Assembly: GCF_023705585.1 (NCBI RefSeq) | Contig: NZ_BOQE01000001.1 | Span: forward strand, 3,690,710-3,754,709 | Reading direction: 5' to 3' | Source: Collibacillus ludicampi | GTDB lineage: Bacteria; Bacillota; Bacilli; Tumebacillales; BOQE01 | Length of the DNA stretch: 64,000 bases | Shown here: positions 1-64,000 of the stretch, piece after piece | Layout: each line of letters begins with the position of its first letter | How positions within the stretch are numbered: position 1 is the first letter of the stretch | Made by a program: the position numbers and the translations under genes | Notes under the pieces: model-generated | The model's input: only the letters and a program-made list of their open reading frames with translations | What the model was told of the DNA's origin: nothing | Database searches by the model: none

Positions 1-692
1 TTCATCTCAGGGAATAACTGTTGCAACTCATCCTTATGCGAATCCGTAAAAGGGAAAGGTTCGGATGGTAAAAACAGAAAATCAGGAGCTGCTTGTTTCA
101 AATCATCCTCTGTGACAGATGGGTACCTTCCTTCATAGTCCCTAAACACATTCGTGAAACCGCATGTTTCAAGAATGGAATGGATGTATGTGTGATTGCC
201 CGCAACCATAAACGGTTTTTTCCATATGAGATAAGCGACTTTGCAATCTCGAACTTTCGGCATGTTTTTAAACTGTTCTTCAATCTCTTCGACGTAATGG
301 CGCGCCTTCTCTTCCCTGTTCGTCAAAAAGCCTAGATCCCGAATCAAGCGGAGCGCACCCGCGTAATTTTCTACATCTGCGACAAAAACGGGAAAATCGC
401 GTGAAAGAGATTCGACCATTTCTTTTGTATTTTCTTCTTTTTCCGCAATGATGAGATCGGGATTCAGCGTTCTGATGAGATCTTCTTGTATTTTTTTCGT
501 CCCGCCTACATTCGTCACCTGCTTTACTTTGTCTTCAGGATGAATACAATACCGCGTTTTCCCTACAATTTGTTCCTCAAGATCCAAAGCAAATAACGTT
601 TCAGTAATCGACGGGCACAAGGATACAATCCTTCGAGGCGGAAATTCAAACTCAATGGTTCTTTGCAAATGATCTTTGAATATTTTTTTCAT
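1..692 (-). CDS. Helical-backbone metal receptor (BtuF-like), 3' end outside the window
   Basis: An open frame runs from an ATG at 692 to the window edge, about 230 residues without a stop. The protein starts MKKIFKDHLQRTIEFEFPPR and continues with RIVSLCPSITETLFAL, the typical opening of cobalamin/Fe(III)-siderophore binding proteins, and later has a DLIIAE segment. It has no signal peptide or lipobox, so it may be a cytosolic member rather than a transporter receptor; this is inferred from the N terminus only. GGGGTG lies 7 nt before the ATG. It follows the yojO-like gene by 39 nt on the same strand and may be co-transcribed. The ligand is unknown. Confidence 0.8.
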   Translation of the reverse strand, partial: MKKIFKDHLQRTIEFEFPPRRIVSLCPSITETLFALDLEEQIVGKTRYCIHPEDKVKQVTNVGGTKKIQEDLIRTLNPDLIIAEKEENTKEMVESLSRDFPVFVADVENYAGALRLIRDLGFLTNREEKARHYVEEIEEQFKNMPKVRDCKVAYLIWKKPFMVAGNHTYIHSILETCGFTNVFRDYEGRYPSVTEDDLKQAAPDFLFLPSEPFPFTDSHKDELQQLFPEM

Positions 693-731
693 GGATGCAC
701 CCCACTGATCGTATTCAATAACCTGCCTCCA

Positions 732-2636
732 TCAAATCGTTTTCACTAAGAGTTTACGCAACACGGGTGTCAAATGATGGGGCAACTCTTCCACCTGTGG
801 CACCAAGAGACTATAAGGGCCGTATATGTTATGCATCGTTTGCCGTTCACTCTCACTGATCTCCCCGTTCGCCAAAAAAATACCGATCACATCCATACCG
901 AGGCGACGTGCCTGCAAAACCGCCTGATACGTATCGAGAATTCCGTCATCGCTGTAATTTGTGGCAGCGGGTTCACCATCTGTGAAAACCAACAGGATCT
1001 TGTGCTTTTCGCTCCGTTGCTGCAACAAGCGAGTCATGACGCGGATCGCGTAACCGTCCCGATTATCTTGTTCCGGAGATAATTGCAGCAAATTCGGTCC
1101 ACTCTTCCGCGATAAAGAAGATGGAAAATCGATAACGACCTGAAACATATTCGGATAGTCTGCATCGGACGCATGATCGGAATCTTCCCAGTAACCCACA
1201 ATCGCATGAGGAATTCGTAAAGAGCGCAACACTTCATGAAAGAGTGTGATTCCCAATTTCGTTTCATACATTTTATTCGCCATGGAAGCGGAACAATCGA
1301 CTAACATCAGAAAAGCAGCATCGATTTGATGGATCGGGTTCCTTTTTTTATAAAAGAGACGCAATTGTTGATCTGTGAACATGTGTGTGAGTTTTTTGCT
1401 CAACCGCCCAAATGGCAATTTTTCTTCACTCGCCGTTTTTTTCTGCTCGAGTGTCATTTGAATGCTGCGCATCAGCTTTCGTTGAAAAGGGGTGATCTGT
1501 TCCACCATTTGAGCATATGCATACATATCTTCCGAAGAAGGAAGATCGGGATCTAGAAACACAGACCTCGCTAAACGATTGATTTCTCCGTAATCCTCTG
1601 ATTCTCCTGCCATTCGATCGGCTAACTGTTGCATGAGTGGCTCATTATCCGAATAATCATTTTGTTGCGAGAAACGTGTGGAACCTTGTACCAGTGCCAT
1701 CGCTTGATCCCCTGGATCGGATTCGCGAACCGTCTCGCTCATACGATCGCTTGGTACTCCTTGCTCCAGTTCAAATTGCAGAAATCCCTGCGTTTGTTCC
1801 TTCGTTTCCCGATGCCAAGTCGGAAGTTTTTCCTTCGCTTTAAAGCTATCTTCCTGGTGGGATACGTTTGTCTTGTCGTCGTTTTTCAGTCTCTTACGAC
1901 GTCTGATTTCTTCCATAAATTCACTTGGTTGTATCGCTTGATGGAACGGCTTTTCCGTTCCGTTATATGCATGTGTGGAAAAATAGGAAGTAACCATATC
2001 CTTCGAGATGGCCGAGCAAACGATATCGACGATCTCGTGACACACGCTGGCAACCTCTTGGGTTGATTTTGTTTCGTTGACGCGTTCCAACCAGGGGTGC
2101 GTCTGTTGTAAAACGTTTAAAAGAGAGTCAGGCAATTCAGGGTCGATCCTTGCGGTTGCATGCCACAAATAAATCGACGCAAATAGAGCATCCGCTTCTT
2201 CCCTTCTCATGAGATGCACGCGGGTCTGTTTCTTAAAATAGTCCGAATAGAGTCTTCTACGTTTCGAAAACACGCGAACAGTTCCCGGACGAACACGTTT
2301 ACAGATTTTTTCGAGACGAAGATCCTCACAGAGTGCGAATAAGTTTTTCGCAAAGCGCGGTAAAGGACATGCAGACACTCGCTCCAGGAAAATGCGAATA
2401 TCAAGCGTATTGGAAAACCAGGCGCTTCCAATGCAGCGCAAATACACATCGCTTTTCATCCCCGAACATTGGTCGTCCGCCGGATAATCGCTCCAAAATT
2501 GACTGATATACAATGTGTCCCACTCCGCATGAAGCGAAGAATGATAAGATACGTCCAAATGTAAATCGTCACTTTGCATGAGCGTTCGTGCCAAATCCAA
2601 TAGTTGCATGCGCAAGAATGAATCCACCGAAGTCAC
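732..2636 (-). CDS. yojO: VWA-domain protein, YojO/NorD-like partner of a MoxR ATPase
   Basis: 634 residues, close to the length of Bacillus YojO. The C-terminal third holds a von Willebrand A domain: [10 protein letters not shown] supplies the DxSxS metal-binding (MIDAS) motif near residue 440, and VFTDGEPA comes later. The N-terminal part is helical and charged and matches nothing I can name. It starts at a GTG that overlaps the stop of the upstream MoxR ATPase by 4 nt, so the pair is translationally coupled. By analogy with NorQ/NorD and CbbQ/CbbO the pair should act as a AAA+ chaperone remodelling or metallating a target enzyme. The target is not evident here. Confidence 0.85.
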
Positions 2637-3550
2637 TCCCAGAATAATGTTTCGGCAAGATTGCGTACGGCGGCTTGTTCCCGTTCGTCCTCGAGCTTAT
2701 CGATAATCGCCCGTTGAATGGCACGAAGGGGAGGCAGGAATACAGACAGATCACATGCATCGATCAAAGCTCGAACGGAAGCAACATCATCCGAAAGCTG
2801 TCCCATCTTTGTGAGTACAAGCAGATCTGCGGAAAAACGGACAAAAAGTTCGAGCAAATTCTCATCTTTCAATAGAGAACGATTGCGCAATAATTGTTTT
2901 AACGAGTCCCCTTGCAGATACGGAACATCGATAACAACAAAACGATTTTTCAACGCTTCATTCAACGGAACCGTTCCGATGTAACCGACATTAATCGCGG
3001 CGATCACGCCGAAACCTTCTTTTGCGCGTACAACTTCTCCTGTGAACGGGTTTGTGATCATTCGCCGATGATCGAGAACCCCGTTAAGGATCGGCAATGC
3101 TTCCGGCTTTGCCATATTGATTTCGTCGATATAAAGGAAATGCCCTTGTTTCATCGCCTTGATGATTGGACCAGGAACAAATTCTACCAGAGGCTGGTTA
3201 TTTCGATGAACGATGGTTTTAAAGCCTAGCAAAGCTTCCACATCCAAATCGATCGAGCAATTGACCGAATGTAACGGTTGACAGAAAAGGTATGATAGAA
3301 ATTCTGCCAGCTTTGTTTTCCCCGACCCTGTCGGCCCTTTCAGCAAGACATTTTTGCCAAGATAAAGCGCGAGAACGGCATCCAATAACACCGTTTCGTG
3401 CGGAGTCCGATAACCAGGTGTACCCACAAGCAGACGCTCTTCTTCAGATAAAAGACTTTTTCGCTCCGTGTGCCAGTGCTCGATTTTAGCGCGTACATGA
3501 TCAGGAATCTTCAATTCGTATAATTCTTCTGGAAATAATTCTGCAGGCAT
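2633..3550 (-). CDS. yojN: MoxR-family AAA+ ATPase, YojN/CbbQ-like
   Basis: 305 residues from the chosen ATG at 3550, matching YojN length (about 304). Walker A is GPTGSGKT, Walker B is [10 protein letters not shown], and an arginine-finger region follows ([13 protein letters not shown]). The frame stays open upstream to 3640, but that stretch contains a terminator-like hairpin. The ATG at 3550 has AAAGGA 8 nt before it, so the shorter start is preferred. It is the first gene of a two- or three-gene operon with the VWA gene. It probably forms a hexameric ring that uses ATP to remodel a client protein together with the VWA partner. Confidence 0.87.
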
Positions 3551-3603
3551 GAATCCGTTCCTTTCCATTTCAATCTCGTTGCGTTCAAATGACCGTATAA
3601 AAG

Positions 3604-3629
3604 AAAAGCCCGTCAAATCAAGGGCTTTT
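3604..3629 (-). terminator. Terminator-like hairpin in the yojN leader
   Basis: AAAAGCCC and GGGCTTTT pair across a loop of about 10 nt. On the minus strand TTTTCTTTT follows. No minus-strand gene lies upstream because gabD is divergent, so this is either a leader attenuator of yojN or a chance element. The plus-strand side also ends in a T run. Confidence 0.5.
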
Positions 3630-3803
3630 TCATGCTTCAATCATATCATAAATGAAATTCGAGTCACTCATATTCTTTGGTGTGCGAAATTTCATTCAAA
3701 TTATATCTGATATTTTGTTTTTGATGTAAAATAAAAGGGAGTCGAAATACATAAGATTCGTTCAGTGTGATTCCATCCCATCAAGTGCAAGGAGGTATCC
3801 GTT

Positions 3804-5243
3804 ATGGAACATCGTCTGTATATCAACGGCCAGTGGCGCGAGGCTGCCGACAAAAAGCGTTTCCCCGTAACAAACCCGGCTACCGGCGAAATCATCGGTG
3901 AAGTGGCTGACGCTTCCGCAGATGATGCCAAGCTGGCGGTGGAAGCGGCCTATCAGGCATTCAAATCCTGGTCGCAAGAAACCGCCCGCACACGCTCCAT
4001 TTTGTTGTATAAATGGTATCAGCTCATCGTACAACACGCGAACGAATTGGCTAATCTTATGACAACAGAACAAGGAAAACCGTTGAAAGAAGCCGAAGGG
4101 GAAGTTCTCTACGCGGCGGATTTCGTCCTCTGGTATGCGGAGGAGGCGAAACGAATCTACGGGGATCTCATTCCGGCTTCCTCCTCGAGCAAACGCTTAC
4201 AAGTCATTCATCAGCCAGTAGGTCCTGTTTTTGCCATCACGCCTTGGAATTTTCCTGCCGCAATGATCACGCGTAAAATCGCGCCCGCACTTGCCGCCGG
4301 TTGTACTGTCATTGTTAAACCGTCGGAAGAAACTCCACTCACTGCTATTCGTTTGGTTCAATTGGCGGAAGAAGCGGGGTTCCCTGCAGGAGTCATCAAT
4401 CTGGTGACGGTAAGCGATCCCCGGGAAGTGAGCGACCTGCTCCTTTCTCATCCGCTTGTACGCAAGGTTACGTTTACAGGTTCTACAGAGGTAGGAAAAT
4501 TGCTGATGCGCAAATCGGCGGACACGGTGAAGCGCGTCTCGCTCGAATTGGGAGGACATGCACCTTTCATCGTTTTCTCTGATGCCGACCTCGATCAAGC
4601 GGTTGACGGTGTGATCGCTTCCAAATTCCGCAATGCCGGGCAAACGTGTGTCTGTGCAAACCGAATTTTCGTAGAAGAGTCCATCCTTGAATCGTTCCTG
4701 CAAAAGTTTCGAACCAAAGTAGAACAATTACAAGTAGGTCAAGGTCAGCAACAAGGTGTGGAGATCGGACCATTGATCAATCGGGACGCGGTCGAGAAGG
4801 TTGAACGTCATGTGCAAGACGCTTTAGAAAAAGGTGCGCGGCTTGTATGTGGAGGACAGAGATTACTGGATGACAAATATAAACATGGTCATTTCTATCA
4901 GCCGACGATTTTGGCTGACGTGACTCGCGATATGTTGATTTCGAAAGAAGAAACGTTCGGCCCGGTCGCACCTGTTTATTCCTTCCGTACGGAAGAAGAG
5001 GTTTTGGAACTGGCAAACCATCCGGAATATGGGCTTGCCGCTTACGTATATACTTCAGACCTTGGAAGATCGGTACGCATGTCGGAAAAGCTGGAATATG
5101 GGATTGTCGGAATCAATGACCCGATTCCTTCCGTTGCACAAGCACCGTTCGGCGGCTTCAAGCAAAGCGGTTTAGGACGTGAAGGCGGCAAATACGGCTT
5201 GGAAGAGTTTCTTGAAATAAAATATGTATCGGTTCAGATTTAG
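3804..5243 (+). CDS. gabD: Succinate-semialdehyde dehydrogenase (aldehyde dehydrogenase family)
   Basis: 479 residues, the usual length for GabD. It should oxidise succinate semialdehyde to succinate with NAD(P)+ in the GABA shunt. The NAD-binding PWNFP segment, the catalytic glutamate in SLELGGHAPFIVF and the catalytic cysteine in RNAGQTCVCANR are visible; the last string is characteristic of GabD among aldehyde dehydrogenases. It ends LGREGGKYGLEEFLEIKY. AAGGAGG lies 9 nt before the ATG. It stands alone, with no gabT nearby, so another aldehyde substrate is possible. Confidence 0.88.
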   Translation: MEHRLYINGQWREAADKKRFPVTNPATGEIIGEVADASADDAKLAVEAAYQAFKSWSQETARTRSILLYKWYQLIVQHANELANLMTTEQGKPLKEAEGEVLYAADFVLWYAEEAKRIYGDLIPASSSSKRLQVIHQPVGPVFAITPWNFPAAMITRKIAPALAAGCTVIVKPSEETPLTAIRLVQLAEEAGFPAGVINLVTVSDPREVSDLLLSHPLVRKVTFTGSTEVGKLLMRKSADTVKRVSLELGGHAPFIVFSDADLDQAVDGVIASKFRNAGQTCVCANRIFVEESILESFLQKFRTKVEQLQVGQGQQQGVEIGPLINRDAVEKVERHVQDALEKGARLVCGGQRLLDDKYKHGHFYQPTILADVTRDMLISKEETFGPVAPVYSFRTEEEVLELANHPEYGLAAYVYTSDLGRSVRMSEKLEYGIVGINDPIPSVAQAPFGGFKQSGLGREGGKYGLEEFLEIKYVSVQI

Positions 5244-5284
5244 AAACGAATCGTTTGCGGTTTCGGCTCGATTTCGAAACATCC

Positions 5285-7321
5285 TCATGACTCACTGGGG
5301 AGCTGAAACGACAAGGCGAGATCCAAAGCGTGATTGGTTTCATCATACGAAACGAGATCCCATTTCCCGTTTCCGTCAAAATCGGCAGTGAAAGCAGTTC
5401 GTCTTCCGCGTGCCCATGGTCCAAACACCACAGGATGCGATGAAAAGCGGAATCTGGTGTCGATTTGGTGGATTGCCCATGATCCTTCTTCCGGATGATA
5501 CAAAATCATCTCGGCTTTCCCGTCGCCATTCGTATCGCCGATCATCACTTGCCTCTCCCTCTCTGCGCGGGAGAACCATAGGCATGACGGGAGCAATCGT
5601 ATTTGTCCACCGTCGTTTGGATATACGAAGATCGTCTTCTCCATCGGGGAACATGCGATCACTTCATCAAATCGGTCCCCGTTGAGGTCACCCACGAACA
5701 TGATAGATGCGGAGGGAATGCGCAGATGGGTAGCGATCGTCCTGAAACGCATTCCTTCCTTTTTTGCGATGATCACTTCTTCCCCATTGTTCACCCCGAT
5801 GAGATCGGTTCTACCGTTTTGTTTGAAAGGTTGCAGAAAGTCAAGACCAGACGGTAATTTTCCGAACGAAACAGGCGCATGAAAATTCATCCCGTTCGAG
5901 TAAAACACACGCACTTCACCCATTTTACGGTTATAAGTCACCAAGTCTTGTTTCTTGTCATTGTTGATATCCATGAGGAACATCTTTTCGTCCGGCAAAA
6001 ACGAATGTTTCAGCCATACTTGTGCAGCCTCTTGCGGGCGGTTCCTTGGCCATTGATAGACTCCAGGAATAACCAAGACACCGTTTTTTGCACAAACGAC
6101 GACATCAGCATGTCCCACACCGCGCACATCGCCAAAAAGAAGAGCAGACGCTTTTGTACCAACAGGAAGATCAATACGGTGTGCCGGAGAGAAAGGAACG
6201 ACTCGATCGAGTGATACCCATTGAAACCCACGCGTACGAAACCCACTGACCAGCCGATGTAAAGGGGAGTCCTCCCCTTTATACATGTAGACAGGGATCC
6301 CCTCCCGTTTCTCCGGATTCCCTTGCGTATCCTTTACTTCGTGCAAATACGGGAATTCGAGGAATGGATGAAAAAACATCGAAGCCAGGCCTTCAAGCGT
6401 TGGTAGTTTATCGATCACCTTTTCTACCGTGTTCTCCTCGTTTATGTAGTCGAGAGGTGTGGGAATAAAAACGGAACCGAGCGTTTTTCGCCCATAATGA
6501 TTTTCCCCCTCGTCAAAGAAGACTCCTTTTTGAGCGCGCGCTTCCACATCCGCTTGATAGATCACACCGATTAACGATTGAAAAACCTTCTCCTGTTCCC
6601 GCAGGTGGTGATAGTGAGGGGATTCCCAGAAACCTGGGCGTAAACCCGCTCTTTTAAAGGCAGCCAGGCTCTTGGTGAAACGTTCCCAAGCAAATGCAGG
6701 AGTGTCTGTTTCCGGGGCGTTCTTCACATTGAATTCGAAGCCGATTCCGCTGTCTTGGTTATTGTCTTCACTTCGAGTCTCGCCGTATTGGTGTGTATAC
6801 CCGTGCATCCCGAGTACAGCTCCACAGCGTTCCGCATCTTTTAATAGATGAATATATTTCACCATGTAATCATCCGGCTGGGAATCATCAATTCCTTTAT
6901 TGTACCAAGTCCCGTCAGGCTGTATGTTTTTCCATCTCGGGATCACCGCGACTTGAAAAGGAACATTCTCTTCCTTGAGATAGGTGAAAATCGCACGCAA
7001 CTTCCCTAGATCCTCGAGCGTACGGTATGACCCGCCCGGTCCCACATCTTCCAAGCGAATGAGAGCATAACGCTTTTCGTTCACCGGTTGGGATTTCATA
7101 ACGTCTATTTGCTGACATGGCAATTCATGTCGCGAAGGTTGAAAACCGACACGAATGTGGTTGGTGATATGAAGAGTGGGAATCTGGAAAGCGTAGAGCA
7201 GGAAAGGGGTTGGATAGCAACATTCCCTAATAGGTATCCATTGAGTGGCATATGGAGGAAAAACAGGCGGAACGCAGGTATACAAACCCCATGGCAACAA
7301 GAAACATGTTCTGTCATACAA
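5285..7321 (-). CDS. DUF2334 polysaccharide-deacetylase-like domain fused to FG-GAP repeats
   Basis: 678 residues from a TTG at 7321 that has AGGGAGG 9 nt upstream. Residues of roughly 80-420 resemble DUF2334, a NodB-like deacetylase fold (RLEDVGPGG, AVIPRW, LGMHGYTHQYGE). The C-terminal 250 residues contain four FG-GAP/VCBS-type calcium loops: DINNDKKQD, DLNGDRFDE, DTNGDGKAE and DFDGNGKWD, probably forming a beta-propeller. The first 70 residues are proline- and cysteine-rich and do not make a convincing signal peptide. A different frame nearby would encode MFLVAMGFVYL, so the N terminus may be misread or frameshifted. Likely a surface carbohydrate-active protein, but export is not proven by sequence. 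Confidence 0.7.
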   Translation of the reverse strand: MYDRTCFLLPWGLYTCVPPVFPPYATQWIPIRECCYPTPFLLYAFQIPTLHITNHIRVGFQPSRHELPCQQIDVMKSQPVNEKRYALIRLEDVGPGGSYRTLEDLGKLRAIFTYLKEENVPFQVAVIPRWKNIQPDGTWYNKGIDDSQPDDYMVKYIHLLKDAERCGAVLGMHGYTHQYGETRSEDNNQDSGIGFEFNVKNAPETDTPAFAWERFTKSLAAFKRAGLRPGFWESPHYHHLREQEKVFQSLIGVIYQADVEARAQKGVFFDEGENHYGRKTLGSVFIPTPLDYINEENTVEKVIDKLPTLEGLASMFFHPFLEFPYLHEVKDTQGNPEKREGIPVYMYKGEDSPLHRLVSGFRTRGFQWVSLDRVVPFSPAHRIDLPVGTKASALLFGDVRGVGHADVVVCAKNGVLVIPGVYQWPRNRPQEAAQVWLKHSFLPDEKMFLMDINNDKKQDLVTYNRKMGEVRVFYSNGMNFHAPVSFGKLPSGLDFLQPFKQNGRTDLIGVNNGEEVIIAKKEGMRFRTIATHLRIPSASIMFVGDLNGDRFDEVIACSPMEKTIFVYPNDGGQIRLLPSCLWFSRAERERQVMIGDTNGDGKAEMILYHPEEGSWAIHQIDTRFRFSSHPVVFGPWARGRRTAFTADFDGNGKWDLVSYDETNHALDLALSFQLPSES

Positions 7322-7401
7322 GGCAAGTTCCCTCCCTGTTCACATGTGCACTATAGATTATGCCGCGAACGAAAAAGAGACACTCGCCCCCTGAGAAAAA
7401 C

Positions 7402-7426
7402 AAACCACGGCATGGAGCCGTGGTTT
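7402..7426 (-). terminator. Rho-independent terminator of acnA
   Basis: AAACCACGGC pairs perfectly with GCCGTGGTTT around a 5-nt loop. On the minus strand GTTTTTC follows, 20 nt after the aconitase stop. Confidence 0.85.
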
Positions 7427-7445
7427 TGTCCGTTTGATCATTTGA

Positions 7446-10169
7446 TTAGGATACAACCGTTTCTTCTTGTGCCAATTGACGAAGGACTTTTTGCAAGATG
7501 CCTCCGTTGCGGTAGTAGTCGATATCAACGACGCTGTCGAGACGGACGATGACATCGAATTCGAACGTGGACCCGTCTTCGCGGGTTGCACGTACTTTAA
7601 CGGTTTGACCCGGTTGTAAATCATCAGAAAGACCAAGGATATCAAATGTTTCGTGACCCGTGATACCAAGGGATTTCCAGCTTTGGCCTTCGACGAATTG
7701 AAGTGGCAATACACCCCTACCTACGAGGTTGCTGCGGTGGATGCGCTCAAAGCTTTCCGCGATGACCGCCTTAACCCCTAAAAGATATGTTCCTTTTGCC
7801 GCCCAGTCACGCGAGCTTCCCGTACCGTATTCTTTACCTGCGATGACAACCAGCGGGATATTTTGTTCTTGATACTTCATCGAAGCATCATAGATCGTCA
7901 TCACTTTACCGGTCGGGAAGTATGTGGTGAATCCACCCTCCGTGCCCGGTGCCACCTGGTTACGAATGCGGATGTTCGCAAATGTCCCGCGCATCATCAC
8001 CTCATGGTTACCGCGACGAGATCCGTAGGAGTTGAAATCTTTCGGTTCGACTCCGCGGCTTTGGAGGTAGAGTCCGGCAGGCGTATCTGGCTTGAAGGAA
8101 CCTGCAGGAGAGATATGGTCTGTCGTTACCGAATCCCCAAGAAGAGCCAGTGTTTTTGCACCCTTGATTTCCGAAAGGGAGCCTACTTCTTCAGACAGGT
8201 TGGTAAAGAACGGCGGCTCTTGAATATAAGTCGAATTCTCATCCCACTGATAGAGCGTTCCCGTCGGCACGTCGATTTGGTTCCACATTTCGTTGCCTGT
8301 GAATACGTTCGCGTAACGTTTGCGGAACAATTCCGGATCCAATGCCGCATTCATCGCTTCCTTCACTTCTTGTGCAGTCGGGAAGATATCTTTCAGGTAC
8401 ACAGGCTCATTGTTATGTCCATAACCGATCGGTTCGTTGGCCATGTCGATATCGACTGTACCCGCCAGCGCATAAGCGACGACAAGCGGCGGTGAAGCCA
8501 GGTAGTTCGCTTTCACTTGCGGATGAACGCGTCCTTCGAAGTTCCGGTTACCGGAAAGTACAGCCGCAACAGTGAGATCATTCTCCGCGATCGCTTTGCT
8601 TACCTCTTCAGGCAGCGGGCCGGAGTTCCCGATACATGTGGTACAACCGTAACCGGTCACATGGAAACCGAGAGCTTCAAGCGCATCCATCAGCCCTGCT
8701 TTGATGAGGTAATCGGTGACGACGCGGGATCCGGGTGCCAGGCTGCTCTTCACATAAGCGGGTTTTTTCAAACCTTTTTCGACAGCCTTTTTCGCGAGCA
8801 ATCCGGCACTGATGAGAACACTCGGGTTTGATGTGTTCGTACAGCTTGTGATCGCCGCAATGACAACAGAACCATTGCGCAGTTTCGTTGTTTCACCATT
8901 CGGATGGTTGACGACAACTTCTTTCTTCATGTCGTCTTCCGTGAGTCCAAATCCGCCTTTTTCAACCGGTGTCCGAACAATCTCATTGAAGCTTTGCTTC
9001 ATGTTCGTCAATTCGATGCGGTCTTGCGGACGTTTCGGACCTGCGAGAGAAGGAACGACGGTGGAGAGATCCAGTTCAACAATATCGGAGTATACCGGTT
9101 GTTCCATGTCATCCGTACGGAACAAGCCTTGCGCTTTATAATAGGCTTCCACCAACGCGATTTGCTCATCGCTGCGGCCGGTTAAACGCAGATAATTAAG
9201 CGTTTCCTCGTCAACCGGGAAGAAGCCCATGGTCGCACCGTATTCAGGAGCCATATTGGCAACAGTAGCGCGATCGGCCAAGCTCATAGCGCTTACCCCA
9301 GGCCCGAAGAATTCGACGAACTTGCCGACAACGCCTTTTTTGCGCAGAATATTCGTTACCGTCAATGCCAAATCGGTCGCTGTAGCACCTTCGGGGAGAG
9401 TACCGATCAATTTGAAGCCGACAACCTCTGGAGTTACGAAGTAAAGGGGTTGACCCAACATTCCCGCTTCCGCTTCGATACCGCCGACACCCCAGCCGAG
9501 GATACCGAGACCGTTGATCATTGTCGTATGAGAGTCCGTACCTACGAGAGAATCAGGGAACACTTGCAATTCGCCGTCTACATCTTTGGTTGCAGCGACA
9601 GATGCCAGGTATTCGAGGTTCACCTGATGGACGATCCCGGTAGCCGGAGGAACCGCACGGAAATTATCGAACGCCGTTTGCGCCCAACGCAAGAAACGAT
9701 AACGTTCCGCATTGCGTTCGAATTCAATTTTCATATTTTCTTCAAGCGCTTCTTTCGTGCCGAAAACATCAACCATGACGGAATGGTCGATGACGAGATC
9801 CACCGGAATGAGCGGATTGATTTTTTTCGGATCTTTGCCCATCCGTTGCATCGCTGCACGCATCGCTGCCAAGTCTGCAACAGCGGGCACGCCTGTAAAG
9901 TCCTGCAGCACGATACGCGCAGGTTTGAATGGAATTTCCTGATTCAGGTCGCGCTCTTCACTCCAGTTTGCCAGCTTTTTGATATGCTCTTCCGTAATGG
10001 CAACACCGTCAAATTGGCGAACAGCCGCTTCCAAAAGGACTTTAATGGAAAATGGAAGCTTCGAAATGGCTGCAAATTTTTCTGCAAGCGCCGGTAATGA
10101 ATAATACACGTAAGTTTTGTCGCCAACGCGAAGTTCACGACGTACAGAATAGATATCCTTGGTCGACAC
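7446..10169 (-). CDS. acnA: Aconitate hydratase A
   Basis: 907 residues, the usual length of AcnA/CitB. It isomerises citrate to isocitrate in the TCA cycle. The [4Fe-4S] cysteines are in SCTNTSNPS and [14 protein letters not shown], and the swivel domain contains [14 protein letters not shown]. The start is a GTG at 10169 with GGGAGG 8 nt upstream; the ATG at 10174 is out of frame. In Bacilli the apoenzyme also acts as an iron-responsive RNA-binding protein; that is family knowledge. It is monocistronic, with its own terminator. Confidence 0.95.
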
Positions 10170-10264
10170 GTCATTAACCTCCCTTTTTTACGAAACAGAG
10201 AAACGACCCGTCAATCGTTTCATCTGTCGGAACATTGTTTTATCGAATGATACCGTGCACACAT

Positions 10265-10293
10265 ATTATAATTCATTTCTCTACCAAATTCGA
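10265..10293 (-). promoter_or_regulatory. Candidate sigma-A promoter of acnA
   Basis: On the minus strand a perfect TATAAT (10270-10265) is preceded at 17 nt by TCGAAT (10293-10288), a weak -35. The predicted transcript would carry about a 90-nt leader. Confidence 0.45.
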
Positions 10294-10369
10294 TAGTCTT
10301 CGAGAAAAAAATCGAAAACCGGTACAAGCATGCTAGATTTTTGCTACACTGCCCTAAAAACTAGTGCTA

Positions 10370-10930
10370 CCATGAAAATGTGTAGTTTGGTGGGCGTATG
10401 CTTTGCGTTCGCGCTCCGTGGAGGTCGTTTCAGCGGGTATATGCATTGCGCTTATGCTCCGTGAAGGTCGTCTCGCATGGAATCATAATCAAGTGTTGCG
10501 AGACGACCTCCAAAGTCGCTGTTTCAAACAAAGCATTACGCCCACCTAAAGACACTTTTCATTATCTGATGACGCCGCTTACGGCATGGAAGGCTATCAT
10601 GATAATTAGTGCTTGGGTGGATGTATCGCTTTGCGCTTGGGTTCGATGAAGGTCGTCATTGAGGCATATGCTTTGCGCTCATGCTCCGTGGAGGTCGTCT
10701 TGCATGGAATCATAAACAAATGTTGCAAGACGACCTCCAAGGTCGCTATTACGCGCAAAGCATATGCCTCTCACCGGTATAAAGGAAGCGGAACGACCTT
10801 CAACTCACCTCTGCGCTGCAAAGCGATATCATCCACCCAAAAGTCACTCCGTTGCATTTGGCAGCTATAATTCTCTCTTCTCTCACAAGACACTTTCATC
10901 CTCTGATGGCGCAGCCCATTCAGAATGGAT
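10370..10930 (+). repeat. Nested palindromic repeat, copy A (module 1 + module 2)
   Basis: This fills most of the gap between acnA and tatD. Module 1 spans 10392-10543 (arms GGGCGTATGCTTTGCG and AAAGCATTACGCCC). It keeps the left arm of an inner hairpin but not its right arm. Module 2 spans 10615-10838 (arms GGGTGGATGTATCGCTTTGC and GCAAAGCGATATCATCCACC). It carries a complete inner hairpin at 10661-10770 with 18- and 15-bp perfect stems. Each module is followed by a tail resembling GACACTTTTCATCCTCTGAT. No credible gene lies inside; the reading frames are by-products of the repeat. Confidence 0.93.
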
Positions 10931-10969
10931 TACTAACTATAAAATTACAAGTGGAAAAGGGGGAGCATC

Positions 10970-11740
10970 ATGATCGATACGCACATTCATCTTGCACAAT
11001 ATGCACGTGAGAACATAGACCGCTTGATCGATCACTGGTGGCAACGGGGGATTCAACGTGTCGTAGCGGTTTCCACCGACCTCTCTTCTTCCTACCATAC
11101 ATTGGAATTGAAACTAAGGTACCCGGACTTTATTGATGCCGCGGTTGGCTTTCATCCGGAATATCCCACGCCGGCCCAAAATGAATTGGAGGAACTGATT
11201 AGACTTATCAAACAGGAACGGCAGCTGATTGCAGCCATTGGAGAGGTCGGACTTCCGCATTATTCATTGCCAACAGCGGAAGAAAACAAGCTTTCGCCTT
11301 ATCTGGAGTATCTTGAGATATTTGCGAAAATTGCCTGTGAAGAAGACCTACCTATCGTCTTGCACGCGGTTCACGACAAAGCGGCCAAAGCGCTCCAAAT
11401 GATGCTAGAACAAAAAGTAAGTCGAGTACACTTCCATTGGTTGAAAGCTCCCCATAAAGTGGTAAAGCAAATGATTCAAGCGGGATATTTCATCTCGGTG
11501 ACTCCCGAAGTCTGTTACCGGGAACGTGATCAACAACTTGTTTGTCAAGTGCCTTTACAAAACCTCATGCTGGAAACGGATGGCCCGTGGCCATACAGCC
11601 ATCTCTTTGAGGACCAATTGACTACACCCCTGTTTTTATATGATGTTGCAAGGAAGGTAGCCGATCTGAAGGGGATGTCATTTGAAACCGTATCAGAAAC
11701 CTGCAATGCAAATGCTAAGAGGTTTTACGGGAATCAATAA
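10970..11740 (+). CDS. TatD-family metal-dependent hydrolase
   Basis: 256 residues. The TatD TIM-barrel ligands are visible: THIHL near the N terminus, IGEVGL, then VLHAVHD, HFHWLK and LETDGPWP. TatD enzymes are metal-dependent nucleases or phosphoesterases. This one is closer to general TatD paralogues than to canonical TatD, whose exact substrate varies. AGGGGGAG precedes the ATG by 6 nt. It is monocistronic and ends at a strong hairpin shared with convergent paaX. Confidence 0.82.
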   Translation: MIDTHIHLAQYARENIDRLIDHWWQRGIQRVVAVSTDLSSSYHTLELKLRYPDFIDAAVGFHPEYPTPAQNELEELIRLIKQERQLIAAIGEVGLPHYSLPTAEENKLSPYLEYLEIFAKIACEEDLPIVLHAVHDKAAKALQMMLEQKVSRVHFHWLKAPHKVVKQMIQAGYFISVTPEVCYRERDQQLVCQVPLQNLMLETDGPWPYSHLFEDQLTTPLFLYDVARKVADLKGMSFETVSETCNANAKRFYGNQ

Positions 11741-11741
11741 A

Positions 11742-11780
11742 AACCATCCTCTTTGAAGAGCAGCTTCAAAAAGGATGGTT
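11742..11780. terminator. Bidirectional terminator between tatD-like gene and paaX
   Basis: AACCATCCTCTTTGAAG pairs with CTTCAAAAAGGATGGTT around a 5-nt loop, with one bulge. It lies between convergent genes. Confidence 0.8.
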
Positions 11781-11788
11781 CCAAGCGG

Positions 11789-12619
11789 TTATTCCTTATC
11801 CGGGGCAGTCTCGAAGACTTGCAAAAAGAAACGAACCGCCCCGGGATTCAGCAAATCATAATACTTGCGGAAGAGCTCGTCCGCTTCTCTCCCCATCCAG
11901 AAATCCGGCAAGAGTTCTTCCGGAAGGCTTGGATCAATAAACAGAAACTTACGATATTCATGCACCAATTGGGTCTTCGCTACGAAACAATCGCTATCCG
12001 AGATTGCTTCTTTGTTTTCAATCTTCTGTTTCAGATTCTCATAGTGAGTTTGAAATTGTTTGATAAACTCCTGATATGCGGCATTGATCTCATCAAGATT
12101 CCAACACTTCTCAACCAACTGTTTCGGGCTGCTCCATCCGAGATGTTCGGACGTGAAAATTTCAACGTAATCATTGACTTCATACGATTCGGTGATCTCT
12201 TTCACCCGATCCGCCAAGTCATTCGGACTGATCCAAGTACTGTTTGCCAGCATGCCAAATCCCATCCAGGCCAACTCTTTTCGCAACTGATCCCTCAATG
12301 CTCTTTTTGTTTCCGGGATATTATAGCTGATGATGCACCACTTCCCGTTCCATGCATTCGGGTGCTGTTTATAAATCCGTTGTGCCGCTTCATTCAAACG
12401 CTTTTTTCCTCGCTCCGTCAAGGAATAATACGAGCGGTTGCCAATTTTACGCGAAACCAGCCATCCTTGACGTACCATCCTGGATATCGCAACACGCACG
12501 GCTTGTTCCGACAATCCGAACTCTCCGATCAGGCGTGTTAGACTTCCCACCCAAATTTCTCCACCATAATGGCGTACATATTCCCCATAAATTGTGAAAA
12601 GCATCGATTGAGGTTTCAT
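11789..12619 (-). CDS. paaX: PaaX-family transcriptional repressor
   Basis: 276 residues. An N-terminal winged helix (WVGSLTRLIGEFGLSEQAVRVAISRMVRQGWL) is followed by the PaaX core (WNGKWCIISYNIPE, LAWMGFGMLANSTWISP). PaaX senses phenylacetyl-CoA and represses phenylacetate catabolism genes; this is family knowledge. No paa genes occur in the window, so it is an orphan here. It is divergent from trpB, and its target may be elsewhere. Confidence 0.85.
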   Translation of the reverse strand: MKPQSMLFTIYGEYVRHYGGEIWVGSLTRLIGEFGLSEQAVRVAISRMVRQGWLVSRKIGNRSYYSLTERGKKRLNEAAQRIYKQHPNAWNGKWCIISYNIPETKRALRDQLRKELAWMGFGMLANSTWISPNDLADRVKEITESYEVNDYVEIFTSEHLGWSSPKQLVEKCWNLDEINAAYQEFIKQFQTHYENLKQKIENKEAISDSDCFVAKTQLVHEYRKFLFIDPSLPEELLPDFWMGREADELFRKYYDLLNPGAVRFFLQVFETAPDKE

Positions 12620-12746
12620 GCAGTTTCTCCCCGTATGTCAATGTCAAAAGACATATAACGTTTTTTTTACGCATTAATAGTTTAAGTTTATATTTTTAGC
12701 ATCATTCGGTCAATACAACTACAATTACAATACGTTTTGCGCGAAC

Positions 12747-12777
12747 TTGACAAACAGCAAAATTCTACATGTATAGA
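12747..12777 (+). promoter_or_regulatory. Candidate promoter of trpB
   Basis: A perfect TTGACA at 12747-12752 is followed by TGTATAGA at 12770-12777. Spacing is 17 to TGTATA or 19 to TATAGA, so the -10 is only partial. It would give a leader of about 125 nt containing a hairpin at 12850-12884. Confidence 0.45.
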
Positions 12778-12849
12778 GTGAAAAGAGGAATTTGCCTTTG
12801 TACTCCGAAATAATTAAAAAGATAAAAAAATCTATCAAAAATCAGATTG

Positions 12850-12884
12850 ACGCACGGAAACGGTACCATAATCGTTTCTTGCGT
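12850..12884 (+). promoter_or_regulatory. Hairpin in the trpB leader
   Basis: ACGCA...GAAACG pairs with CGTTTC...TGCGT around a 10-nt loop, about 12 nt before the ribosome binding site. No T-box signature and no run of TRAP-type GAG/TAG triplets is seen, so any control mechanism is undefined. Confidence 0.3.
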
Positions 12885-12909
12885 AGTGTTGAGTTAAGGA
12901 GAGGATTCG

Positions 12910-14106
12910 ATGAGCATCGTACGTGTGACCGACAAAGGTGTATTTGGCGAAGGGGAGCTAACATTTGGAGGCAGTTTTGTGCCGGAGCCTCTGCAAAAGG
13001 CTTTAGACCGCGTGGAGGAAGCATTTCTGCGTTACAAAGACGACCCAGAATTTGAAAAGGAGTTTACGTATTATTTGCGGGAATACGTGGGTCGGCCGAA
13101 TCCCCTTTATTTTGCAGAACGCTTAACAAACCATCTGGGTGGAGCAAAGATTTATCTCAAACGGGAAGATCTGAACCATACAGGTGCCCATAAAATCAAC
13201 AATACGATTGGGCAAGTACTTCTCGCCAAACGCATGGGAGCAAAGCGCATCATCGCAGAAACGGGTGCCGGTCAACATGGTGTGGCTACGGCTACCGTAT
13301 GCGCTTTATTTGGTATTCCCTGCACAATCTATATGGGCGAAGTCGACACTAAGCGCCAGGCACTGAATGTCTTCCGTATGGAAATGCTTGGAGCTACCGT
13401 TGTGGCTGCCAAATCCGGAAACCGTACGTTAAAGGAAGCGGTCGATGAAGCATTGCAAGATTTCGCGGAAAATCATGAAGATACTTTTTATTTACTCGGT
13501 TCTGCTGTCGGCCCACATCCGTATCCGTTAATGGTACGCCACTTCCAGTCAGTGATCGGACGTGAAGCTCGCGAACAAATCCTCGAAAAGGAAGGACGAC
13601 TGCCGGATGTGATCGTCGCCTGTGTGGGCGGAGGTTCGAATGCAATCGGTTTGTTCTATCCTTTTGTTGACGATCCGAATGTTCGAATCATTGGCGTCGA
13701 ACCTGCCGGCAAAGGACTTGAAACGGGCATTCATGCAGCTCCTCTGAATGTCGGCAAACCGGACATCATTCACGGATTTAAATGTTACGTCATGGATGAT
13801 GCAGACCAATGCCATTCAATCGCCGCCGGACTGGATTACCCTGGCGTAGGTCCCGAGCATAGCTACTATAAAGCGATCGGTCGCGCCGAGTATATTGCGG
13901 TAACCGATGATGAAGCATTGCAAGCGTTTTTGCAACTGTCCAAAACGGAGGGGATCATCCCCGCGCTGGAAAGCGCCCATGCAGTCGCTTATGCCACGAA
14001 ATTAGCTCCGGTTTTAGGAGAAGGCAAGGTCATCATCGTCAACCTGTCAGGCCGCGGAGACAAGGATGTCGCCCAAGTGTACGAAATGTTGAGAAGTGAA
14101 CCGTAA
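12910..14106 (+). CDS. trpB: Tryptophan synthase beta chain
   Basis: 398 residues, full length. It joins indole and serine with PLP to make tryptophan. The PLP lysine is in [13 protein letters not shown], and the phosphate loop is [17 protein letters not shown] precedes the ATG. It is a canonical TrpB1 type, yet trpA and the rest of the trp operon are absent nearby. The alpha subunit is either encoded elsewhere or this copy salvages free indole. A 21-nt gap separates it from the ABC ATPase gene, so the two are probably co-transcribed. Confidence 0.93.
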
Positions 14107-14127
14107 AGGAAGAAGGATTGATTCTGG

Positions 14128-14931
14128 ATGCAAGTCATCGAACTCAAAAATGTCACATGGAAACGGGAAAACAAAACCATTCTCAATCAGATCAATTGGC
14201 TCGTGAAATCAAATGAACATTGGGCGATCGTCGGATTGAACGGCTCCGGAAAAACATCCCTGCTTAAAATCATCACCGGATATCAATGGCCGACCACGGG
14301 GACCGTTCGCGTCCTCGGACAGACATACGGATCTTGTGAAATCCAAGAAATCAGAAAATCAATTGGTTGGGTCAGTTCCGCACTCCGTGAAGAGATTCAT
14401 CCCGGAGAACGGGTCGTGGATGTGGTCATCAGCGGAAAGTACGCTTCCATCGGGTTATGGTATCGCGTGGATCCGTCGGAACATCTTCGTGCCCTAGAAA
14501 TCTTGGATCGGGTAGATTGCCTACACCTCGCGGAGGAGAGATACGGTACTCTATCACAGGGGGAAAAGCAAAAAGTGCTGCTCGCTCGTGCATTAATAAC
14601 TTCCCCCAAGCTCCTCATTCTCGATGAACCTTGTTTCGGAATGGATGTCCGCACACGCGAACAGGTTTTGCACTCGCTACAAGAGATGGGGAACCATGAA
14701 GATGCGCCCACATTGATACTCGTTACACACCATATCGAGGAAATCCTTCCTATTTTTACACATGTGCTCTTATTATCGGATGGAAAGGTCGCACAAAGCG
14801 GTTCCAAACAGGAAGTACTCACGAGCGAAAACCTTGGAGCCATTTTCGATTTGGATGTAACGATCGAGTGGTTAGATGGACGTCCGTGGTTACGAACGCA
14901 CGCTCATCGTTTTAAAAAAACACTCATTTAA
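14128..14931 (+). CDS. ABC transporter ATP-binding protein, YlmA-like
   Basis: 267 residues, a single nucleotide-binding domain. Walker A is GLNGSGKTS, the signature motif is TLSQGEKQK, Walker B is LLILDEPCFGMD, and the switch histidine is in LVTHHIEE. It resembles the Bacillus YlmA/ModF type, which have no obvious permease partner; none is encoded here either. It sits 21 nt after trpB. It is followed at once by a strong terminator, which marks a two-gene transcript. The substrate is unknown. Confidence 0.8.
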   Translation: MQVIELKNVTWKRENKTILNQINWLVKSNEHWAIVGLNGSGKTSLLKIITGYQWPTTGTVRVLGQTYGSCEIQEIRKSIGWVSSALREEIHPGERVVDVVISGKYASIGLWYRVDPSEHLRALEILDRVDCLHLAEERYGTLSQGEKQKVLLARALITSPKLLILDEPCFGMDVRTREQVLHSLQEMGNHEDAPTLILVTHHIEEILPIFTHVLLLSDGKVAQSGSKQEVLTSENLGAIFDLDVTIEWLDGRPWLRTHAHRFKKTLI

Positions 14932-14959
14932 AAAAGCGGGGGCTAAAGCCCCGCTTTTT
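14931..14959 (+). terminator. Rho-independent terminator after the ABC ATPase gene
   Basis: AAAAAGCGGGG pairs with CCCCGCTTTTT around a short loop, directly at the stop codon. Confidence 0.9.
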
Positions 14960-14995
14960 ACATAGAATTCCATTCCTATAATGAAACTCGTGCTG

Positions 14996-15240
14996 GGTGA
15001 TTGAAGATGAGTACTTAGGTGGATGTATCGCTTTGCGCTTGGGTTCGATGAAGGTCGTTCCGCCAAGATTCAGAACAGAAGTTGCGGAACGACCTCCAAC
15101 TCACCTCTGCGCTGCAAAGCGATACCATCCACCCAAAAATCACTTCGTGTCTGGTGACTGCCTTGAACTTCTCTTACAGGCAAGACACTTTTCATCTCTG
15201 ATGGCGCCGCCGCTTACGGTATGAGGCAGCTTTGGAAGCG
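14996..15240 (+). repeat. Nested palindromic repeat, copy B (module 2 only, not nested)
   Basis: One module 2 hairpin at 15018-15134, between two convergent genes. Outer arms GGTGGATGTATCGCTTTGCG and CGCTGCAAAGCGAT...CCACCC pair, and an inner stem GGTCGTTCCGC pairs with GCGGAACGACC. The loop has no inserted inner hairpin. The tail GACACTTTTCATCTCTGATG and the GCCGCTTACGG element follow. Confidence 0.9.
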
Positions 15241-15303
15241 TTTCATGAAAGTACATCCTCACTCGCAAGAGGAAGTTTTTTGTACATATGTATGGACTGT
15301 ACG

Positions 15304-15858
15304 TCACAAGCCGTAGTAAATCAGTAGTTGTGCACGCGTGACCGATTCCGTCCCATTATAGTAAGTGTGGGGTTTATCCGCCAAAAAACGGATCGCGCTT
15401 TCCTGACGAATCGTATAAGTTTTTTGCTCGTAGATGATATCTAATGCACCTTGTGATACGTGCACATACTCTTCAACCCCGGCACCGTGTGCTTCCGATT
15501 CGTGACGACACCCTGGCTCAAGTTCGAGAGTATACATTTCAAACCGTTTCTTCTGATCAAAGGGAAACATCGGATACACGCGAAATTTTCCATCCTCTTC
15601 AAGAAGTGGACGAATATTTGCAAGGGATATGACAGAAACAGCAGGACTCTCTTCTTCGATCAAGGAAGAAAAGGATATATTCAGTCCACTGGCTATCTTC
15701 CACAATGTCGTGACCGTTGGACTCGTTGCCCCTCGCTCGATCTGTCCCAACATTCCTTTGCTAACCCCAGTGAGTTCAGCTACTTTGTCAAGAGTATATC
15801 CCCGGTTTTTGCGTATACGATGCAGGTTTTTCCCGATCTTGATATGAATGTGCTCCAA
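15304..15858 (-). CDS. XRE-family regulator with C-terminal cupin domain
   Basis: 184 residues. Residues 5-60 form a Cro/CI-type HTH (YTLDKVAELTGVSKGMLGQI). Residues 105-175 form a cupin (GCRHESEAHGAGVEEYVHV). Such regulators bind a small ligand in the cupin pocket. It is divergent from azlCD and shares with it a 24-bp perfect palindrome that overlaps both start regions. The natural inference is that it controls branched-chain amino acid export and itself. Confidence 0.88.
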   Translation of the reverse strand: MEHIHIKIGKNLHRIRKNRGYTLDKVAELTGVSKGMLGQIERGATSPTVTTLWKIASGLNISFSSLIEEESPAVSVISLANIRPLLEEDGKFRVYPMFPFDQKKRFEMYTLELEPGCRHESEAHGAGVEEYVHVSQGALDIIYEQKTYTIRQESAIRFLADKPHTYYNGTESVTRAQLLIYYGL

Positions 15859-15898
15859 AGCGCCCCCATCCTCCCCCTCTTGTTTAATATAACGTACC

Positions 15899-15922
15899 TA
15901 AAGTATAATATATTATACTTTA
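15899..15922. promoter_or_regulatory. 24-bp perfect palindrome with back-to-back -10 boxes
   Basis: The core AAGTATAATATATTATACTT (15901-15920) is a perfect palindrome extended by two further pairs on each side. TATAAT occurs on both strands (15904-15909 and its mirror at 15912-15917). Weak -35 boxes sit 17-18 nt away on each side: TTGTTT at 15880 for azlC and TAGACG on the minus strand for the regulator. It is likely operator and divergent promoter in one. Confidence 0.75.
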
Positions 15923-15939
15923 TGCGGGAGGGTACGTCT

Positions 15940-16701
15940 ATGCAAGCGGAAACAAAAGAAACGATCGATCTACAAGGGAGAAACATACGATTTTACCATC
16001 GGCAACAGTTTTTCCAAGGCGTGAAAACAGGGATGCCGATCGCCGTCGGTTATATACCTATCGCAATTACATTCGGTCTCGTTGCGAAATCTGCAGGAGT
16101 CCCCACGTATGCGACCATGATGATGTCATTTCTCATCTATGCCGGGGCAAGCCAATTTGTTGGCGTACAATTACTCTCACTTGGCGCCACACCTTGGGAA
16201 ATCCTTTTGACTACTTTTATTCTGAATTTACGACATTTTCTCATGACTGCATCGATTTCTCAAAGGATATATAAAGGGACTTCAAAAAACTGGATGGCAC
16301 TTTTAGCATTTGGGATCACCGATGAAACATTCACCGTCGCCTCTTTGCAGAAGGAACAACGTTTACATCCTGTATTTCTATTGGGTCTCAACCTGACAGC
16401 TTTTAGCGCATGGAATCTTGGTACTTGGACGGGATTGTTCGTTGCTGCTGGCCTACCCGAGTCGATTCAATCCAGTATGGGAATCGCTTTGTATGCCATG
16501 TTTATTGGCTTATTAATCCCTTCATTGCGAAAATCACTGCCCATCTTCGTGGTCACTCTCTGTGCCATGACAATGCAAACGATCCTTCATTGGGTACCAC
16601 TCTTCTCCGGTATCTCTGGCGGATGGGAGATCATCATTTCAACGATTATCTCCGCTATCATCGGTTCCCTACTATTTCCAAAAGGGGTAGATGAGTCATG
16701 A
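15940..16701 (+). CDS. azlC: Branched-chain amino acid exporter, large subunit AzlC
   Basis: 253 residues from the ATG at 15940. GGGAGGG lies 8 nt upstream, whereas an upstream in-frame ATG at 15922 precedes that site and lies in the operator. The AzlC family signature GYIPIAITFGLVAKSAG and several membrane helices are visible. With AzlD it forms a small exporter of branched-chain amino acids or their analogues; in Bacillus it confers azaleucine resistance. Its stop overlaps the azlD start (ATGA). Confidence 0.9.
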   Translation: MQAETKETIDLQGRNIRFYHRQQFFQGVKTGMPIAVGYIPIAITFGLVAKSAGVPTYATMMMSFLIYAGASQFVGVQLLSLGATPWEILLTTFILNLRHFLMTASISQRIYKGTSKNWMALLAFGITDETFTVASLQKEQRLHPVFLLGLNLTAFSAWNLGTWTGLFVAAGLPESIQSSMGIALYAMFIGLLIPSLRKSLPIFVVTLCAMTMQTILHWVPLFSGISGGWEIIISTIISAIIGSLLFPKGVDES

Positions 16702-17003
16702 AACATCTTTGGTTACTCGTGATTGGAATGGGACTCGTAACATATTTGCCTCGCATGCTTCCTATGGTTTTATTACAGCATGTACGATTCCCTCCTTTTC
16801 TAAACCGATTTTTTCAATTGATTCCTTTCGCAGCATTGGGTGCACTCATTTTTCCCGGAATACTCAGTTCGACAGGAAGCATAGCATCGTCGATTGCTGG
16901 CGGTGTCCTTTCGGTCGTATTGGCGTTTTTCCGGGCAAATGTTATGGCAGTTGTACTTGTGGGCATCATGGGGGCATTCTTCTGGAAAATGGTCATCGGG
17001 TAA
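16698..17003 (+). CDS. azlD: Branched-chain amino acid exporter, small subunit AzlD
   Basis: 101 residues, three to four hydrophobic helices (LLVIGMGLVTYLPRMLPMVLL, AALGALIFPGIL). It is typical in length and overlaps azlC by 4 nt, which implies translational coupling. It is the partner of AzlC in the exporter. Confidence 0.9.
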   Translation: MKHLWLLVIGMGLVTYLPRMLPMVLLQHVRFPPFLNRFFQLIPFAALGALIFPGILSSTGSIASSIAGGVLSVVLAFFRANVMAVVLVGIMGAFFWKMVIG

Positions 17004-17028
17004 GTTGCGCAACCTAAGTAACAGAAAA

Positions 17029-17095
17029 GCGGCCACCTGCCAGGTGAGCCGCCTGCTTCGTAGGAGTCCATGGATGAAAACGTGACTACTCCTAC
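17029..17095. terminator. Two hairpins in the azlD / nlpC convergent gap
   Basis: The first hairpin is GCGGC-CACCTG/CAGGTG-GCCGC (17029-17052). The second is GTAGGAGT/ACTCCTAC (17060-17095). Neither has a clear T run, so termination is only probable. Confidence 0.4.
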
Positions 17096-17154
17096 CCCCA
17101 CGTCATTGAATCATTGAAAACCAATCCGCACACGCAACTGTGAATTTCATGAAA

Positions 17155-17844
17155 TCACATCACTCGCTTCGCCCCAATATAACGAGGTCCCCAGTATTGG
17201 TTGCTAAAACTATCGATTTTCACACCGCTGGAACTCGTTGCAGAGATAAATTGGTTATCACCTATGTAAATCCCTACGTGTGAAGGACCCGGTTCATATG
17301 TAGAGAAGAATACCAGATCGCCAGGCTTTAAATCGGAAACCGTTGTTCCCGTGTTATACATCTCTTGGGAAGTACGCGGCAAATCGACACCTCGTTGTGC
17401 ATATACATATTTTACGAAACCGGAACAGTCAAATCCGGATGGGCTCATACCCGCATATTGATAGGGGGTACCCAGGTATTTTTTAGCGATTTCAACAACA
17501 TTCGCTTTCTGGATAGAATTTGTATCCAGGCCTCTTGCTTTCAGTTCCTTTTCGATATATGTCCCGGTTGTTTTCCCGACCATCCCGTTGACTTGAATAC
17601 CATGATCCCTTTGAAACGCTTTGACCGCCTCTTCTGTAACTTCGCCATAGTATCCTGTATTTGTTGGATATGTAAAATAGTTTAACAAGCGTAAGTCTTG
17701 TTGTAATTCGATGACCTTCTCTCCCTGGGAACCTTTCTTCAGCAGGACGTTCCAGTCAGTTTCCGCAGCCATGGCTGTCGATGCGGTGAGAAAAGATACT
17801 CCAATCGTACCTGCGAATAGTAGAGCTCTGACACCTTTCTTCAC
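17155..17844 (-). CDS. NlpC/P60 cell-wall endopeptidase with peptidoglycan-binding domain
   Basis: About 229 residues from GTG at 17844, where AGGAGG is 7 nt upstream. The ATG at 17850 is too close to that site. The signal peptide is KKGVRALLFAGTIGVSFLTA, ending AMAAE. Residues 35-100 form a PG_binding_1 domain (GSQGEKVIELQQDLRLLNY). The rest is NlpC/P60 with catalytic Cys in FDCSGFVKYVY, His in GPSHVGIYIG and a third polar position near the end. It should cut D-Glu-mDAP bonds outside the cell. Expression is under a c-di-AMP riboswitch. Confidence 0.92.
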   Translation of the reverse strand: MKKGVRALLFAGTIGVSFLTASTAMAAETDWNVLLKKGSQGEKVIELQQDLRLLNYFTYPTNTGYYGEVTEEAVKAFQRDHGIQVNGMVGKTTGTYIEKELKARGLDTNSIQKANVVEIAKKYLGTPYQYAGMSPSGFDCSGFVKYVYAQRGVDLPRTSQEMYNTGTTVSDLKPGDLVFFSTYEPGPSHVGIYIGDNQFISATSSSGVKIDSFSNQYWGPRYIGAKRVM

Positions 17845-17858
17845 TTCCATTCCTCCTG

Positions 17859-17964
17859 TGCCTCCGAGGTTAGTTGTCGGGTTCGGGTAGAGGTCCCCTA
17901 CGCATGCAAGCGATTCACCCCAATAAATCGTCCCCCGTACTGACCGTCTGTCAGATTCGGCAAA
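17859..17964 (-). promoter_or_regulatory. c-di-AMP riboswitch (ydaO/yuaA type)
   Basis: On the minus strand the leader carries the class's conserved strings in order: TTTGCCGAATC, GTACGGGGGA, TTGGGGTGAATCG, GTAGGGGACC, CCCGAACCCGACAACTAACC and TCGGAGGC. GCC and GGC close the P1 helix. The aptamer ends only 2-3 nt before the AGGAGG of the NlpC/P60 gene, so control is likely at ribosome binding. These riboswitches usually turn wall-hydrolase genes off at high c-di-AMP; that is known of the class. Confidence 0.93.
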
Positions 17965-18062
17965 TTTTCTATCTGGTTTGAAATCACATTTCTCTGCTCT
18001 ACTAAAATTCGCGAAAAAATGCCAAATTCCTTCTTTTCTCGCCACTTTTTTTCAAATGAAAC

Positions 18063-18092
18063 AAAAAAAGCTCCCTTTTGCCAGGAGCCTTA
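18063..18092 (-). terminator. Terminator of the mrfA operon
   Basis: On the minus strand AGGCTCC and GGGAGCTT pair with a 9-nt loop and are followed by TTTTTTT, just after the mrfB stop. Confidence 0.8.
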
Positions 18093-18095
18093 TGT

Positions 18096-19388
18096 CTATC
18101 GCTGTTGAACACTGTCGTTTACCGCTTTTCTCATTTTATTCTTGAGACGGTTATGCCGATGAAACAGTTCTTTCAATTCGTGATCGATGTACAGAGAACG
18201 AACGAGCGAGCGTTTTTCTTGCAGCAATGCGATCGTTTCTTCTGTGAATCGCAAGGCGCGCTGATAGTCGCGCATCTTGTGCTCATAATACTTGGCCAGT
18301 TCTATCCGCGGTGCGGTTTGCCACATTCCATGTCCATCCAACAACTCATGCCAGAGCAAGACCGCTTTTTCATATTGACCGAGCCGTTTATAAAAAAGGG
18401 AAAGCTTCCACATGGCTTCCCTCGCATATTCATTCGTCTCATCCATCTCGGCGATTTTCACCAGACAAGCCTCACTCGTCTTACCTTGCAGCCATTCATC
18501 GTACCAGCGTGCTAAACCGAACAATTCCTCAGGATGTGTCGCCATATGTAACGGATGTTCCACCATCATTCCGATATGTGCAGATAACGTTACAAGTGTC
18601 AGAATGTCATGGACATTATGTGTAAATACCCCTACAAGAGGACGGGCATCTCCGTCCGACAAGTACGCGAAAAATATCTCGGGTGCCTTCTTACCCGGAA
18701 TGTCATCGTTGCGTGAAAATCCTAGGACTTCCTGTTCTATAGTCGTCAATTTACAGTTACCAAGAATCTTTTTCCACAACCGCCTGGAAGGAGGAAGGAG
18801 ATCCAGATGAATCACAGACGGTACTTGCAGACGTGCCATCGAAAATCTAGTTTCTAGTAATTTCCAATCAAATCCCTTTCCGTTAAAGGAAACGATGACC
18901 CGAAACCTTTTCAGCAGTTCGGCTAGTGACCAGAGAAGCGCTCGCTCTTCCGTATAGGAACGCAAAAAATACTGACGAATGACGAATTCATCTTCTTCAT
19001 AAAAGCCGATTCCGAACAGAAAAATGAAAGTTCCTGCACCCGATCCAAGTCCTGTTGTCTCTGTATCAAAAAAGCAAACCTCATCCCACTCATGCGGCCC
19101 GTCCTTCACCTTGCACACTTTATAGAAAACATCTAAGGGCAGGTGGAGCGTGCGGGCTAACGGGTAATGTCCATGAGCTGTCAGTACGTCGAAGCGAACA
19201 TCGCGGTAATAACAAGGGCCATACGGCGTCATCTCCTCGCATCCCGGAAGCACAGACTCGAGCGCGGATTCGGGAAAAACGGATGTTTGCTCTTCGAATT
19301 CCTCTGCCAATGATTCGATGGCGGGCGCAGCCTCGTGATGGATCATATCCTTCTTATAACTTTTTAACCGTTCACGTAAGCTTCTCAT
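18096..19388 (-). CDS. mrfB: RNase H-like DEDD exonuclease MrfB (YprB)
   Basis: 430 residues. The exonuclease fold carries FFDTETTGLGSG (first acidic pair), SFNGKGFDWKLLETR and the H...D of THNVHDILTL. The C-terminal 130 residues contain TPR-like helices. In B. subtilis MrfA and MrfB repair mitomycin C lesions independently of UvrA. The gene closes an operon with mrfA and a DUF309 gene, followed by a terminator. Confidence 0.88.
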   Translation of the reverse strand: MRSLRERLKSYKKDMIHHEAAPAIESLAEEFEEQTSVFPESALESVLPGCEEMTPYGPCYYRDVRFDVLTAHGHYPLARTLHLPLDVFYKVCKVKDGPHEWDEVCFFDTETTGLGSGAGTFIFLFGIGFYEEDEFVIRQYFLRSYTEERALLWSLAELLKRFRVIVSFNGKGFDWKLLETRFSMARLQVPSVIHLDLLPPSRRLWKKILGNCKLTTIEQEVLGFSRNDDIPGKKAPEIFFAYLSDGDARPLVGVFTHNVHDILTLVTLSAHIGMMVEHPLHMATHPEELFGLARWYDEWLQGKTSEACLVKIAEMDETNEYAREAMWKLSLFYKRLGQYEKAVLLWHELLDGHGMWQTAPRIELAKYYEHKMRDYQRALRFTEETIALLQEKRSLVRSLYIDHELKELFHRHNRLKNKMRKAVNDSVQQR

Positions 19389-19439
19389 TCCGCTTCATCC
19401 TTACTTAAAAGGAGTTGCCCTCCCTTTTGTACAGGTTTT

Positions 19440-19817
19440 TCAAAAGTCAATCACATGGAGTTTGAGAAAATCCAGACCATATTGCGCATAGGTTCCCTCT
19501 TCAATAAAATCATCTTGCGGCAATTTGCGCAATTGCTCCGTAAAATCATGACGAAGTTTCACCATGTCAATCCCCTGATACACCGGAGGCAGTTCACGTA
19601 AAACATCAGAACAATAGCTGTACAATTTACGAAAACCGTTCAAATATCCCTGCCTTATTTTAAACTGTGCGGTCGCCACTTGTACCATCGCTTTGTAAAA
19701 AGACTTCAAGGGTTCTTCCGTTTCCGCCTTCCATGCGAGCTCAAACAGTTCATGACACTCGTAAAAATCCTGTTCTTCATTGAATAAGCGCACGAATTCG
19801 CGCACCTGGTCATTCAT
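19440..19817 (-). CDS. DUF309 protein
   Basis: 125 residues. The family motif is visible near the N terminus (FNEEQDFYECHELFELAW) with a helical body. Function is unknown. Its ATG overlaps the stop of mrfA by 4 nt and mrfB follows 51 nt later, so it is made with the MrfAB repair proteins. That placement suggests, but does not show, a role with them. Confidence 0.82.
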   Translation of the reverse strand: MNDQVREFVRLFNEEQDFYECHELFELAWKAETEEPLKSFYKAMVQVATAQFKIRQGYLNGFRKLYSYCSDVLRELPPVYQGIDMVKLRHDFTEQLRKLPQDDFIEEGTYAQYGLDFLKLHVIDF

Positions 19818-22087
19818 ACCATCACCCCCTCATGCGCAACGATTTGCAATAATTCCCGGGTGATCTCCTTTCCGCTTTCCCCTACCAACTCCTTCGGGCC
19901 CACGCAGGAAGGGCATCCCGATTCACACGGGCAGTCTTTCACCATCTCCAGCGCGGTCTGAAAGATCTGCTGCCGTAATCTATAGAACGTATCTGCAAGC
20001 CCGATTCCGCCTGGATAGGAATCATAAAGAAACACCGTTGGTGCTTTCGTATGCGGCGCTTTGACTTGCGGATGCACGTATATGTCGCCAGGCGCGCACA
20101 TCAAGTATAAGGGAGCCACGCCTTTTAACAAGTTTGCCAAACCAATCAATCCGCTTTCGACCTCTTCTTTGCTCCATTCACGCTTGGGCAATTCCGTGAA
20201 GGCGATCCAGTAGGAAAGCGTATGGATCTCTGTTTCCGGCAGATGAATCTGCCCCCAGCCGAGATTCTCATGAGTATCAAACTTGATTTTTTTATAGATT
20301 GTGGGCAACGCGTTGACCATCACTTCACCGAACCCATGCCGAATGCAACCTTCCTGCTCTCCGCGAAACTCATCGAGCACCCGTAGATTGACAGCCAGTT
20401 CAGCATCCGTGTAATAGTCACAATCCACTTTGCGAACGAAAGCTTTGCCATTTTCCAAATCCAATCTTTCTACCTGATACTGTACACCTTCATGGATATA
20501 GATCGCTTTTTCATGCAGCGTGGTCAGAGCGCTAAACCGGTCTGTTTCGCCAATCACCCGGTTTTTTTCCGTCATATCGATAACTAAAACATTCTCCTGT
20601 GCGGCTGAACGCAAGGAAATTTCGTGGCTTGGCAAACTGTCGCTCATCCAATAATAACGCCCATCTTTCGCTTTGTTTAAGATGCGTTCTTCTGCCAAAA
20701 AATCCAGGATTTCTTCCGTCGTGGCCACTCCGAAAGTCTCACCCGCTTCAAAAGGCAACTCATATGCCGCGCATTTCAAATGATCCACGAGAATGATGAG
20801 ATTTTCCGGATGAACCCATGCGTGCTCGGGTGTACCTTTAAAAAAATATTCCGGGTGCTGAATGATATATTGATCTAAAGGCGACGATGAAGCAACGAGA
20901 ACGGTCACAGACTTGCCTTGACGACGTCCCGCCCGGCCCGCTTGCTGCCATACGCTGGCGATCGCCCCCGGGTAGCCCGTGATCACACAAGCTTCCAAAC
21001 TGCCGATATCGATGCCTAACTCCAACGCATTTGTACTTACGACCCCTTTGACCTCACCATTGCGAAGCCCTCGTTCGATCTCCCGGCGTTCGTTCGGCAA
21101 ATATCCTCCCCGATAGCCGCGCACCGCTTGACGAGGGATGACACCCTTCGTCGTTTCCTGCAAATAAGTGAGCAAGACCTCCACTTGCGTCCTTGATTTC
21201 GTGAATACGATCGTCTGGATATCATTTGTCAGCAATTGTGTCGCGATCTTACGTGACTCTAACAAAGAACTGCGCCTGATCCCCAACTGCCGGTTCACGA
21301 CGGGAGGATTATAAAAAATAAAATGCCGTTCTCCCCGTGGAGCTCCCGAACGATCCAACAAGACAAATTCTTCATCGAAAAGCTCCTGAGCCAATTCACG
21401 CGGATTCGCGATCGTTGCCGAACAACAGATAAATTGCGGTCGTGAACCGTAAAATTTGCAGATTCGTTTCAGACGGCGTATCACGTTGGCAACATGCGAG
21501 CCGAATACTCCCCTATACATATGAATCTCATCGATCACGACAAATGCTAAGTTCTCAAACAGCTTCACCCATTTCGTATGATGCGGTAAGATTCCGGAAT
21601 GCAACATATCCGGGTTTGTCACCACGATATGACCGGCTTGTCTGATCGTTTGTCTTGCCGTGACGGGGGTGTCACCATCGTACGTAAATGTTTTGATGTT
21701 TTGCTCGAGATGTTCGACCGTCTCATGCAATTCCTTCATCTGATCCTGCGAGAGCGCTTTAGTCGGAAACAAATAAAGCGAACGTGCCGACGGGTCTTGC
21801 AAGATCCGGTCAAGCACCGGCAAATTGTAACACAGTGTTTTCCCCGATGCGGTCGGGGTTACAACGACCACGTTTTCTCCCCGTTTGACCCTTGTGAACG
21901 CCTCCGCCTGATGCGAATACAACTTGCGAATCCCCTTTTTCATGAGGGAATCGATAAGGCGCCGATCCATATGTGCAGGAAAATCGGCATAAACCGCTTG
22001 CTGGCCCGGAAATACCTCCCAATGGGTAACATTCTGCATAAACGATTCGCTGCGTTTCCACTCGTCCAGTAACAAATCGATATTCAA
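19814..22087 (-). CDS. mrfA: DEAH-box helicase MrfA (YprA), DUF1998 family
   Basis: 757 residues. Motif I is TPTASGKT, motif II VIDEIHMY, motif III CSATIANP, and motifs V/VI are ALELGIDIG and QQAGRAGRRQG. The C-terminal DUF1998 ends with a four-cysteine zinc site, CPCESGCPSC. MrfA is a 3'-5' helicase acting on crosslinked or mitomycin-damaged DNA. The start is a TTG at 22087 with AAGGG 10 nt upstream. The ATG nearby is in another frame. Confidence 0.9.
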   Translation of the reverse strand: MNIDLLLDEWKRSESFMQNVTHWEVFPGQQAVYADFPAHMDRRLIDSLMKKGIRKLYSHQAEAFTRVKRGENVVVVTPTASGKTLCYNLPVLDRILQDPSARSLYLFPTKALSQDQMKELHETVEHLEQNIKTFTYDGDTPVTARQTIRQAGHIVVTNPDMLHSGILPHHTKWVKLFENLAFVVIDEIHMYRGVFGSHVANVIRRLKRICKFYGSRPQFICCSATIANPRELAQELFDEEFVLLDRSGAPRGERHFIFYNPPVVNRQLGIRRSSLLESRKIATQLLTNDIQTIVFTKSRTQVEVLLTYLQETTKGVIPRQAVRGYRGGYLPNERREIERGLRNGEVKGVVSTNALELGIDIGSLEACVITGYPGAIASVWQQAGRAGRRQGKSVTVLVASSSPLDQYIIQHPEYFFKGTPEHAWVHPENLIILVDHLKCAAYELPFEAGETFGVATTEEILDFLAEERILNKAKDGRYYWMSDSLPSHEISLRSAAQENVLVIDMTEKNRVIGETDRFSALTTLHEKAIYIHEGVQYQVERLDLENGKAFVRKVDCDYYTDAELAVNLRVLDEFRGEQEGCIRHGFGEVMVNALPTIYKKIKFDTHENLGWGQIHLPETEIHTLSYWIAFTELPKREWSKEEVESGLIGLANLLKGVAPLYLMCAPGDIYVHPQVKAPHTKAPTVFLYDSYPGGIGLADTFYRLRQQIFQTALEMVKDCPCESGCPSCVGPKELVGESGKEITRELLQIVAHEGVMV

Positions 22088-22168
22088 GCTTTTTCATCCC
22101 TTCACGAGAACAGATGTTCCATGAATACTTATATTCGCTGCTTGTAATACAAAATCCTTTATAAGAAA

Positions 22169-22197
22169 AACGCATGGCTCCTGTGAAGGCATGCGTT
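22169..22197 (-). terminator. Terminator downstream of cysK and repeat copy C
   Basis: AACGCATG pairs with CATGCGTT, loop of about 13 nt. On the minus strand the stem is followed by TTTTTCTTAT. It probably ends the cysK transcript, with the repeat lying between the cysK stop and this hairpin. Confidence 0.75.
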
Positions 22198-22199
22198 CA

Positions 22200-22597
22200 A
22201 TCGATGTGTAGTTTGGTGGGCGTATGCTTTGCGTTCACGCTCCGTGGAGGCGTCTCATAGGGTATATGCTTTGCGCTCATGCTCCGTGAAGGTCGTCTCG
22301 CATGGAACCATAATCAAATGTCGCGAGACGACCTTCAAAGTCGCTATTACGCGCAAAGCATATACCCCTTACCAGCCAGAATGGAAACGAGACGACCTCC
22401 AAAGTCGCTGTCTCACGCAAAGCATTACGCCCACCTAAAGACACTTTTCATTATCTAATGGCGCCGCTTGCGGTATGGAGGGCTACTGTGAAAATGAGTG
22501 ATTGGGTGGGTGTATCGCTTTGCGCTTGGGTTCGATGAAAGTTTTCATATTCTCAATGGTCACGCTTGCGGCATGTGCGGCATGGGGGACTACCTTG
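22200..22597 (+). repeat. Nested palindromic repeat, copy C (full nested module 1, truncated module 2)
   Basis: Module 1 spans 22218-22432 and encloses a complete inner hairpin at 22260-22367 (GGGTATATGCTTTGCGC pairs with GCGCAAAGCATATACCC, and GAAGGTCGTCTCGC with GCGAGACGACCTTC). Module 2 is only a left arm at 22504-22540, broken after TTCGATGAA. A degenerate tail (CGCTTGCGGCATG) follows up to the cysK stop. Confidence 0.93.
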
Positions 22598-23515
22598 CTA
22601 TTCATCGAAGAAGCTCATGCTTAAATATCGTTCGCCTGTATCAGGGGCCATGCAGAGCACTTTCTTGCCGGCTCCCAGACGTTTGGCCACGGCGATGGCA
22701 GCAAAGACGGAAGCGCCTGATGAAGGGCCGACAAAGATCCCTTCTTTCCGTGCCAGATGTTTGACTGTCGACAGAGCATCCTCGTCGGAAATTTGTATGA
22801 TCTCATCAAACACGTTCCGGTTCAGAATAGGTGGAATAAAACCCGGACTGGTTCCCACCAATTTATGAGGACCCGGTTGCCCCCCGGATAAAACAGGAGA
22901 TCCTTTCGGTTCCACGACGGCGATATGCAAATGCGGCAACTTTTCTTTCAGGGTTTCCCCTGTTCCCGTTATCGTGCCGCCCGTACCAGCCGTCGCGACG
23001 AAAGCATCCAACCGTCCATCCATCTGTTCTAAGATTTCCAGTGCGGTCGTCCTGCGATGGATATCCGGATTCGACTTGTTTTCAAATTGCATGGGTATAA
23101 AACTTCCCGGGATTCGTTTTTGCAGATCCCTCGCTTTAGCGATGGCACCCGGCATCCGCTGACCGCTTGGCGTGAGTACGACTTCCGCGCCATATGCTTT
23201 CAGAAGATTGATCCGCTCTTGTGTTGCATTATCCGGCATCACGAGAATCACGCGGTATCCTCTCGCCGCGGCGTTCATCGCCAAACCGATTCCCGTATTG
23301 CCACTGGTCGGTTCGATGATGGTATCCCCTTTGCGTATCAGGCCCATCTTTTCAGCCATCAGGATCATATTGAATGCGGCACGGTCTTTTACGCTGCGCG
23401 AAGGATTGAACATCTCCAATTTGACATACACGTCTGCCGAACGCTGCGGTACCATGCGCTGCAAACGAACCACCGGTGTTTTCCCGATCAGATCCGTAAT
23501 ATTTTCGTGGATCAT
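22598..23515 (-). CDS. cysK: Cysteine synthase (O-acetylserine sulfhydrylase)
   Basis: 305 residues from ATG 23515, with AAGGAG 7 nt upstream; the longer frame to 23578 lacks a binding site. The PLP lysine is in SRSVKDRAA, the substrate loop is PTSGNTGIG, and the phosphate loop is GTGGTITGTGE. It makes cysteine from O-acetylserine and sulfide. CysM-type specificity cannot be excluded. hutH lies 57 nt upstream on the same strand, so hutH-cysK may form one transcript ending at 22169. Confidence 0.9.
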   Translation of the reverse strand: MIHENITDLIGKTPVVRLQRMVPQRSADVYVKLEMFNPSRSVKDRAAFNMILMAEKMGLIRKGDTIIEPTSGNTGIGLAMNAAARGYRVILVMPDNATQERINLLKAYGAEVVLTPSGQRMPGAIAKARDLQKRIPGSFIPMQFENKSNPDIHRRTTALEILEQMDGRLDAFVATAGTGGTITGTGETLKEKLPHLHIAVVEPKGSPVLSGGQPGPHKLVGTSPGFIPPILNRNVFDEIIQISDEDALSTVKHLARKEGIFVGPSSGASVFAAIAVAKRLGAGKKVLCMAPDTGERYLSMSFFDE

Positions 23516-23547
23516 GTATTCTCTCCTTTCATCCGTCCGTTTCAATC

Positions 23548-23574
23548 TGCCGCTTGCGACATGAGGGGCTATTA
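23548..23574 (+). repeat. Remnant of the palindromic repeat tail
   Basis: CTGCCGCTTGCGACATGAGG followed by GGCTATT resembles the tail that follows each complete module (GCCGCTTGCGGCATGG-GGCTAT). It lies between hutH and cysK and has no hairpin module left. Confidence 0.5.
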
Positions 23575-25095
23575 ACAAATGAGCGGAACTACTTTCTCCA
23601 CACGTCTCAACCAGACCCCTTCCTTTAATTGTGAAGCGACATATTCGATATCGCCCGTAATCGAGCGGTCCTGTATGAGAGGCTGTACATTCTCGCGTAC
23701 TGCATCATACAAAACGCGGGTTGCGGGCGCGAGGCGATCACTCCCTCGATGTTCCGCTGCCTCACATGCACCGATCAGTTCGATGGCGAGTACTCGCGCC
23801 ACGTTTTCGACCACGTTCGCCGCGTGGCGGGCAGCATTGGTACCCATACTGACATGGTCTTCTTGGTTCGCGGACGAAGGGATCGAATCCACGCTCGACG
23901 GGTGGCACAAAACTTTGTTTTCAGAGACGATCGATGCCGCCACGTATTGCGCGATCATCATGCCCGACTCGACACCGGGACGCCGCGATAGAAACGGCGG
24001 AAGACCTCCCGATAATTGCGCGTTCACAATCCTCTCCAAACGCCTTTCGGAGATATTCGCCAATTCGCTCATACCGATCTTTAAAAAGTCCATTGCAAAC
24101 GCAATCGGTTGTCCGTGGAAATTGCCGCCGGAGATCACCTTGTTTGAATCAGCGAAAATGAGTGGATTATCGGTGGCTGCGTTCATTTCAATCGCCAATT
24201 TTTCGCCTACATACGTGAGTACCTGCCGGATGGCACCGTGAACTTGCGGAATGCAACGAAGCGAGTAAGCGTCCTGCACACGCACTTCCCCTTGTCGCGT
24301 CGTGAGTTTCGATCCATACAGGAGATCGCGCAGATTTGCTGCCACCGCAGCTTGCTCAGGGTACGGCCGGACATCTTGAACGGCTTCGTCAAACGCTTCC
24401 GGAATGCCTCGTAATACCTCGAGGGTCATCGCGGCAATCACATCTGCCATCTTGACCAATCTTTCGGCACGCGCAAACGTCAAAACCCCGATCGCGGTCA
24501 TCGCTTGCGTGCCGTTGATGAGTGCCAACCCTTCTTTCGCCTGCAAGCGAATCGGTTTCAACCCTGCCTGTCTGAGCGCTTCTGCGGCAGGCATTTTCTT
24601 CCCTTTCCACACAGCCTTTCCCTCCCCCATCAGCAATAACGCCAAATGAGAAAGGAGCGCCAAGTCTCCGCTCGCACCTAATGATCCTTGTGCCGGAATT
24701 ACTGGTAGGATATCCTGATTCAGACATTCGATAAGCATACTTAATGTTTCAACAGTAATCCCCGAATAACCTTTCGCCAATGCATTGGCCCGAAGAACCA
24801 TCATGGCACGGACAACATCGGGCGGCAATTCTTCTCCGACCGCACAAGCGTGGCTGCGGATCAGATTCGCTTGAAGAGTCTCGACTTCATTTGCAGGAAT
24901 GAGAACATCCGCAAATTTTCCGAAACCGGTCGTGACACCATAGATCGTTTCATGATTCTGAATGATCTGCTCAACACGTGCGCGGCATTGGGTTACACGT
25001 TTCAAAGCCTCATGAGATATGCCTACCCTTTTGCCTTCACAAGCTACTTGGGTTACATCTTCTACCGTCAGCGTGGAACCATCCAAAATGATCAT
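23572..25095 (-). CDS. hutH: Histidine ammonia-lyase
   Basis: 507 residues, full length. The self-made MIO cofactor comes from Ala-Ser-Gly in [10 protein letters not shown]. It deaminates histidine to urocanate, the first step of histidine use. AAAGGAG precedes the ATG by 10 nt. None of hutU, hutI, hutG or hutP is nearby, so the pathway is split or incomplete here. Confidence 0.94.
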
Positions 25096-25130
25096 GTTCG
25101 TTTAACTCCTTTCTTACTTTAGCAAAATAA

Positions 25131-25167
25131 AAGGGCTGTACGGAAGATTCACTTCCATACAGCCCTT
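25131..25167 (-). terminator. Long hairpin in the hutH 5' region
   Basis: AAGGGCTGTACGGAAG pairs with CTTCCATACAGCCCTT with one mismatch. T-rich sequence follows on both strands (CCCTTTTATTTT on minus, CTTGTTTTTT on plus). It could end the upstream minus-strand transcript or act as a leader attenuator of hutH. No HutP-type TAG triplets are seen around it. Confidence 0.6.
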
Positions 25168-25384
25168 GTTTTTTATAGACATATGTTCGGTCGTGCCGTT
25201 TCAATCGGTACATATGCCTCTCCAACCTTTACATTCCTTGTTATTAGTTATTGTATTCTAAAAAATGGATCTCCGCAACGGTCATTTGCTTCACTCGTTT
25301 TATCGCGTTTTAATTATAATTCATTGCGCAAAATTATCGAATGTTCATCATACGAATTTAGTCTCTCTTGAGGTTGAACCAATG

Positions 25385-25735
25385 CTATCTTGAAAATGTG
25401 TAGTTTGGCGGGCGTATGCTTTGCGTTCGAGTTCCGTGTAGGTCGTTTCAACGGGTATATGCATTGCGCTTATGCTCCGTGAAGGTCGTCTCGCATGGAA
25501 TCATAATCATATGTTGCGAGACGACCTTCAAAGTCGCTATTACGCGCAATGCATATACCCTTTTACATCCGAAAGGAAGCGAGACGACCTCCAAAGTCGC
25601 TGTCTCACGCAAAGCATTACGCCAACCTAAAGGCACTTTTCATCCTCTGATGGCGCCGCTTGCGGCATGGAGAGCTATCTTGAAAACTAGTGCTTGGGTG
25701 GGTGTATCGCTTTGCGCTTGGGTTCGATGAAGCTT
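25385..25735 (+). repeat. Nested palindromic repeat, copy D (full nested module 1, truncated module 2)
   Basis: Module 1 spans 25410-25623 and encloses the inner hairpin 25453-25560 (GGGTATATGCATTGCGC pairs with GCGCAATGCATATACCC). The inner arms differ from copy C by a matched T/A to A/T change. Module 2 is a left-arm remnant (25695-25732) that breaks at the same place as in copy C. The stretch 25096-25384 before it holds only the hairpin at 25131 and AT-rich DNA. Confidence 0.93.
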
Positions 25736-25744
25736 GTCCATGAA

Positions 25745-25859
25745 CGGTTTCAGTGGCTAGATGTTCCGCAGAAACGACAGACGGACGAATCGAGGGTTGA
25801 TTCGTACCGGAGACGCCAGGAAGTTTAATCGCCGAACCGGGATATACATTTTTGGCCCC
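25745..25859 (-). pseudogene. Possible remnant of a LysM domain
   Basis: One minus-strand frame reads GAKNVYPGSAIKLPG, like the end of a LysM repeat, then a proline/serine-rich linker. A stop lies directly before it, there is no start codon, and the frame runs into the repeat. It may be a broken wall-binding gene cut by the repeat. Evidence is a single short motif. Confidence 0.22.
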
Positions 25860-25965
25860 TCAATGGAAACACGTAATCGAATTCCCAAAAAGGATATATA
25901 TGTGCCATGAGAACCGATTTATGGTTTCCAGAATGTGAAGCCAATGAAATGGAAGTCTATGGATC

Positions 25966-26397
25966 TCAAAGTGTTTGTTCATACTCCTTTAGGACCTGCA
26001 AGAATTGGCGACGTGGTGACAATACCGGCCTTATTTGTTTCACAGTGCGTAAAGCTTTCTCGCATGAAAGATGATACATTCGCATAAAAAGTGCCGTGAG
26101 GAAAAAGCCCAAACGATTTTTTCCCGCCACATCATGAACATAGATAATATATCCATCGTTCAGCCATCGGATCGTTTCCTCAACCGCTTGTCGTAAACGG
26201 TTTACTGACGGCTTTTCTTTATTTCCGAGCGGGAAACGAAGCACTCGCAACGGAGAGATCCAGTCAGGGGGAACGTCTTCTTTCTTGCTCAGATTGACAA
26301 TTCCATTCACATGAAGCTGCGCGAGGGTCATCCACCCTTTTTCGTCCACACGCTCTCCCGCATATAAGATTCCGGGAATGATTTCGCTAATGTCCAT
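25966..26397 (-). CDS. Dual-specificity-phosphatase-fold protein lacking the catalytic cysteine
   Basis: 143 residues. The fold is recognisable: IIPGILYAG start, PPDWISPLRVLRFPLG in the acid-loop region, and YVHDVAGKNRLG at the P-loop. Active enzymes have HCx5R; here the residue after His is Asp (codon GAT), giving HDx5R. The Arg is kept. Catalysis by the usual cysteinyl-phosphate route is therefore not expected, and the protein is likely a pseudophosphatase or a phosphate-binding module. Confidence 0.8.
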   Translation of the reverse strand: MDISEIIPGILYAGERVDEKGWMTLAQLHVNGIVNLSKKEDVPPDWISPLRVLRFPLGNKEKPSVNRLRQAVEETIRWLNDGYIIYVHDVAGKNRLGFFLTALFMRMYHLSCEKALRTVKQIRPVLSPRRQFLQVLKEYEQTL

Positions 26398-26555
26398 AGA
26401 CTCTTCCCCTCACCATTCAATATCGCACAATACTATATGGTGTATGTAAAAAGTGCATGTCTTGTTCCTTTTCAAAAGAAAGACTCCCCGCATAATCTTG
26501 TCCTCCAAATACCAAGCTAACGTAAGAAGATCTTGATAGAAAGGAATGTGAGGGC

Positions 26556-26783
26556 TTGATCCGCGTTTCGATACCCCTGGAAAAATTCGATTCGTTCCCT
26601 GATGATACATCCGTGAAATGGGGATTTTCCATGCAGGGAGGTCACAAATTGGAATCATTCATGTCTGATAAAGAGTTTTCAAATTTTCTAAAAGAAAACA
26701 ACCTCATCGTTTATAAACACCATATCAAAGACTATGAACACGGAACGACCTTCGGTGACTTCACCATCGAAGGGGTGAAGTAA
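26556..26783 (+). CDS. Small hypothetical protein
   Basis: 75 residues from a TTG with GAAAGGA and GAGGG just upstream. It is charged and soluble (DKEFSNFLKENN, KHHIKDYEHG, TIEGVK end). No family is recognised. A good terminator 22 nt after the stop and a spaced upstream region support a real monocistronic gene. Confidence 0.55.
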   Translation: MIRVSIPLEKFDSFPDDTSVKWGFSMQGGHKLESFMSDKEFSNFLKENNLIVYKHHIKDYEHGTTFGDFTIEGVK

Positions 26784-26804
26784 CGCTGATCAATAGTACA
26801 ACAA

Positions 26805-26830
26805 GAGGTCTGCTTTTGCAGGCCTTTTTT
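26805..26830 (+). terminator. Terminator after the small gene at 26556
   Basis: AGGTCTGC pairs with GCAGGCCT around TTTT, followed by TTTTT. Confidence 0.85.
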
Positions 26831-27009
26831 CATGGTATCGCCACATATTCAAGGTTCAGATTGTGAAATGAAAGCCTGACTGTGACTCAAGAAAAAAGAT
26901 TCATCCGCAGAGAATTACAAGAATTTTTCGTGATCAATATGGAAAAAGGTTGAATTCTAGTCTCTGACAACTTAATATTGATATAATATTTACTAGGAGG
27001 TGCCATGTT

Positions 27010-27963
27010 ATGGAATATCGTCGTTTAGGGAAAAGCGGACTCAAAGTTTCTGAAATCGCGTTGGGCAGTTGGTTGACATACGGTACAGTCACCGAGCGCG
27101 AACAAGCGATCTCTTGTGTACATAAGGCATATGAGCTCGGTATAAACCACTTCGACTGTGCAAATATGTATGGTGCCACACCACATGCGGCTGAAGAAGT
27201 GTTGGGAGAAGCCCTGCGGGATTTTCCGCGGGAAAGTTATGTGCTAACAACGAAAGCTTTCTGGCCGGTGGGAGACGGACCAAATGACCGTGGGTTAAGC
27301 CGGAAACATATTATCAGTGAAGTCGAAAAAAGTCTGCGTGCTTTTAAGACGGATTATGTAGATATTTTCTACTGCCATCGCTATGACCCCGAGACCGATT
27401 TGGAAGAAACGTTGCGGGCGATCGATGATCTGATTCGCCAAGGTAAAGTGCTCTATGCCGGGATTAGTGAATGGCAACCCCATCAGATAGCCGATGCCGT
27501 TCGCCTGACGCGTGAATTGGGGTTACATAAGATCGTTGCCAGCCAGCCGATCTATAATATGTTTAATCGTTATATTGAGCATGCCGTGATTCCTCTTTGT
27601 GAAGATGCCGGGATCGGGCAAGTCGTTTTCTCTCCACTCGGCCAAGGGGTGTTGACTGGCAAATACAAACTTGGACAACCTGCTCCTGCCGGCTCTCGCG
27701 CCGCTACACCGGAAGTTCAAGACAAGATCCAGCGCTACATGAATGAAGAGGTACTGTCCAAAGTCGAACGACTGCGCAGCGTCGCACAAAAAGCGGAATT
27801 GTCTCTCGCTCAGCTCGCCCTCGCTTGGGTTCTACGCCAACCCAATGTAGCGAGTGCGTTGGTGGGCGCAACGCGTCCAGAGCAAGTTGAAGAAAACGTG
27901 AAAGCTTCAGGCATTACACTCTCGGAAGAAATTCTGGGCGAAATTGAAGAAATTCTGGCTTAA
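27010..27963 (+). CDS. Aldo/keto reductase, potassium-channel beta-subunit-like
   Basis: 317 residues. The AKR tetrad is visible: Asp in NHFDCANMYG with the Tyr, Lys in LTTKAFWP, and His in FYCHRYDPE. The C terminus has the NADPH-binding GATRPEQVEEN. It is most like the AKR6/Kv-beta group by N terminus (YRRLGKSGLKVSEIALGSW). AGGAGG precedes the ATG by 9 nt, and a perfect TATAAT sits at 26982. The physiological substrate is not predictable. Confidence 0.85.
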   Translation: MEYRRLGKSGLKVSEIALGSWLTYGTVTEREQAISCVHKAYELGINHFDCANMYGATPHAAEEVLGEALRDFPRESYVLTTKAFWPVGDGPNDRGLSRKHIISEVEKSLRAFKTDYVDIFYCHRYDPETDLEETLRAIDDLIRQGKVLYAGISEWQPHQIADAVRLTRELGLHKIVASQPIYNMFNRYIEHAVIPLCEDAGIGQVVFSPLGQGVLTGKYKLGQPAPAGSRAATPEVQDKIQRYMNEEVLSKVERLRSVAQKAELSLAQLALAWVLRQPNVASALVGATRPEQVEENVKASGITLSEEILGEIEEILA

Positions 27964-27972
27964 ATAAGATCA

Positions 27973-28000
27973 ACCGCTTCGCTCGAACGAGCGAAGCGGT
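27973..28000. terminator. Bidirectional terminator
   Basis: ACCGCTTCGCTCG pairs perfectly with CGAGCGAAGCGGT around AA, between two convergent stops. Confidence 0.85.
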
Positions 28001-28291
28001 TTATTCGTTGACAAAGCACGCAAACCGTTGATCATATTTTGTTGGAGTAAATTCTATAATCTCATATTCCGCTAACTGATTTTTAACAAACGGATCTTCA
28101 CTGATCATCTGTTTCACTTCTGATTCTGTAACACCATGAGCAAGGAGAACGCCACCCACCCTCGGATTCCTGCGCCCGGAAACAATAAACTTTGATTGCT
28201 GATAGTATGTATCCAGCCACTTCTTATGAGCTTCCAAAACTGCTTCTACCTCTTCCAAAGGTTTCACATATTTGACGAGTAACAAAAACAT
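28001..28291 (-). CDS. YciI-like protein
   Basis: 96 residues from the ATG at 28291 with GGGGGA 5-6 nt upstream. The frame opens further upstream, but MFLLLVKYVKPLEEVE is the family's usual start. The small ferredoxin-like fold is suggested by length, HKKWLDTYY and the SEDPFVKN segment. YciI-family function is mostly unknown. Confidence 0.75.
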   Translation of the reverse strand: MFLLLVKYVKPLEEVEAVLEAHKKWLDTYYQQSKFIVSGRRNPRVGGVLLAHGVTESEVKQMISEDPFVKNQLAEYEIIEFTPTKYDQRFACFVNE

Positions 28292-28453
28292 AAACGTCCC
28301 CCATTGTCCAAGATTTTTCACTTTCCGCATAAATAGCTTATAGTATTATAGAGTTATTATTTATTGTAACTGGTTTCTAATAAATAGAAAACTCTTTTCC
28401 ATAATTGTTCCGTATTTGAACGGTATATTCAAAGTACTTCAATACACTCAATA

Positions 28454-29686
28454 ATGGTCGGTGATCCGATGCAACGCAAACGGGTACATGAATTGGACTA
28501 TATGCGCGGATGGGCAATCATCTGCGTTGTGACACTTCATGTTTTAGGTTTCTTTTATACTGATGTTCCAGCGCAAAGTCCTTTGCATGTGATCGACGGC
28601 TTCACGATCTACATCTTTCGCTTTTCCAGGCAAATATTTATGTTTTTAACCGGTTTTGTGCTGGTCTACAATTATTTAAACCGGACGTTTCAGTATCGAA
28701 CGTTTTTGTGGAAAAGAACTCGTGCCATCGTTATCCCGTATATACTTTGGTCATTTTTCTATGTGGCTTTTTCTATGTATTTTGGGGCGATCCCGAAGGC
28801 TGACAATTTTAAAGCGTATCTGTTAACTTCCGTGCAAGCAGTACTAACGGGTGATGCATTTTATCATCTGTACTACGTGGTTGTAACCGTTCAGTTTTAT
28901 TTGATCTTCCCTCTCCTGCTTTACTTTGTGAAACGAATGAATCATCCGAAACGTTGGTTGATCTTTAGTGGAATCAGCTACACAGCACTTATGGGATGGT
29001 TCTATTGGGGGATCAATCATGGTCTCGATCCACGAACGTGGAACATTTGTCCTGACGCGTTAAAACCGATCTTAACGGACTTGATCGTGCATCGGGATCG
29101 CCTGTGGTTTTCCTATTACGGATACTATATCCTCGGAGCCTTTGCTGCTGTCTATTTACCGACGTGGAGAACGATCATCTCACGTTATCATAAATGGTTT
29201 ATTGCAGGAGCATTACTTTTTATTACCTTGTTTTTTAGCGACTATGAGGTTCATGTGGTGCATGGTGTATTTGCTTTTGCAACCAAAATAGATGTTTTAA
29301 AACCAACAATGTTTATATATACACTGTTTGTCATCGCAGGATTGTACTATTGGGCGCTTCATATTCATTCATTCCACCCAACCGTCCAATTGACATTGCA
29401 AAAAATGGCTCATGAATCTTTCGGGATTTTTTTGATCCACCCCATTATGATCTTTGCCTTTGAATCGTATGGGGTTCCATTTTTGAAACTTGCGCATGTA
29501 CCCCATATCACACAGGTCGTACTGACCATCATCATGGGATTAGCGGGATCGTATTTCTTATCACATTTTTTACGAACCATACCTGTTCTCTCCTGGATGG
29601 TGGGAACAGCTCGGATCAAAAGACAGTTGCCGCAATTACCATTTCATTCTTTACACACAACGAAAAATATGATGGAACAGAAATAG
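28454..29686 (+). CDS. Membrane acyltransferase, acyltransferase-3 family
   Basis: 410 residues with about ten membrane helices. The family start is clear (HELDYMRGWAIICVVTLHV, with the conserved Arg and His). Such proteins O-acylate surface sugars or other envelope acceptors. An ATG at 28469 (MQRKRVHEL) with GGTG before it is an equally possible start. It is monocistronic, and repeat copy E follows its stop. Confidence 0.8.
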   Translation: MVGDPMQRKRVHELDYMRGWAIICVVTLHVLGFFYTDVPAQSPLHVIDGFTIYIFRFSRQIFMFLTGFVLVYNYLNRTFQYRTFLWKRTRAIVIPYILWSFFYVAFSMYFGAIPKADNFKAYLLTSVQAVLTGDAFYHLYYVVVTVQFYLIFPLLLYFVKRMNHPKRWLIFSGISYTALMGWFYWGINHGLDPRTWNICPDALKPILTDLIVHRDRLWFSYYGYYILGAFAAVYLPTWRTIISRYHKWFIAGALLFITLFFSDYEVHVVHGVFAFATKIDVLKPTMFIYTLFVIAGLYYWALHIHSFHPTVQLTLQKMAHESFGIFLIHPIMIFAFESYGVPFLKLAHVPHITQVVLTIIMGLAGSYFLSHFLRTIPVLSWMVGTARIKRQLPQLPFHSLHTTKNMMEQK

Positions 29687-29709
29687 GAACATTAGGATAT
29701 GTCTTCCTA

Positions 29710-30125
29710 CCTTGAAAATGTGTAGTTTGGCGGGCGTATGCTTTGCGTTCGCGCTCCGTGGAGGTCGTCTCGCATGGAACAATGATCAGATGTGGCGAGA
29801 CAACCTCCAAAGTCGCTGTCTCACGCAAAGCATTACGCCCATTCGAAGACACTTTTCATCATCTGATGGCGCCGCTTGCGGCATGGGGGACTACTTTGAA
29901 AACTAGTGCTTGGGTGGGTGTATCGCTTTATGCTTGGGTTCGATGAAGGTCGTCCCGCCGGGATTCTTTACAGAGGTTGCGGAACGACCTTCAACTCACC
30001 TCTGCGCTGCAAAGTGATATCATCCACCCAAAAGTACTCCATTGTTTGTGGCAGTTTTAAACTTATTTGCCGCATAAGAAACTTTCCATCCTCTGATGGC
30101 GCCCCTAGCAAATGAGTGGCTACAT
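29710..30125 (+). repeat. Nested palindromic repeat, copy E (module 1 + module 2, neither nested)
   Basis: Module 1 spans 29732-29840 and module 2 spans 29912-30029, both in the simple form without an inner hairpin. Module 1: GGGCGTATGCTTTGCGT pairs with ACGCAAAGCATTACGCCC, and GGAGGTCGTCTCGC pairs with GCGAGACAACCTCC with one weak pair. It lies between convergent genes. It is the cleanest view of the unnested unit. Confidence 0.92.
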
Positions 30126-30140
30126 AGATAATCTGTACTG

Positions 30141-31103
30141 TTATTTCAGCAAATCACGATAGGCCGGCAAACCTCCCGCTCCTTCCGCTTCCATAACGGC
30201 CCGTACGACCGCTTCCGCCAGCACTTCCGCTGAAAGTGCCCCTACCAGATCAACCGGTGCTTCGATTCCACCGGTAGAGAGAGCAAAAACGGTATCCCCG
30301 TCATACATCGTGTGCACTGGATAAATAGAGCGAGCAAGTCCATCATGCGCCATTTGCGCTACTTTGTTCACTTGCGTTTTCGTAAGCGTTGCATTGCTAG
30401 CCACGACTGCGATTGTCGTATTCGTTCCTGGAATCAGAGTGAAAGACTGCTCCAACATCCAGCTTGTACTTTCTCTGATGTTTCCCTCATCATCCAATGC
30501 GCCCGCAAGAATCTTTCCTGTCGATGGATCACGAACTTCTCCAACTGCATTCACCGCTACGATCGCCCCCACGATTAACCCGTTGGGGTACTTACGTGCT
30601 GATGAACCCAGGCCGCTCTTCATCGCTCTGTGAAAACCGCCCGCTTTTCCGACTGTCGCTCCACAGCCAGCCCCAACATTCCCCAACTTAACCGCTCTCG
30701 TTGTCGCAGCCGCGGCAGCCTGATATCCCATCCGGGCATCCGGACGAACATTGGGATCACCTATCGCAAGATCGAATAAAACGGCCGCAGGAACGATGGG
30801 AACAACTTCAAATCCTACATCCAGACCATAACCCCGCTCCTCAAGATATTTCATCACACCGCTTGCTGCATCCAGTCCATAAGCACTCCCACCGCTTAAA
30901 CAAATCGCATGGACGCGATCGACGAGATTTGTGGGACACAAAAGATCCGTTTCACGCGTCCCCGGAGCCGATCCCCGGACATCCACACCGCAAACCGCAC
31001 CGTGTTCAGTCAGAACGACCGTACATCCTGTCAACGCCGCTTCATTTTGTGCATGTCCCACTTTAATACCGGGGACATCCACGATCGTATAGGTCATCTC
31101 CAT
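30141..31103 (-). CDS. P1 (S58/DmpA-NylC type) peptidase
   Basis: About 320 residues, started at the ATG 31103 (MEMTYTIVDVPGIKVGH). The family motifs GCTVVL, CLSGGSAYGLDAA and GNVGAGCGATVGK are present. GTNTTIAVVASNATLTK contains an Asn-Thr where NylC-type enzymes self-cleave to expose a Thr nucleophile. It probably hydrolyses D-amino-acid peptides, beta-aminopeptides or cyclic amides; the substrate is not set by sequence. It follows the crotonase gene on the same strand after about 200 nt. Confidence 0.85.
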   Translation of the reverse strand: MEMTYTIVDVPGIKVGHAQNEAALTGCTVVLTEHGAVCGVDVRGSAPGTRETDLLCPTNLVDRVHAICLSGGSAYGLDAASGVMKYLEERGYGLDVGFEVVPIVPAAVLFDLAIGDPNVRPDARMGYQAAAAATTRAVKLGNVGAGCGATVGKAGGFHRAMKSGLGSSARKYPNGLIVGAIVAVNAVGEVRDPSTGKILAGALDDEGNIRESTSWMLEQSFTLIPGTNTTIAVVASNATLTKTQVNKVAQMAHDGLARSIYPVHTMYDGDTVFALSTGGIEAPVDLVGALSAEVLAEAVVRAVMEAEGAGGLPAYRDLLK

Positions 31104-31111
31104 TATAAAAA

Positions 31112-31261
31112 TCACCCGATACTTTCAATTTTTTGCTTCCGACAGATCCTAGTCGCTTCCATGCAGAAACAACAGTGAGTGTAACGAAAATGGATACGAT
31201 CACTAGCGGCAAACCGTTTGAAGACGACAACCTCACCCACCGTGAGATGTTCCAAAGTCAT
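31112..31261 (-). pseudogene. Short frame resembling a MaoC dehydratase N terminus
   Basis: 49 codons starting MTLEHLTVGEVVVFKRF. The LTVGE...FKR...ASD pattern recalls MaoC/hotdog dehydratases, but the rest is cysteine-rich and unlike them, as if frameshifted. It lies between the crotonase and the P1 peptidase and has no clear binding site. It could be a decayed partner of the crotonase. Confidence 0.25.
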
Positions 31262-31302
31262 GAAGACTGCTCGTTTAAACAAACCACTCTCTGCTCATAT
31301 AA

Positions 31303-32088
31303 TCAAGAATACGTAAACCGTGGACTTCTTTTTTCTAAAAATGCTTGTACTCCTTCTTGATGATCCGATGTTTCAAACGACCGGAGGACGAGTTGAGTAA
31401 TCTCTTCCGTATTTTCAGTCGTACCTTCCAAGACCTTGCCTACGATATACTTAGCTGCCCGAACGGAGTACTGGGCATTCTTGCAGATCATGCTCGCATA
31501 GGAATACGTTTTTTCAACGATTTCTTGGGAATTGTAGATCCGGTCGATCAAGCCAATCCGTAAAGCTTCTTCCGCGTCCAGCAAACGACCCGAGTAAAGA
31601 ATATCCTTCGTTTTTGAAGGGCCGACCAAGTCTATTAAATTTTTGGTTGCCGGTAAGTTATAAACGAGACCGAGCTTCGCCGGCGTGACGGCAAATTTTC
31701 CATTTTCATCGGAAAAACGAAGATCACACGCAACCGCGAGTTCACAACCTCCGCCGACACAATATCCCTGGATAAGTGCGATAGTCGGCTTGGACAAACT
31801 CATGATCGCCTTTTCCGCGTCAAGTGTCGCTTGATTAAAATGTCTGATTTTATCTCTATCCGCGCTTAATGCTTGCAACTCGCTGATATCAGCGCCAGCA
31901 GCAAAAGCCGTTTCATTCACACCGCGAAAGATCACCGCTTTTACATTCTCGTCTTCCTCACATTGTTGCATGAGTTCAGGAATGGAAAGCCACATGTCAA
32001 GATTCAACGCATTTCGCTTCTCGGGACGATTAAAAAAAATCGTAGCGATTTCCCCGTGCTTTTGCAAATAGACGAAATCTCCAGCCAT
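31303..32088 (-). CDS. Enoyl-CoA hydratase/isomerase (crotonase) family protein with altered active site
   Basis: 261 residues. The oxyanion-hole segments AFAAGADISEL and YCVGGGCELAVACDLRF are intact. The positions of the two hydratase glutamates differ: PAKLGLVYNLPATKN replaces the usual PEI/V-LG...PGAGGTQ, and KDILYSG has Asp where the second Glu lies. A classical hydratase is therefore doubtful; an isomerase, decarboxylase or thioesterase-like activity is possible. The start has AAAGGGAAA upstream. Confidence 0.8.
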   Translation of the reverse strand: MAGDFVYLQKHGEIATIFFNRPEKRNALNLDMWLSIPELMQQCEEDENVKAVIFRGVNETAFAAGADISELQALSADRDKIRHFNQATLDAEKAIMSLSKPTIALIQGYCVGGGCELAVACDLRFSDENGKFAVTPAKLGLVYNLPATKNLIDLVGPSKTKDILYSGRLLDAEEALRIGLIDRIYNSQEIVEKTYSYASMICKNAQYSVRAAKYIVGKVLEGTTENTEEITQLVLRSFETSDHQEGVQAFLEKRSPRFTYS

Positions 32089-32163
32089 TTCTCAATTTCC
32101 CTTTCCTCTTCTCTCATGTATCACACCTCCATTATATCTTTATTTGGAATTTATTTCAGAAAA

Positions 32164-32202
32164 AAAATCAATCCCCCGATTTTGAATCAAGGGATTGATT
32201 TT
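32164..32202 (-). terminator. Terminator of the larC transcript
   Basis: AAATCAATCCC pairs with GGGATTGATTT. On the minus strand TTTTTT follows, a few nt after the larC stop. Confidence 0.85.
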
Positions 32203-32204
32203 AT

Positions 32205-33539
32205 TCACGTATTTGTACACCGTTCATCTTCAAGCAGTGCCGCTTGATAGATCGTCTGAAAAGCAATTCCGTTTTCACGTGCTACCTTTGCAACGTCTTC
32301 ATATTCCGGAGCCCGGTGAACAAGACGGCCTTCCATTAACGCTTGCTTAACCCTGACGGGCCCGTATGGAGTCTCAATTGTATGAAATGCCCGTTCTAAT
32401 ATACGGCGAGTCCATCGGCTTCTACGAATCCCAAGAGTTGTCGTTTCCAAAAGTAAGACATCTTCACATCGTTCAGCCGCTTCTGGGGAAACGAGCACCG
32501 TTATCAGAGTCCCCGGGCGGTTTTTCTTCATATATACCGGCGTGTAGAAGACGTCGAGCGCCCCCGCCTCAAAAAGCCTTTCCATCGTATACCCGAGCGA
32601 TTCTCCCGTCATATCGTCAAGCTGAGTTTCGAGAACGAAAATCTGTTCACTGTGTTCGCCCGTTCCGATCTGATCCGTTCCTTCAGTCATGTCTTTCGCC
32701 TTTTTTACCAAAAATGCTCGCAGTACGTTCGGATGATTGAAGTCCTTCTCACCGGCTCCGTATCCAATGCGTTCGATTGTCATCGAGGCGAGAGGACCAA
32801 ACGCTTTGACCAACGCTTTTAAAAATCCGGCACCCGTCGGGGTCGTTAACTCTCCTTGAACATGTAGGTCGGTCAACGGGATCCCTACTAAGAGTTCCGC
32901 CGTTGCTGGTGCAGGAATCGGATACAAACCGTGTGCCATAGGGGCAAACCCATATCCGGCAGACACCGGTGACGAGTAGATCTCATCGATGTTAAGACTC
33001 TCCAACGCAAGACATACACCGACAATATCGATGATGGAGTCCATGGCTCCCACTTCATGGAAATGTACGTCTCGCACATCGATCCCGTGGATCTTCGCTT
33101 CCGCTTCAGCAATTGCCTGAAAAACTGCAATGCTTCGCTGTTTCACTCGCGGAGGAAGATCACTTTCCCTGATCATCGCGAGAATGTCGGCCGCCCTTCG
33201 ATGCTCATGATGATGCTCATGATGATGCTCATGATGATGCTCATGATGATGCTCATGATGATGCTCATGATGATGCTCATGATGATGCTCATGTTGGTGT
33301 TCATGTTGGTGTTCATGTTGGTGTTCATGTTGGTGCTCATACGCCCCGAATTGCAGTTGCAATTTTTTTGCAGTGATTCCCTGTTTGACGACAGTATGTA
33401 CTCGCATAGAAAACGGATCGATAGGCAGGCACTTTAAATGATTCTCGATGTAATCGAGATCCGCCCCAAGGTCGATGAGGGCTGCCAGCGTCATGTCCCC
33501 GGAGATTCCGAAGTGACAATCCAAGTACAATGTATTCAT
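32205..33539 (-). CDS. larC: LarC, nickel-pincer cofactor nickel insertase, with long His-rich tract
   Basis: 444 residues from the ATG at 33539 (MNTLYLDCHFGISGDM, the LarC signature; GAGG 5 nt upstream). LarC inserts Ni into the pyridinium bis-thiocarboxylate cofactor of lactate racemase and related enzymes. Residues 70-117 are an array of HEHQ (4) and HEHH (7) tetrads, far longer than needed and probably metal-binding. In some species LarC is made by frameshifting; here it is one frame. larA, larB and larE are not in the window. Confidence 0.9.
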   Translation of the reverse strand: MNTLYLDCHFGISGDMTLAALIDLGADLDYIENHLKCLPIDPFSMRVHTVVKQGITAKKLQLQFGAYEHQHEHQHEHQHEHQHEHHHEHHHEHHHEHHHEHHHEHHHEHHHEHRRAADILAMIRESDLPPRVKQRSIAVFQAIAEAEAKIHGIDVRDVHFHEVGAMDSIIDIVGVCLALESLNIDEIYSSPVSAGYGFAPMAHGLYPIPAPATAELLVGIPLTDLHVQGELTTPTGAGFLKALVKAFGPLASMTIERIGYGAGEKDFNHPNVLRAFLVKKAKDMTEGTDQIGTGEHSEQIFVLETQLDDMTGESLGYTMERLFEAGALDVFYTPVYMKKNRPGTLITVLVSPEAAERCEDVLLLETTTLGIRRSRWTRRILERAFHTIETPYGPVRVKQALMEGRLVHRAPEYEDVAKVARENGIAFQTIYQAALLEDERCTNT

Positions 33540-33596
33540 TCTATCCTCGCCTCCATTACCAGTTGCTGAATCATCGCGGTCCAGCACAGAAGGGGG

Positions 33597-34496
33597 TCAA
33601 ATCCCCTTCCCCATCCGGTTCGTCAACCGTCCCAATCGATCGATCTCAACCGTGACTTCATCGCCATCCTTCAGCCATACTTGTCGTTCTTCTGGGAAGC
33701 CCAAAATGACACCTTCGGGCGTTCCCGTTAAGATGATGTCTCCCGGAAGCAGTGTCACATACCGCGAAATATAGCTGATGATTTCATCACAATGAAAAAT
33801 CATATCGGACGTGTTCGAATTTTGTCGTAGCTCACCGTTAACATAACATCGGATCCCAAGTGCATTCGGATTCCCAACTTCATCGGAGGTTACCAGATAA
33901 GGTCCGATCGGGCAGAAATTATCAATGCTTTTTCCAAGAAGCCATTGGCTTGTACGAAATTGCAAATCGCGCGCAGAGAGGTCATTCGCATTGCAGTAAC
34001 CAAACACATAATCGAGTGCGTCATCTTTGGCGACCCGTTTCGCTTTTTTCCCGATGACTATTGCCAGTTCGGCTTCATAATCAAATTGTTCCGCATCAGA
34101 AGGAAGATCGATCATGTCTCCGTGTGCGGCAATCGCATTGGCGAACTTGTTAAACAGCACAGGGTGCTCTGGGATGGGCATATTGGTTTCTTCCGCATGT
34201 TTGCGGTAATTCAAACCTATACAAATGATCTTACCGGGATTCGGCACACATGGTCCAAGTTTCAATTCATTCTCATCAACAAAGATGTCATCATTTCCAT
34301 CTATTTGCGCTTGTTGAACAAAAGCGGCAAATGCTTCGCGCGCTCCATCCTCACCTTCAAGCACCTGTTCAAGCGTTTGCGGAAGATTCTCATTCGCGTG
34401 AAGGGAACGTATCGCATTTGCTACATGCAAAATGCCACGATCCGTCTTGACGCCCAGTTGCAGACCGCTTTCTGAATGAAATGTCAATAATTTCAC
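33597..34496 (-). CDS. Fumarylacetoacetate hydrolase family protein
   Basis: 299 residues. The C-terminal FAH fold has ICIGLNYRKHAEE, the metal ligands in FDYEAELAIVIGK, NDLSARDLQ and ILTGTPEGV. The family covers acylpyruvases, oxaloacetate decarboxylases and hydratases of aromatic degradation; the precise reaction is open. It starts at GTG with GGGGAG 6 nt upstream. A 53-residue frame precedes it by 21 nt on the same strand. Confidence 0.85.
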   Translation of the reverse strand: MKLLTFHSESGLQLGVKTDRGILHVANAIRSLHANENLPQTLEQVLEGEDGAREAFAAFVQQAQIDGNDDIFVDENELKLGPCVPNPGKIICIGLNYRKHAEETNMPIPEHPVLFNKFANAIAAHGDMIDLPSDAEQFDYEAELAIVIGKKAKRVAKDDALDYVFGYCNANDLSARDLQFRTSQWLLGKSIDNFCPIGPYLVTSDEVGNPNALGIRCYVNGELRQNSNTSDMIFHCDEIISYISRYVTLLPGDIILTGTPEGVILGFPEERQVWLKDGDEVTVEIDRLGRLTNRMGKGI

Positions 34497-34517
34497 TTTA
34501 TTCTCCCCTTTATGTAC

Positions 34518-34679
34518 TCAGGTCGTTTTGCTCATATGAGAGACGCAGATAATCCCAATCCCTCTTTCTTCATCGATTTCGTGAAGTCTGCCTATTTCCG
34601 AAATGCATGCATCTAACCACTCATCGATGTTTCCGTAATGATCAAGAACTTTCTTTTTTCTTAATCTTTCACACTTCAT
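34518..34679 (-). CDS. Small protein-like reading frame, 53 residues
   Basis: An ATG at 34679 opens a frame reading MKCERLRKKKVLDHYGN, then IDEWLDACISEIGRLHEIDE, to a TGA at 34518. Composition is that of a real soluble helical protein (charged, with a spaced leucine/isoleucine pattern). It ends 21 nt before the FAH gene. No clear Shine-Dalgarno precedes the ATG, which lowers confidence. No family is recognised. The remaining 34680-34895 is AT-rich, with no convincing promoter seen. Confidence 0.5.
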   Translation of the reverse strand: MKCERLRKKKVLDHYGNIDEWLDACISEIGRLHEIDEERGIGIICVSHMSKTT

Positions 34680-34895
34680 ACTATTGTTACGTTCGTAGTG
34701 AGAGAAGCAACAAATGTTCTAAATTATAAAATTCAGTTTTCATTTCTTTAATATAACATAGTTGATTTTGACGAACAACGATAGTTTGGAATTTTCAAAT
34801 ATATAACCAGAATCTAAGAAATGTTATACTAACATATGAACATAGATTACGTTCAATCGATGATTTGCAACATTGACACTGATGGAGGAATTTTC

Positions 34896-35885
34896 ATGAA
34901 AAATCGCGTCTGTGAACTGTTGGGCATCAAATACCCGATCATTCAAGGGGGATTGGCCTATGTAGGGAACGGGGCACTGGCAGCCGCCGTATCTAACGGC
35001 GGAGGATTGGGACAAATCGGAACTGCCGGACGGTCGATCGATAACTTAAAAAAGCAGATACGAATCGCTTGTGAAAGTACGGATAAACCACTCGGGATCA
35101 ATTTGCCGATCAGCGAACACTCGGATATGAATCCTGTCGTGGAGACGATTTTGCAAAACAAAGAGCGTTTCAAAGCGATCAGTATCTCCGCCGGCAACCC
35201 GAAACCGTACATTCCGATTTTTAAAGAAGCAGGATTGAAAGTCATGGTGCTGACAGGGTCTGTCAAGCACGCGTTAAAAGCCCAAGAATCAGGAGCCGAC
35301 ATCATCATCTGTGAAGGATTCGAGGCTGGGGGACATAATAGCCCGCTTGAACTTACATTGTTCAGTATGATCCCGCAAATCTCCCGCGCCGTGCAAATCC
35401 CTGTCGTTGCCGCAGGCGGCATCGTGAACGGTCAAGGCATCGTTGCAGCTTTCGCGCTGGGAGCGGAAGGCGTGCAATTAGGTACACGCTTTGTTGCCAC
35501 AAAAGAATGTGAGGCCCATGAGAATTACAAGAATTTGCTGGTTCATGCTGGCGATGATGCCACAGTCGTGATGGAGCGGAGTATCGGCAGAGCCACCCGT
35601 GTATTGAAATCACCTTTTGCAGAACAAATCCTCGAATTTGAAAAAACACAACCGACCGTGGAGGAACTCCTCCCGTATATCCGGGGCGTTAATAACAGAA
35701 TCGCTGCAATTGAAGGACGAGTGGATGAAGGATGGATGAACTGCGGACAAGCAGTCGGGCTTATTGAATCCATCGAGAGCGCAAGCGATGTTGTCAGAAA
35801 ACTCGCACACGAAGCAAGAGAAGTCTCAGTATCCCTCGGGTTCATGCAAACGGTTTTCGCCGATAACGTCGCAGAAAATGTTTGA
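34896..35885 (+). CDS. Nitronate monooxygenase (2-nitropropane dioxygenase family)
   Basis: 329 residues from the ATG at 34896, with GGAGGA 6 nt upstream; a longer frame from 34836 lacks this. The FMN TIM barrel shows PIIQGGLAYVGN, the active-site GFEAGGHNSP and the phosphate loop VAAGGIVNGQG. It oxidises alkyl nitronates such as propionate-3-nitronate. The family also contains FabK-type enoyl-ACP reductases, which are less likely given the EAGGH motif. Confidence 0.85.
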   Translation: MKNRVCELLGIKYPIIQGGLAYVGNGALAAAVSNGGGLGQIGTAGRSIDNLKKQIRIACESTDKPLGINLPISEHSDMNPVVETILQNKERFKAISISAGNPKPYIPIFKEAGLKVMVLTGSVKHALKAQESGADIIICEGFEAGGHNSPLELTLFSMIPQISRAVQIPVVAAGGIVNGQGIVAAFALGAEGVQLGTRFVATKECEAHENYKNLLVHAGDDATVVMERSIGRATRVLKSPFAEQILEFEKTQPTVEELLPYIRGVNNRIAAIEGRVDEGWMNCGQAVGLIESIESASDVVRKLAHEAREVSVSLGFMQTVFADNVAENV

Positions 35886-35925
35886 GTGCGTGTGAATCAC
35901 ACCCTTATGTGTATTCAAAAAGACA

Positions 35926-35952
35926 GCTCCTGCCATATACGTTGGCAGGAGC
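35926..35952 (-). terminator. Terminator of ald
   Basis: GCTCCTGCCA pairs perfectly with TGGCAGGAGC around 7 nt. On the minus strand TGTCTTTTTG follows. It lies between convergent genes. Confidence 0.8.
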
Positions 35953-36005
35953 CTGGCAAAAGCCGTATGCTTTTGTATCGAGTATATTCGTGATGCCGCT
36001 CAAAA

Positions 36006-37127
36006 TTATGCCATCGGCACCTTTAACTGACTGGAGCTCAAGCCGTGAGCTTCCGCAACAGCCGGATACACAATTTCACCATTATAAACGTTCACGCCTT
36101 TTTGCAAAGCTTTGTTTTTCTCTATCGCTTTCTCCAGTCCGTTCTCTGCGATTAATTCGATATAAGGCAGGGTTACGTTCGTTAAAGCTAATGTCGATGT
36201 ACGCGCGACCGCTCCTGGAATATTGGCGACCGCATAATGAACAACTCCGTGCTTTTCGTATGTCGGCTTCTCGTGTGTGGTCACACGATCAATCGTTTCC
36301 ACAGATCCCCCCTGATCAATAGCAACATCAACAATCACGGAACCTTTTTTCATACTTTTTACCATTTCCTCGGTTACCAGTTTCGGTGCCTTTGCCCCGT
36401 GAATCAAAACGGCACCGATCACCAAATCCGCTTTTGCAACGGCCTCAGCAATGGAAAACGGTGTTGACATGACCGTTTCTAGATTCGCGCCACGAAATGA
36501 CGAAGTAAACCAGCGGAGTCTTTCTGCATTGATATCGAGAATGGTGACATGCGCACCGAGGCCCAAAGCGATTTGAACCGCGTTTGCTCCAACCGTCCCG
36601 CCACCGATGACCACAACTTTACCCGGTGAAACTCCTGGTACCCCTCCGAGTAAAACTCCCCGACCGCCATGGGCGTTTTCCAAAAAGTGCGCGCCGATTT
36701 GCGGAGCCATGCGACCGGCAACTTCGCTCATCGGTTCCAGTAACGGCAGAGAACCGTTGGGAAGTTCTACTGTTTCATAGCCGACTGCTTTTACACCGGA
36801 TTTCATCAATGCTTCGGTTAGCGGCTGATCAGCTGCAAGATGAAGGTAAGTGAACAGAATTTGATCTTTTTTAAACATCATATATTCCGACTGTAAAGGT
36901 TCCTTAACTTTCACTATCATGTCCGCAAATTCATACACCGTTTTCGCATCCATTGCGATTTCCGCGCCAACCGCCACATATTGCTCATCTTCGAACCCGC
37001 TTCCAACGCCTGCTCCTTGTTCTACCATGACTTGGTGACCTTTTTTGATCAGATGTTCTACCCCTCTAGGGGTCATTGCCACACGATTTTCATACGCTTT
37101 GATTTCCTTTGGAATCCCGATTTTCAT
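36006..37127 (-). CDS. ald: Alanine dehydrogenase
   Basis: 373 residues, standard length. It interconverts alanine and pyruvate plus ammonia with [20 protein letters not shown] opens the protein; the catalytic His is in TYLHLAADQ, and the Rossmann loop is [15 protein letters not shown]. It lies 111 nt downstream of the pyruvate oxidase gene on the same strand, so both act at the pyruvate node. In Bacilli, Ald supports sporulation on alanine. Confidence 0.95.
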
Positions 37128-37238
37128 AAAAAAGTTTCAGCCCCCATCCCTTTTGATTTCTTACCTATTTTTCGCTTTTTCGAGACCTGGTATTCCGGAC
37201 TTTTGATTCGCTTGAAATCCTAACATGAGACGGTTATG

Positions 37239-38963
37239 TTATCGCAAGGGAGGGAGGTCGAGCTTTCTCTCCTCAAACAATTCTTTCAGCATGTGCTTGA
37301 GAAAGCCGGCCGCTTGACCAAACGTAATTTTGGCCGGCATTGGTGCCTCATTGGCATCTACTTCCACATCAATGATGCAGGGTTTCTTTTGTGAGACGGC
37401 GTCTTCAAATGCTGGCTGCAGTTCCTCCGGTCGTTCCACTCGATATCCGATGCCACCACAGGCTTCCGCGTATTTTGCAAAGTTTGGATTCGTCAAGTCT
37501 GTACCAAATTCGACGTTCCCCATGACCTCTTGTTCGAATTTGATCATCGCAATTTTATGGTTATTGAGAACGACAACCACGATCGGCAATCGATATTTGA
37601 CGGCCGTAACAAAATCGTTCATCGTCATCCCGAATCCGCCATCGCCGCAGACTGCAAACACCTGTTTATCGGGAAACGCGATTTTACCGGCAATTGCACC
37701 TGGCAATCCGCAACCGAGTGTCGCCAACCAACTGGATATAACAAATTGTTGGTTTCTCATTCGAAAATGGCGAGCCATCCAAACGGTGACATTTCCCACA
37801 TCGACTGACAGAATCGCATCGTCCTTCGCAACCTTCTGCAACGCATGAATCACCCGCTGCGGTTTGATGGGAACTGAAAGATCTTTCTCCTGTCGATCAA
37901 GTGTCTCCCACCATTCCTTCATTAATTTTTGATGGTGTTCCAAGAATGTACGATCATGACGTTTGTCTAGTTGCTGCGTTAACCATTTCAGGGTTCTGTT
38001 CGCATCGCCGGCAAGACCTACATCAACTGGGTATCGTTTACCAATCTGTACTGGATCCGTATCGATTTGAATCGTTTTCGCACGTTCGGGCAAAAAAGCG
38101 GTAAACGGATAAGAGGTACCGACCATGATCAATGTGTCTGCATTTCTCATCGCTTCATATGCCGGCTTCGTGCCGATGAGACCTAACCCTCCGATACAAT
38201 ACGGATGCTCATCCGGAATGACGCCTTTCGCTGGAAGTGTCAAGACGATCGGAGCCGCGATATGATCGGCAAATTCGATCAAAGAATCTCTCGCCCCCTT
38301 AGCCCCCTTTCCGGTGAGAATGACCGGTCTTTCGGCTTGACGTAAGACAATTTTCGCTTTTTCCAAATCAAATTCCCTAGGAAACAATTCAGGCATCGTA
38401 AAAAAAGAGCTGGTAAAACGGGCTTCCGCTCCCACCTCAAATCGAGGAATCTCGTCCGGAAACGGTAATACCGCCACCCCCCGTTTCGTATAAGCCATCC
38501 GGATCGCCTGATTGACGACAGCCGGCAGTTGTTCTGCAGACATGATCCGTTGATTGTAAACGGCTACGTCATCAAACATCCTCTCCAAATTGACTTCCTG
38601 AAAAAAATCTGTCCCTAATAAGTCAGATTCAACCTGCCCTGTAATCGCTAAAACAGGAACCCGATCCAGTTTTGCATCATACAAACCATTGAGCAAATGA
38701 ACCGCACCAGGCCCGGCGATCGCCATGCAAACACCGATTTTCCCGGTCAATTTGGCATACGAAGCAGCTGCTAAAGCACCCGCTTCCTCATGACGAACCT
38801 GGATGAATTTGATTTTGTCCTGCGCCTTCCTGAGCGGTTCGATGATGGAATTGATCGAATCCCCGGGCATTCCATAAATGTGATCAACGCCCCATTCAAT
38901 TAACAAATCGATGAGTACTTCCCCCGCAGTTTTCCGAAACACCCCATTCTCCTCCTTTTTCAT
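37239..38963 (-). CDS. ydaP: ThDP-dependent pyruvate oxidase, YdaP/PoxB-like
   Basis: 574 residues, the length of YdaP. It has the ThDP activating Glu in RHEEAGALAAASYAKLTGK, FAD-region central domain, and the ThDP/Mg motif GDGGFGMTMND ... LNNHK. It should convert pyruvate to acetate (quinone-linked) or acetyl phosphate. Acetolactate synthase is a weaker alternative because the typical regulatory neighbours are missing. No obvious terminator separates it from ald. Confidence 0.85.
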   Translation of the reverse strand: MKKEENGVFRKTAGEVLIDLLIEWGVDHIYGMPGDSINSIIEPLRKAQDKIKFIQVRHEEAGALAAASYAKLTGKIGVCMAIAGPGAVHLLNGLYDAKLDRVPVLAITGQVESDLLGTDFFQEVNLERMFDDVAVYNQRIMSAEQLPAVVNQAIRMAYTKRGVAVLPFPDEIPRFEVGAEARFTSSFFTMPELFPREFDLEKAKIVLRQAERPVILTGKGAKGARDSLIEFADHIAAPIVLTLPAKGVIPDEHPYCIGGLGLIGTKPAYEAMRNADTLIMVGTSYPFTAFLPERAKTIQIDTDPVQIGKRYPVDVGLAGDANRTLKWLTQQLDKRHDRTFLEHHQKLMKEWWETLDRQEKDLSVPIKPQRVIHALQKVAKDDAILSVDVGNVTVWMARHFRMRNQQFVISSWLATLGCGLPGAIAGKIAFPDKQVFAVCGDGGFGMTMNDFVTAVKYRLPIVVVVLNNHKIAMIKFEQEVMGNVEFGTDLTNPNFAKYAEACGGIGYRVERPEELQPAFEDAVSQKKPCIIDVEVDANEAPMPAKITFGQAAGFLKHMLKELFEERKLDLPPLR

Positions 38964-39064
38964 CAGCTAACAATATTTTGTACAAGCGAGGGAAAAGGAT
39001 ACAAAGTAAGACCCGTTCATTGGTTAAACTAAGCTGTATGAATCTTATCCGCCTGAGGTGAACA

Positions 39065-40012
39065 ATGAAACCGATCATACCCATGGAGCCTGTGAGCAGC
39101 GAAATCATCCCCAATGGGGAAAACTGGATAGCACAAATAAAATGGGATGGTGTCCGCGTGTTAACCTATTTCGATGGTCGTGAAGTCCGCCTGTATAACC
39201 GGAAATTGAATGAGCGAACCATGCATTTTCCGGAAATCTTAGATGTTCGATCATACTGTCAAGCTGATTCCGTCATCTTGGATGGCGAAATCATCGCACT
39301 TGGATCGGACGGTAAGCCCTCCTTCCATGAAGTGATGCGAAGGGACGGCATTCGCCAGCTGGAAAAAGTGAAACGCATGCAAAAAGTCGTGCCTGTGACT
39401 TACATGATCTTCGATATCATTTATAAGGACGGTGATTGGTTAAACCGTCTGCCTTTGCATGAAAGGAGCGAAATCCTGTCGAAGATCATTCGCTCTCATC
39501 CTCATGTGCAATTGGTTTCGTCTCATGATCATGGGAAAGAACTGTTCGACGTGATGCGGCAACACGGAATGGAAGGAATCGTAGCTAAGAGAGCGGATTC
39601 TCCCTATGTAATCGGAGAGAAGAAAGATCTTTGGCTGAAGATCAAAAATTATCGGGATCTCCATGCGGTTATCGGCGGCTTCACGTTAAGCGGCGGAGTT
39701 GTCAATTCCGTTTTGTTAGGACTCTACGACGATGAAGAAAACCTCTGGTACATCGGCCACACGGGAACCGGGAAGATATCTCGCGAGGAATGGAGAGCTC
39801 TGACTGAAATCTTAAAACCGCTCGTCGTCAAAGAACGCCCTTTTGTCAACAAACCGGAAAGATATTCGGATGCATTCTGGGTTCAACCGGTTATTACAGT
39901 GAAAATAAAATATTCGGAATGGAAGGAAGGTCGTTCCCTACGTCAACCTTCCATCCAAGGGTTTATCGAAGTACCTGTGCGGGAATGTAAAATAAGGGGA
40001 CAATTAAAATAA
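39065..40012 (+). CDS. ligD: ATP-dependent DNA ligase (LigD ligase domain only)
   Basis: 315 residues. Motif I is IKWDGVRV with the adenylated Lys, motif III MIFDIIY, motif IV EGIVAKRAD, motif V WLKIKNY. The polymerase/primase and phosphoesterase domains of full LigD are absent. GAGGTG lies 4 nt before the ATG. It faces ku with 7 bp between stops, so the two form a minimal non-homologous end-joining system. Confidence 0.9.
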   Translation: MKPIIPMEPVSSEIIPNGENWIAQIKWDGVRVLTYFDGREVRLYNRKLNERTMHFPEILDVRSYCQADSVILDGEIIALGSDGKPSFHEVMRRDGIRQLEKVKRMQKVVPVTYMIFDIIYKDGDWLNRLPLHERSEILSKIIRSHPHVQLVSSHDHGKELFDVMRQHGMEGIVAKRADSPYVIGEKKDLWLKIKNYRDLHAVIGGFTLSGGVVNSVLLGLYDDEENLWYIGHTGTGKISREEWRALTEILKPLVVKERPFVNKPERYSDAFWVQPVITVKIKYSEWKEGRSLRQPSIQGFIEVPVRECKIRGQLK

Positions 40013-40019
40013 GATGTAT

Positions 40020-40871
40020 TTATGTATTCGCTCGCCTTCTCCTGCGGCGCGGTTGCTTCCCTTCTTGTTCATCGCCGACCGCTTTTTGCCATTGGGATTG
40101 ATCTTCAGGCTTACGTCCGCGCGTTTGTTGCAAACTTTCTTGCAACACTTTCATCAGATCGACCACGCGCCCCTGTGCGGGTTCCGGAGTCACTTCGATT
40201 TCTTGTCCTTGCACCTTCGCTTCGAGAAGGCGATTACGATAATCATCCGTATACTTTGTCGGATCGAAAGGAACGGATAATTGTTCGATCAATTGAGTCG
40301 CCATTTGCATCTCTTTTTCTTCAATCGAAACTTCAGGTAGTTGCGGAAGCAAAGCGGTAGACCGCACTTCATCCGGATAGAAAATCGATTCCAGAACCAA
40401 TACGTTTTCATAACAGCGAATCACACAGAGATTCTGCTTGGTTCTCAGTGTCATGCGGGCGACCGCTATTTTGCCCGTTTCCCGCATCGCATTCCGCAGA
40501 AGCGAGTAAGCTTTATTGCCCGTTTCATCGGATACCAGATAATAACTTTTGTCAAAAAAAATAGGATCGATTTCTTTCAGATCAACAAATTCAACGATAT
40601 TGATCGTTTTCTCCTTTCCGGGCGCCAATTCCTTCAGCTCTTCTTCTTCAAAAAGTATATACTGCCCAGGCTGATATTCATAACCTTTCACGATCTCATC
40701 CCATTCGACTTCTCGGTTACAATTTGGACACATGCGGACATATTTGATCGGTGTATGGCATTCTTTATGAAGATAACGGAAAGTCACATCTTTGTTCTCG
40801 GTAGCCGCATACATCTTAATCGGTACATTCACTAACCCAAAAGAGATCGATCCTTTCCACATCGTATGCAT
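40020..40871 (-). CDS. ku: DNA end-binding protein Ku
   Basis: 283 residues. It starts MHTMWKGSISFGLVNVPIKM, the Ku signature, and ends in a basic tail (PRRRRRRANT) typical of long bacterial Ku that helps threading on DNA. It binds double-strand ends and recruits the ligase encoded opposite. In spore formers this repairs dormant or germinating spores. It is convergent with ligD. Confidence 0.94.
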   Translation of the reverse strand: MHTMWKGSISFGLVNVPIKMYAATENKDVTFRYLHKECHTPIKYVRMCPNCNREVEWDEIVKGYEYQPGQYILFEEEELKELAPGKEKTINIVEFVDLKEIDPIFFDKSYYLVSDETGNKAYSLLRNAMRETGKIAVARMTLRTKQNLCVIRCYENVLVLESIFYPDEVRSTALLPQLPEVSIEEKEMQMATQLIEQLSVPFDPTKYTDDYRNRLLEAKVQGQEIEVTPEPAQGRVVDLMKVLQESLQQTRGRKPEDQSQWQKAVGDEQEGKQPRRRRRRANT

Positions 40872-40938
40872 GAAAGATCCCCCGTTCTCATCAAGTAGTT
40901 TTGTACGTTTATCTTGCGCGAGAACGAGAAAAATAATA

Positions 40939-40972
40939 ACAGGCCACTCCCAACCGATGGTGGGTGGCCTGT
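40939..40972 (-). terminator. Terminator of rex
   Basis: ACAGGCCAC pairs with GTGGCCTGT, extended by a partial CCCA/TGGG stem. On the minus strand TATTATTTTT follows. Confidence 0.85.
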
Positions 40973-40975
40973 CTG

Positions 40976-41602
40976 TTAATCCACATAATACGCGAGTGAT
41001 TGTAATTCAGTTGTCAAATCCGCGTTCCGTAGATGGACGTGTGAAGGTACCTTTAACGTTGCGGGAGCAAAGTTTAAGATCGCAGTAACTCCTGCAGCGA
41101 TCAATTGATCGACGACTTTCTGCGCTTCGGTAGCAGGTACCGTAATAATTCCCATTTTTATATCTTTCTCTTTGACAGTCTCCTGTAACTCGGAGACCGG
41201 TTGTACTTTCAGATGACCAACCGACATCCCCCATTTGTTTGGATCCGCGTCGAAGATGGCGGCAATCGACAGCTTTTCACGGGTGAATCGGTTATAGTTT
41301 GACAATGCAATCCCAAGATGGCCCGCCCCGACGAGGCCGACATTTATATGCCGGTTAATCTTTAAAATCTCTTTGATTTTCGATATTAAATAGGATACTT
41401 CATAACCAATCCCTTTCCTCCCAAACTCGCCGAAATAAGCCAAGTCTTTGCGAATTTGGGCCGGGTTCATATCTAACTTTTGCCCTAGTTCATGAGAGGA
41501 AACTTTTTTAATATTCATATCTTGCAAATGTTGTAAGTAACGTAAATAAATAGGTAATCTACCAACGACAGCTTCAGAGATCTTGATTTTTTTTTGTTGC
41601 AG
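40976..41602 (-). CDS. rex: Redox-sensing transcriptional repressor Rex
   Basis: 208 residues if begun at a CTG at 41602; the first ATG (41536-41519 region) would delete half of the winged helix. The upstream frame reads QQKKIKISEAVVGRLPIYLR, the normal Rex N terminus, and AAAAGGGGGGG lies about 6 nt before the CTG. The HTH continues in LDMNPAQIRKDLAYFGEFG, and the NADH-binding loop is GLVGAGHLGIAL. Rex represses fermentative and respiratory genes at low NADH/NAD+. Confidence 0.88.
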   Translation of the reverse strand: MQQKKIKISEAVVGRLPIYLRYLQHLQDMNIKKVSSHELGQKLDMNPAQIRKDLAYFGEFGRKGIGYEVSYLISKIKEILKINRHINVGLVGAGHLGIALSNYNRFTREKLSIAAIFDADPNKWGMSVGHLKVQPVSELQETVKEKDIKMGIITVPATEAQKVVDQLIAAGVTAILNFAPATLKVPSHVHLRNADLTTELQSLAYYVD

Positions 41603-41671
41603 ATGATTCCCCCCCTTTTTTATTATTTTATATATTTCTTTATAACAAAGGTAATTCCTGTTGATCTGTAA

Positions 41672-44551
41672 TTAATGTTCGTGAGACTCGACCTCTTTTT
41701 TCTTCAACCAATTGTAAATCACTTTCCAGATTTCGCGCTCTGTCCCTTGATAAAACCAAGGCCCCGGAAGCGAACGGATAAAATGCCTGCCATATCTAGC
41801 ATCAATGATGCGCCGATCATAGACGACGATCGCCCCGACATCTCGTTTGGAGCGAATGAGTCGGCCAAACCCTTGTTTGAATCGAACGATCGCCTGAGGA
41901 ACCGAATAGCTCATAAATGCGTTCTTTCCCGCCGCTTCCAGCGCTTCCGTACGTGCGGCGACTACAGGGTGGTTCGGGGGCCAGAAAGGCAAACGCACGA
42001 TGACCAAACAAGACAAATCTTCACCTGGAATATCCACCCCTTCCCAAAAGGAGTTTGCACCAAAGAGAACTGCGCGAGGATGCCTTTGGAATTCGGCCAC
42101 TAAGCGATGTCTGGAAGAACTGTCGATTCCGTGCGCGTATAACTGAATCCCGTGTTCCGCAAGCTTCGGCTTGACCAACAAATACGTATCGCGTAACATG
42201 CGGTGCGATGTAAACAATACCAGCATCCTTCCCTGCGAGATCCTGGCGAGCGCAGTGATCGACTCGCTCAAAGAGGCGACAAACGATTCTTCCGGAACGT
42301 CGCGTACTGGCATCACATCGGACGGAACACACAACAATGCCTGTTTTTTATAATCAAACGGCGATTCCAGAGCAAGTGTCAAGAGCCTGCCATTCTCCTC
42401 ACTCGCCGTTAAACCCAAACGATCCGCCACATACTTGAAAGTCTGATTCACTGTCAGCGTGGCGGATGTCAGAACCACCGACTCTTTTTTATTATAAAGA
42501 AACTCGTGTAACAGAGGCCCTACATGAATCGGCGCCGTATAGAGATAAGCGACGGGCCTTGTGCTTTTCTCTTCCGCCTCAATCCATAGAACCGCATTTT
42601 GTTCCTCTCCTGCACCTTTAAAAAATTTGGCCATCGTTGACCACTGGCGATCCACTTCTCTCACTTGGCCCGTAATATCGGTAACCATTCCTATAATTAA
42701 ATCGTCGGTAGGCAAGTCGTCCAACTGATCTTCCAACTTTTTCATCGTGTTTCGCAAGGTGGTGACTTCGGTTTGAAAGTTCGAGAAAGCGGAAAGAATT
42801 CCTTCCCATTCCTCTTTCTCTACAAATTCTCCACGGATGCGGAGAACGAAACGACCCGCGTCTTGATTTGAGGCATGCTGTAACGTAAAGGTATGAATGA
42901 GACGAAACAATTCCTCCACATGTGTGCGCACGACCGAAACCTGCTCGCGCATCCGTTCGATCGGGCCGAGCAGGGAAGAAAACATACTTCCTTCTCCTTC
43001 AGACAAAATATATTTTTGCAGTTGTACGAGAAGTCCGTTTTTATGATCGCGCGCCAAACGATTCAACGCGCCTGTCAATTGAAAATAATTCGCCTCGTCC
43101 CCTAAATGGCGTGTGGCTTCATCTTCCAAATGATGGGCTTCATCGATGACAAGATGCGTAAAACCCGGCAAGACGTTATGTTCCGCTTTGATATCCGTAA
43201 AAATAAGCGAATGGTTCGTGATCACCACATCTGACTGTTGCGCTCGTGCCTTCGCTTTATGATAATAACAGTTTTTGAACCAGGGACACTGTTTGTTGAT
43301 ACAGGAATTGGCATCACTCATCACGCGATGCCAATGTTCCGCCTGCTGGCCGTATAACGTGAGTTCCTCCCGATCCCCCGCTTCCGTTTCAATCAACCAC
43401 GTTAACATGCGAAGGAAGAATTTGCGCTCCTCCCTGTCGTCCATCAAGCCCAAGCTATTGATGCCCGTCGCGACTTTACGCATGCAGACATAATTATTGC
43501 GCCCTTTAAAAACGGATATTTCAAAAGGAAAATCAAGAATTTTCTTCAATAAGGGGATATCCCGCTCTTTTAATTGTTCCTGTAGATTGATTGTATGCGT
43601 TGCGACGATGACACGCTGGCCACTTGTCTTCGCATAATAGATGGCTGGAACCAGATAGGCGAGCGATTTGCCCGTCCCCGTCCCCGCTTCAATCATCCCG
43701 TGTTTTCGTTCCTGAAAGGCACGTGCGACCATGCGAATCATGGATAACTGGGCAGGACGCTCTTCATAATGATCATAAAGACGGGACAGAGGGCCTCCAT
43801 TCGCAAGTATCTGTACGACTTGATCCTGATTGAATGAATCGGATGTTTCCCCTTCTTTCCTGTCATTCTCCGGGACTTCGACGACTCGATGCATCAATTG
43901 TTCAATCACACTGCAATCTTCGGGAACATCCGCGCGCTGAAGCTTTAGCGGATCTTCCATCCACTTAGCAAATAAAGGGTATAACTCCCATCCTGCCGCC
44001 TCCATCAGTGCACAGATCTGCTGCAGGACTAAGAGGGGTAACTCCTTCCCCCGATTCATCAACCTCAAAAATATCTCAGCCGTAACTTTTGCATCGGATA
44101 ATGCTCGGTGAGGCCGCTCATGATGAAGTCCGTGATTTCGGCTCAAAGCCTCTAAGGCGTATGACGTCTCCCGCGGCCATAAAATCTGGGCCAACTCTGC
44201 CGTATCTATATACCATCCCGAATAGGGAAGATACCCGTTTTCTTCAAGTGTATGGTTCAAAAAACCCAAGTCAAAAGAAGCGTTGTGAGCGACCACGACA
44301 GCTCCGTCAAGAAAACGAAGCAAATCGGGTAACACGTCTTCGATTCCGGGTGCTTCGCTCAGGTCTTCGTCGCGAATGCCGGTCAAGTCGCTTATCACTT
44401 GCGGAATCTTGCATCCCGGTTGAATCAAGGTATGAAATGTATCCGTTATGATACCGTTCTCAATGCGAATAGCGCCTATCTCAATGATCTGATCACGCTT
44501 GGGAGAAAAACCCGTCGTCTCGAAATCAAGTACCACGTATGTCTCCGACAT
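41672..44551 (-). CDS. dinG: DinG-type helicase with N-terminal DnaQ-like exonuclease
   Basis: 959 residues from the ATG at 44551 (GAGGTG 8-9 nt upstream; the TTG six nt earlier is too close). The exonuclease has VVLDFETTGFSP, AHNASFDLGFL and HRALSDAK. The helicase has GTGTGKS, VIDEAHHLEDE (DEAH) and GFGRLIRS. Four cysteines (YVCMRK, NSCINKQC, KNC) sit where XPD/DinG proteins bind [4Fe-4S], unlike some Firmicute DinGs. It probably unwinds or degrades damaged DNA/RNA hybrids. Confidence 0.92.
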   Translation of the reverse strand: MSETYVVLDFETTGFSPKRDQIIEIGAIRIENGIITDTFHTLIQPGCKIPQVISDLTGIRDEDLSEAPGIEDVLPDLLRFLDGAVVVAHNASFDLGFLNHTLEENGYLPYSGWYIDTAELAQILWPRETSYALEALSRNHGLHHERPHRALSDAKVTAEIFLRLMNRGKELPLLVLQQICALMEAAGWELYPLFAKWMEDPLKLQRADVPEDCSVIEQLMHRVVEVPENDRKEGETSDSFNQDQVVQILANGGPLSRLYDHYEERPAQLSMIRMVARAFQERKHGMIEAGTGTGKSLAYLVPAIYYAKTSGQRVIVATHTINLQEQLKERDIPLLKKILDFPFEISVFKGRNNYVCMRKVATGINSLGLMDDREERKFFLRMLTWLIETEAGDREELTLYGQQAEHWHRVMSDANSCINKQCPWFKNCYYHKAKARAQQSDVVITNHSLIFTDIKAEHNVLPGFTHLVIDEAHHLEDEATRHLGDEANYFQLTGALNRLARDHKNGLLVQLQKYILSEGEGSMFSSLLGPIERMREQVSVVRTHVEELFRLIHTFTLQHASNQDAGRFVLRIRGEFVEKEEWEGILSAFSNFQTEVTTLRNTMKKLEDQLDDLPTDDLIIGMVTDITGQVREVDRQWSTMAKFFKGAGEEQNAVLWIEAEEKSTRPVAYLYTAPIHVGPLLHEFLYNKKESVVLTSATLTVNQTFKYVADRLGLTASEENGRLLTLALESPFDYKKQALLCVPSDVMPVRDVPEESFVASLSESITALARISQGRMLVLFTSHRMLRDTYLLVKPKLAEHGIQLYAHGIDSSSRHRLVAEFQRHPRAVLFGANSFWEGVDIPGEDLSCLVIVRLPFWPPNHPVVAARTEALEAAGKNAFMSYSVPQAIVRFKQGFGRLIRSKRDVGAIVVYDRRIIDARYGRHFIRSLPGPWFYQGTEREIWKVIYNWLKKKEVESHEH

Positions 44552-44580
44552 GGTCAATCACCTCGGAGTTGAAGAAATGA

Positions 44581-44599
44581 ACGAAAATAATATTTTCGT
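44581..44599. promoter_or_regulatory. 19-bp palindrome upstream of dinG
   Basis: ACGAAAATAATATTTTCGT is a perfect inverted repeat with a central A, 30 nt before the dinG start. It does not fit the Gram-positive LexA box. It may be an operator for an unidentified regulator. Confidence 0.4.
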
Positions 44600-44628
44600 C
44601 ATATCATTTACATATTCCTGCAAGAAAA

Positions 44629-44650
44629 AACGGGAAATCATTTTCCCGTT
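44629..44650 (-). terminator. Terminator of the TPR gene
   Basis: AACGGGAAA pairs with TTTCCCGTT around TCAT. On the minus strand TTTTTTC follows. Confidence 0.85.
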
Positions 44651-44661
44651 TGCATCCACTG

Positions 44662-46263
44662 TTACTTTTTCACTTGTTGCAACAACAACCTCTTTCCTTT
44701 CATCCGGCAATTTTCAAAACATCGCTCGGCTTCCATCCGTTCGCCGATCGCCAGATGTGCAAGTCCCTTATAAAAATGTGTTTCCACACAGGAACGATCG
44801 TACAGAAGGGCTGCATTAAAATAATGGATCGCCTGTTGGTAACGTTCTTCTTCCATCGCTAAACGCCCCAGGTGTAAATTCCCGAGTTTTCTCGCTTCAT
44901 GTGTTGCTCCTTGGCTCAATTCGAGAAATCTCGTTTTTGCCTCCTTATGATCGCCGAGCAACCATAACCTATGAGCCATTCCCGCGAGCGCGTAAGGATG
45001 ATCGGGATTCTTACGCAAGATGTCGCGAAAACAGCGATCTGCATAAGCTAATTCTCCTGTTTTGAGACATGCCCATCCCAAATTAAACAGAGCCTGTTGG
45101 TGATTCGGACTCAGAGAGATTTGCTTCTTGAACAAAGCGATAGCGGTAGCAAAATGCCCTTCCCTCATCGCCAGCCAACCAAGCCCCCCCACCACTTCTG
45201 CGTTATGAGGAAAAAATTCATGAGCTTTTCTCAATAAGGATTGAGCCGCTTGAATATACCCAAGACTCTGATACAGATCGGCCAACTCAAGAAGAATATG
45301 TTCATTCAAAGAATTCAGGCGGTATGCTTTTTCAAAATGGGGCAATGCTTTATCCGGGTAGCCTAAGCGGATCCATGCGTAACCGATAAATCGTTCCGCC
45401 TCCCAGTCATCTTCCAGATCAGCCGCTTGTTCAAAAGCATACAACGCATTACGAAAATCTCCTACGTTATAATAGCACACGGCCAAATTAAAGTATGCGT
45501 CGCGGAAACCGGGAACATGCTCAACCACTTGCGCGAACTCTCTAGCCGCGTCAACGTACTGCCCCTGTGCCGCGTAAATGTGACCGAACGTATTATGTAT
45601 GGTCGCATCGATAAAGGGATTGCTCTCACCGATGGCCGCAAGGCGTAAATGTCGTGTCGCATTTTCATAATCTTGTTTTCCCAAATAACCAAGTGCCAAA
45701 TATAGGCGTGCAATCACGAAATCGGAATCCAAGCGCACGACTTGTTCAAATTCATCGATCGCTTCCCTGAACATAAGCAGATCGAAGAAGCCCATCCCGC
45801 GCCGGAATGCGCGAATTAACTGTTCTTCGTTCAGTTTGGGGAAAGAGATCTCCGGGACAATAAGAAACTTGCTCTGCACCTTCTTTGCAGCCGATTCGTC
45901 GTCTGCAACCTTGTCGATCAATTCCAATATCTCCTGTGCGAATGTTTCGGGATGAGCGGATGGATGTTCGGACAGAAATGAATGTTCTCCCTGCGTCATT
46001 GTCATTTCTGACCAAGATTTATGTAAACCTTCGATTTCTTGAGCTGACAATCCTCCGTCCAACTGCAAGCCAAATTTTTCACCAAGGAAAGCCACGCGTT
46101 CTTCAAATGCCAACCACTTTTCCACAAACGCATCGCATGCATTGCGTAACGCGATTAATTCTTCCGCAAGGATCTGCTTCTGTTCTGCGTCCGTCGCCTT
46201 TTCCAATTGTTTTTCAATCCGATGAACCGCACGAAACAATTGTTCAAACGGCTTGTCGAACAT
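44662..46263 (-). CDS. TPR-repeat protein
   Basis: 533 residues from the ATG at 46263 (GGGAGG 8 nt upstream). The first 160 residues are helical and charged. From about 165 on there are some nine tetratricopeptide repeats (ARLYLALGYLGKQDYENA, AYFNLAVCYYNVGDFRNA, ALFNLGWACLKTGELAYA). It has no signal peptide, so is a cytosolic scaffold. Its partner is unknown. It lies between dinG and panD on the same strand, and its terminator separates it from dinG. Confidence 0.85.
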   Translation of the reverse strand: MFDKPFEQLFRAVHRIEKQLEKATDAEQKQILAEELIALRNACDAFVEKWLAFEERVAFLGEKFGLQLDGGLSAQEIEGLHKSWSEMTMTQGEHSFLSEHPSAHPETFAQEILELIDKVADDESAAKKVQSKFLIVPEISFPKLNEEQLIRAFRRGMGFFDLLMFREAIDEFEQVVRLDSDFVIARLYLALGYLGKQDYENATRHLRLAAIGESNPFIDATIHNTFGHIYAAQGQYVDAAREFAQVVEHVPGFRDAYFNLAVCYYNVGDFRNALYAFEQAADLEDDWEAERFIGYAWIRLGYPDKALPHFEKAYRLNSLNEHILLELADLYQSLGYIQAAQSLLRKAHEFFPHNAEVVGGLGWLAMREGHFATAIALFKKQISLSPNHQQALFNLGWACLKTGELAYADRCFRDILRKNPDHPYALAGMAHRLWLLGDHKEAKTRFLELSQGATHEARKLGNLHLGRLAMEEERYQQAIHYFNAALLYDRSCVETHFYKGLAHLAIGERMEAERCFENCRMKGKRLLLQQVKK

Positions 46264-46335
46264 GGGTATGTCCCTCCCATACACGGGTCTTCTACCCAGT
46301 GTGCGTATTTTGGGAGGGAATATACTTCTATGGGT

Positions 46336-46719
46336 TTATTTATGGATCGTTCCATGAACTTCGTGGATCAATTCAGCGATCGTATTATCTTCATTCATCA
46401 GCGCGACAATCGGTTTATGATTGCGAGCCTCCTCTTCATCCATCAAGGCATAAGAGATGATGATCACCGTATCTCCAGGTTGTACGAGGCGTGCGGCGGC
46501 ACCGTTCAAGCAAATCACACCCGATCCGGGAGGCCCCGGAATCACGTACGTCTCAAGTCTGGCGCCGTTATTGTTATTAACGACTTGCACCCTCTCATTT
46601 TCCAGTATATTTACAGCTTTAAGAATTTCTTCATCGATCGTGATCGAACCGACATAGTTTAAGTTTGCCTCGGTTACGATGGCTCTGTGGATCTTTGATT
46701 TCATCATCGTGCGTAACAT
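46336..46719 (-). CDS. panD: Aspartate 1-decarboxylase
   Basis: 127 residues. The self-processing Gly-Ser is in NYVGSITID (Ser25 becomes the pyruvoyl group), and Tyr58 lies in [12 protein letters not shown]. It makes beta-alanine for pantothenate. It is the last gene of panB-panC-panD, 14 nt after panC. Confidence 0.96.
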
Positions 46720-46733
46720 GAAGGAATCCCCTT

Positions 46734-47579
46734 TTACGGTTGTAGTAATGTATTATCGATCAATCTCGTCTTTCCGAAGCGTACCGCCAGAGCGAAAAGC
46801 GCAGGCTCGTGAATCGTCTCCACATCAGTTAATGTGCGTCGATTGACGATTCGAACATAATCGATTTCCGCCAACGGTTCCGCCTTGATGCGATCGACAG
46901 ACATCTGAATCAAGCGTGCCGCGTTACGCTCCCCTTCGGCAAACGCTTTTTCCACTTCCCGAATCGAAGCGTACAAAGACAAAGCCTGTTTTCTCTCCTC
47001 CGGAGAGAGATAGACGTTGCGCGAACTGAGAGCCAGCCCGTCCGGTTCGCGAACAATCGGACAAGCAACGATCTCTACCGGCATGTTGAGGTCCTCAACC
47101 ATCTGTTCAATCACGCGTACCTGTTGAGCATCCTTTTGTCCAAAATACGCTTTCTGAGGTTGGACGATATGAAACAGTTTTGTCACCACGGTGGCCACAC
47201 CGCGAAAATGTCCGGGGCGTGATTCCCCACATAAGCTTTGGGTCAATCCTTCGACTTCGACATACGTGTAGGATGGGCGTGGGTACATCTCCTCGACGGG
47301 TGGAGCAAAAAGCACATCGACACCCGCTTCGCGAGCAAGCCTTGCATCCCGATCCAAATCGCGCGGATAGCGTTCATAATCTTCATTCGGGCCGAATTGT
47401 AAAGGATTGACGAAGATGCTCATGACGACCAAATCGCACTCTTGCTTCGCGCGTGCAACTAAGGAAAGATGTCCTTTATGCAGAAAGCCCATCGTGGGGA
47501 CGAAGCCGACTGTGCGGCCTTCCCTTTTTTGTTCACCGATATGATCGCGAACTTCCCGAATCGTATGGAAAATCTTCAC
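46734..47579 (-). CDS. panC: Pantothenate synthetase
   Basis: 281 residues. The HIGH-like [23 protein letters not shown] and [10 protein letters not shown] motifs are present. It ligates pantoate and beta-alanine with ATP. Its ATG overlaps the panB stop by 4 nt. Confidence 0.97.
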
Positions 47580-48427
47580 TTCCAGTCCATCTCCTTCTTC
47601 ACTTCCGCCAAAATTTCATCGGACATCTTAAACGAGTAATCTTCAGTGGGAAAACGTCCGCTGCGCACTTCATCGGCGTACGATTGAATGCCTTCGACCA
47701 TCTGTGTGAAAAGATTCGCATAGTTTTTTGCAAACTTTGGTAAGTAACGATTATTGATTCCCAACAAGTCGTGATAGACGAGAACCTGACCATCACAGGA
47801 TTCCCCTGCCCCAATTCCAATCGTAGGAATCGAGAGTTTTTCGGAAATCAATTCGGCCAATTTACTGGGAACACATTCGAGCACGACGGCGAAACAGCCT
47901 GCATCTTCAAGGAGAAAAGCATCTTCGAGAATGCGCTTAGCTCCCACGATATCTTTTCCTTGTACTTTGAAGCCTCCAAGTTGATGGACAGACTGCGGTG
48001 TCAAGCCAATATGCCCCATGACTGGAATCTGCGCCTTGACGATCCGTTTGACTTGCTCAATGACATCCCGGCCACCTTCCAGTTTCACAGCATCCGCCAA
48101 TCCTTCCTGGAGCAAACGACCTGCGTTTCGCACTGCATCTTCCGGCGATGTATGATACGAAAGAAACGGCAAATCTGAAACGATCATCGTATTCGCCGCG
48201 CCGCGACGAACTGCCTTGGTGTGATGAATCATATCTTCCATCGTCACAGGTACGGTCGTTTCATAACCGAGCACGACCATGCCTAACGAATCCCCCACGA
48301 GAATCACGTCGACTCCCGCAGTTTGTGCAACCAAGGCGCTCGGGTAATCGTAAGCGGTTACCATTACAATTTTCTGTTTTTCTTTCTTCATTTCGCGCAT
48401 GCGTACTGTAGTCAACTTGTCGCGCAC
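47576..48427 (-). CDS. panB: 3-methyl-2-oxobutanoate hydroxymethyltransferase
   Basis: 283 residues. VTAYDYPSA, GDSLGMVVLG and ECVPSKLAE mark PanB, which adds a one-carbon unit from methylene-THF to ketoisovalerate. The start is a GTG at 48427 with GGGGG 8 nt upstream; a later ATG (MKKEKQKIV) is possible. First gene of the pan operon, behind a strong hairpin at 48498. Confidence 0.95.
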   Translation of the reverse strand: MRDKLTTVRMREMKKEKQKIVMVTAYDYPSALVAQTAGVDVILVGDSLGMVVLGYETTVPVTMEDMIHHTKAVRRGAANTMIVSDLPFLSYHTSPEDAVRNAGRLLQEGLADAVKLEGGRDVIEQVKRIVKAQIPVMGHIGLTPQSVHQLGGFKVQGKDIVGAKRILEDAFLLEDAGCFAVVLECVPSKLAELISEKLSIPTIGIGAGESCDGQVLVYHDLLGINNRYLPKFAKNYANLFTQMVEGIQSYADEVRSGRFPTEDYSFKMSDEILAEVKKEMDWK

Positions 48428-48497
48428 ACTTGAAGCCCCCTTCCCTGCCCCTCACCATGAGAACCTTTCTGTTTATCTTTTCCCACTGTACAAAAAA

Positions 48498-48528
48498 ACC
48501 TTTCGAGGCCGTTAAGGTCACGAAAGGT
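48498..48528 (-). terminator. Terminator between birA and panB
   Basis: ACCTTTCG pairs with CGAAAGGT. On the minus strand TTTTTTTG follows. It may end the birA transcript or act as an attenuator of panB. The 48428-48681 gap holds no other recognised signal and no T-box. Confidence 0.8.
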
Positions 48529-48681
48529 CTGACATTCTCGTACGTTGTCCTCTGTCTCGGTCCACTTACGGCTCAGAGCAGAAATATGGATGTTGTTCAT
48601 ATCACGTATTGCATGAGTACAGTTCATTTCGATACCGCCTCAACCGCAAGTATACACGAGCATACATCTACTGTACAGTAT

Positions 48682-49653
48682 TTAATTGAAAAGAATTTCT
48701 GCCGAATGGATACGTACGATCTCCCCGCTCTCCGTCATGACACATAGGGCTCCTGCTTCATCAATATCGACGGCGGTCCCTTCGATCTCGCCACGAGGTG
48801 TCACTGCGCGGACGTTTCTTCCGATCGTGATGCTCTCCAGTTTCCATTCTTCACGCAGAGAAGAGAACCCTCCTTCCCTGACATACTGCTGATATAAGGG
48901 CTCCAAGTAAGTCAATACACTTTGTATGACTTTCGAGCGTACGAGCGATTCACCCTTCACAATGCGCAGCGATACAGCGATATCACGTAACTCCTCGGGA
49001 AACTCGCTGGATTCCATATTCACATTAATCCCGATACCGAGCACGATATGGTGAATCCGATCATGATCTGCATGCATTTCCGTTAGAATGCCGCAACATT
49101 TTTTACTGCCAAAGAAGATGTCGTTCGGCCATTTGATTCCCGCTTGTTGCCCTGTTAACGAAGAAAAAGCCCGGCTCAATGCAATGGCGGCCACGAGCGT
49201 CAATTGAGACGCGTATGCGGGAGAAAGCTTAGGACGCAGGATCAGACTCATCCAGACTCCTTTGCCCGGAGGCGAAAACCATGCTCGGCCGCGCCTGCCT
49301 CTTCCTCCCGTTTGTTGATCGGCAACTACGAGAGTTCCTTCAGAAGCTCCCTGATAGGCCAGTTCAGTCGCTAACTCGTTCGTAGAAGCTACTTGATCGC
49401 GGTACACGATCTCTCGGCCCAGCACATCCGTTTTCAAACCTAAAATAATTTCCTCCGGCGTGACCACATCTGGTGAATAGAGAAGACGATAACCGCGATT
49501 GCGCACCGCATCGATCTGATATCCTCTCTCTTCCAATTCCCGTATATGTTTCCAAACAGCTGTACGGGAAACCCCGCACGCTTGACAGATCATCTCCCCT
49601 GATACATATTCATCTTGATGTTCTCTCAATATCTTTAAAATCTTGTCCCTCAT
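48682..49653 (-). CDS. birA: Biotin-protein ligase / biotin repressor
   Basis: 323 residues. An N-terminal winged helix (GEMICQACGVSRTAVWKHI) means it can also repress biotin genes. The catalytic loop is GGRGRRGRAWFSP, followed by IKWPNDIFF and LGIGINVN. It biotinylates carboxylase carrier domains. Its ATG overlaps the cca stop by 4 nt. Confidence 0.95.
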   Translation of the reverse strand: MRDKILKILREHQDEYVSGEMICQACGVSRTAVWKHIRELEERGYQIDAVRNRGYRLLYSPDVVTPEEIILGLKTDVLGREIVYRDQVASTNELATELAYQGASEGTLVVADQQTGGRGRRGRAWFSPPGKGVWMSLILRPKLSPAYASQLTLVAAIALSRAFSSLTGQQAGIKWPNDIFFGSKKCCGILTEMHADHDRIHHIVLGIGINVNMESSEFPEELRDIAVSLRIVKGESLVRSKVIQSVLTYLEPLYQQYVREGGFSSLREEWKLESITIGRNVRAVTPRGEIEGTAVDIDEAGALCVMTESGEIVRIHSAEILFN

Positions 49654-50927
49654 TCTTGCGAACCTCGATTCTTTTCCAAGAAATCTCTTGCTTCACAAAG
49701 AAGTGCATATGGATCATTCTTGTGAGGATGGCGTAAAACCTCGCCGACGAGATGCTTTAAAATCTCGCCGATCAACCATCCTTTCCTTTCTAAGTCGGGA
49801 AATTCATTCAGCAGTCTATGTCCGTCAATCTTTAGATCACACATCGTCCAAATCGGTTGTTGACTGATTTTGGCCCTGTAAAGATTGTAAACCATGGTTG
49901 CCTGATCGTTGGGCTCATATACAGAAAGAATTTGTGCGGCATGTTCAGCCGCCTCCTTTCCAACATGATAGAGATGGTTTCTCCACGTTGTATCTTCCCA
50001 ATTCAACAGGTCACATATCGATTGATCTCCAGTTGGAAGTGCGCGCAATACCGAGAGTATGTCTCTCACAAACTTTTTGCCATGTCGAAGCTTGCGAAGC
50101 CAACGATCCGCCTCCTGTTCCCTGATTCCCATCCGATCACACAAAGCGGCATAACGGATAGTCAATTTCTTTGGCAACTTTTCAATCAGCGATAGAGACG
50201 AAAGGATCTGTGGGGAGGGAACCTCTATATCAAAAAAGACATACGGGAATAATCCCGTTTTCAGCAAAAGCTGAATTCCGTAAGCCGCATTCGACAACAA
50301 TATCTTGTCCCACTCCGTACGAATTCGTTCCACAGCGATACGTGACAGAAGACCAGCATGTGTGCAGATCGCCTCATAGGTTTCTTTCTCGATCCGCATA
50401 CCCAACTGGGCAGCAAATCGCACGGCACGCAAGAGGCGCAGCGCGTCTTCTTGAAAGCGCTCAAAAGGTTCGCCCACTGTACGCAGCATATTCGACGCCA
50501 AATCATCCATCCCGTGAAATGGGTCATAATACCGACCGTTCAAATCCTGTGCGATCGCATTGATCGTAAAATCCCTTCTCGCCAGATCAAGGTACAAGGA
50601 ATCGACAAAGTGCACATGTTCCGGGCGGCGAGAGTCCTTATACCGGCTTTCGACGCGAAACGTGGTCACTTCCACGCTCGTCTCCTCAAGCCATACGGTC
50701 ACCGTTCCATGCTGGATACCCGTTGGAATCGTATGGGAAAACAGTGCCTGGACTTCTTCCGGACGGGCATTCGTGGCTACATCATAATCGGAAACCGGCC
50801 GTTTCATGAGTTGATCGCGTACGCAGCCACCCACGAAATACGCTTGAAACCCGGCTTCCTCTAATCGTTGTAATACTTTTCTGGCCGCCCGTTCAGCCCT
50901 TTTCATCCTTTTACCGTCTCGCGCCAT
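49650..50927 (-). CDS. cca: CCA tRNA nucleotidyltransferase
   Basis: 425 residues. The head has [11 protein letters not shown] and the metal pair in [13 protein letters not shown]; the tail has the [12 protein letters not shown] motif. It adds CCA to tRNA 3' ends. The frame start overlaps mgsA by 25 nt. An alternative ATG at 50906 overlaps the mgsA stop as ATGA and would give 418 residues; the binding sites do not decide. Confidence 0.95.
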
Positions 50928-51301
50928 GCGAGATCCCCGCGTTCGAACCCTTTCATGAGAAGTTCGGCCGTGGCGATGTTTGTGGCTACGGGAATATTAT
51001 GCACATCACATAACCGCAAAAGGGCGATGATATCCGGTTCATGCGGTTGTGCCATCAAAGGATCACGGAAGAATAAAACGAGATCCATCTCGTTTTGCGC
51101 AATCATCGCACCGATCTGTTGATCGCCGCCCAATGGTCCGGATAAAAATCGGTGAACTGGCAAACCGGTGGCCTCCCGTACACGTGTGCCCGTGGTTCCT
51201 GTTGCAAACAGTCTGGCTTTCGCAAAAATATGTTTATACGCCAAAGCAAAGTTCACCAATTCGTCTTTCTTCCTGTCATGTGCGATCAAGGCAATATTCA
51301 T
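50903..51301 (-). CDS. mgsA: Methylglyoxal synthase
   Basis: 132 residues. [24 protein letters not shown] and [12 protein letters not shown] are the phosphate site and catalytic loop. It turns dihydroxyacetone phosphate into methylglyoxal. It is part of a tight run dapB-mgsA-cca-birA. Confidence 0.96.
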
Positions 51302-51319
51302 TCGACTTCTCTCCCGCTT

Positions 51320-52129
51320 CTAATCGATCAAGTTTTCCAAGCCGTAGACAAGTCCCTCATAAGTCATCACTCTTTTCGTAGCCATTGCGACACCCGGCAT
51401 GAAAGATTCACGCGTGATTGAATCATGTCGAATCGTTAAGGTTTGCCCGACCCCGCCGAAGATGACCTCCTGATGTGCCACAAAACCGGGCAAACGTACA
51501 GAATGGATGCGCATGCCTTCAAATTCTGCACCGCGTGCCCCCGCCCACTTCTCTTCCTCATTCGGGTGTCCCTGTCTCAAAGATTTGCGCTCTTTGGCAA
51601 TCAATTCCGCCGTTTTGACTGCGGTTCCCGAAGGGGCGTCAAGTTTCTGATCGTGATGCAACTCGATGATCTCCACATGAGGCATGTACCGTGCGGCAAT
51701 CGCTGCAAACTTCATCATCAAGATAGCCCCGATCGCAAAGTTGGGCGCGACGAGACCACCGATCTCTTGTTTGCGCAACGCTTCATCCCACTTGCGCAGA
51801 TCATCTTGTGTAATACCCGTCGTCCCGACCACAGGACGGACTCCATATTCGATCGCAGCTTCAACATGGGCTCTAACCGAATTCGGATTGGTAAAATCGA
51901 TCATCACATCCGGTTTGGCTTCGACAAGCGTTTCATTTAGATTGGTAGACAAGATCACCCCTGTTTCCGGCAGTCCAAGAGCTTGTCCCACTTCAACACC
52001 AGATAGAGTACGATCTACGGCACCCACGAGTTCCAGCTCAGGGTCAGAAAGAACTGTGCGTACAACTTCCCTGCCCATTTTTCCTCTCGGTCCGACAACC
52101 ACGACGCGAATTTGTTCTTTCGTTTCCAT
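51320..52129 (-). CDS. dapB: 4-hydroxy-tetrahydrodipicolinate reductase
   Basis: 269 residues. The NAD(P) loop is VVVGPRGKMGREVVR, and the catalytic segment is ELHHDQKLDAPSGTAVKTAE. It works in diaminopimelate/lysine synthesis, also needed for spore dipicolinate. 18 nt separate it from mgsA. Confidence 0.96.
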   Translation of the reverse strand: METKEQIRVVVVGPRGKMGREVVRTVLSDPELELVGAVDRTLSGVEVGQALGLPETGVILSTNLNETLVEAKPDVMIDFTNPNSVRAHVEAAIEYGVRPVVGTTGITQDDLRKWDEALRKQEIGGLVAPNFAIGAILMMKFAAIAARYMPHVEIIELHHDQKLDAPSGTAVKTAELIAKERKSLRQGHPNEEEKWAGARGAEFEGMRIHSVRLPGFVAHQEVIFGGVGQTLTIRHDSITRESFMPGVAMATKRVMTYEGLVYGLENLID

Positions 52130-52222
52130 TAACTCACACCCACTTCCTTTCTAGAACAATGAATCGCTTCCCTTGTGTTCTTTTGCTCCTATCTTACCAA
52201 AAATCTGCAGGGTCGGACATGA

Positions 52223-52552
52223 TTATGTGTCGATTTTCGTCCACCGGTTGGCATCCCGTGTCGCAAACTTATGCATAACTTGTTGATGTACTTCCGCCAA
52301 ATTGATCTGAAGGAAGTTGGCCAAACAAGTGAGAACAAACATCATATCACCGATCTCCTCGGCGATCGAACTTTCTGCTTCTGTACTCTTTTTTTTCTTC
52401 TCACCGAATTGATGATTGACTTCTCGCGCGAGCTCACCCAATTCTTCCGCCAAGCGCACGATCAGTGACATCGGGGGAAAATAACCTTCCTTGAACTGCG
52501 AGATATAATCATCGACTTCCTTTTGCATCTGTGCAAGCGTCATCTCCGTCAT
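52223..52552 (-). CDS. ypjD: MazG-like nucleotide pyrophosphohydrolase YpjD
   Basis: 109 residues from the ATG at 52552 (AGGAGG 7 nt upstream; the longer frame to 52606 is not favoured). The MazG core EELGELAREV and EEIGDMMFVL supplies the metal-binding EExxE/ExxD residues. It probably cleans up non-canonical NTPs. First gene of the dapB operon, as in Bacillus. Confidence 0.9.
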   Translation of the reverse strand: MTEMTLAQMQKEVDDYISQFKEGYFPPMSLIVRLAEELGELAREVNHQFGEKKKKSTEAESSIAEEIGDMMFVLTCLANFLQINLAEVHQQVMHKFATRDANRWTKIDT

Positions 52553-52675
52553 TTCTATTCCTCCTATCGAATCTTCTTTTCTGCAGCTCTCGCAAAGAAT
52601 AAACAACCCTTTCCCTCATATGAATGGATAAGGGGGGTAGTCCTCGCAAGAATTGAAAAAGGAGCTGAGACACCT

Positions 52676-53935
52676 ATGTCCGCACCGCCAAAACGTTCCA
52701 CGACAACGCTCTTGGCGTTCGTCATTGTATTCCTGACATTGTCTCTCGTCTTGTATCCGGAACAAGGGTTTCAAGCGGCCATGTCAGGTTTAAAACTATT
52801 CTGGGACGCCGTTTTTCCCGCTTTGCTGCCGTTCTTTATTTTGTCGGAACTTATGCTCGGCATCGGTGTCGTTCACGCACTGGGAGTCCTTCTTGAACCG
52901 CTTATGCGGCCCTTATTCTCCGTTCCCGGTGTAGGAGCGTTTGCCCTTTCGATGGGACTGGCCGCAGGGTATCCCATGGATGCGGTGATAACGGCAAAAT
53001 TCCGAAAAAATAAGATGTGCAGCAGGATTGAGGGAGAACGATTACTCGCATTCACAAACACAGCGGATCCTTTGTTTATGTTTGGCTCCGTTGCTGTCGG
53101 CATGTTTAAAAACCCGGCTCTCGGAATGCTTCTCGCTGTAGCTCATTACATTGCCGCTTTCCTGGTTGGTGTCTCTTTTAAACTATACGGACGGGGCGCG
53201 AAACATACATATGATTCGGTCCCACAGCCAAGAAGACAGGGCAATCTCTTTGTTCGATCGTATCAAGAAATGATCCGCGCTAGAGAAGAAGATGGACGAC
53301 CTTTCGGCAAACTTCTCGGAGACGCTGTCAATGACTCGATAAAGACCATTTTGATGATTTGCGGGTTTATCATTTTCTTTTCTGTTTTGATTAAAGTTTT
53401 GACGCTTTCAGGTGTCATCCCTTTATTCACATGGCCAATCTCTGGATTATTTACTCTGCTAGGAATTGATCAAGACCTGGTCACCCCTTTTCTTTCCGGT
53501 TTATTCGAAATCGATATCGGTTCTGCACAGGCGGCAGCGGCATCCGCATCTCTAAATCAACAGTTGCTTATCGTTTCCGCGATCATCGCATGGTCAGGTC
53601 TATCTGTGTTTGCGCAGGTCGCTTCCGTTTTAACCGGTACAGACATCCGCTTCACCCCTTATGTAATCGCTAGAATCCTGCATGCCGTGCTCGCAGCGAT
53701 CATTACGGTTATCTTATACAACATGGGTATGGGGCAAGCGGAAGCAACAGTTCTCGCTCCCTTTTCAAATGGTGCGCAGTCGACAACAGGTATTTTATCA
53801 CATGTACAAATCGCTTTCGGAGCCCTTTATCATTGGATCATCATCATTGGGATCACGTTGGTGTTATCGCTTGCGATCTACATGATTCGTCGTATACGCG
53901 TGATCTTCTGGATGTCAAGAGTGAGGGATCGGTAA
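52676..53935 (+). CDS. ylbJ: Sporulation integral membrane protein YlbJ
   Basis: 419 residues from the ATG at 52676 with AAAGGAG 11 nt upstream. Upstream frame to 52523 is non-coding in character. Eight or so helices with the nucleoside-recognition (gate) repeats, ALSMGLAAGYPMDAVIT and LFEIDIGSAQAAAAS. YlbJ is needed for spore cortex formation in B. subtilis. Supports a spore-forming host. Confidence 0.9.
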   Translation: MSAPPKRSTTTLLAFVIVFLTLSLVLYPEQGFQAAMSGLKLFWDAVFPALLPFFILSELMLGIGVVHALGVLLEPLMRPLFSVPGVGAFALSMGLAAGYPMDAVITAKFRKNKMCSRIEGERLLAFTNTADPLFMFGSVAVGMFKNPALGMLLAVAHYIAAFLVGVSFKLYGRGAKHTYDSVPQPRRQGNLFVRSYQEMIRAREEDGRPFGKLLGDAVNDSIKTILMICGFIIFFSVLIKVLTLSGVIPLFTWPISGLFTLLGIDQDLVTPFLSGLFEIDIGSAQAAAASASLNQQLLIVSAIIAWSGLSVFAQVASVLTGTDIRFTPYVIARILHAVLAAIITVILYNMGMGQAEATVLAPFSNGAQSTTGILSHVQIAFGALYHWIIIIGITLVLSLAIYMIRRIRVIFWMSRVRDR

Positions 53936-53957
53936 GAAAATGATACACATAAATGAT

Positions 53958-53978
53958 GCCCGGCATTGGATGCCGGGC
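53958..53978 (+). terminator. Terminator of ylbJ
   Basis: GCCCGGCAT pairs perfectly with ATGCCGGGC around TGG. A short T tract follows. Confidence 0.8.
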
Positions 53979-54009
53979 TTTACGTTTCATCCTTTGTAAC
54001 TCGGTCCCC

Positions 54010-54813
54010 CTAAAAAAGCGGCGGAAAAAACTTATGTGTAAACACTTGATCGAACAGGATCAATCCCCCAACCATCCAGACATACAAAGAAAACAGTTTA
54101 AGCGAACGCTCCACGATCTGCTTGACCATAAAGCGAATCGCAATGTAACCCGAAATCGCGGCAACCAAAGTACCTGCGATTTCCGGAAGGCCGATGGCAA
54201 AACCCCCCGCGTTCCCCTCCCACAATTTCTTGCTTTCCATGAATGTCGCCCCTAGGATCGCGGGTACTGACAAAAGAAAGGAAAAGCGCGCAGCAAATTC
54301 ACGATCAAGCCCACGAAACAATGCACCGACGATCGTGAGTCCGGATCTCGAGATCGCGGGCAAAATTGCCGCTCCTTGCAACGTACCGATGACTGCCGCG
54401 TCGATATACCCGGTCTCCTGTAACCTTTTCCGACCAATCGCGTCAGCCTCCGCCAACCAGAGAACGAAACCGGTAATCATGAACTCGATACCGATCGTAA
54501 CACCTGACGCAAACAATCGTTCAAAATAATCTTCCAATGTTATCCCGATGATAGCGGTAGGTATCGTGCCGGCGATCAATAAACGGGACAACCTTCCGAA
54601 TGGCTGTGATAATACAGAAAAGAGATCTTTCCAAAAAACCATCACAACCGCCAACAAAGTCCCGAAATGTAAAAAGACATTGAGTGTTAACGATGTATCT
54701 TCTTTCATACCGAATAACTTCTGAAACAAAACGAGATGCCCCGAAGAACTGACGGGTAGAAATTCGGTGAATCCCTGAACGAAACCTAACACAATTGAAT
54801 GCCAGAGTGTCAT
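54010..54813 (-). CDS. uppP: Undecaprenyl-diphosphatase
   Basis: 267 residues from the ATG at 54813 (GGGAGGG 9 nt upstream; the earlier ATG 54822 touches the binding site). The active-site motifs QGFTEFLPVSSSGHLV and PAISRSGLTI are complete. This membrane enzyme recycles undecaprenyl pyrophosphate for wall synthesis and gives bacitracin tolerance. Confidence 0.95.
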   Translation of the reverse strand: MTLWHSIVLGFVQGFTEFLPVSSSGHLVLFQKLFGMKEDTSLTLNVFLHFGTLLAVVMVFWKDLFSVLSQPFGRLSRLLIAGTIPTAIIGITLEDYFERLFASGVTIGIEFMITGFVLWLAEADAIGRKRLQETGYIDAAVIGTLQGAAILPAISRSGLTIVGALFRGLDREFAARFSFLLSVPAILGATFMESKKLWEGNAGGFAIGLPEIAGTLVAAISGYIAIRFMVKQIVERSLKLFSLYVWMVGGLILFDQVFTHKFFPPLF

Positions 54814-54904
54814 TTTGTACATCCCTCCCGTACAAGTATATAAATCACCTTTCAATAAAAGAATGCTTTTCCCACTCGAAACATAGCTTGTTATAGGAGG
54901 GACA

Positions 54905-55972
54905 ATGCCTATGAAGAAAAGGGAAATGCGTTTGGCCGCACAGATCGCCTTCACGTATATAGGTACGGTCGTTGGCGCCGGATTCGCCTCCGGACAAGAG
55001 ATTTTGCAGTTTTTTACACGTTTTGGCCATAAAGGTTATTTTGGCATAGCCGTCTCAACATTTTTATTCGCTTGGGTCGGTCTCCGTATGTTGATGCTCG
55101 GGTATCAACTGCGGGCTACCTCCTACCGTCAATTAACCGCCTACCTGTTCGGACAAAAACTGGCCGGTTTGATCGATACACTCATGATGGTGATGTTATT
55201 CGGGGTCACTGTGGCTATGCTTGCGGGTGTTGGCGCATTATTCGAAGAAAATTCACGGATCCCTTTTCATATCGGTGTGTTACTAACCATGGCACTCACC
55301 TTTTTCACCATCTTGCGTGGAATGAAAGGCATCCTTGCTGCGAATTCGTTCATCGTACCAACGATGCTGCTTGTGATCAGCTTTCTATTTATTCATGCTT
55401 TTATCCATGGCGGATCCCCGCACGAATTTACGGGCAGTGAAACTACAACGACTCTGCAGTGGTTGTCATCTGCCATCTCGTACGCCGCTTTTAACATGGG
55501 ACTTGCCGTTTCCGTACTCGTTCCGCTCGGAGAGGAAGTTCCCAATCCCAAGGTTCTAAAATGGGGAGCCGTTCTCGGGGCATTGGGATTAGGCATGATG
55601 TTAGTCGGCGCACAGTATACGATGAGCACGAGGCTTCCTGAAATCCTTTCATTCGAAATCCCCATGGCTTATGTCACTTCCTTATACGGTCGAACGTTTC
55701 AGCTGTTGTTTTTGTTCGTATTATGGGCTGAAATCTATTCCACGTTGATTGCGAACGTCTTCGGTCTGGGTACACAACTGGCATCTCCCCGCAGACCGGT
55801 TCATGGGGCATTGGTGACGATTCTCATCCTGACATCCGCATTTTTCGTCGCACAAGTAGGATTTTCGAATATCGTGAATTACCTTTATCCCATCTTCGGG
55901 TATGTAAGCTTCTTATTACTGCTTCTTCTTTTATGGCCGCGCAAATACCCGCAACGGCCGACCGGGGACTGA
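54905..55972 (+). CDS. YkvI-like LeuT-fold membrane protein
   Basis: 355 residues, about ten helices. The opening FTYIGTVVGAGFASGQEILQ, with its glycine-broken first helix, is the hallmark of YkvI and related putative transporters. Substrate unknown. AGGAGG lies 4 nt before ATG 54905 and 10 nt before ATG 54911; the second is equally likely. Its terminator is at 56024. Confidence 0.8.
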   Translation: MPMKKREMRLAAQIAFTYIGTVVGAGFASGQEILQFFTRFGHKGYFGIAVSTFLFAWVGLRMLMLGYQLRATSYRQLTAYLFGQKLAGLIDTLMMVMLFGVTVAMLAGVGALFEENSRIPFHIGVLLTMALTFFTILRGMKGILAANSFIVPTMLLVISFLFIHAFIHGGSPHEFTGSETTTTLQWLSSAISYAAFNMGLAVSVLVPLGEEVPNPKVLKWGAVLGALGLGMMLVGAQYTMSTRLPEILSFEIPMAYVTSLYGRTFQLLFLFVLWAEIYSTLIANVFGLGTQLASPRRPVHGALVTILILTSAFFVAQVGFSNIVNYLYPIFGYVSFLLLLLLLWPRKYPQRPTGD

Positions 55973-56023
55973 TGGGCGTTGTTTGCCTTAGGAAGATATG
56001 TTAATCTAAGATCATATGCATCG

Positions 56024-56050
56024 CGCACTGGAAAGCCAGTGCGTATTTTT
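56024..56050 (+). terminator. Terminator of the ykvI-like gene
   Basis: CGCACTGG pairs with CCAGTGCG around AAAG, followed by TATTTTT. Confidence 0.9.
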
Positions 56051-56062
56051 CACGCATGGGGA

Positions 56063-56665
56063 GTGGAGGGGTCCGAAATCAAAGAGCTTGTCCTGCAAAT
56101 CGTCTCATCCTATGGTTATCTCGGGTTATTTTTTAGTTTGGTACTGGGGATCGTAGGTCTTCCAATACCCGATGAGATCCTTATGACGTATTGCGGCTTT
56201 CTCGTTTCTCGGGGAATCCTGTCTTTCAGCACGACATTGCTCGTCGCCTTTAGCGGGTCTGTCGCCGGCATGTCGATCTCATACATACTCGGAAGTAAAT
56301 TCGGTTGGTCACTGGTAGAAAAGTACGGCAAGAAAATGGGACTGTCTGAACAGATTCAAAAAGTGCAACATTGGTATCTCCGCTACGGAAAATTCGTTTT
56401 GACAATCGGTTATTTCATTCCCGGTATACGCCATGTAACCGCATTTACGGCAGGAATCAGTAAAATGCCGTTTATCATATTTGCTCAATTTTCATATATC
56501 GGCGGTTTCATCTGGGCAATCACTTTTATAACGTTTGGATGGCTTCTCGGGGATCATTGGACAAAGATCATCCGCACCCTCCATCAATTTTCATTAGGAA
56601 TCACCATAATACTCGCCTCGTGCATCTTTCTCTACCTTTATTTGAAATGGTATAAGAAAAAATAA
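56063..56665 (+). CDS. DedA-family membrane protein
   Basis: About 200 residues. The DedA signature is clear (GYLGLFFSLVLGIVGLPIPDE, GSVAGMSISYILGSKFG, FIPGIRHVTAFTAGISKMP). DedA proteins flip lipids such as undecaprenyl phosphate or phosphatidylethanolamine; the nearby uppP fits such a role. The frame opens at 55979, but that part contains a terminator. GTG 56063 is used; a strong GGAGGGG then sits inside the frame before an ATC, so the exact start is uncertain. Confidence 0.82.
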   Translation: MEGSEIKELVLQIVSSYGYLGLFFSLVLGIVGLPIPDEILMTYCGFLVSRGILSFSTTLLVAFSGSVAGMSISYILGSKFGWSLVEKYGKKMGLSEQIQKVQHWYLRYGKFVLTIGYFIPGIRHVTAFTAGISKMPFIIFAQFSYIGGFIWAITFITFGWLLGDHWTKIIRTLHQFSLGITIILASCIFLYLYLKWYKKK

Positions 56666-56721
56666 AAGTAAGAACAATTTGAATCAAACTGACTGAAACA
56701 ACCTCTATAAGGTGGTGTCAC

Positions 56722-57561
56722 ATGCGTTCTGTGATCAAGATCTTGGGAATTGCTGCAGGTTCCTTCATTTATTCGATCGGTATCAATTATTTTATCGTTG
56801 CAAACGGGTTAGCTGAAGGCGGATTTGTAGGAATATCCATTTTAGGTCTTTATTATTATAAAATTCCATTAGGTGTCTCATTCTTTATTTTAAACATCCC
56901 TTTGTTTTTGATCGGTTGGAAACTTTTTGGGAAACGATTTATCTTCAAAACGATTCTCGGAGTTGTCTTTGTATCCATATTTTCTGAGGTAACCAAAGGA
57001 TGGCAAGCGCCGATGAGCGACAAGCTGCTGGCGGCTCTGTACGGCGGCGTGATCAATGGTATCGGACTCGGCATCATCTTCCGTTCCGGCGCGACGACGG
57101 GAGGCGCCGATATCATCGGCAGGATTGTAAATCATTATTTCGGCTATTCCATGGGGCGTACGCTCTTCGCTATCGATGTGATTGTGATCGGCGTGGTCGC
57201 TTTGATCATCGGCAAACAGACCGCGATGTACTCCCTGATCGCGCTTTTCGTAGCCTCCCGCGTCATCGATATGGTACTTGAGGGACATGCGTCAAGCAGA
57301 GCCTGTCTTATCATTTCTGACCGTTCACAAGAGATTGCGGACGCGATCAGCCAAACCCTTGAAAGAGGGACAACCCTTATGGAAGGACGCGGAGGGTACA
57401 CGGGGAAAAATAAGGAAATCTTGTACTGTGTGGTTTCGCGTGAAGAGATCGGACGCATACGTCAGATCGTACGGGATATTGATCCCGCGGCTTTCTTAGT
57501 CATCTATGATGTCCATGATGTATTGGGTGAAGGATTTGCTCCTTTAAAAGCAACAAGTTAG
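56722..57561 (+). CDS. ypjC: YitT/YpjC-family membrane protein with DUF2179 domain
   Basis: 279 residues. Five or six N-terminal helices (IYSIGINYFIVANGLAEGG, FRSGATTGGADIIGRI) are followed by a cytosolic DUF2179 domain (REEIGRIRQIVRDIDPAAFL). The position beside qcrCBA matches Bacillus ypjC, though here it is on the opposite strand to the rest of that block. Function unknown. AAGGTGG precedes the ATG. Confidence 0.85.
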   Translation: MRSVIKILGIAAGSFIYSIGINYFIVANGLAEGGFVGISILGLYYYKIPLGVSFFILNIPLFLIGWKLFGKRFIFKTILGVVFVSIFSEVTKGWQAPMSDKLLAALYGGVINGIGLGIIFRSGATTGGADIIGRIVNHYFGYSMGRTLFAIDVIVIGVVALIIGKQTAMYSLIALFVASRVIDMVLEGHASSRACLIISDRSQEIADAISQTLERGTTLMEGRGGYTGKNKEILYCVVSREEIGRIRQIVRDIDPAAFLVIYDVHDVLGEGFAPLKATS

Positions 57562-57582
57562 GAGGCACACTCCTAACTTGTT
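57552..57582. terminator. Hairpin between ypjC and qcrC
   Basis: AACAAGTTAGGAG pairs perfectly with CTCCTAACTTGTT around GCACA, at the convergent gene ends. No T run, so its efficiency is uncertain. Confidence 0.65.
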
Positions 57583-57589
57583 CCCATCT

Positions 57590-58345
57590 TTATTTTTGTT
57601 TTTGTTTCGCTAACCATTCGGCCACTTTCTCCACTTGTTTCGGATCTTGTAACCCTCCGGAAGATGGCATGTTGGGCGGGAACCCTTTCTGGATGGTTTC
57701 AAGCAGCTTTTCTTTGTCATACTTATTGCCTATACCGAGCAGTTGCGGCCCCACCTTCCCCTTCAAATCTTGACCGTGACAGGCAGCACAAGTGTTCATG
57801 AAAATCTGTGCACCTTCATCTTTCGGATCGATGATAGCCGTATCTTTGATTGTCGGGAGCGAATCCTGTTTTGGCAATTTTCCAAGTGCGGCTTCGTGTT
57901 GCATATGTGCTTCATATGTAAGCCACGACATGACCACCAAAGCCAACATCATCGCACCCGTAGCGATGGGACGCTTGAACGGATGTCTCGTCTTGCGACG
58001 GTCGAGCCACGGAACCAACAACAGTGCCAAGGAAGCAAGACCGGGTATCACGAGCGTTCCGATCGTCACATACTCGCCAGGAAAATATTTAAGTAACTGG
58101 TATAAAAAGAGAAAGTACCAATCGGGTACCGGAATGAACGACGTGTCTGCCGGATTCGCCCGCTCGGTCAGTTCGGTCGGATTGAAGATCACCCATAATA
58201 TGAATGCGACGAGGAATACGGAGCCTACGATCCATTCTTTCAACAAGAAATTAGGAAAGAACGGTTCAGTACCATGACGGGTTTCTTTGTCGATACGATG
58301 GCGCGGCGTACCAGGGATCCGTTCTTTGCCGTATTCACTAGCCAT
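57590..58345 (-). CDS. qcrC: Menaquinol:cytochrome c reductase, cytochrome b/c subunit
   Basis: 251 residues from ATG 58345 (AAAGGAGG 10 nt upstream). The N-terminal part equals subunit IV of b6f (PDWYFLFLYQLLKYFPGEYV) with three helices. The C-terminal part is a cytochrome c with CAACH haem site and NMPSSGGL with the axial Met. It passes electrons from menaquinol towards cytochrome c oxidase. Third gene of qcrABC. Confidence 0.94.
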   Translation of the reverse strand: MASEYGKERIPGTPRHRIDKETRHGTEPFFPNFLLKEWIVGSVFLVAFILWVIFNPTELTERANPADTSFIPVPDWYFLFLYQLLKYFPGEYVTIGTLVIPGLASLALLLVPWLDRRKTRHPFKRPIATGAMMLALVVMSWLTYEAHMQHEAALGKLPKQDSLPTIKDTAIIDPKDEGAQIFMNTCAACHGQDLKGKVGPQLLGIGNKYDKEKLLETIQKGFPPNMPSSGGLQDPKQVEKVAEWLAKQKQK

Positions 58346-58382
58346 CCCCTCGTTACCTCCTTTCACTTCGCCTGGAATCGAT

Positions 58383-59054
58383 TTATAGCGGACCTGCGAT
58401 TCCCTGTTTGCGAATCATGATAAAATGTAAGGCCAACAAGACGAGAAGAGCTGCCGGCAAGAAGAAAACATGGATGGCAAAGAAACGGGTCAACGTAACA
58501 GCACCGACATCCTGTCCTCCCACCAGTAAGATCTGAATATATTTGCCGATAAAAGGAACCGTTGAAGCGATCTGAGTCCCCACTGATGTCGCCCAATATG
58601 CTTTCTGATCCCATGGCAAGAGATAGCCGGTAAAACCGAAGCCCAGAACTACGAAGAAGATGAGGACACCAACCACCCAGTTGAGCTCCCTTGGCGCTTT
58701 GTAAGCCCCGGTGAAAAACACGCGCAACATGTGCAGGAACATCATGATGATGACCAAAGAAGCTCCCCAGAAATGCATTCCGCGCACGATATTTCCTAGT
58801 AACACTTCATCCGAAATATATTTGACAGAGTTATAAGCATTCACGATGTCAGGTACATAATACATGGCCAAAAACATGCCGGAGAGAATCTGTGTGGAGA
58901 TGATGAGGAAAGTCAAACCGCCAAAGCAGTAGACAAACGCTGACATTTTGTTGGCGGGATTCACATGCGCTGGGACGTCATGATCCGCGACGTCACGCCA
59001 TATCGGAGTGATGTTGAGACGTTCATCAATCCAATCATACGTCTTTTTCAGCAT
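58383..59054 (-). CDS. qcrB: Menaquinol:cytochrome c reductase, cytochrome b subunit
   Basis: 223 residues, four-helix cytochrome b6 core. Haem-b histidines lie in RGMHFWGAS/FLHMLR and AIHVFFLP/ALHFIMIR. Cys43 (FVYCFGG) is the residue that binds an extra haem covalently in Bacillus QcrB. The GYLLPWDQKAYWAT quinol-site segment is intact. Three bases separate it from qcrA. Confidence 0.96.
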   Translation of the reverse strand: MLKKTYDWIDERLNITPIWRDVADHDVPAHVNPANKMSAFVYCFGGLTFLIISTQILSGMFLAMYYVPDIVNAYNSVKYISDEVLLGNIVRGMHFWGASLVIIMMFLHMLRVFFTGAYKAPRELNWVVGVLIFFVVLGFGFTGYLLPWDQKAYWATSVGTQIASTVPFIGKYIQILLVGGQDVGAVTLTRFFAIHVFFLPAALLVLLALHFIMIRKQGIAGPL

Positions 59055-59057
59055 GTG

Positions 59058-59606
59058 TCACACCTTCCTTTGTTGTATCGAAGTACCGAGCTTGACGATT
59101 CCGTTTTCTACCTTCACATCGTACACGTCCAACGGCCTGCGTGCGGGTGACTCCGGTGAATTCACACCGAATTTGTCGAACTTGGAACCGTGACAAGGGC
59201 AGAGGAAAAACCACTTCCCGTCTTTCGGAGATTCCGACTTGCCGTTAGCGTCCACCGTACCGTTGATCCCACATCCCAAATGAGTGCAAATGTTCGACAT
59301 CGCAAGGATCTTTCCTTGTTGATCTTTAATGATCCATGCTGTTAACTGAACATCCGACTCCACCCAACCGTCTTTCTTTTTCACTTTGAACTCTACTTTC
59401 TTCGGAAGCTTATCGTCAAAATCTGATTCTTTTCCCACTTCGACGTAATCGGTTCCTCCTGCTCTCGTCAGCGGATCGATCGCAAACGGAATCATCGGAG
59501 AAACTATCGCCGCAGCCATGAAAGCGCCCGTTCCGCCTAACGCATACGTAAGAAATTGGCGTCGCGAGAGACTTTCCTTTTCCGCATTCTTTTTCTCGTC
59601 GCTCAT
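59058..59606 (-). CDS. qcrA: Menaquinol:cytochrome c reductase, Rieske iron-sulfur subunit
   Basis: 182 residues. The Rieske cluster ligands are in CTHLGCG and CPCHGS. The N terminus has a twin-arginine anchor, SLSRRQFLTYALGGTGAF, so it is exported folded by Tat and stays membrane-anchored. First gene of qcrABC. Confidence 0.96.
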   Translation of the reverse strand: MSDEKKNAEKESLSRRQFLTYALGGTGAFMAAAIVSPMIPFAIDPLTRAGGTDYVEVGKESDFDDKLPKKVEFKVKKKDGWVESDVQLTAWIIKDQQGKILAMSNICTHLGCGINGTVDANGKSESPKDGKWFFLCPCHGSKFDKFGVNSPESPARRPLDVYDVKVENGIVKLGTSIQQRKV

Positions 59607-59694
59607 ATCTGTAACCCCCTTGCCGAAACGAATTTCGTCATCTGGATAATGAGTGCCTGAGCGGGTACACCCATCTTAAGAAAATTTCAACCTC

Positions 59695-59745
59695 TGTTGG
59701 CCACGCACTCGCGGCATGGGTGTCTATCCTGATGATTCATGGCTA
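59695..59745 (+). repeat. Degenerate remnant of the palindromic repeat tail
   Basis: CACGCACTCGCGGCATGGG, then TGTCTATCCTGATGATT, resembles the CGCTTGCGGCATGG-GGCTAT tail of complete copies. It lies between qcrA and the next gene. Similarity is weak. Confidence 0.35.
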
Positions 59746-59773
59746 TTTCATAAATATGATTCATAAGATGCGA

Positions 59774-60331
59774 TTATTTCCACAAGCTTATCACATCTTC
59801 AATCAATCTTGTGCCCAGTTCGCGCAAGTATGCTTCCCCTTTTTCTGCTGCATTTTTTGAAGACGCTCCCGAAATCCACTGTTGGAATTCAGAAAAACCC
59901 TCGGACTCATGCTCGATACGCCAATTGGACAAAAGAACCTTCCATCCTTCAGTCCTTAAACGCTCACCGGCGAGTTGCAAGGATGTAAAATTTCCTTCAT
60001 GTCCATTCAAAAGAACCGCGTATTTCATCCCCCTCTGTTGAAACCCTCGTAAGAGATGATAAATAAAATCAGCGAGTACCGAGACGGGCGATTCGATGGT
60101 TTCTGTATGATCGGCGATATCAAAAAGCCCGTACGCCAATTCCGGTAGCAAACAGACACGTCCGGTTAGACTTTCTTCGATGATTTCCCCCAGCCGTCTG
60201 ACGGTTAGCAAATCCACTCCCATTGGGGCATCGTCCGCTTGTACAGCGAGCGCACAGACCGGCAAGATAACCGTGTCAACATAAGGCAATCGTTCGTTCA
60301 ACTGATCTCGATGTGTATGTACCAGTTTCAT
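59774..60331 (-). CDS. Creatininase-like / YpiF-position protein
   Basis: 185 residues from the ATG at 60331 (AAGGAGG 10 nt upstream). It reads YVDTVILPVCALAVQ, LPELAYGLFD, TIESPVSVLADFIYHLL and LLNGHEGNFTSLQ, which follow the creatininase-family pattern, but metal ligands are partly missing. Its place between ypiB and qcrA is that of YpiF (DUF2487) in Bacillus. Function unknown; hydrolase activity is doubtful. Confidence 0.65.
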   Translation of the reverse strand: MKLVHTHRDQLNERLPYVDTVILPVCALAVQADDAPMGVDLLTVRRLGEIIEESLTGRVCLLPELAYGLFDIADHTETIESPVSVLADFIYHLLRGFQQRGMKYAVLLNGHEGNFTSLQLAGERLRTEGWKVLLSNWRIEHESEGFSEFQQWISGASSKNAAEKGEAYLRELGTRLIEDVISLWK

Positions 60332-60397
60332 AGGGCTCGCACCTCCTTGATCGCGGATATAATTCTTAATAGATACGTTTGTTCTTGTTAACAAAAA

Positions 60398-60422
60398 GGA
60401 GCTAAGCAATTAGCTTAACTCC
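60398..60422 (-). terminator. Terminator overlapping the ypiB stop
   Basis: On the minus strand GGAGTTAAGC pairs with GCTTAGCTCC around TAATT, followed by TTTTTG. The ypiB stop codon lies in the stem. Confidence 0.75.
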
Positions 60423-60958
60423 AACTCTTCTCTTAATTCGTTTGTGAGTTCTAGGAAGCGTCTTTTATCCCTTTTATCCAGAGCTTCGTCAATCTGCTCA
60501 TACTTCTTCGACAGTTTCCACTGACGTACCACATAATCCAGAAACAATTCCGCTTGAAGCGAAATCAGAGCATCTGCCGATTCCTTGGAATCATCCATCG
60601 GGTTCGTTTCCAAAACCGCCGCATACTCCGGTGATATGCTTCTATCTTTAAAGAATAAGCCTATATAAACATCTTCCGTCGGATTATTATGAATATCGAG
60701 AAAAGCTTTCTCTACATCGGACGTTACCCTTTTATTTTTGTAAAATTTGAACGGCGTCATTTGAACACACTTTGTGGACATGAGAATCGTCTTCGGTAAA
60801 TTGCGGAAGTTGTCGATAAAATGCACGTGTTCAAGGATCTGATCATTGGAACACAAATATTGGAGCAACCATTCTGCTTCCCGGTTTTGGAGCTCGTATT
60901 TTTCAAGGAACCATTTGATAAATTGTTTCTTTTCAGCAATTTTGATGACTTCTCCCAC
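60410..60958 (-). CDS. ypiB: YpiB/ReoY-family protein (UPF0302)
   Basis: 182 residues, the family length (IKWFLEKYELQNREAEWLL; SADALISLQAELFLDYVVR). The Listeria homologue ReoY, with ReoM, directs ClpCP to degrade MurA and so tunes peptidoglycan synthesis. No upstream minus-strand gene is close; the repeat copy F fills the gap. Confidence 0.88.
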   Translation of the reverse strand: MGEVIKIAEKKQFIKWFLEKYELQNREAEWLLQYLCSNDQILEHVHFIDNFRNLPKTILMSTKCVQMTPFKFYKNKRVTSDVEKAFLDIHNNPTEDVYIGLFFKDRSISPEYAAVLETNPMDDSKESADALISLQAELFLDYVVRQWKLSKKYEQIDEALDKRDKRRFLELTNELREELELS

Positions 60959-61199
60959 CGCCGTTCCCTCCTTTACACTTTCCGCAATTATAAAGAAAAT
61001 TTAGCAAATTTTCTTGGCTATAACCTATAAGCAATGTTGTGAATATTCTTTGTATAATATATTCGGCGGAGCGTTGATGATTTCCTGTTTTTTTTGCTGA
61101 AAAATATTTGGAAACGGATGAATATTTTTAATATCTCAAGTTGTGGTGCTCTCAATATAAGGAGGATAAACAAGCTGAGAAGAGAGAGGAACTGGATCA

Positions 61200-61735
61200 T
61201 GAGCAAATGGGGATACCACCGACGGCATCCCCCCATAATAACATTCTTAGGACGTAAAAGGGTAATGCATTGCGCGTAATAGCGACTTTGAAGGTCGTCT
61301 CGCAACATTTGATTATGATTCCATGCGAGACGACCTTCACGGAGCACGAACGCAAAGCATACGACCGCCAAACTACACATTTTTCAAGATAGCCCTCCAT
61401 GCCGCAAGCGGCGTCATCAGAGGATAAAAGCTTCTTGTGCGGGAAGAAGTATAAGGCTATCTCAAGAAACGGAGTGGCTTTTGGGTGGGTTGTATCGCTT
61501 TGCGGCGCAGAGGTGAGTTGAAGGTCGTTCCGCTTCTTTCGAATCGTAAAGAGTGCATATGCATTGCGCGTAATAGCGACTTTGAAGGTCGTCTCGTAAC
61601 AATTGTTTATGATTCTATGCGAGACGACCTTCACGGAGCATGAGCGCAATGCATATGCCTCAATGACCTTCATCGAACCCAAGCGCAAAGCGATACATCT
61701 ACCCAAGCACTAGTTTTCAAGATAGATAGCCTATA
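61200..61735 (-). repeat. Nested palindromic repeat, copy F (minus orientation, module 2 then module 1)
   Basis: The only copy in reverse orientation. Module 2 at 61483-61704 encloses a full inner hairpin at 61553-61661 (GAGGCATATGCATTGCGC pairs with GCGCAATGCATATGC). Module 1 at 61260-61369 is a hybrid: outer left arm joined to the inner hairpin's right arm, with the outer right arm lost. Module order is opposite to copies A and E. It fills the ypiB / helicase-partner gap; 60959-61199 is AT-rich with nothing else recognised. Confidence 0.93.
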
Positions 61736-63302
61736 ATTGCAAATCTGGCATGTATCCCAATTGTTGCAAATGTTTCGCGATACATGCTAACTGTTCTTCT
61801 GGAACAAGGATATAACGACCTTCTAATACGCCGCGAACATGTTCCTTTATCTGCGGAATCGTCTGCATTTCAACAGCTACCTGTTGATCCCTGCACTCAA
61901 GAATCGCAGAACGATACAACACGATCTTGCCATATTCCTTCTCCCATACTTGAATTTGTTTCACAACGTTCAACGGAACTTGATCCCCTGCATGTTTTCC
62001 CAGAAATTCGAGGATGGTTTTCGCTGTCCACCCTTCCTGAAAGGCACGATAGACACTTTGTTTCGTGATGCGATGGATACGCATGACCCCTGTTTTGCTC
62101 ACATCCGAAAATTGACTGAGATCCCATCCCAATCGGCCGATCTCTTCCCCAGGAAGAAGGATTTCAAAGTTCGGCTGAATAATGAGCGGCATATGCACTT
62201 GCGCAGGGGACTCTTCCACAATCGTCTCTTCCAATAGAATTTCCCGACCAAGGTCGGTAAGTCTGATCACTGCACGGCCGTCCGCTAACTGACCCTGGCA
62301 CAATAATCCGAGATGTACGAGCATCGTGTAAATTCTTTTTTCCAACACCTGTTGTTTATTATCATAATAATAATCGTTCACATGCGGCAGAAGCAGTTCG
62401 TTGAGCGACTCAACCAACACCCAATCGCTGCCAACCGCTTGTGACAACCTTTGCAAGACTGTCGTCAACGTAGGGATCGGGCGCCTGTAGGTAAGACGCC
62501 AATATTTGAATAGATCCCTGATTTTATCCCGATCATCATCTTCCATCCATTCTTGTGTTTGCGGAGTACAAGTCAGCTTACATGAATCTTCATGCTCGAT
62601 GATTAGATTTCTTGCATAACAATAATCATAAATCAAGGAGAAACGGTCAGGATAATCACGGAATCTTCTTCCATAACCAAATCGCCATCCTACCTGACCA
62701 AGCGGCTGCTCCATGATCTCCATCAGACTGAGTATCGCAACCTGATTTCTTTTAAAAAGCACTCCGTCTTGTGTCAATCGGCAATCATGTCTGGCAACAT
62801 ATGAAAGAAATGTCATGGTATCACGGACGATCGCCATGTTTTCATCCCGGTATGCGATCGGTGGACAAACCGGTCTTTGCACCTGTTGTTGCATCCTTTG
62901 GGTCAGCCAATGTCTCATTCTCTTGCGCACATCTTCCGGTACATAGAAGATATGTCTTGCCGTCGATCCCAAGCGGAACAGCCATCCCTCCCTCAACAAA
63001 CGTTGCATGCAAGCCGATTCTTGTTCCTTTCCTTCACCGATCATTCTCCTGATCAAACCGACGATTTCTTCGCGGGAAAAATATGAACGCTTGTCCATCA
63101 TGATTTGCGTAATCATCTCGCGAAATGTCAGATCTTCCTCTGCAACAAGTACACGTTCCGCGAAAGAACGATTGTGAAAATGCGCGAGAATCGATTGTAT
63201 CAAAGCGTTTTTTGAACTCTTCGAACAATCAAGTTGATAATGTTCAGCAATGGCCCGTAATGTTTGGATATCGGAAGAATTTAAACAATCAGCCAGACGC
63301 AT
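61731..63302 (-). CDS. Helicase-associated protein, partner of XPB-like helicase
   Basis: 523 residues. Matches the helicase_C_3 type proteins that often sit next to bacterial XPB. The N terminus (LRAIAEHYQLDCSKSSKNALIQSIL) resembles a SAP/HeH-like DNA-binding helix pair. The C-terminal third (PLIIQPNFEILLPGEEIG) has the XPB/Ssl2-like conserved block. No ATPase motifs. It begins 12 nt after the helicase gene, so both are co-transcribed; probably an accessory subunit. Confidence 0.78.
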   Translation of the reverse strand: MRLADCLNSSDIQTLRAIAEHYQLDCSKSSKNALIQSILAHFHNRSFAERVLVAEEDLTFREMITQIMMDKRSYFSREEIVGLIRRMIGEGKEQESACMQRLLREGWLFRLGSTARHIFYVPEDVRKRMRHWLTQRMQQQVQRPVCPPIAYRDENMAIVRDTMTFLSYVARHDCRLTQDGVLFKRNQVAILSLMEIMEQPLGQVGWRFGYGRRFRDYPDRFSLIYDYCYARNLIIEHEDSCKLTCTPQTQEWMEDDDRDKIRDLFKYWRLTYRRPIPTLTTVLQRLSQAVGSDWVLVESLNELLLPHVNDYYYDNKQQVLEKRIYTMLVHLGLLCQGQLADGRAVIRLTDLGREILLEETIVEESPAQVHMPLIIQPNFEILLPGEEIGRLGWDLSQFSDVSKTGVMRIHRITKQSVYRAFQEGWTAKTILEFLGKHAGDQVPLNVVKQIQVWEKEYGKIVLYRSAILECRDQQVAVEMQTIPQIKEHVRGVLEGRYILVPEEQLACIAKHLQQLGYMPDLQL

Positions 63303-63314
63303 CTCTTTTTCACC

Positions 63315-64000
63315 TCACACCTTCAAAACATCTTCTGCGTCGAGATGCACATATTGATACCCTTGTTCCGTAAGAAATAGTTGTCTGTGTAGTGACTTCT
63401 CTTGATCCCGTGAATCTTTGGTAACGATTGAATAAAAATAGGACTCCCTTCTTCCAGTTTTGGGGCGAAGGATCCTGCCGAGCCTTTGCGCCTCTTCCTG
63501 ACGTGAACCGAATGCACCGGATATTTGAATCGCCACATTCGCTTCCGGAAGATCGATGGCGACATTCGCCACTTTCGAGACCACAAGTGTACGAATCTTC
63601 CCTTTACGAAAAGCGGAAAAAAGCTTTTCGCGCTCACGCTCCGGCGTTTTCCCAGTGAGCAAAGGCACATGCAATACATTCGCGACTTGTTTCAATTGAT
63701 CGATATACTGTCCAATTATAAGTACACGGTCTTCGTCATGTTTACGCAGCAGGGCACGAATCACTTCAATCTTTACCGGATTCTCTGCAGCGATGCGATA
63801 TTTTTGTCGCTCGGGTGAACTTATGTATTCCAACCGCTTGTCAGGTGCCATATCCACAGCGATTTCATAACAGCTGGTCGAAGCCACAAATCCCTGTCTC
63901 TCCATTTCTTTCCAAGGAACATCATATCTTTTGGGGCCAATTAATGAGAACACATCTTCTTCCGCTCCGTCTTCCCTGACAAGCGTAGCAGTCAATCCCA
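63315..64000 (-). CDS. XPB/ERCC3-like DNA repair helicase, 5' end outside the window
   Basis: The last 228 residues are present, opening with GLTATLVREDG, motif III of XPB helicases, so the TTG at 63995 is internal, not a start. The second RecA domain shows VLIIGQYIDQLKQVA, VVSKVANVAIDLPEANVAIQ (motif V) and EAQRLGRILRPK (motif VI). A 3'-5' DNA translocase; bacterial XPB works in repair or restart, exact role unknown. Confidence 0.9.
   Translation of the reverse strand, partial: GLTATLVREDGAEEDVFSLIGPKRYDVPWKEMERQGFVASTSCYEIAVDMAPDKRLEYISSPERQKYRIAAENPVKIEVIRALLRKHDEDRVLIIGQYIDQLKQVANVLHVPLLTGKTPEREREKLFSAFRKGKIRTLVVSKVANVAIDLPEANVAIQISGAFGSRQEEAQRLGRILRPKTGRRESYFYSIVTKDSRDQEKSLHRQLFLTEQGYQYVHLDAEDVLKV

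Follow-up and report, generated by a model that had tools for sequence, protein, structure and literature searches.

A conserved bacterial subfamily of predicted DSP-fold pseudophosphatases with a carboxylate P-loop, linked in some genomes to CotS-like kinase relatives

In this study, we analysed a gene for a protein of DSP fold on the minus strand of a 64,000-nt stretch of Collibacillus ludicampi DNA, hereafter called the window. The features at the locus are the following.

25966..26397, minus strand: pseudophosphatase gene, 143 aa, DSP fold (from the ORF, Pfam and the predicted structure)
26107..26136, minus strand: P-loop H88-D-V-A-G-K-N-R-L-G97, with HDX5R-L in place of HCX5R-S/T
26131..26133, minus strand: GAT codon of Asp89, at the catalytic Cys position
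26431..26460, minus strand: sigma-K-like match ACATGCACTTTTTACATACACCATATAGTA, 33 nt before the ATG of the gene (consensus as we take it to be, see below)

The open frame starts with ATG, runs from 26397 to 25966 with the stop codon included, and has a purine-rich stretch immediately 5' of it that, by eye, resembles a ribosome-binding site. Residues 88-97 of its product are HDVAGKNRLG. The original prediction had read an Asp in place of the catalytic Cys, encoded by a GAT codon two base changes away from TGT or TGC, and both readings hold in this frame, with the codon at 26133-26131. The HCX5R(S/T) signature is absent from the protein (HDVAGKNR-L); Leu96 stands where active enzymes have Ser/Thr next to the P-loop Arg, and the Arg that was expected to be kept is present as Arg95. 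Short repeated motifs were noticed by eye at 25400-25640 around GACGACCT..AAAGTCGCT. Elsewhere in the window, a c-di-AMP riboswitch and a pan motif were found on the minus strand, at 17843-17972 and 48548-48641.

That the phosphatase fold is retained, as had been proposed, was borne out by profile and structure. The Pfam DSPc profile recognises the protein with 42.9 bits (E 5e-11), above its cut-off of 33.5. The AlphaFold2 model, for which the alignment comprised two sequences, is weak: its mean pLDDT is 60.5, and values under 50 are found for residues 1-45 and for 90-92 in the P-loop. The model of the Tumebacillus flagellatus orthologue is likewise of low confidence (pLDDT 65.8). The window model superposes on solved DSPs over about 120 residues, best on SDP-1 (2j16, Z 12.7) and then on Tk-PTP (5z59, Z 12.5), and the top Foldseek match is DUSP8 (4jmk, E 3e-6 over 78 columns).

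Close relatives are encoded in four other genomes of the order (G001, G009, G011 and G012; 46-53% identity), and the G009 protein is identical to that of T. flagellatus (L037). The P-loops of these orthologues (HDIAGRNRLG, HDVAGRNRLG, HDVAGKNRLG and HDEEGRNRLG) all carry Asp and end in RLG. A profile search matched 6 of the 14 genomes of the order, namely the window genome, these four and, weakly, G010. Wider searches on overlapping genome sets matched 44 of 398 genomes of the class, 4 of 42 in a second order, 3 of 15 in a third, 6 of 398 phylum-wide, none of 261 in a fourth order at 1e-15 and 49 of 397 in a fifth at 1e-8; the majority of the matches read were ordinary DSPs. The resulting census, which covers part of the sequenced Bacilli and in its first pass scored some of the candidates per genome, gives a family of 18 sequences, 16 genomic and 2 plasmid-borne. 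Against the family profile, which was built from the family itself, the 16 genomic members score 182-227 bits and the next frame 64.

Across these 18 members, the catalytic position is Asp in 13, Glu in one and Cys in four, and H88, G92 and R95 are invariant. The acidic residue is encoded by GAT, GAC or GAG; because it occurs in 14 of the 18 members and through these three codons, the swap is not a chance event. Leu follows the P-loop Arg in every acidic member, while the Cys members have Leu twice and Ser twice, and 20 of the 143 columns, that of Asp89 among them, are identical in at least 13 of the 14 acidic rows. Active-type DSPs of Bacilli (HCAGGRNRTG, HCSGGKNRTG) share the fold and about the length of the window protein, but reach at most 64 bits against the family profile. 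Outside the family, Cys was found in 36 of the 37 DSP frames read (35 by pattern and L049 by reading), a rough base rate, since a subset of the matched loci was read and near relatives are frequent among the 37. The remaining frame, L006, is the same locus as L012 and has TGA at the Cys codon.

This locus (L012, G010:C153, minus strand, frame from 862) is a DSP of the window's own order in which the TGA takes exactly the place of the codon for the catalytic Cys, and the frame continues open to either side of it. The TGA could reflect a nonsense mutation, or else the locus could encode a selenocysteine phosphatase. A scan of 638 kb of this genome of about 2.7 Mb found no selA, selB or tRNA-Sec, and one selD-like match at only 27% identity. 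The hairpin is unremarkable (z -1.16, ranking fifth among 24 homologous stretches).

The window gene could in principle be decaying, or its odd residue could be a sequencing error; in its favour this reading has that residue alone, and we regard it as very improbable. The original prediction had named Cys in all orthologues as the sign of a recent loss in one strain; the search of the order gave four close orthologues, all with Asp, so the swap is no one-strain loss, and, counting that of the window, five genomes of the order share the residue in intact frames. Among relatives, dN was below dS in all four of the seven pairs that could be estimated (0.08/0.43, 0.34/1.54, 0.08/0.21 and 0.20/1.60), and dS was saturated in both pairs containing the window gene and in L017-L018. 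The gene thus looks intact, as first supposed; both the orthologues and the selection seen among relatives rule out recent loss, pseudogene or read error. Since a DSP fold without its catalytic Cys is intact, under selection and the same in the orthologues, the naming of the product as a pseudophosphatase stands at the level of sequence. The window protein is very probably inactive by the Cys mechanism, and these features indicate that it belongs to a conserved bacterial subfamily with a carboxylate P-loop.

In a tree built without the P-loop columns and without a distant outgroup, the five sequences from the order fall into one clade (100/99) within a nine-row group (96/97), to which L013, L016, L015 and L104 also belong and in which all nine rows carry Asp or Glu. 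The other nine rows are an intermixture of five Asp and four Cys members. The Cys members group with Asp members, and a single Cys clade was not rejected (p-AU 0.498), so that a single switch between Cys and acid is possible; the switch may have occurred once or more than once, or may have reverted. Loss of Cys would be the simple reading of its direction, because the frames outside the family carry Cys. Two Cys members (L014:1501-1959 and L102:6399-6836) have Leu after the Arg and lack an Asp near the general-acid position; they are possible intermediates.

In STYX, Gly stands in place of the catalytic Cys. Like the window protein, STYX and the animal DUSP pseudophosphatases have a DSP fold in which the catalytic Cys is replaced and the Arg kept, and the STYX structure 2r0b matches the window protein both by sequence (E 0.003) and by fold, without being its nearest match. 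Unlike STYX, the bacterial family has Asp or Glu at this position and Leu after the Arg, and some members are joined to relatives of spore kinases. The D2 domains of PTPRG and PTPRZ carry the same Cys-to-Asp change at the same position. Receptor phosphatase D2 domains are described, in the accessible parts of the sources, as inactive or nearly so; in contrast to the window protein, those of PTPRG and PTPRZ are classical PTP domains of animal receptors, each in tandem with a D1 that is active.

Binding of a phosphorylated ligand in the manner of a STYX-like trap was the function first proposed. The P-loop Gly and Arg are kept, and such a mode is known for animal pseudophosphatases, as far as the accessible text of a review goes (PMC10211241). 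However, an acidic residue lies at the base of the pocket, and no member of the 18 has the small neutral residue expected of a trap. At this site of the P-loop, a carboxylate would presumably repel phosphate and might itself fill the pocket, so this reading is less likely than it first appeared and is no longer favoured; we consider it unlikely. It is also conceivable that the chemistry has changed rather than disappeared, with the P-loop carboxylate as a nucleophile (through an acyl-phosphate) or as a metal ligand and with His88, Arg95 and Asp/Asn59 kept. Consistent with this, the position is acidic in all 14 Cys-less members and never Ser, Gly or Ala, and His88, Gly92 and Arg95 do not vary. 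The general acid Asp lies about 30 residues before the Cys, and we take its place to be position 59. Near this assumed site, seven of the nine rows of the window's clade have Asp, which is odd for a wholly dead enzyme; against changed chemistry, the window protein and L004 have Asn there, five other acidic members also lack the Asp, and the Ser/Thr after the Arg is gone in all 14 acidic members. To our knowledge, carboxylate-nucleophile or acyl-phosphate chemistry has no precedent in the DSP fold. Altogether, changed chemistry seems improbable, and its more specific form, in which Asp89 is the replacement nucleophile of an acyl-phosphate mechanism linked in some spore-formers to a CotS-like kinase without catalytic Asp, seems slightly more so.

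A link to kinases came from gene neighbourhoods. The window gene has no conserved neighbours, and no recognised spore gene was found beside it or beside any of the four orthologues closest to it. In four other genomes of the window's nine-row clade (G345, G1177, G212 and G203), which span three families of two other orders, the pseudophosphatase gene lies in a cluster with APS-kinase-like and CotS-like genes, coming after an APS-kinase-like gene and being adjacent or fused to the CotS-like one. The features of this cluster are:

L013:1501-2985 and L016:1501-2991: natural fusion of pseudophosphatase and CotS-like kinase without catalytic Asp
L040:9454-10594, L104:7191-7712 and L013:958-1476: APS-kinase-like P-loop proteins tied to the pseudophosphatase

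In G212 and G203, an APS-kinase-like gene directly precedes one ORF of 494 or 496 aa, in which the pseudophosphatase is the N-terminal and a CotS-like kinase the C-terminal domain. In G345, a pseudophosphatase of the Glu type is accompanied by two APS-kinase-like genes and by a CotS-like kinase of 354 aa in an ORF of its own. The G1177 pseudophosphatase is 37% identical to that of the window, and its kinase is truncated to an ORF of 74 codons, the first 46 of which correspond to the beginning of such a kinase (41%). The APS-kinase-like proteins of G1177 and G203 are 59% and 60% identical to that of G345; the G212 protein matches Pfam APS_kinase with E 7e-26, and none of the three such proteins scanned reached the NCBIfam cut-offs for APS kinase.

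The cluster kinases score above the Pfam APH cut-off and match YtaA/CotI (2q83). Their nearest family is that of the spore kinases CotS, YtaA/CotI, YutH and YsxE, although with 147.7 and 133.9 bits (E 4e-43 and 6e-39) against CotS TIGR02906 they score under its cut-off of 172.7. The kinase catalytic Asp (CHQD in YtaA/CotI 2q83; D239 of YtaA) is gone in all three intact partners, where the site reads CHGG in G345 (Gly, L040) and CHNA in G212 and G203 (Ala, L013 and L016). As L013 and L016 are near relatives, these count as two losses, not three. Among the other CotS-like frames of the kinase alignment, the Asp is kept in 12 of 17 and absent in 5, so its loss is not special to the partner kinases. 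According to the accessible text of PMC2860764, the known members of the spore kinase family are mostly spore-coat proteins, and five of them were predicted to be pseudokinases for the same loss of Asp; the words phosphatase and fusion are both absent from its main text. CotS-like kinase matches were found in all 21 genomes tested, five of them in the window genome.

A further hint of a spore role lies upstream of the window gene. As the sigma-K consensus we used what we take to be AC-N17-20-CATANNNTA. The site before the window gene was spotted by eye before any sigma-K-like matches were counted. Both strands of the window contain six such matches at five places; apart from this one, none lies within 400 nt ahead of an ORF of at least 90 aa on its own strand, the next nearest being at 407 nt. 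In a CotS-like gene cluster elsewhere in the window genome (L079), two matches occur in 18 kb, one of them oddly close (7 nt) to the first ORF. The G345 operon (L040) also has a match at its head; the probability of a chance match is not small there, because its 18 kb stretch holds five. When 200 nt before each of the 18 family operon heads were scanned, a match within 100 nt was found in two (the window gene and G345) and one at 195 nt at the L018 head, and the remaining 15 had none, among them all five heads examined last. Sigma-K control as a family-wide trait found no support, with 16 of the 18 heads lacking a match within 100 nt, and the match before the window gene is a hint only.

The same 16 heads are consistent with a conserved pseudophosphatase that has no link to spores: a stand-alone module with a lineage-specific partner, the kinase cluster being a side branch. 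No neighbours are common to the window, the Tumebacillus-type genomes, the Priestia plasmid and the fluoride-channel neighbourhood, which also speaks for this reading. On the other hand, the cluster sits in the window's own, well-defined nine-row clade, in three families of two other orders, and the window gene itself is preceded by the sigma-K-like match. We hold this reading to be possible, if rather doubtful.

A single family-wide operon was not found: two Tumebacillus-type members lie directly after an aldehyde dehydrogenase gene. A fluoride riboswitch and a CrcB pair adjoin the pseudophosphatase gene in three genomes (L100:6511-6572, L101:7108-7169 and L103:6114-6174); the CrcB pair has its own fluoride riboswitch, and the three family members lie before such a pair. 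Spread on plasmids was rejected, with matches in 2 of 72,556 plasmid records (protein search). A role in anti-phage defence was ruled out by absent PADLOC matches (five proteins, E 0.01) and absent phage relatives (50,697 phage records, E 0.001), and three scans of viral contigs with short peptide patterns gave no relative.

The explanation that we favour, and to which we give about an even chance, is that the protein is a non-catalytic binding module working with spore kinases or pseudokinases, a role suggested by the tie of the module to CotS-like relatives without catalytic Asp in the window's clade. On this view, the catalytic Cys would have been exchanged for a carboxylate (that of Asp or, once, of Glu), and Leu would have taken the place of the Ser/Thr after the Arg. 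Placed where phosphate was once bound, facing the conserved Arg95 and the loop amides, the carboxylate probably locks the P-loop shut, and the closed fold could then act as a rigid protein-binding module instead of an enzyme. By fusion or adjacency in the four cluster genomes, this module is linked to the spore-kinase relatives, and we propose that it helps to recruit, hold or regulate CotS-like kinases or pseudokinases and their clients in the mother cell or the spore coat. In the window genome the gene stands alone, and its product would pair with a CotS-like kinase from another locus of that genome. The CotH-CotG-CotB module of the B. subtilis outer coat is a likewise kinase-based case of coat patterning, except that CotH is an active kinase.

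Pseudophosphatases as such are already known, and reviews, in their accessible parts, treat animal and mostly human cases (PMC10211241, PMC9464862). A bacterial DSP pseudophosphatase was not found in the titles and abstract openings of the open-access literature, among the matches listed. A bacterial family with a kept acidic swap, some members of which are fused to a spore-kinase relative lacking its key residue, offers a small and tractable case. It bears on the question of a non-enzymatic role of spore kinases, raised in the accessible text of PMC2860764. Potentially, two opposite enzymes have both been turned into binding parts, and a dead phosphatase and a dead kinase-like protein may function as a working pair.
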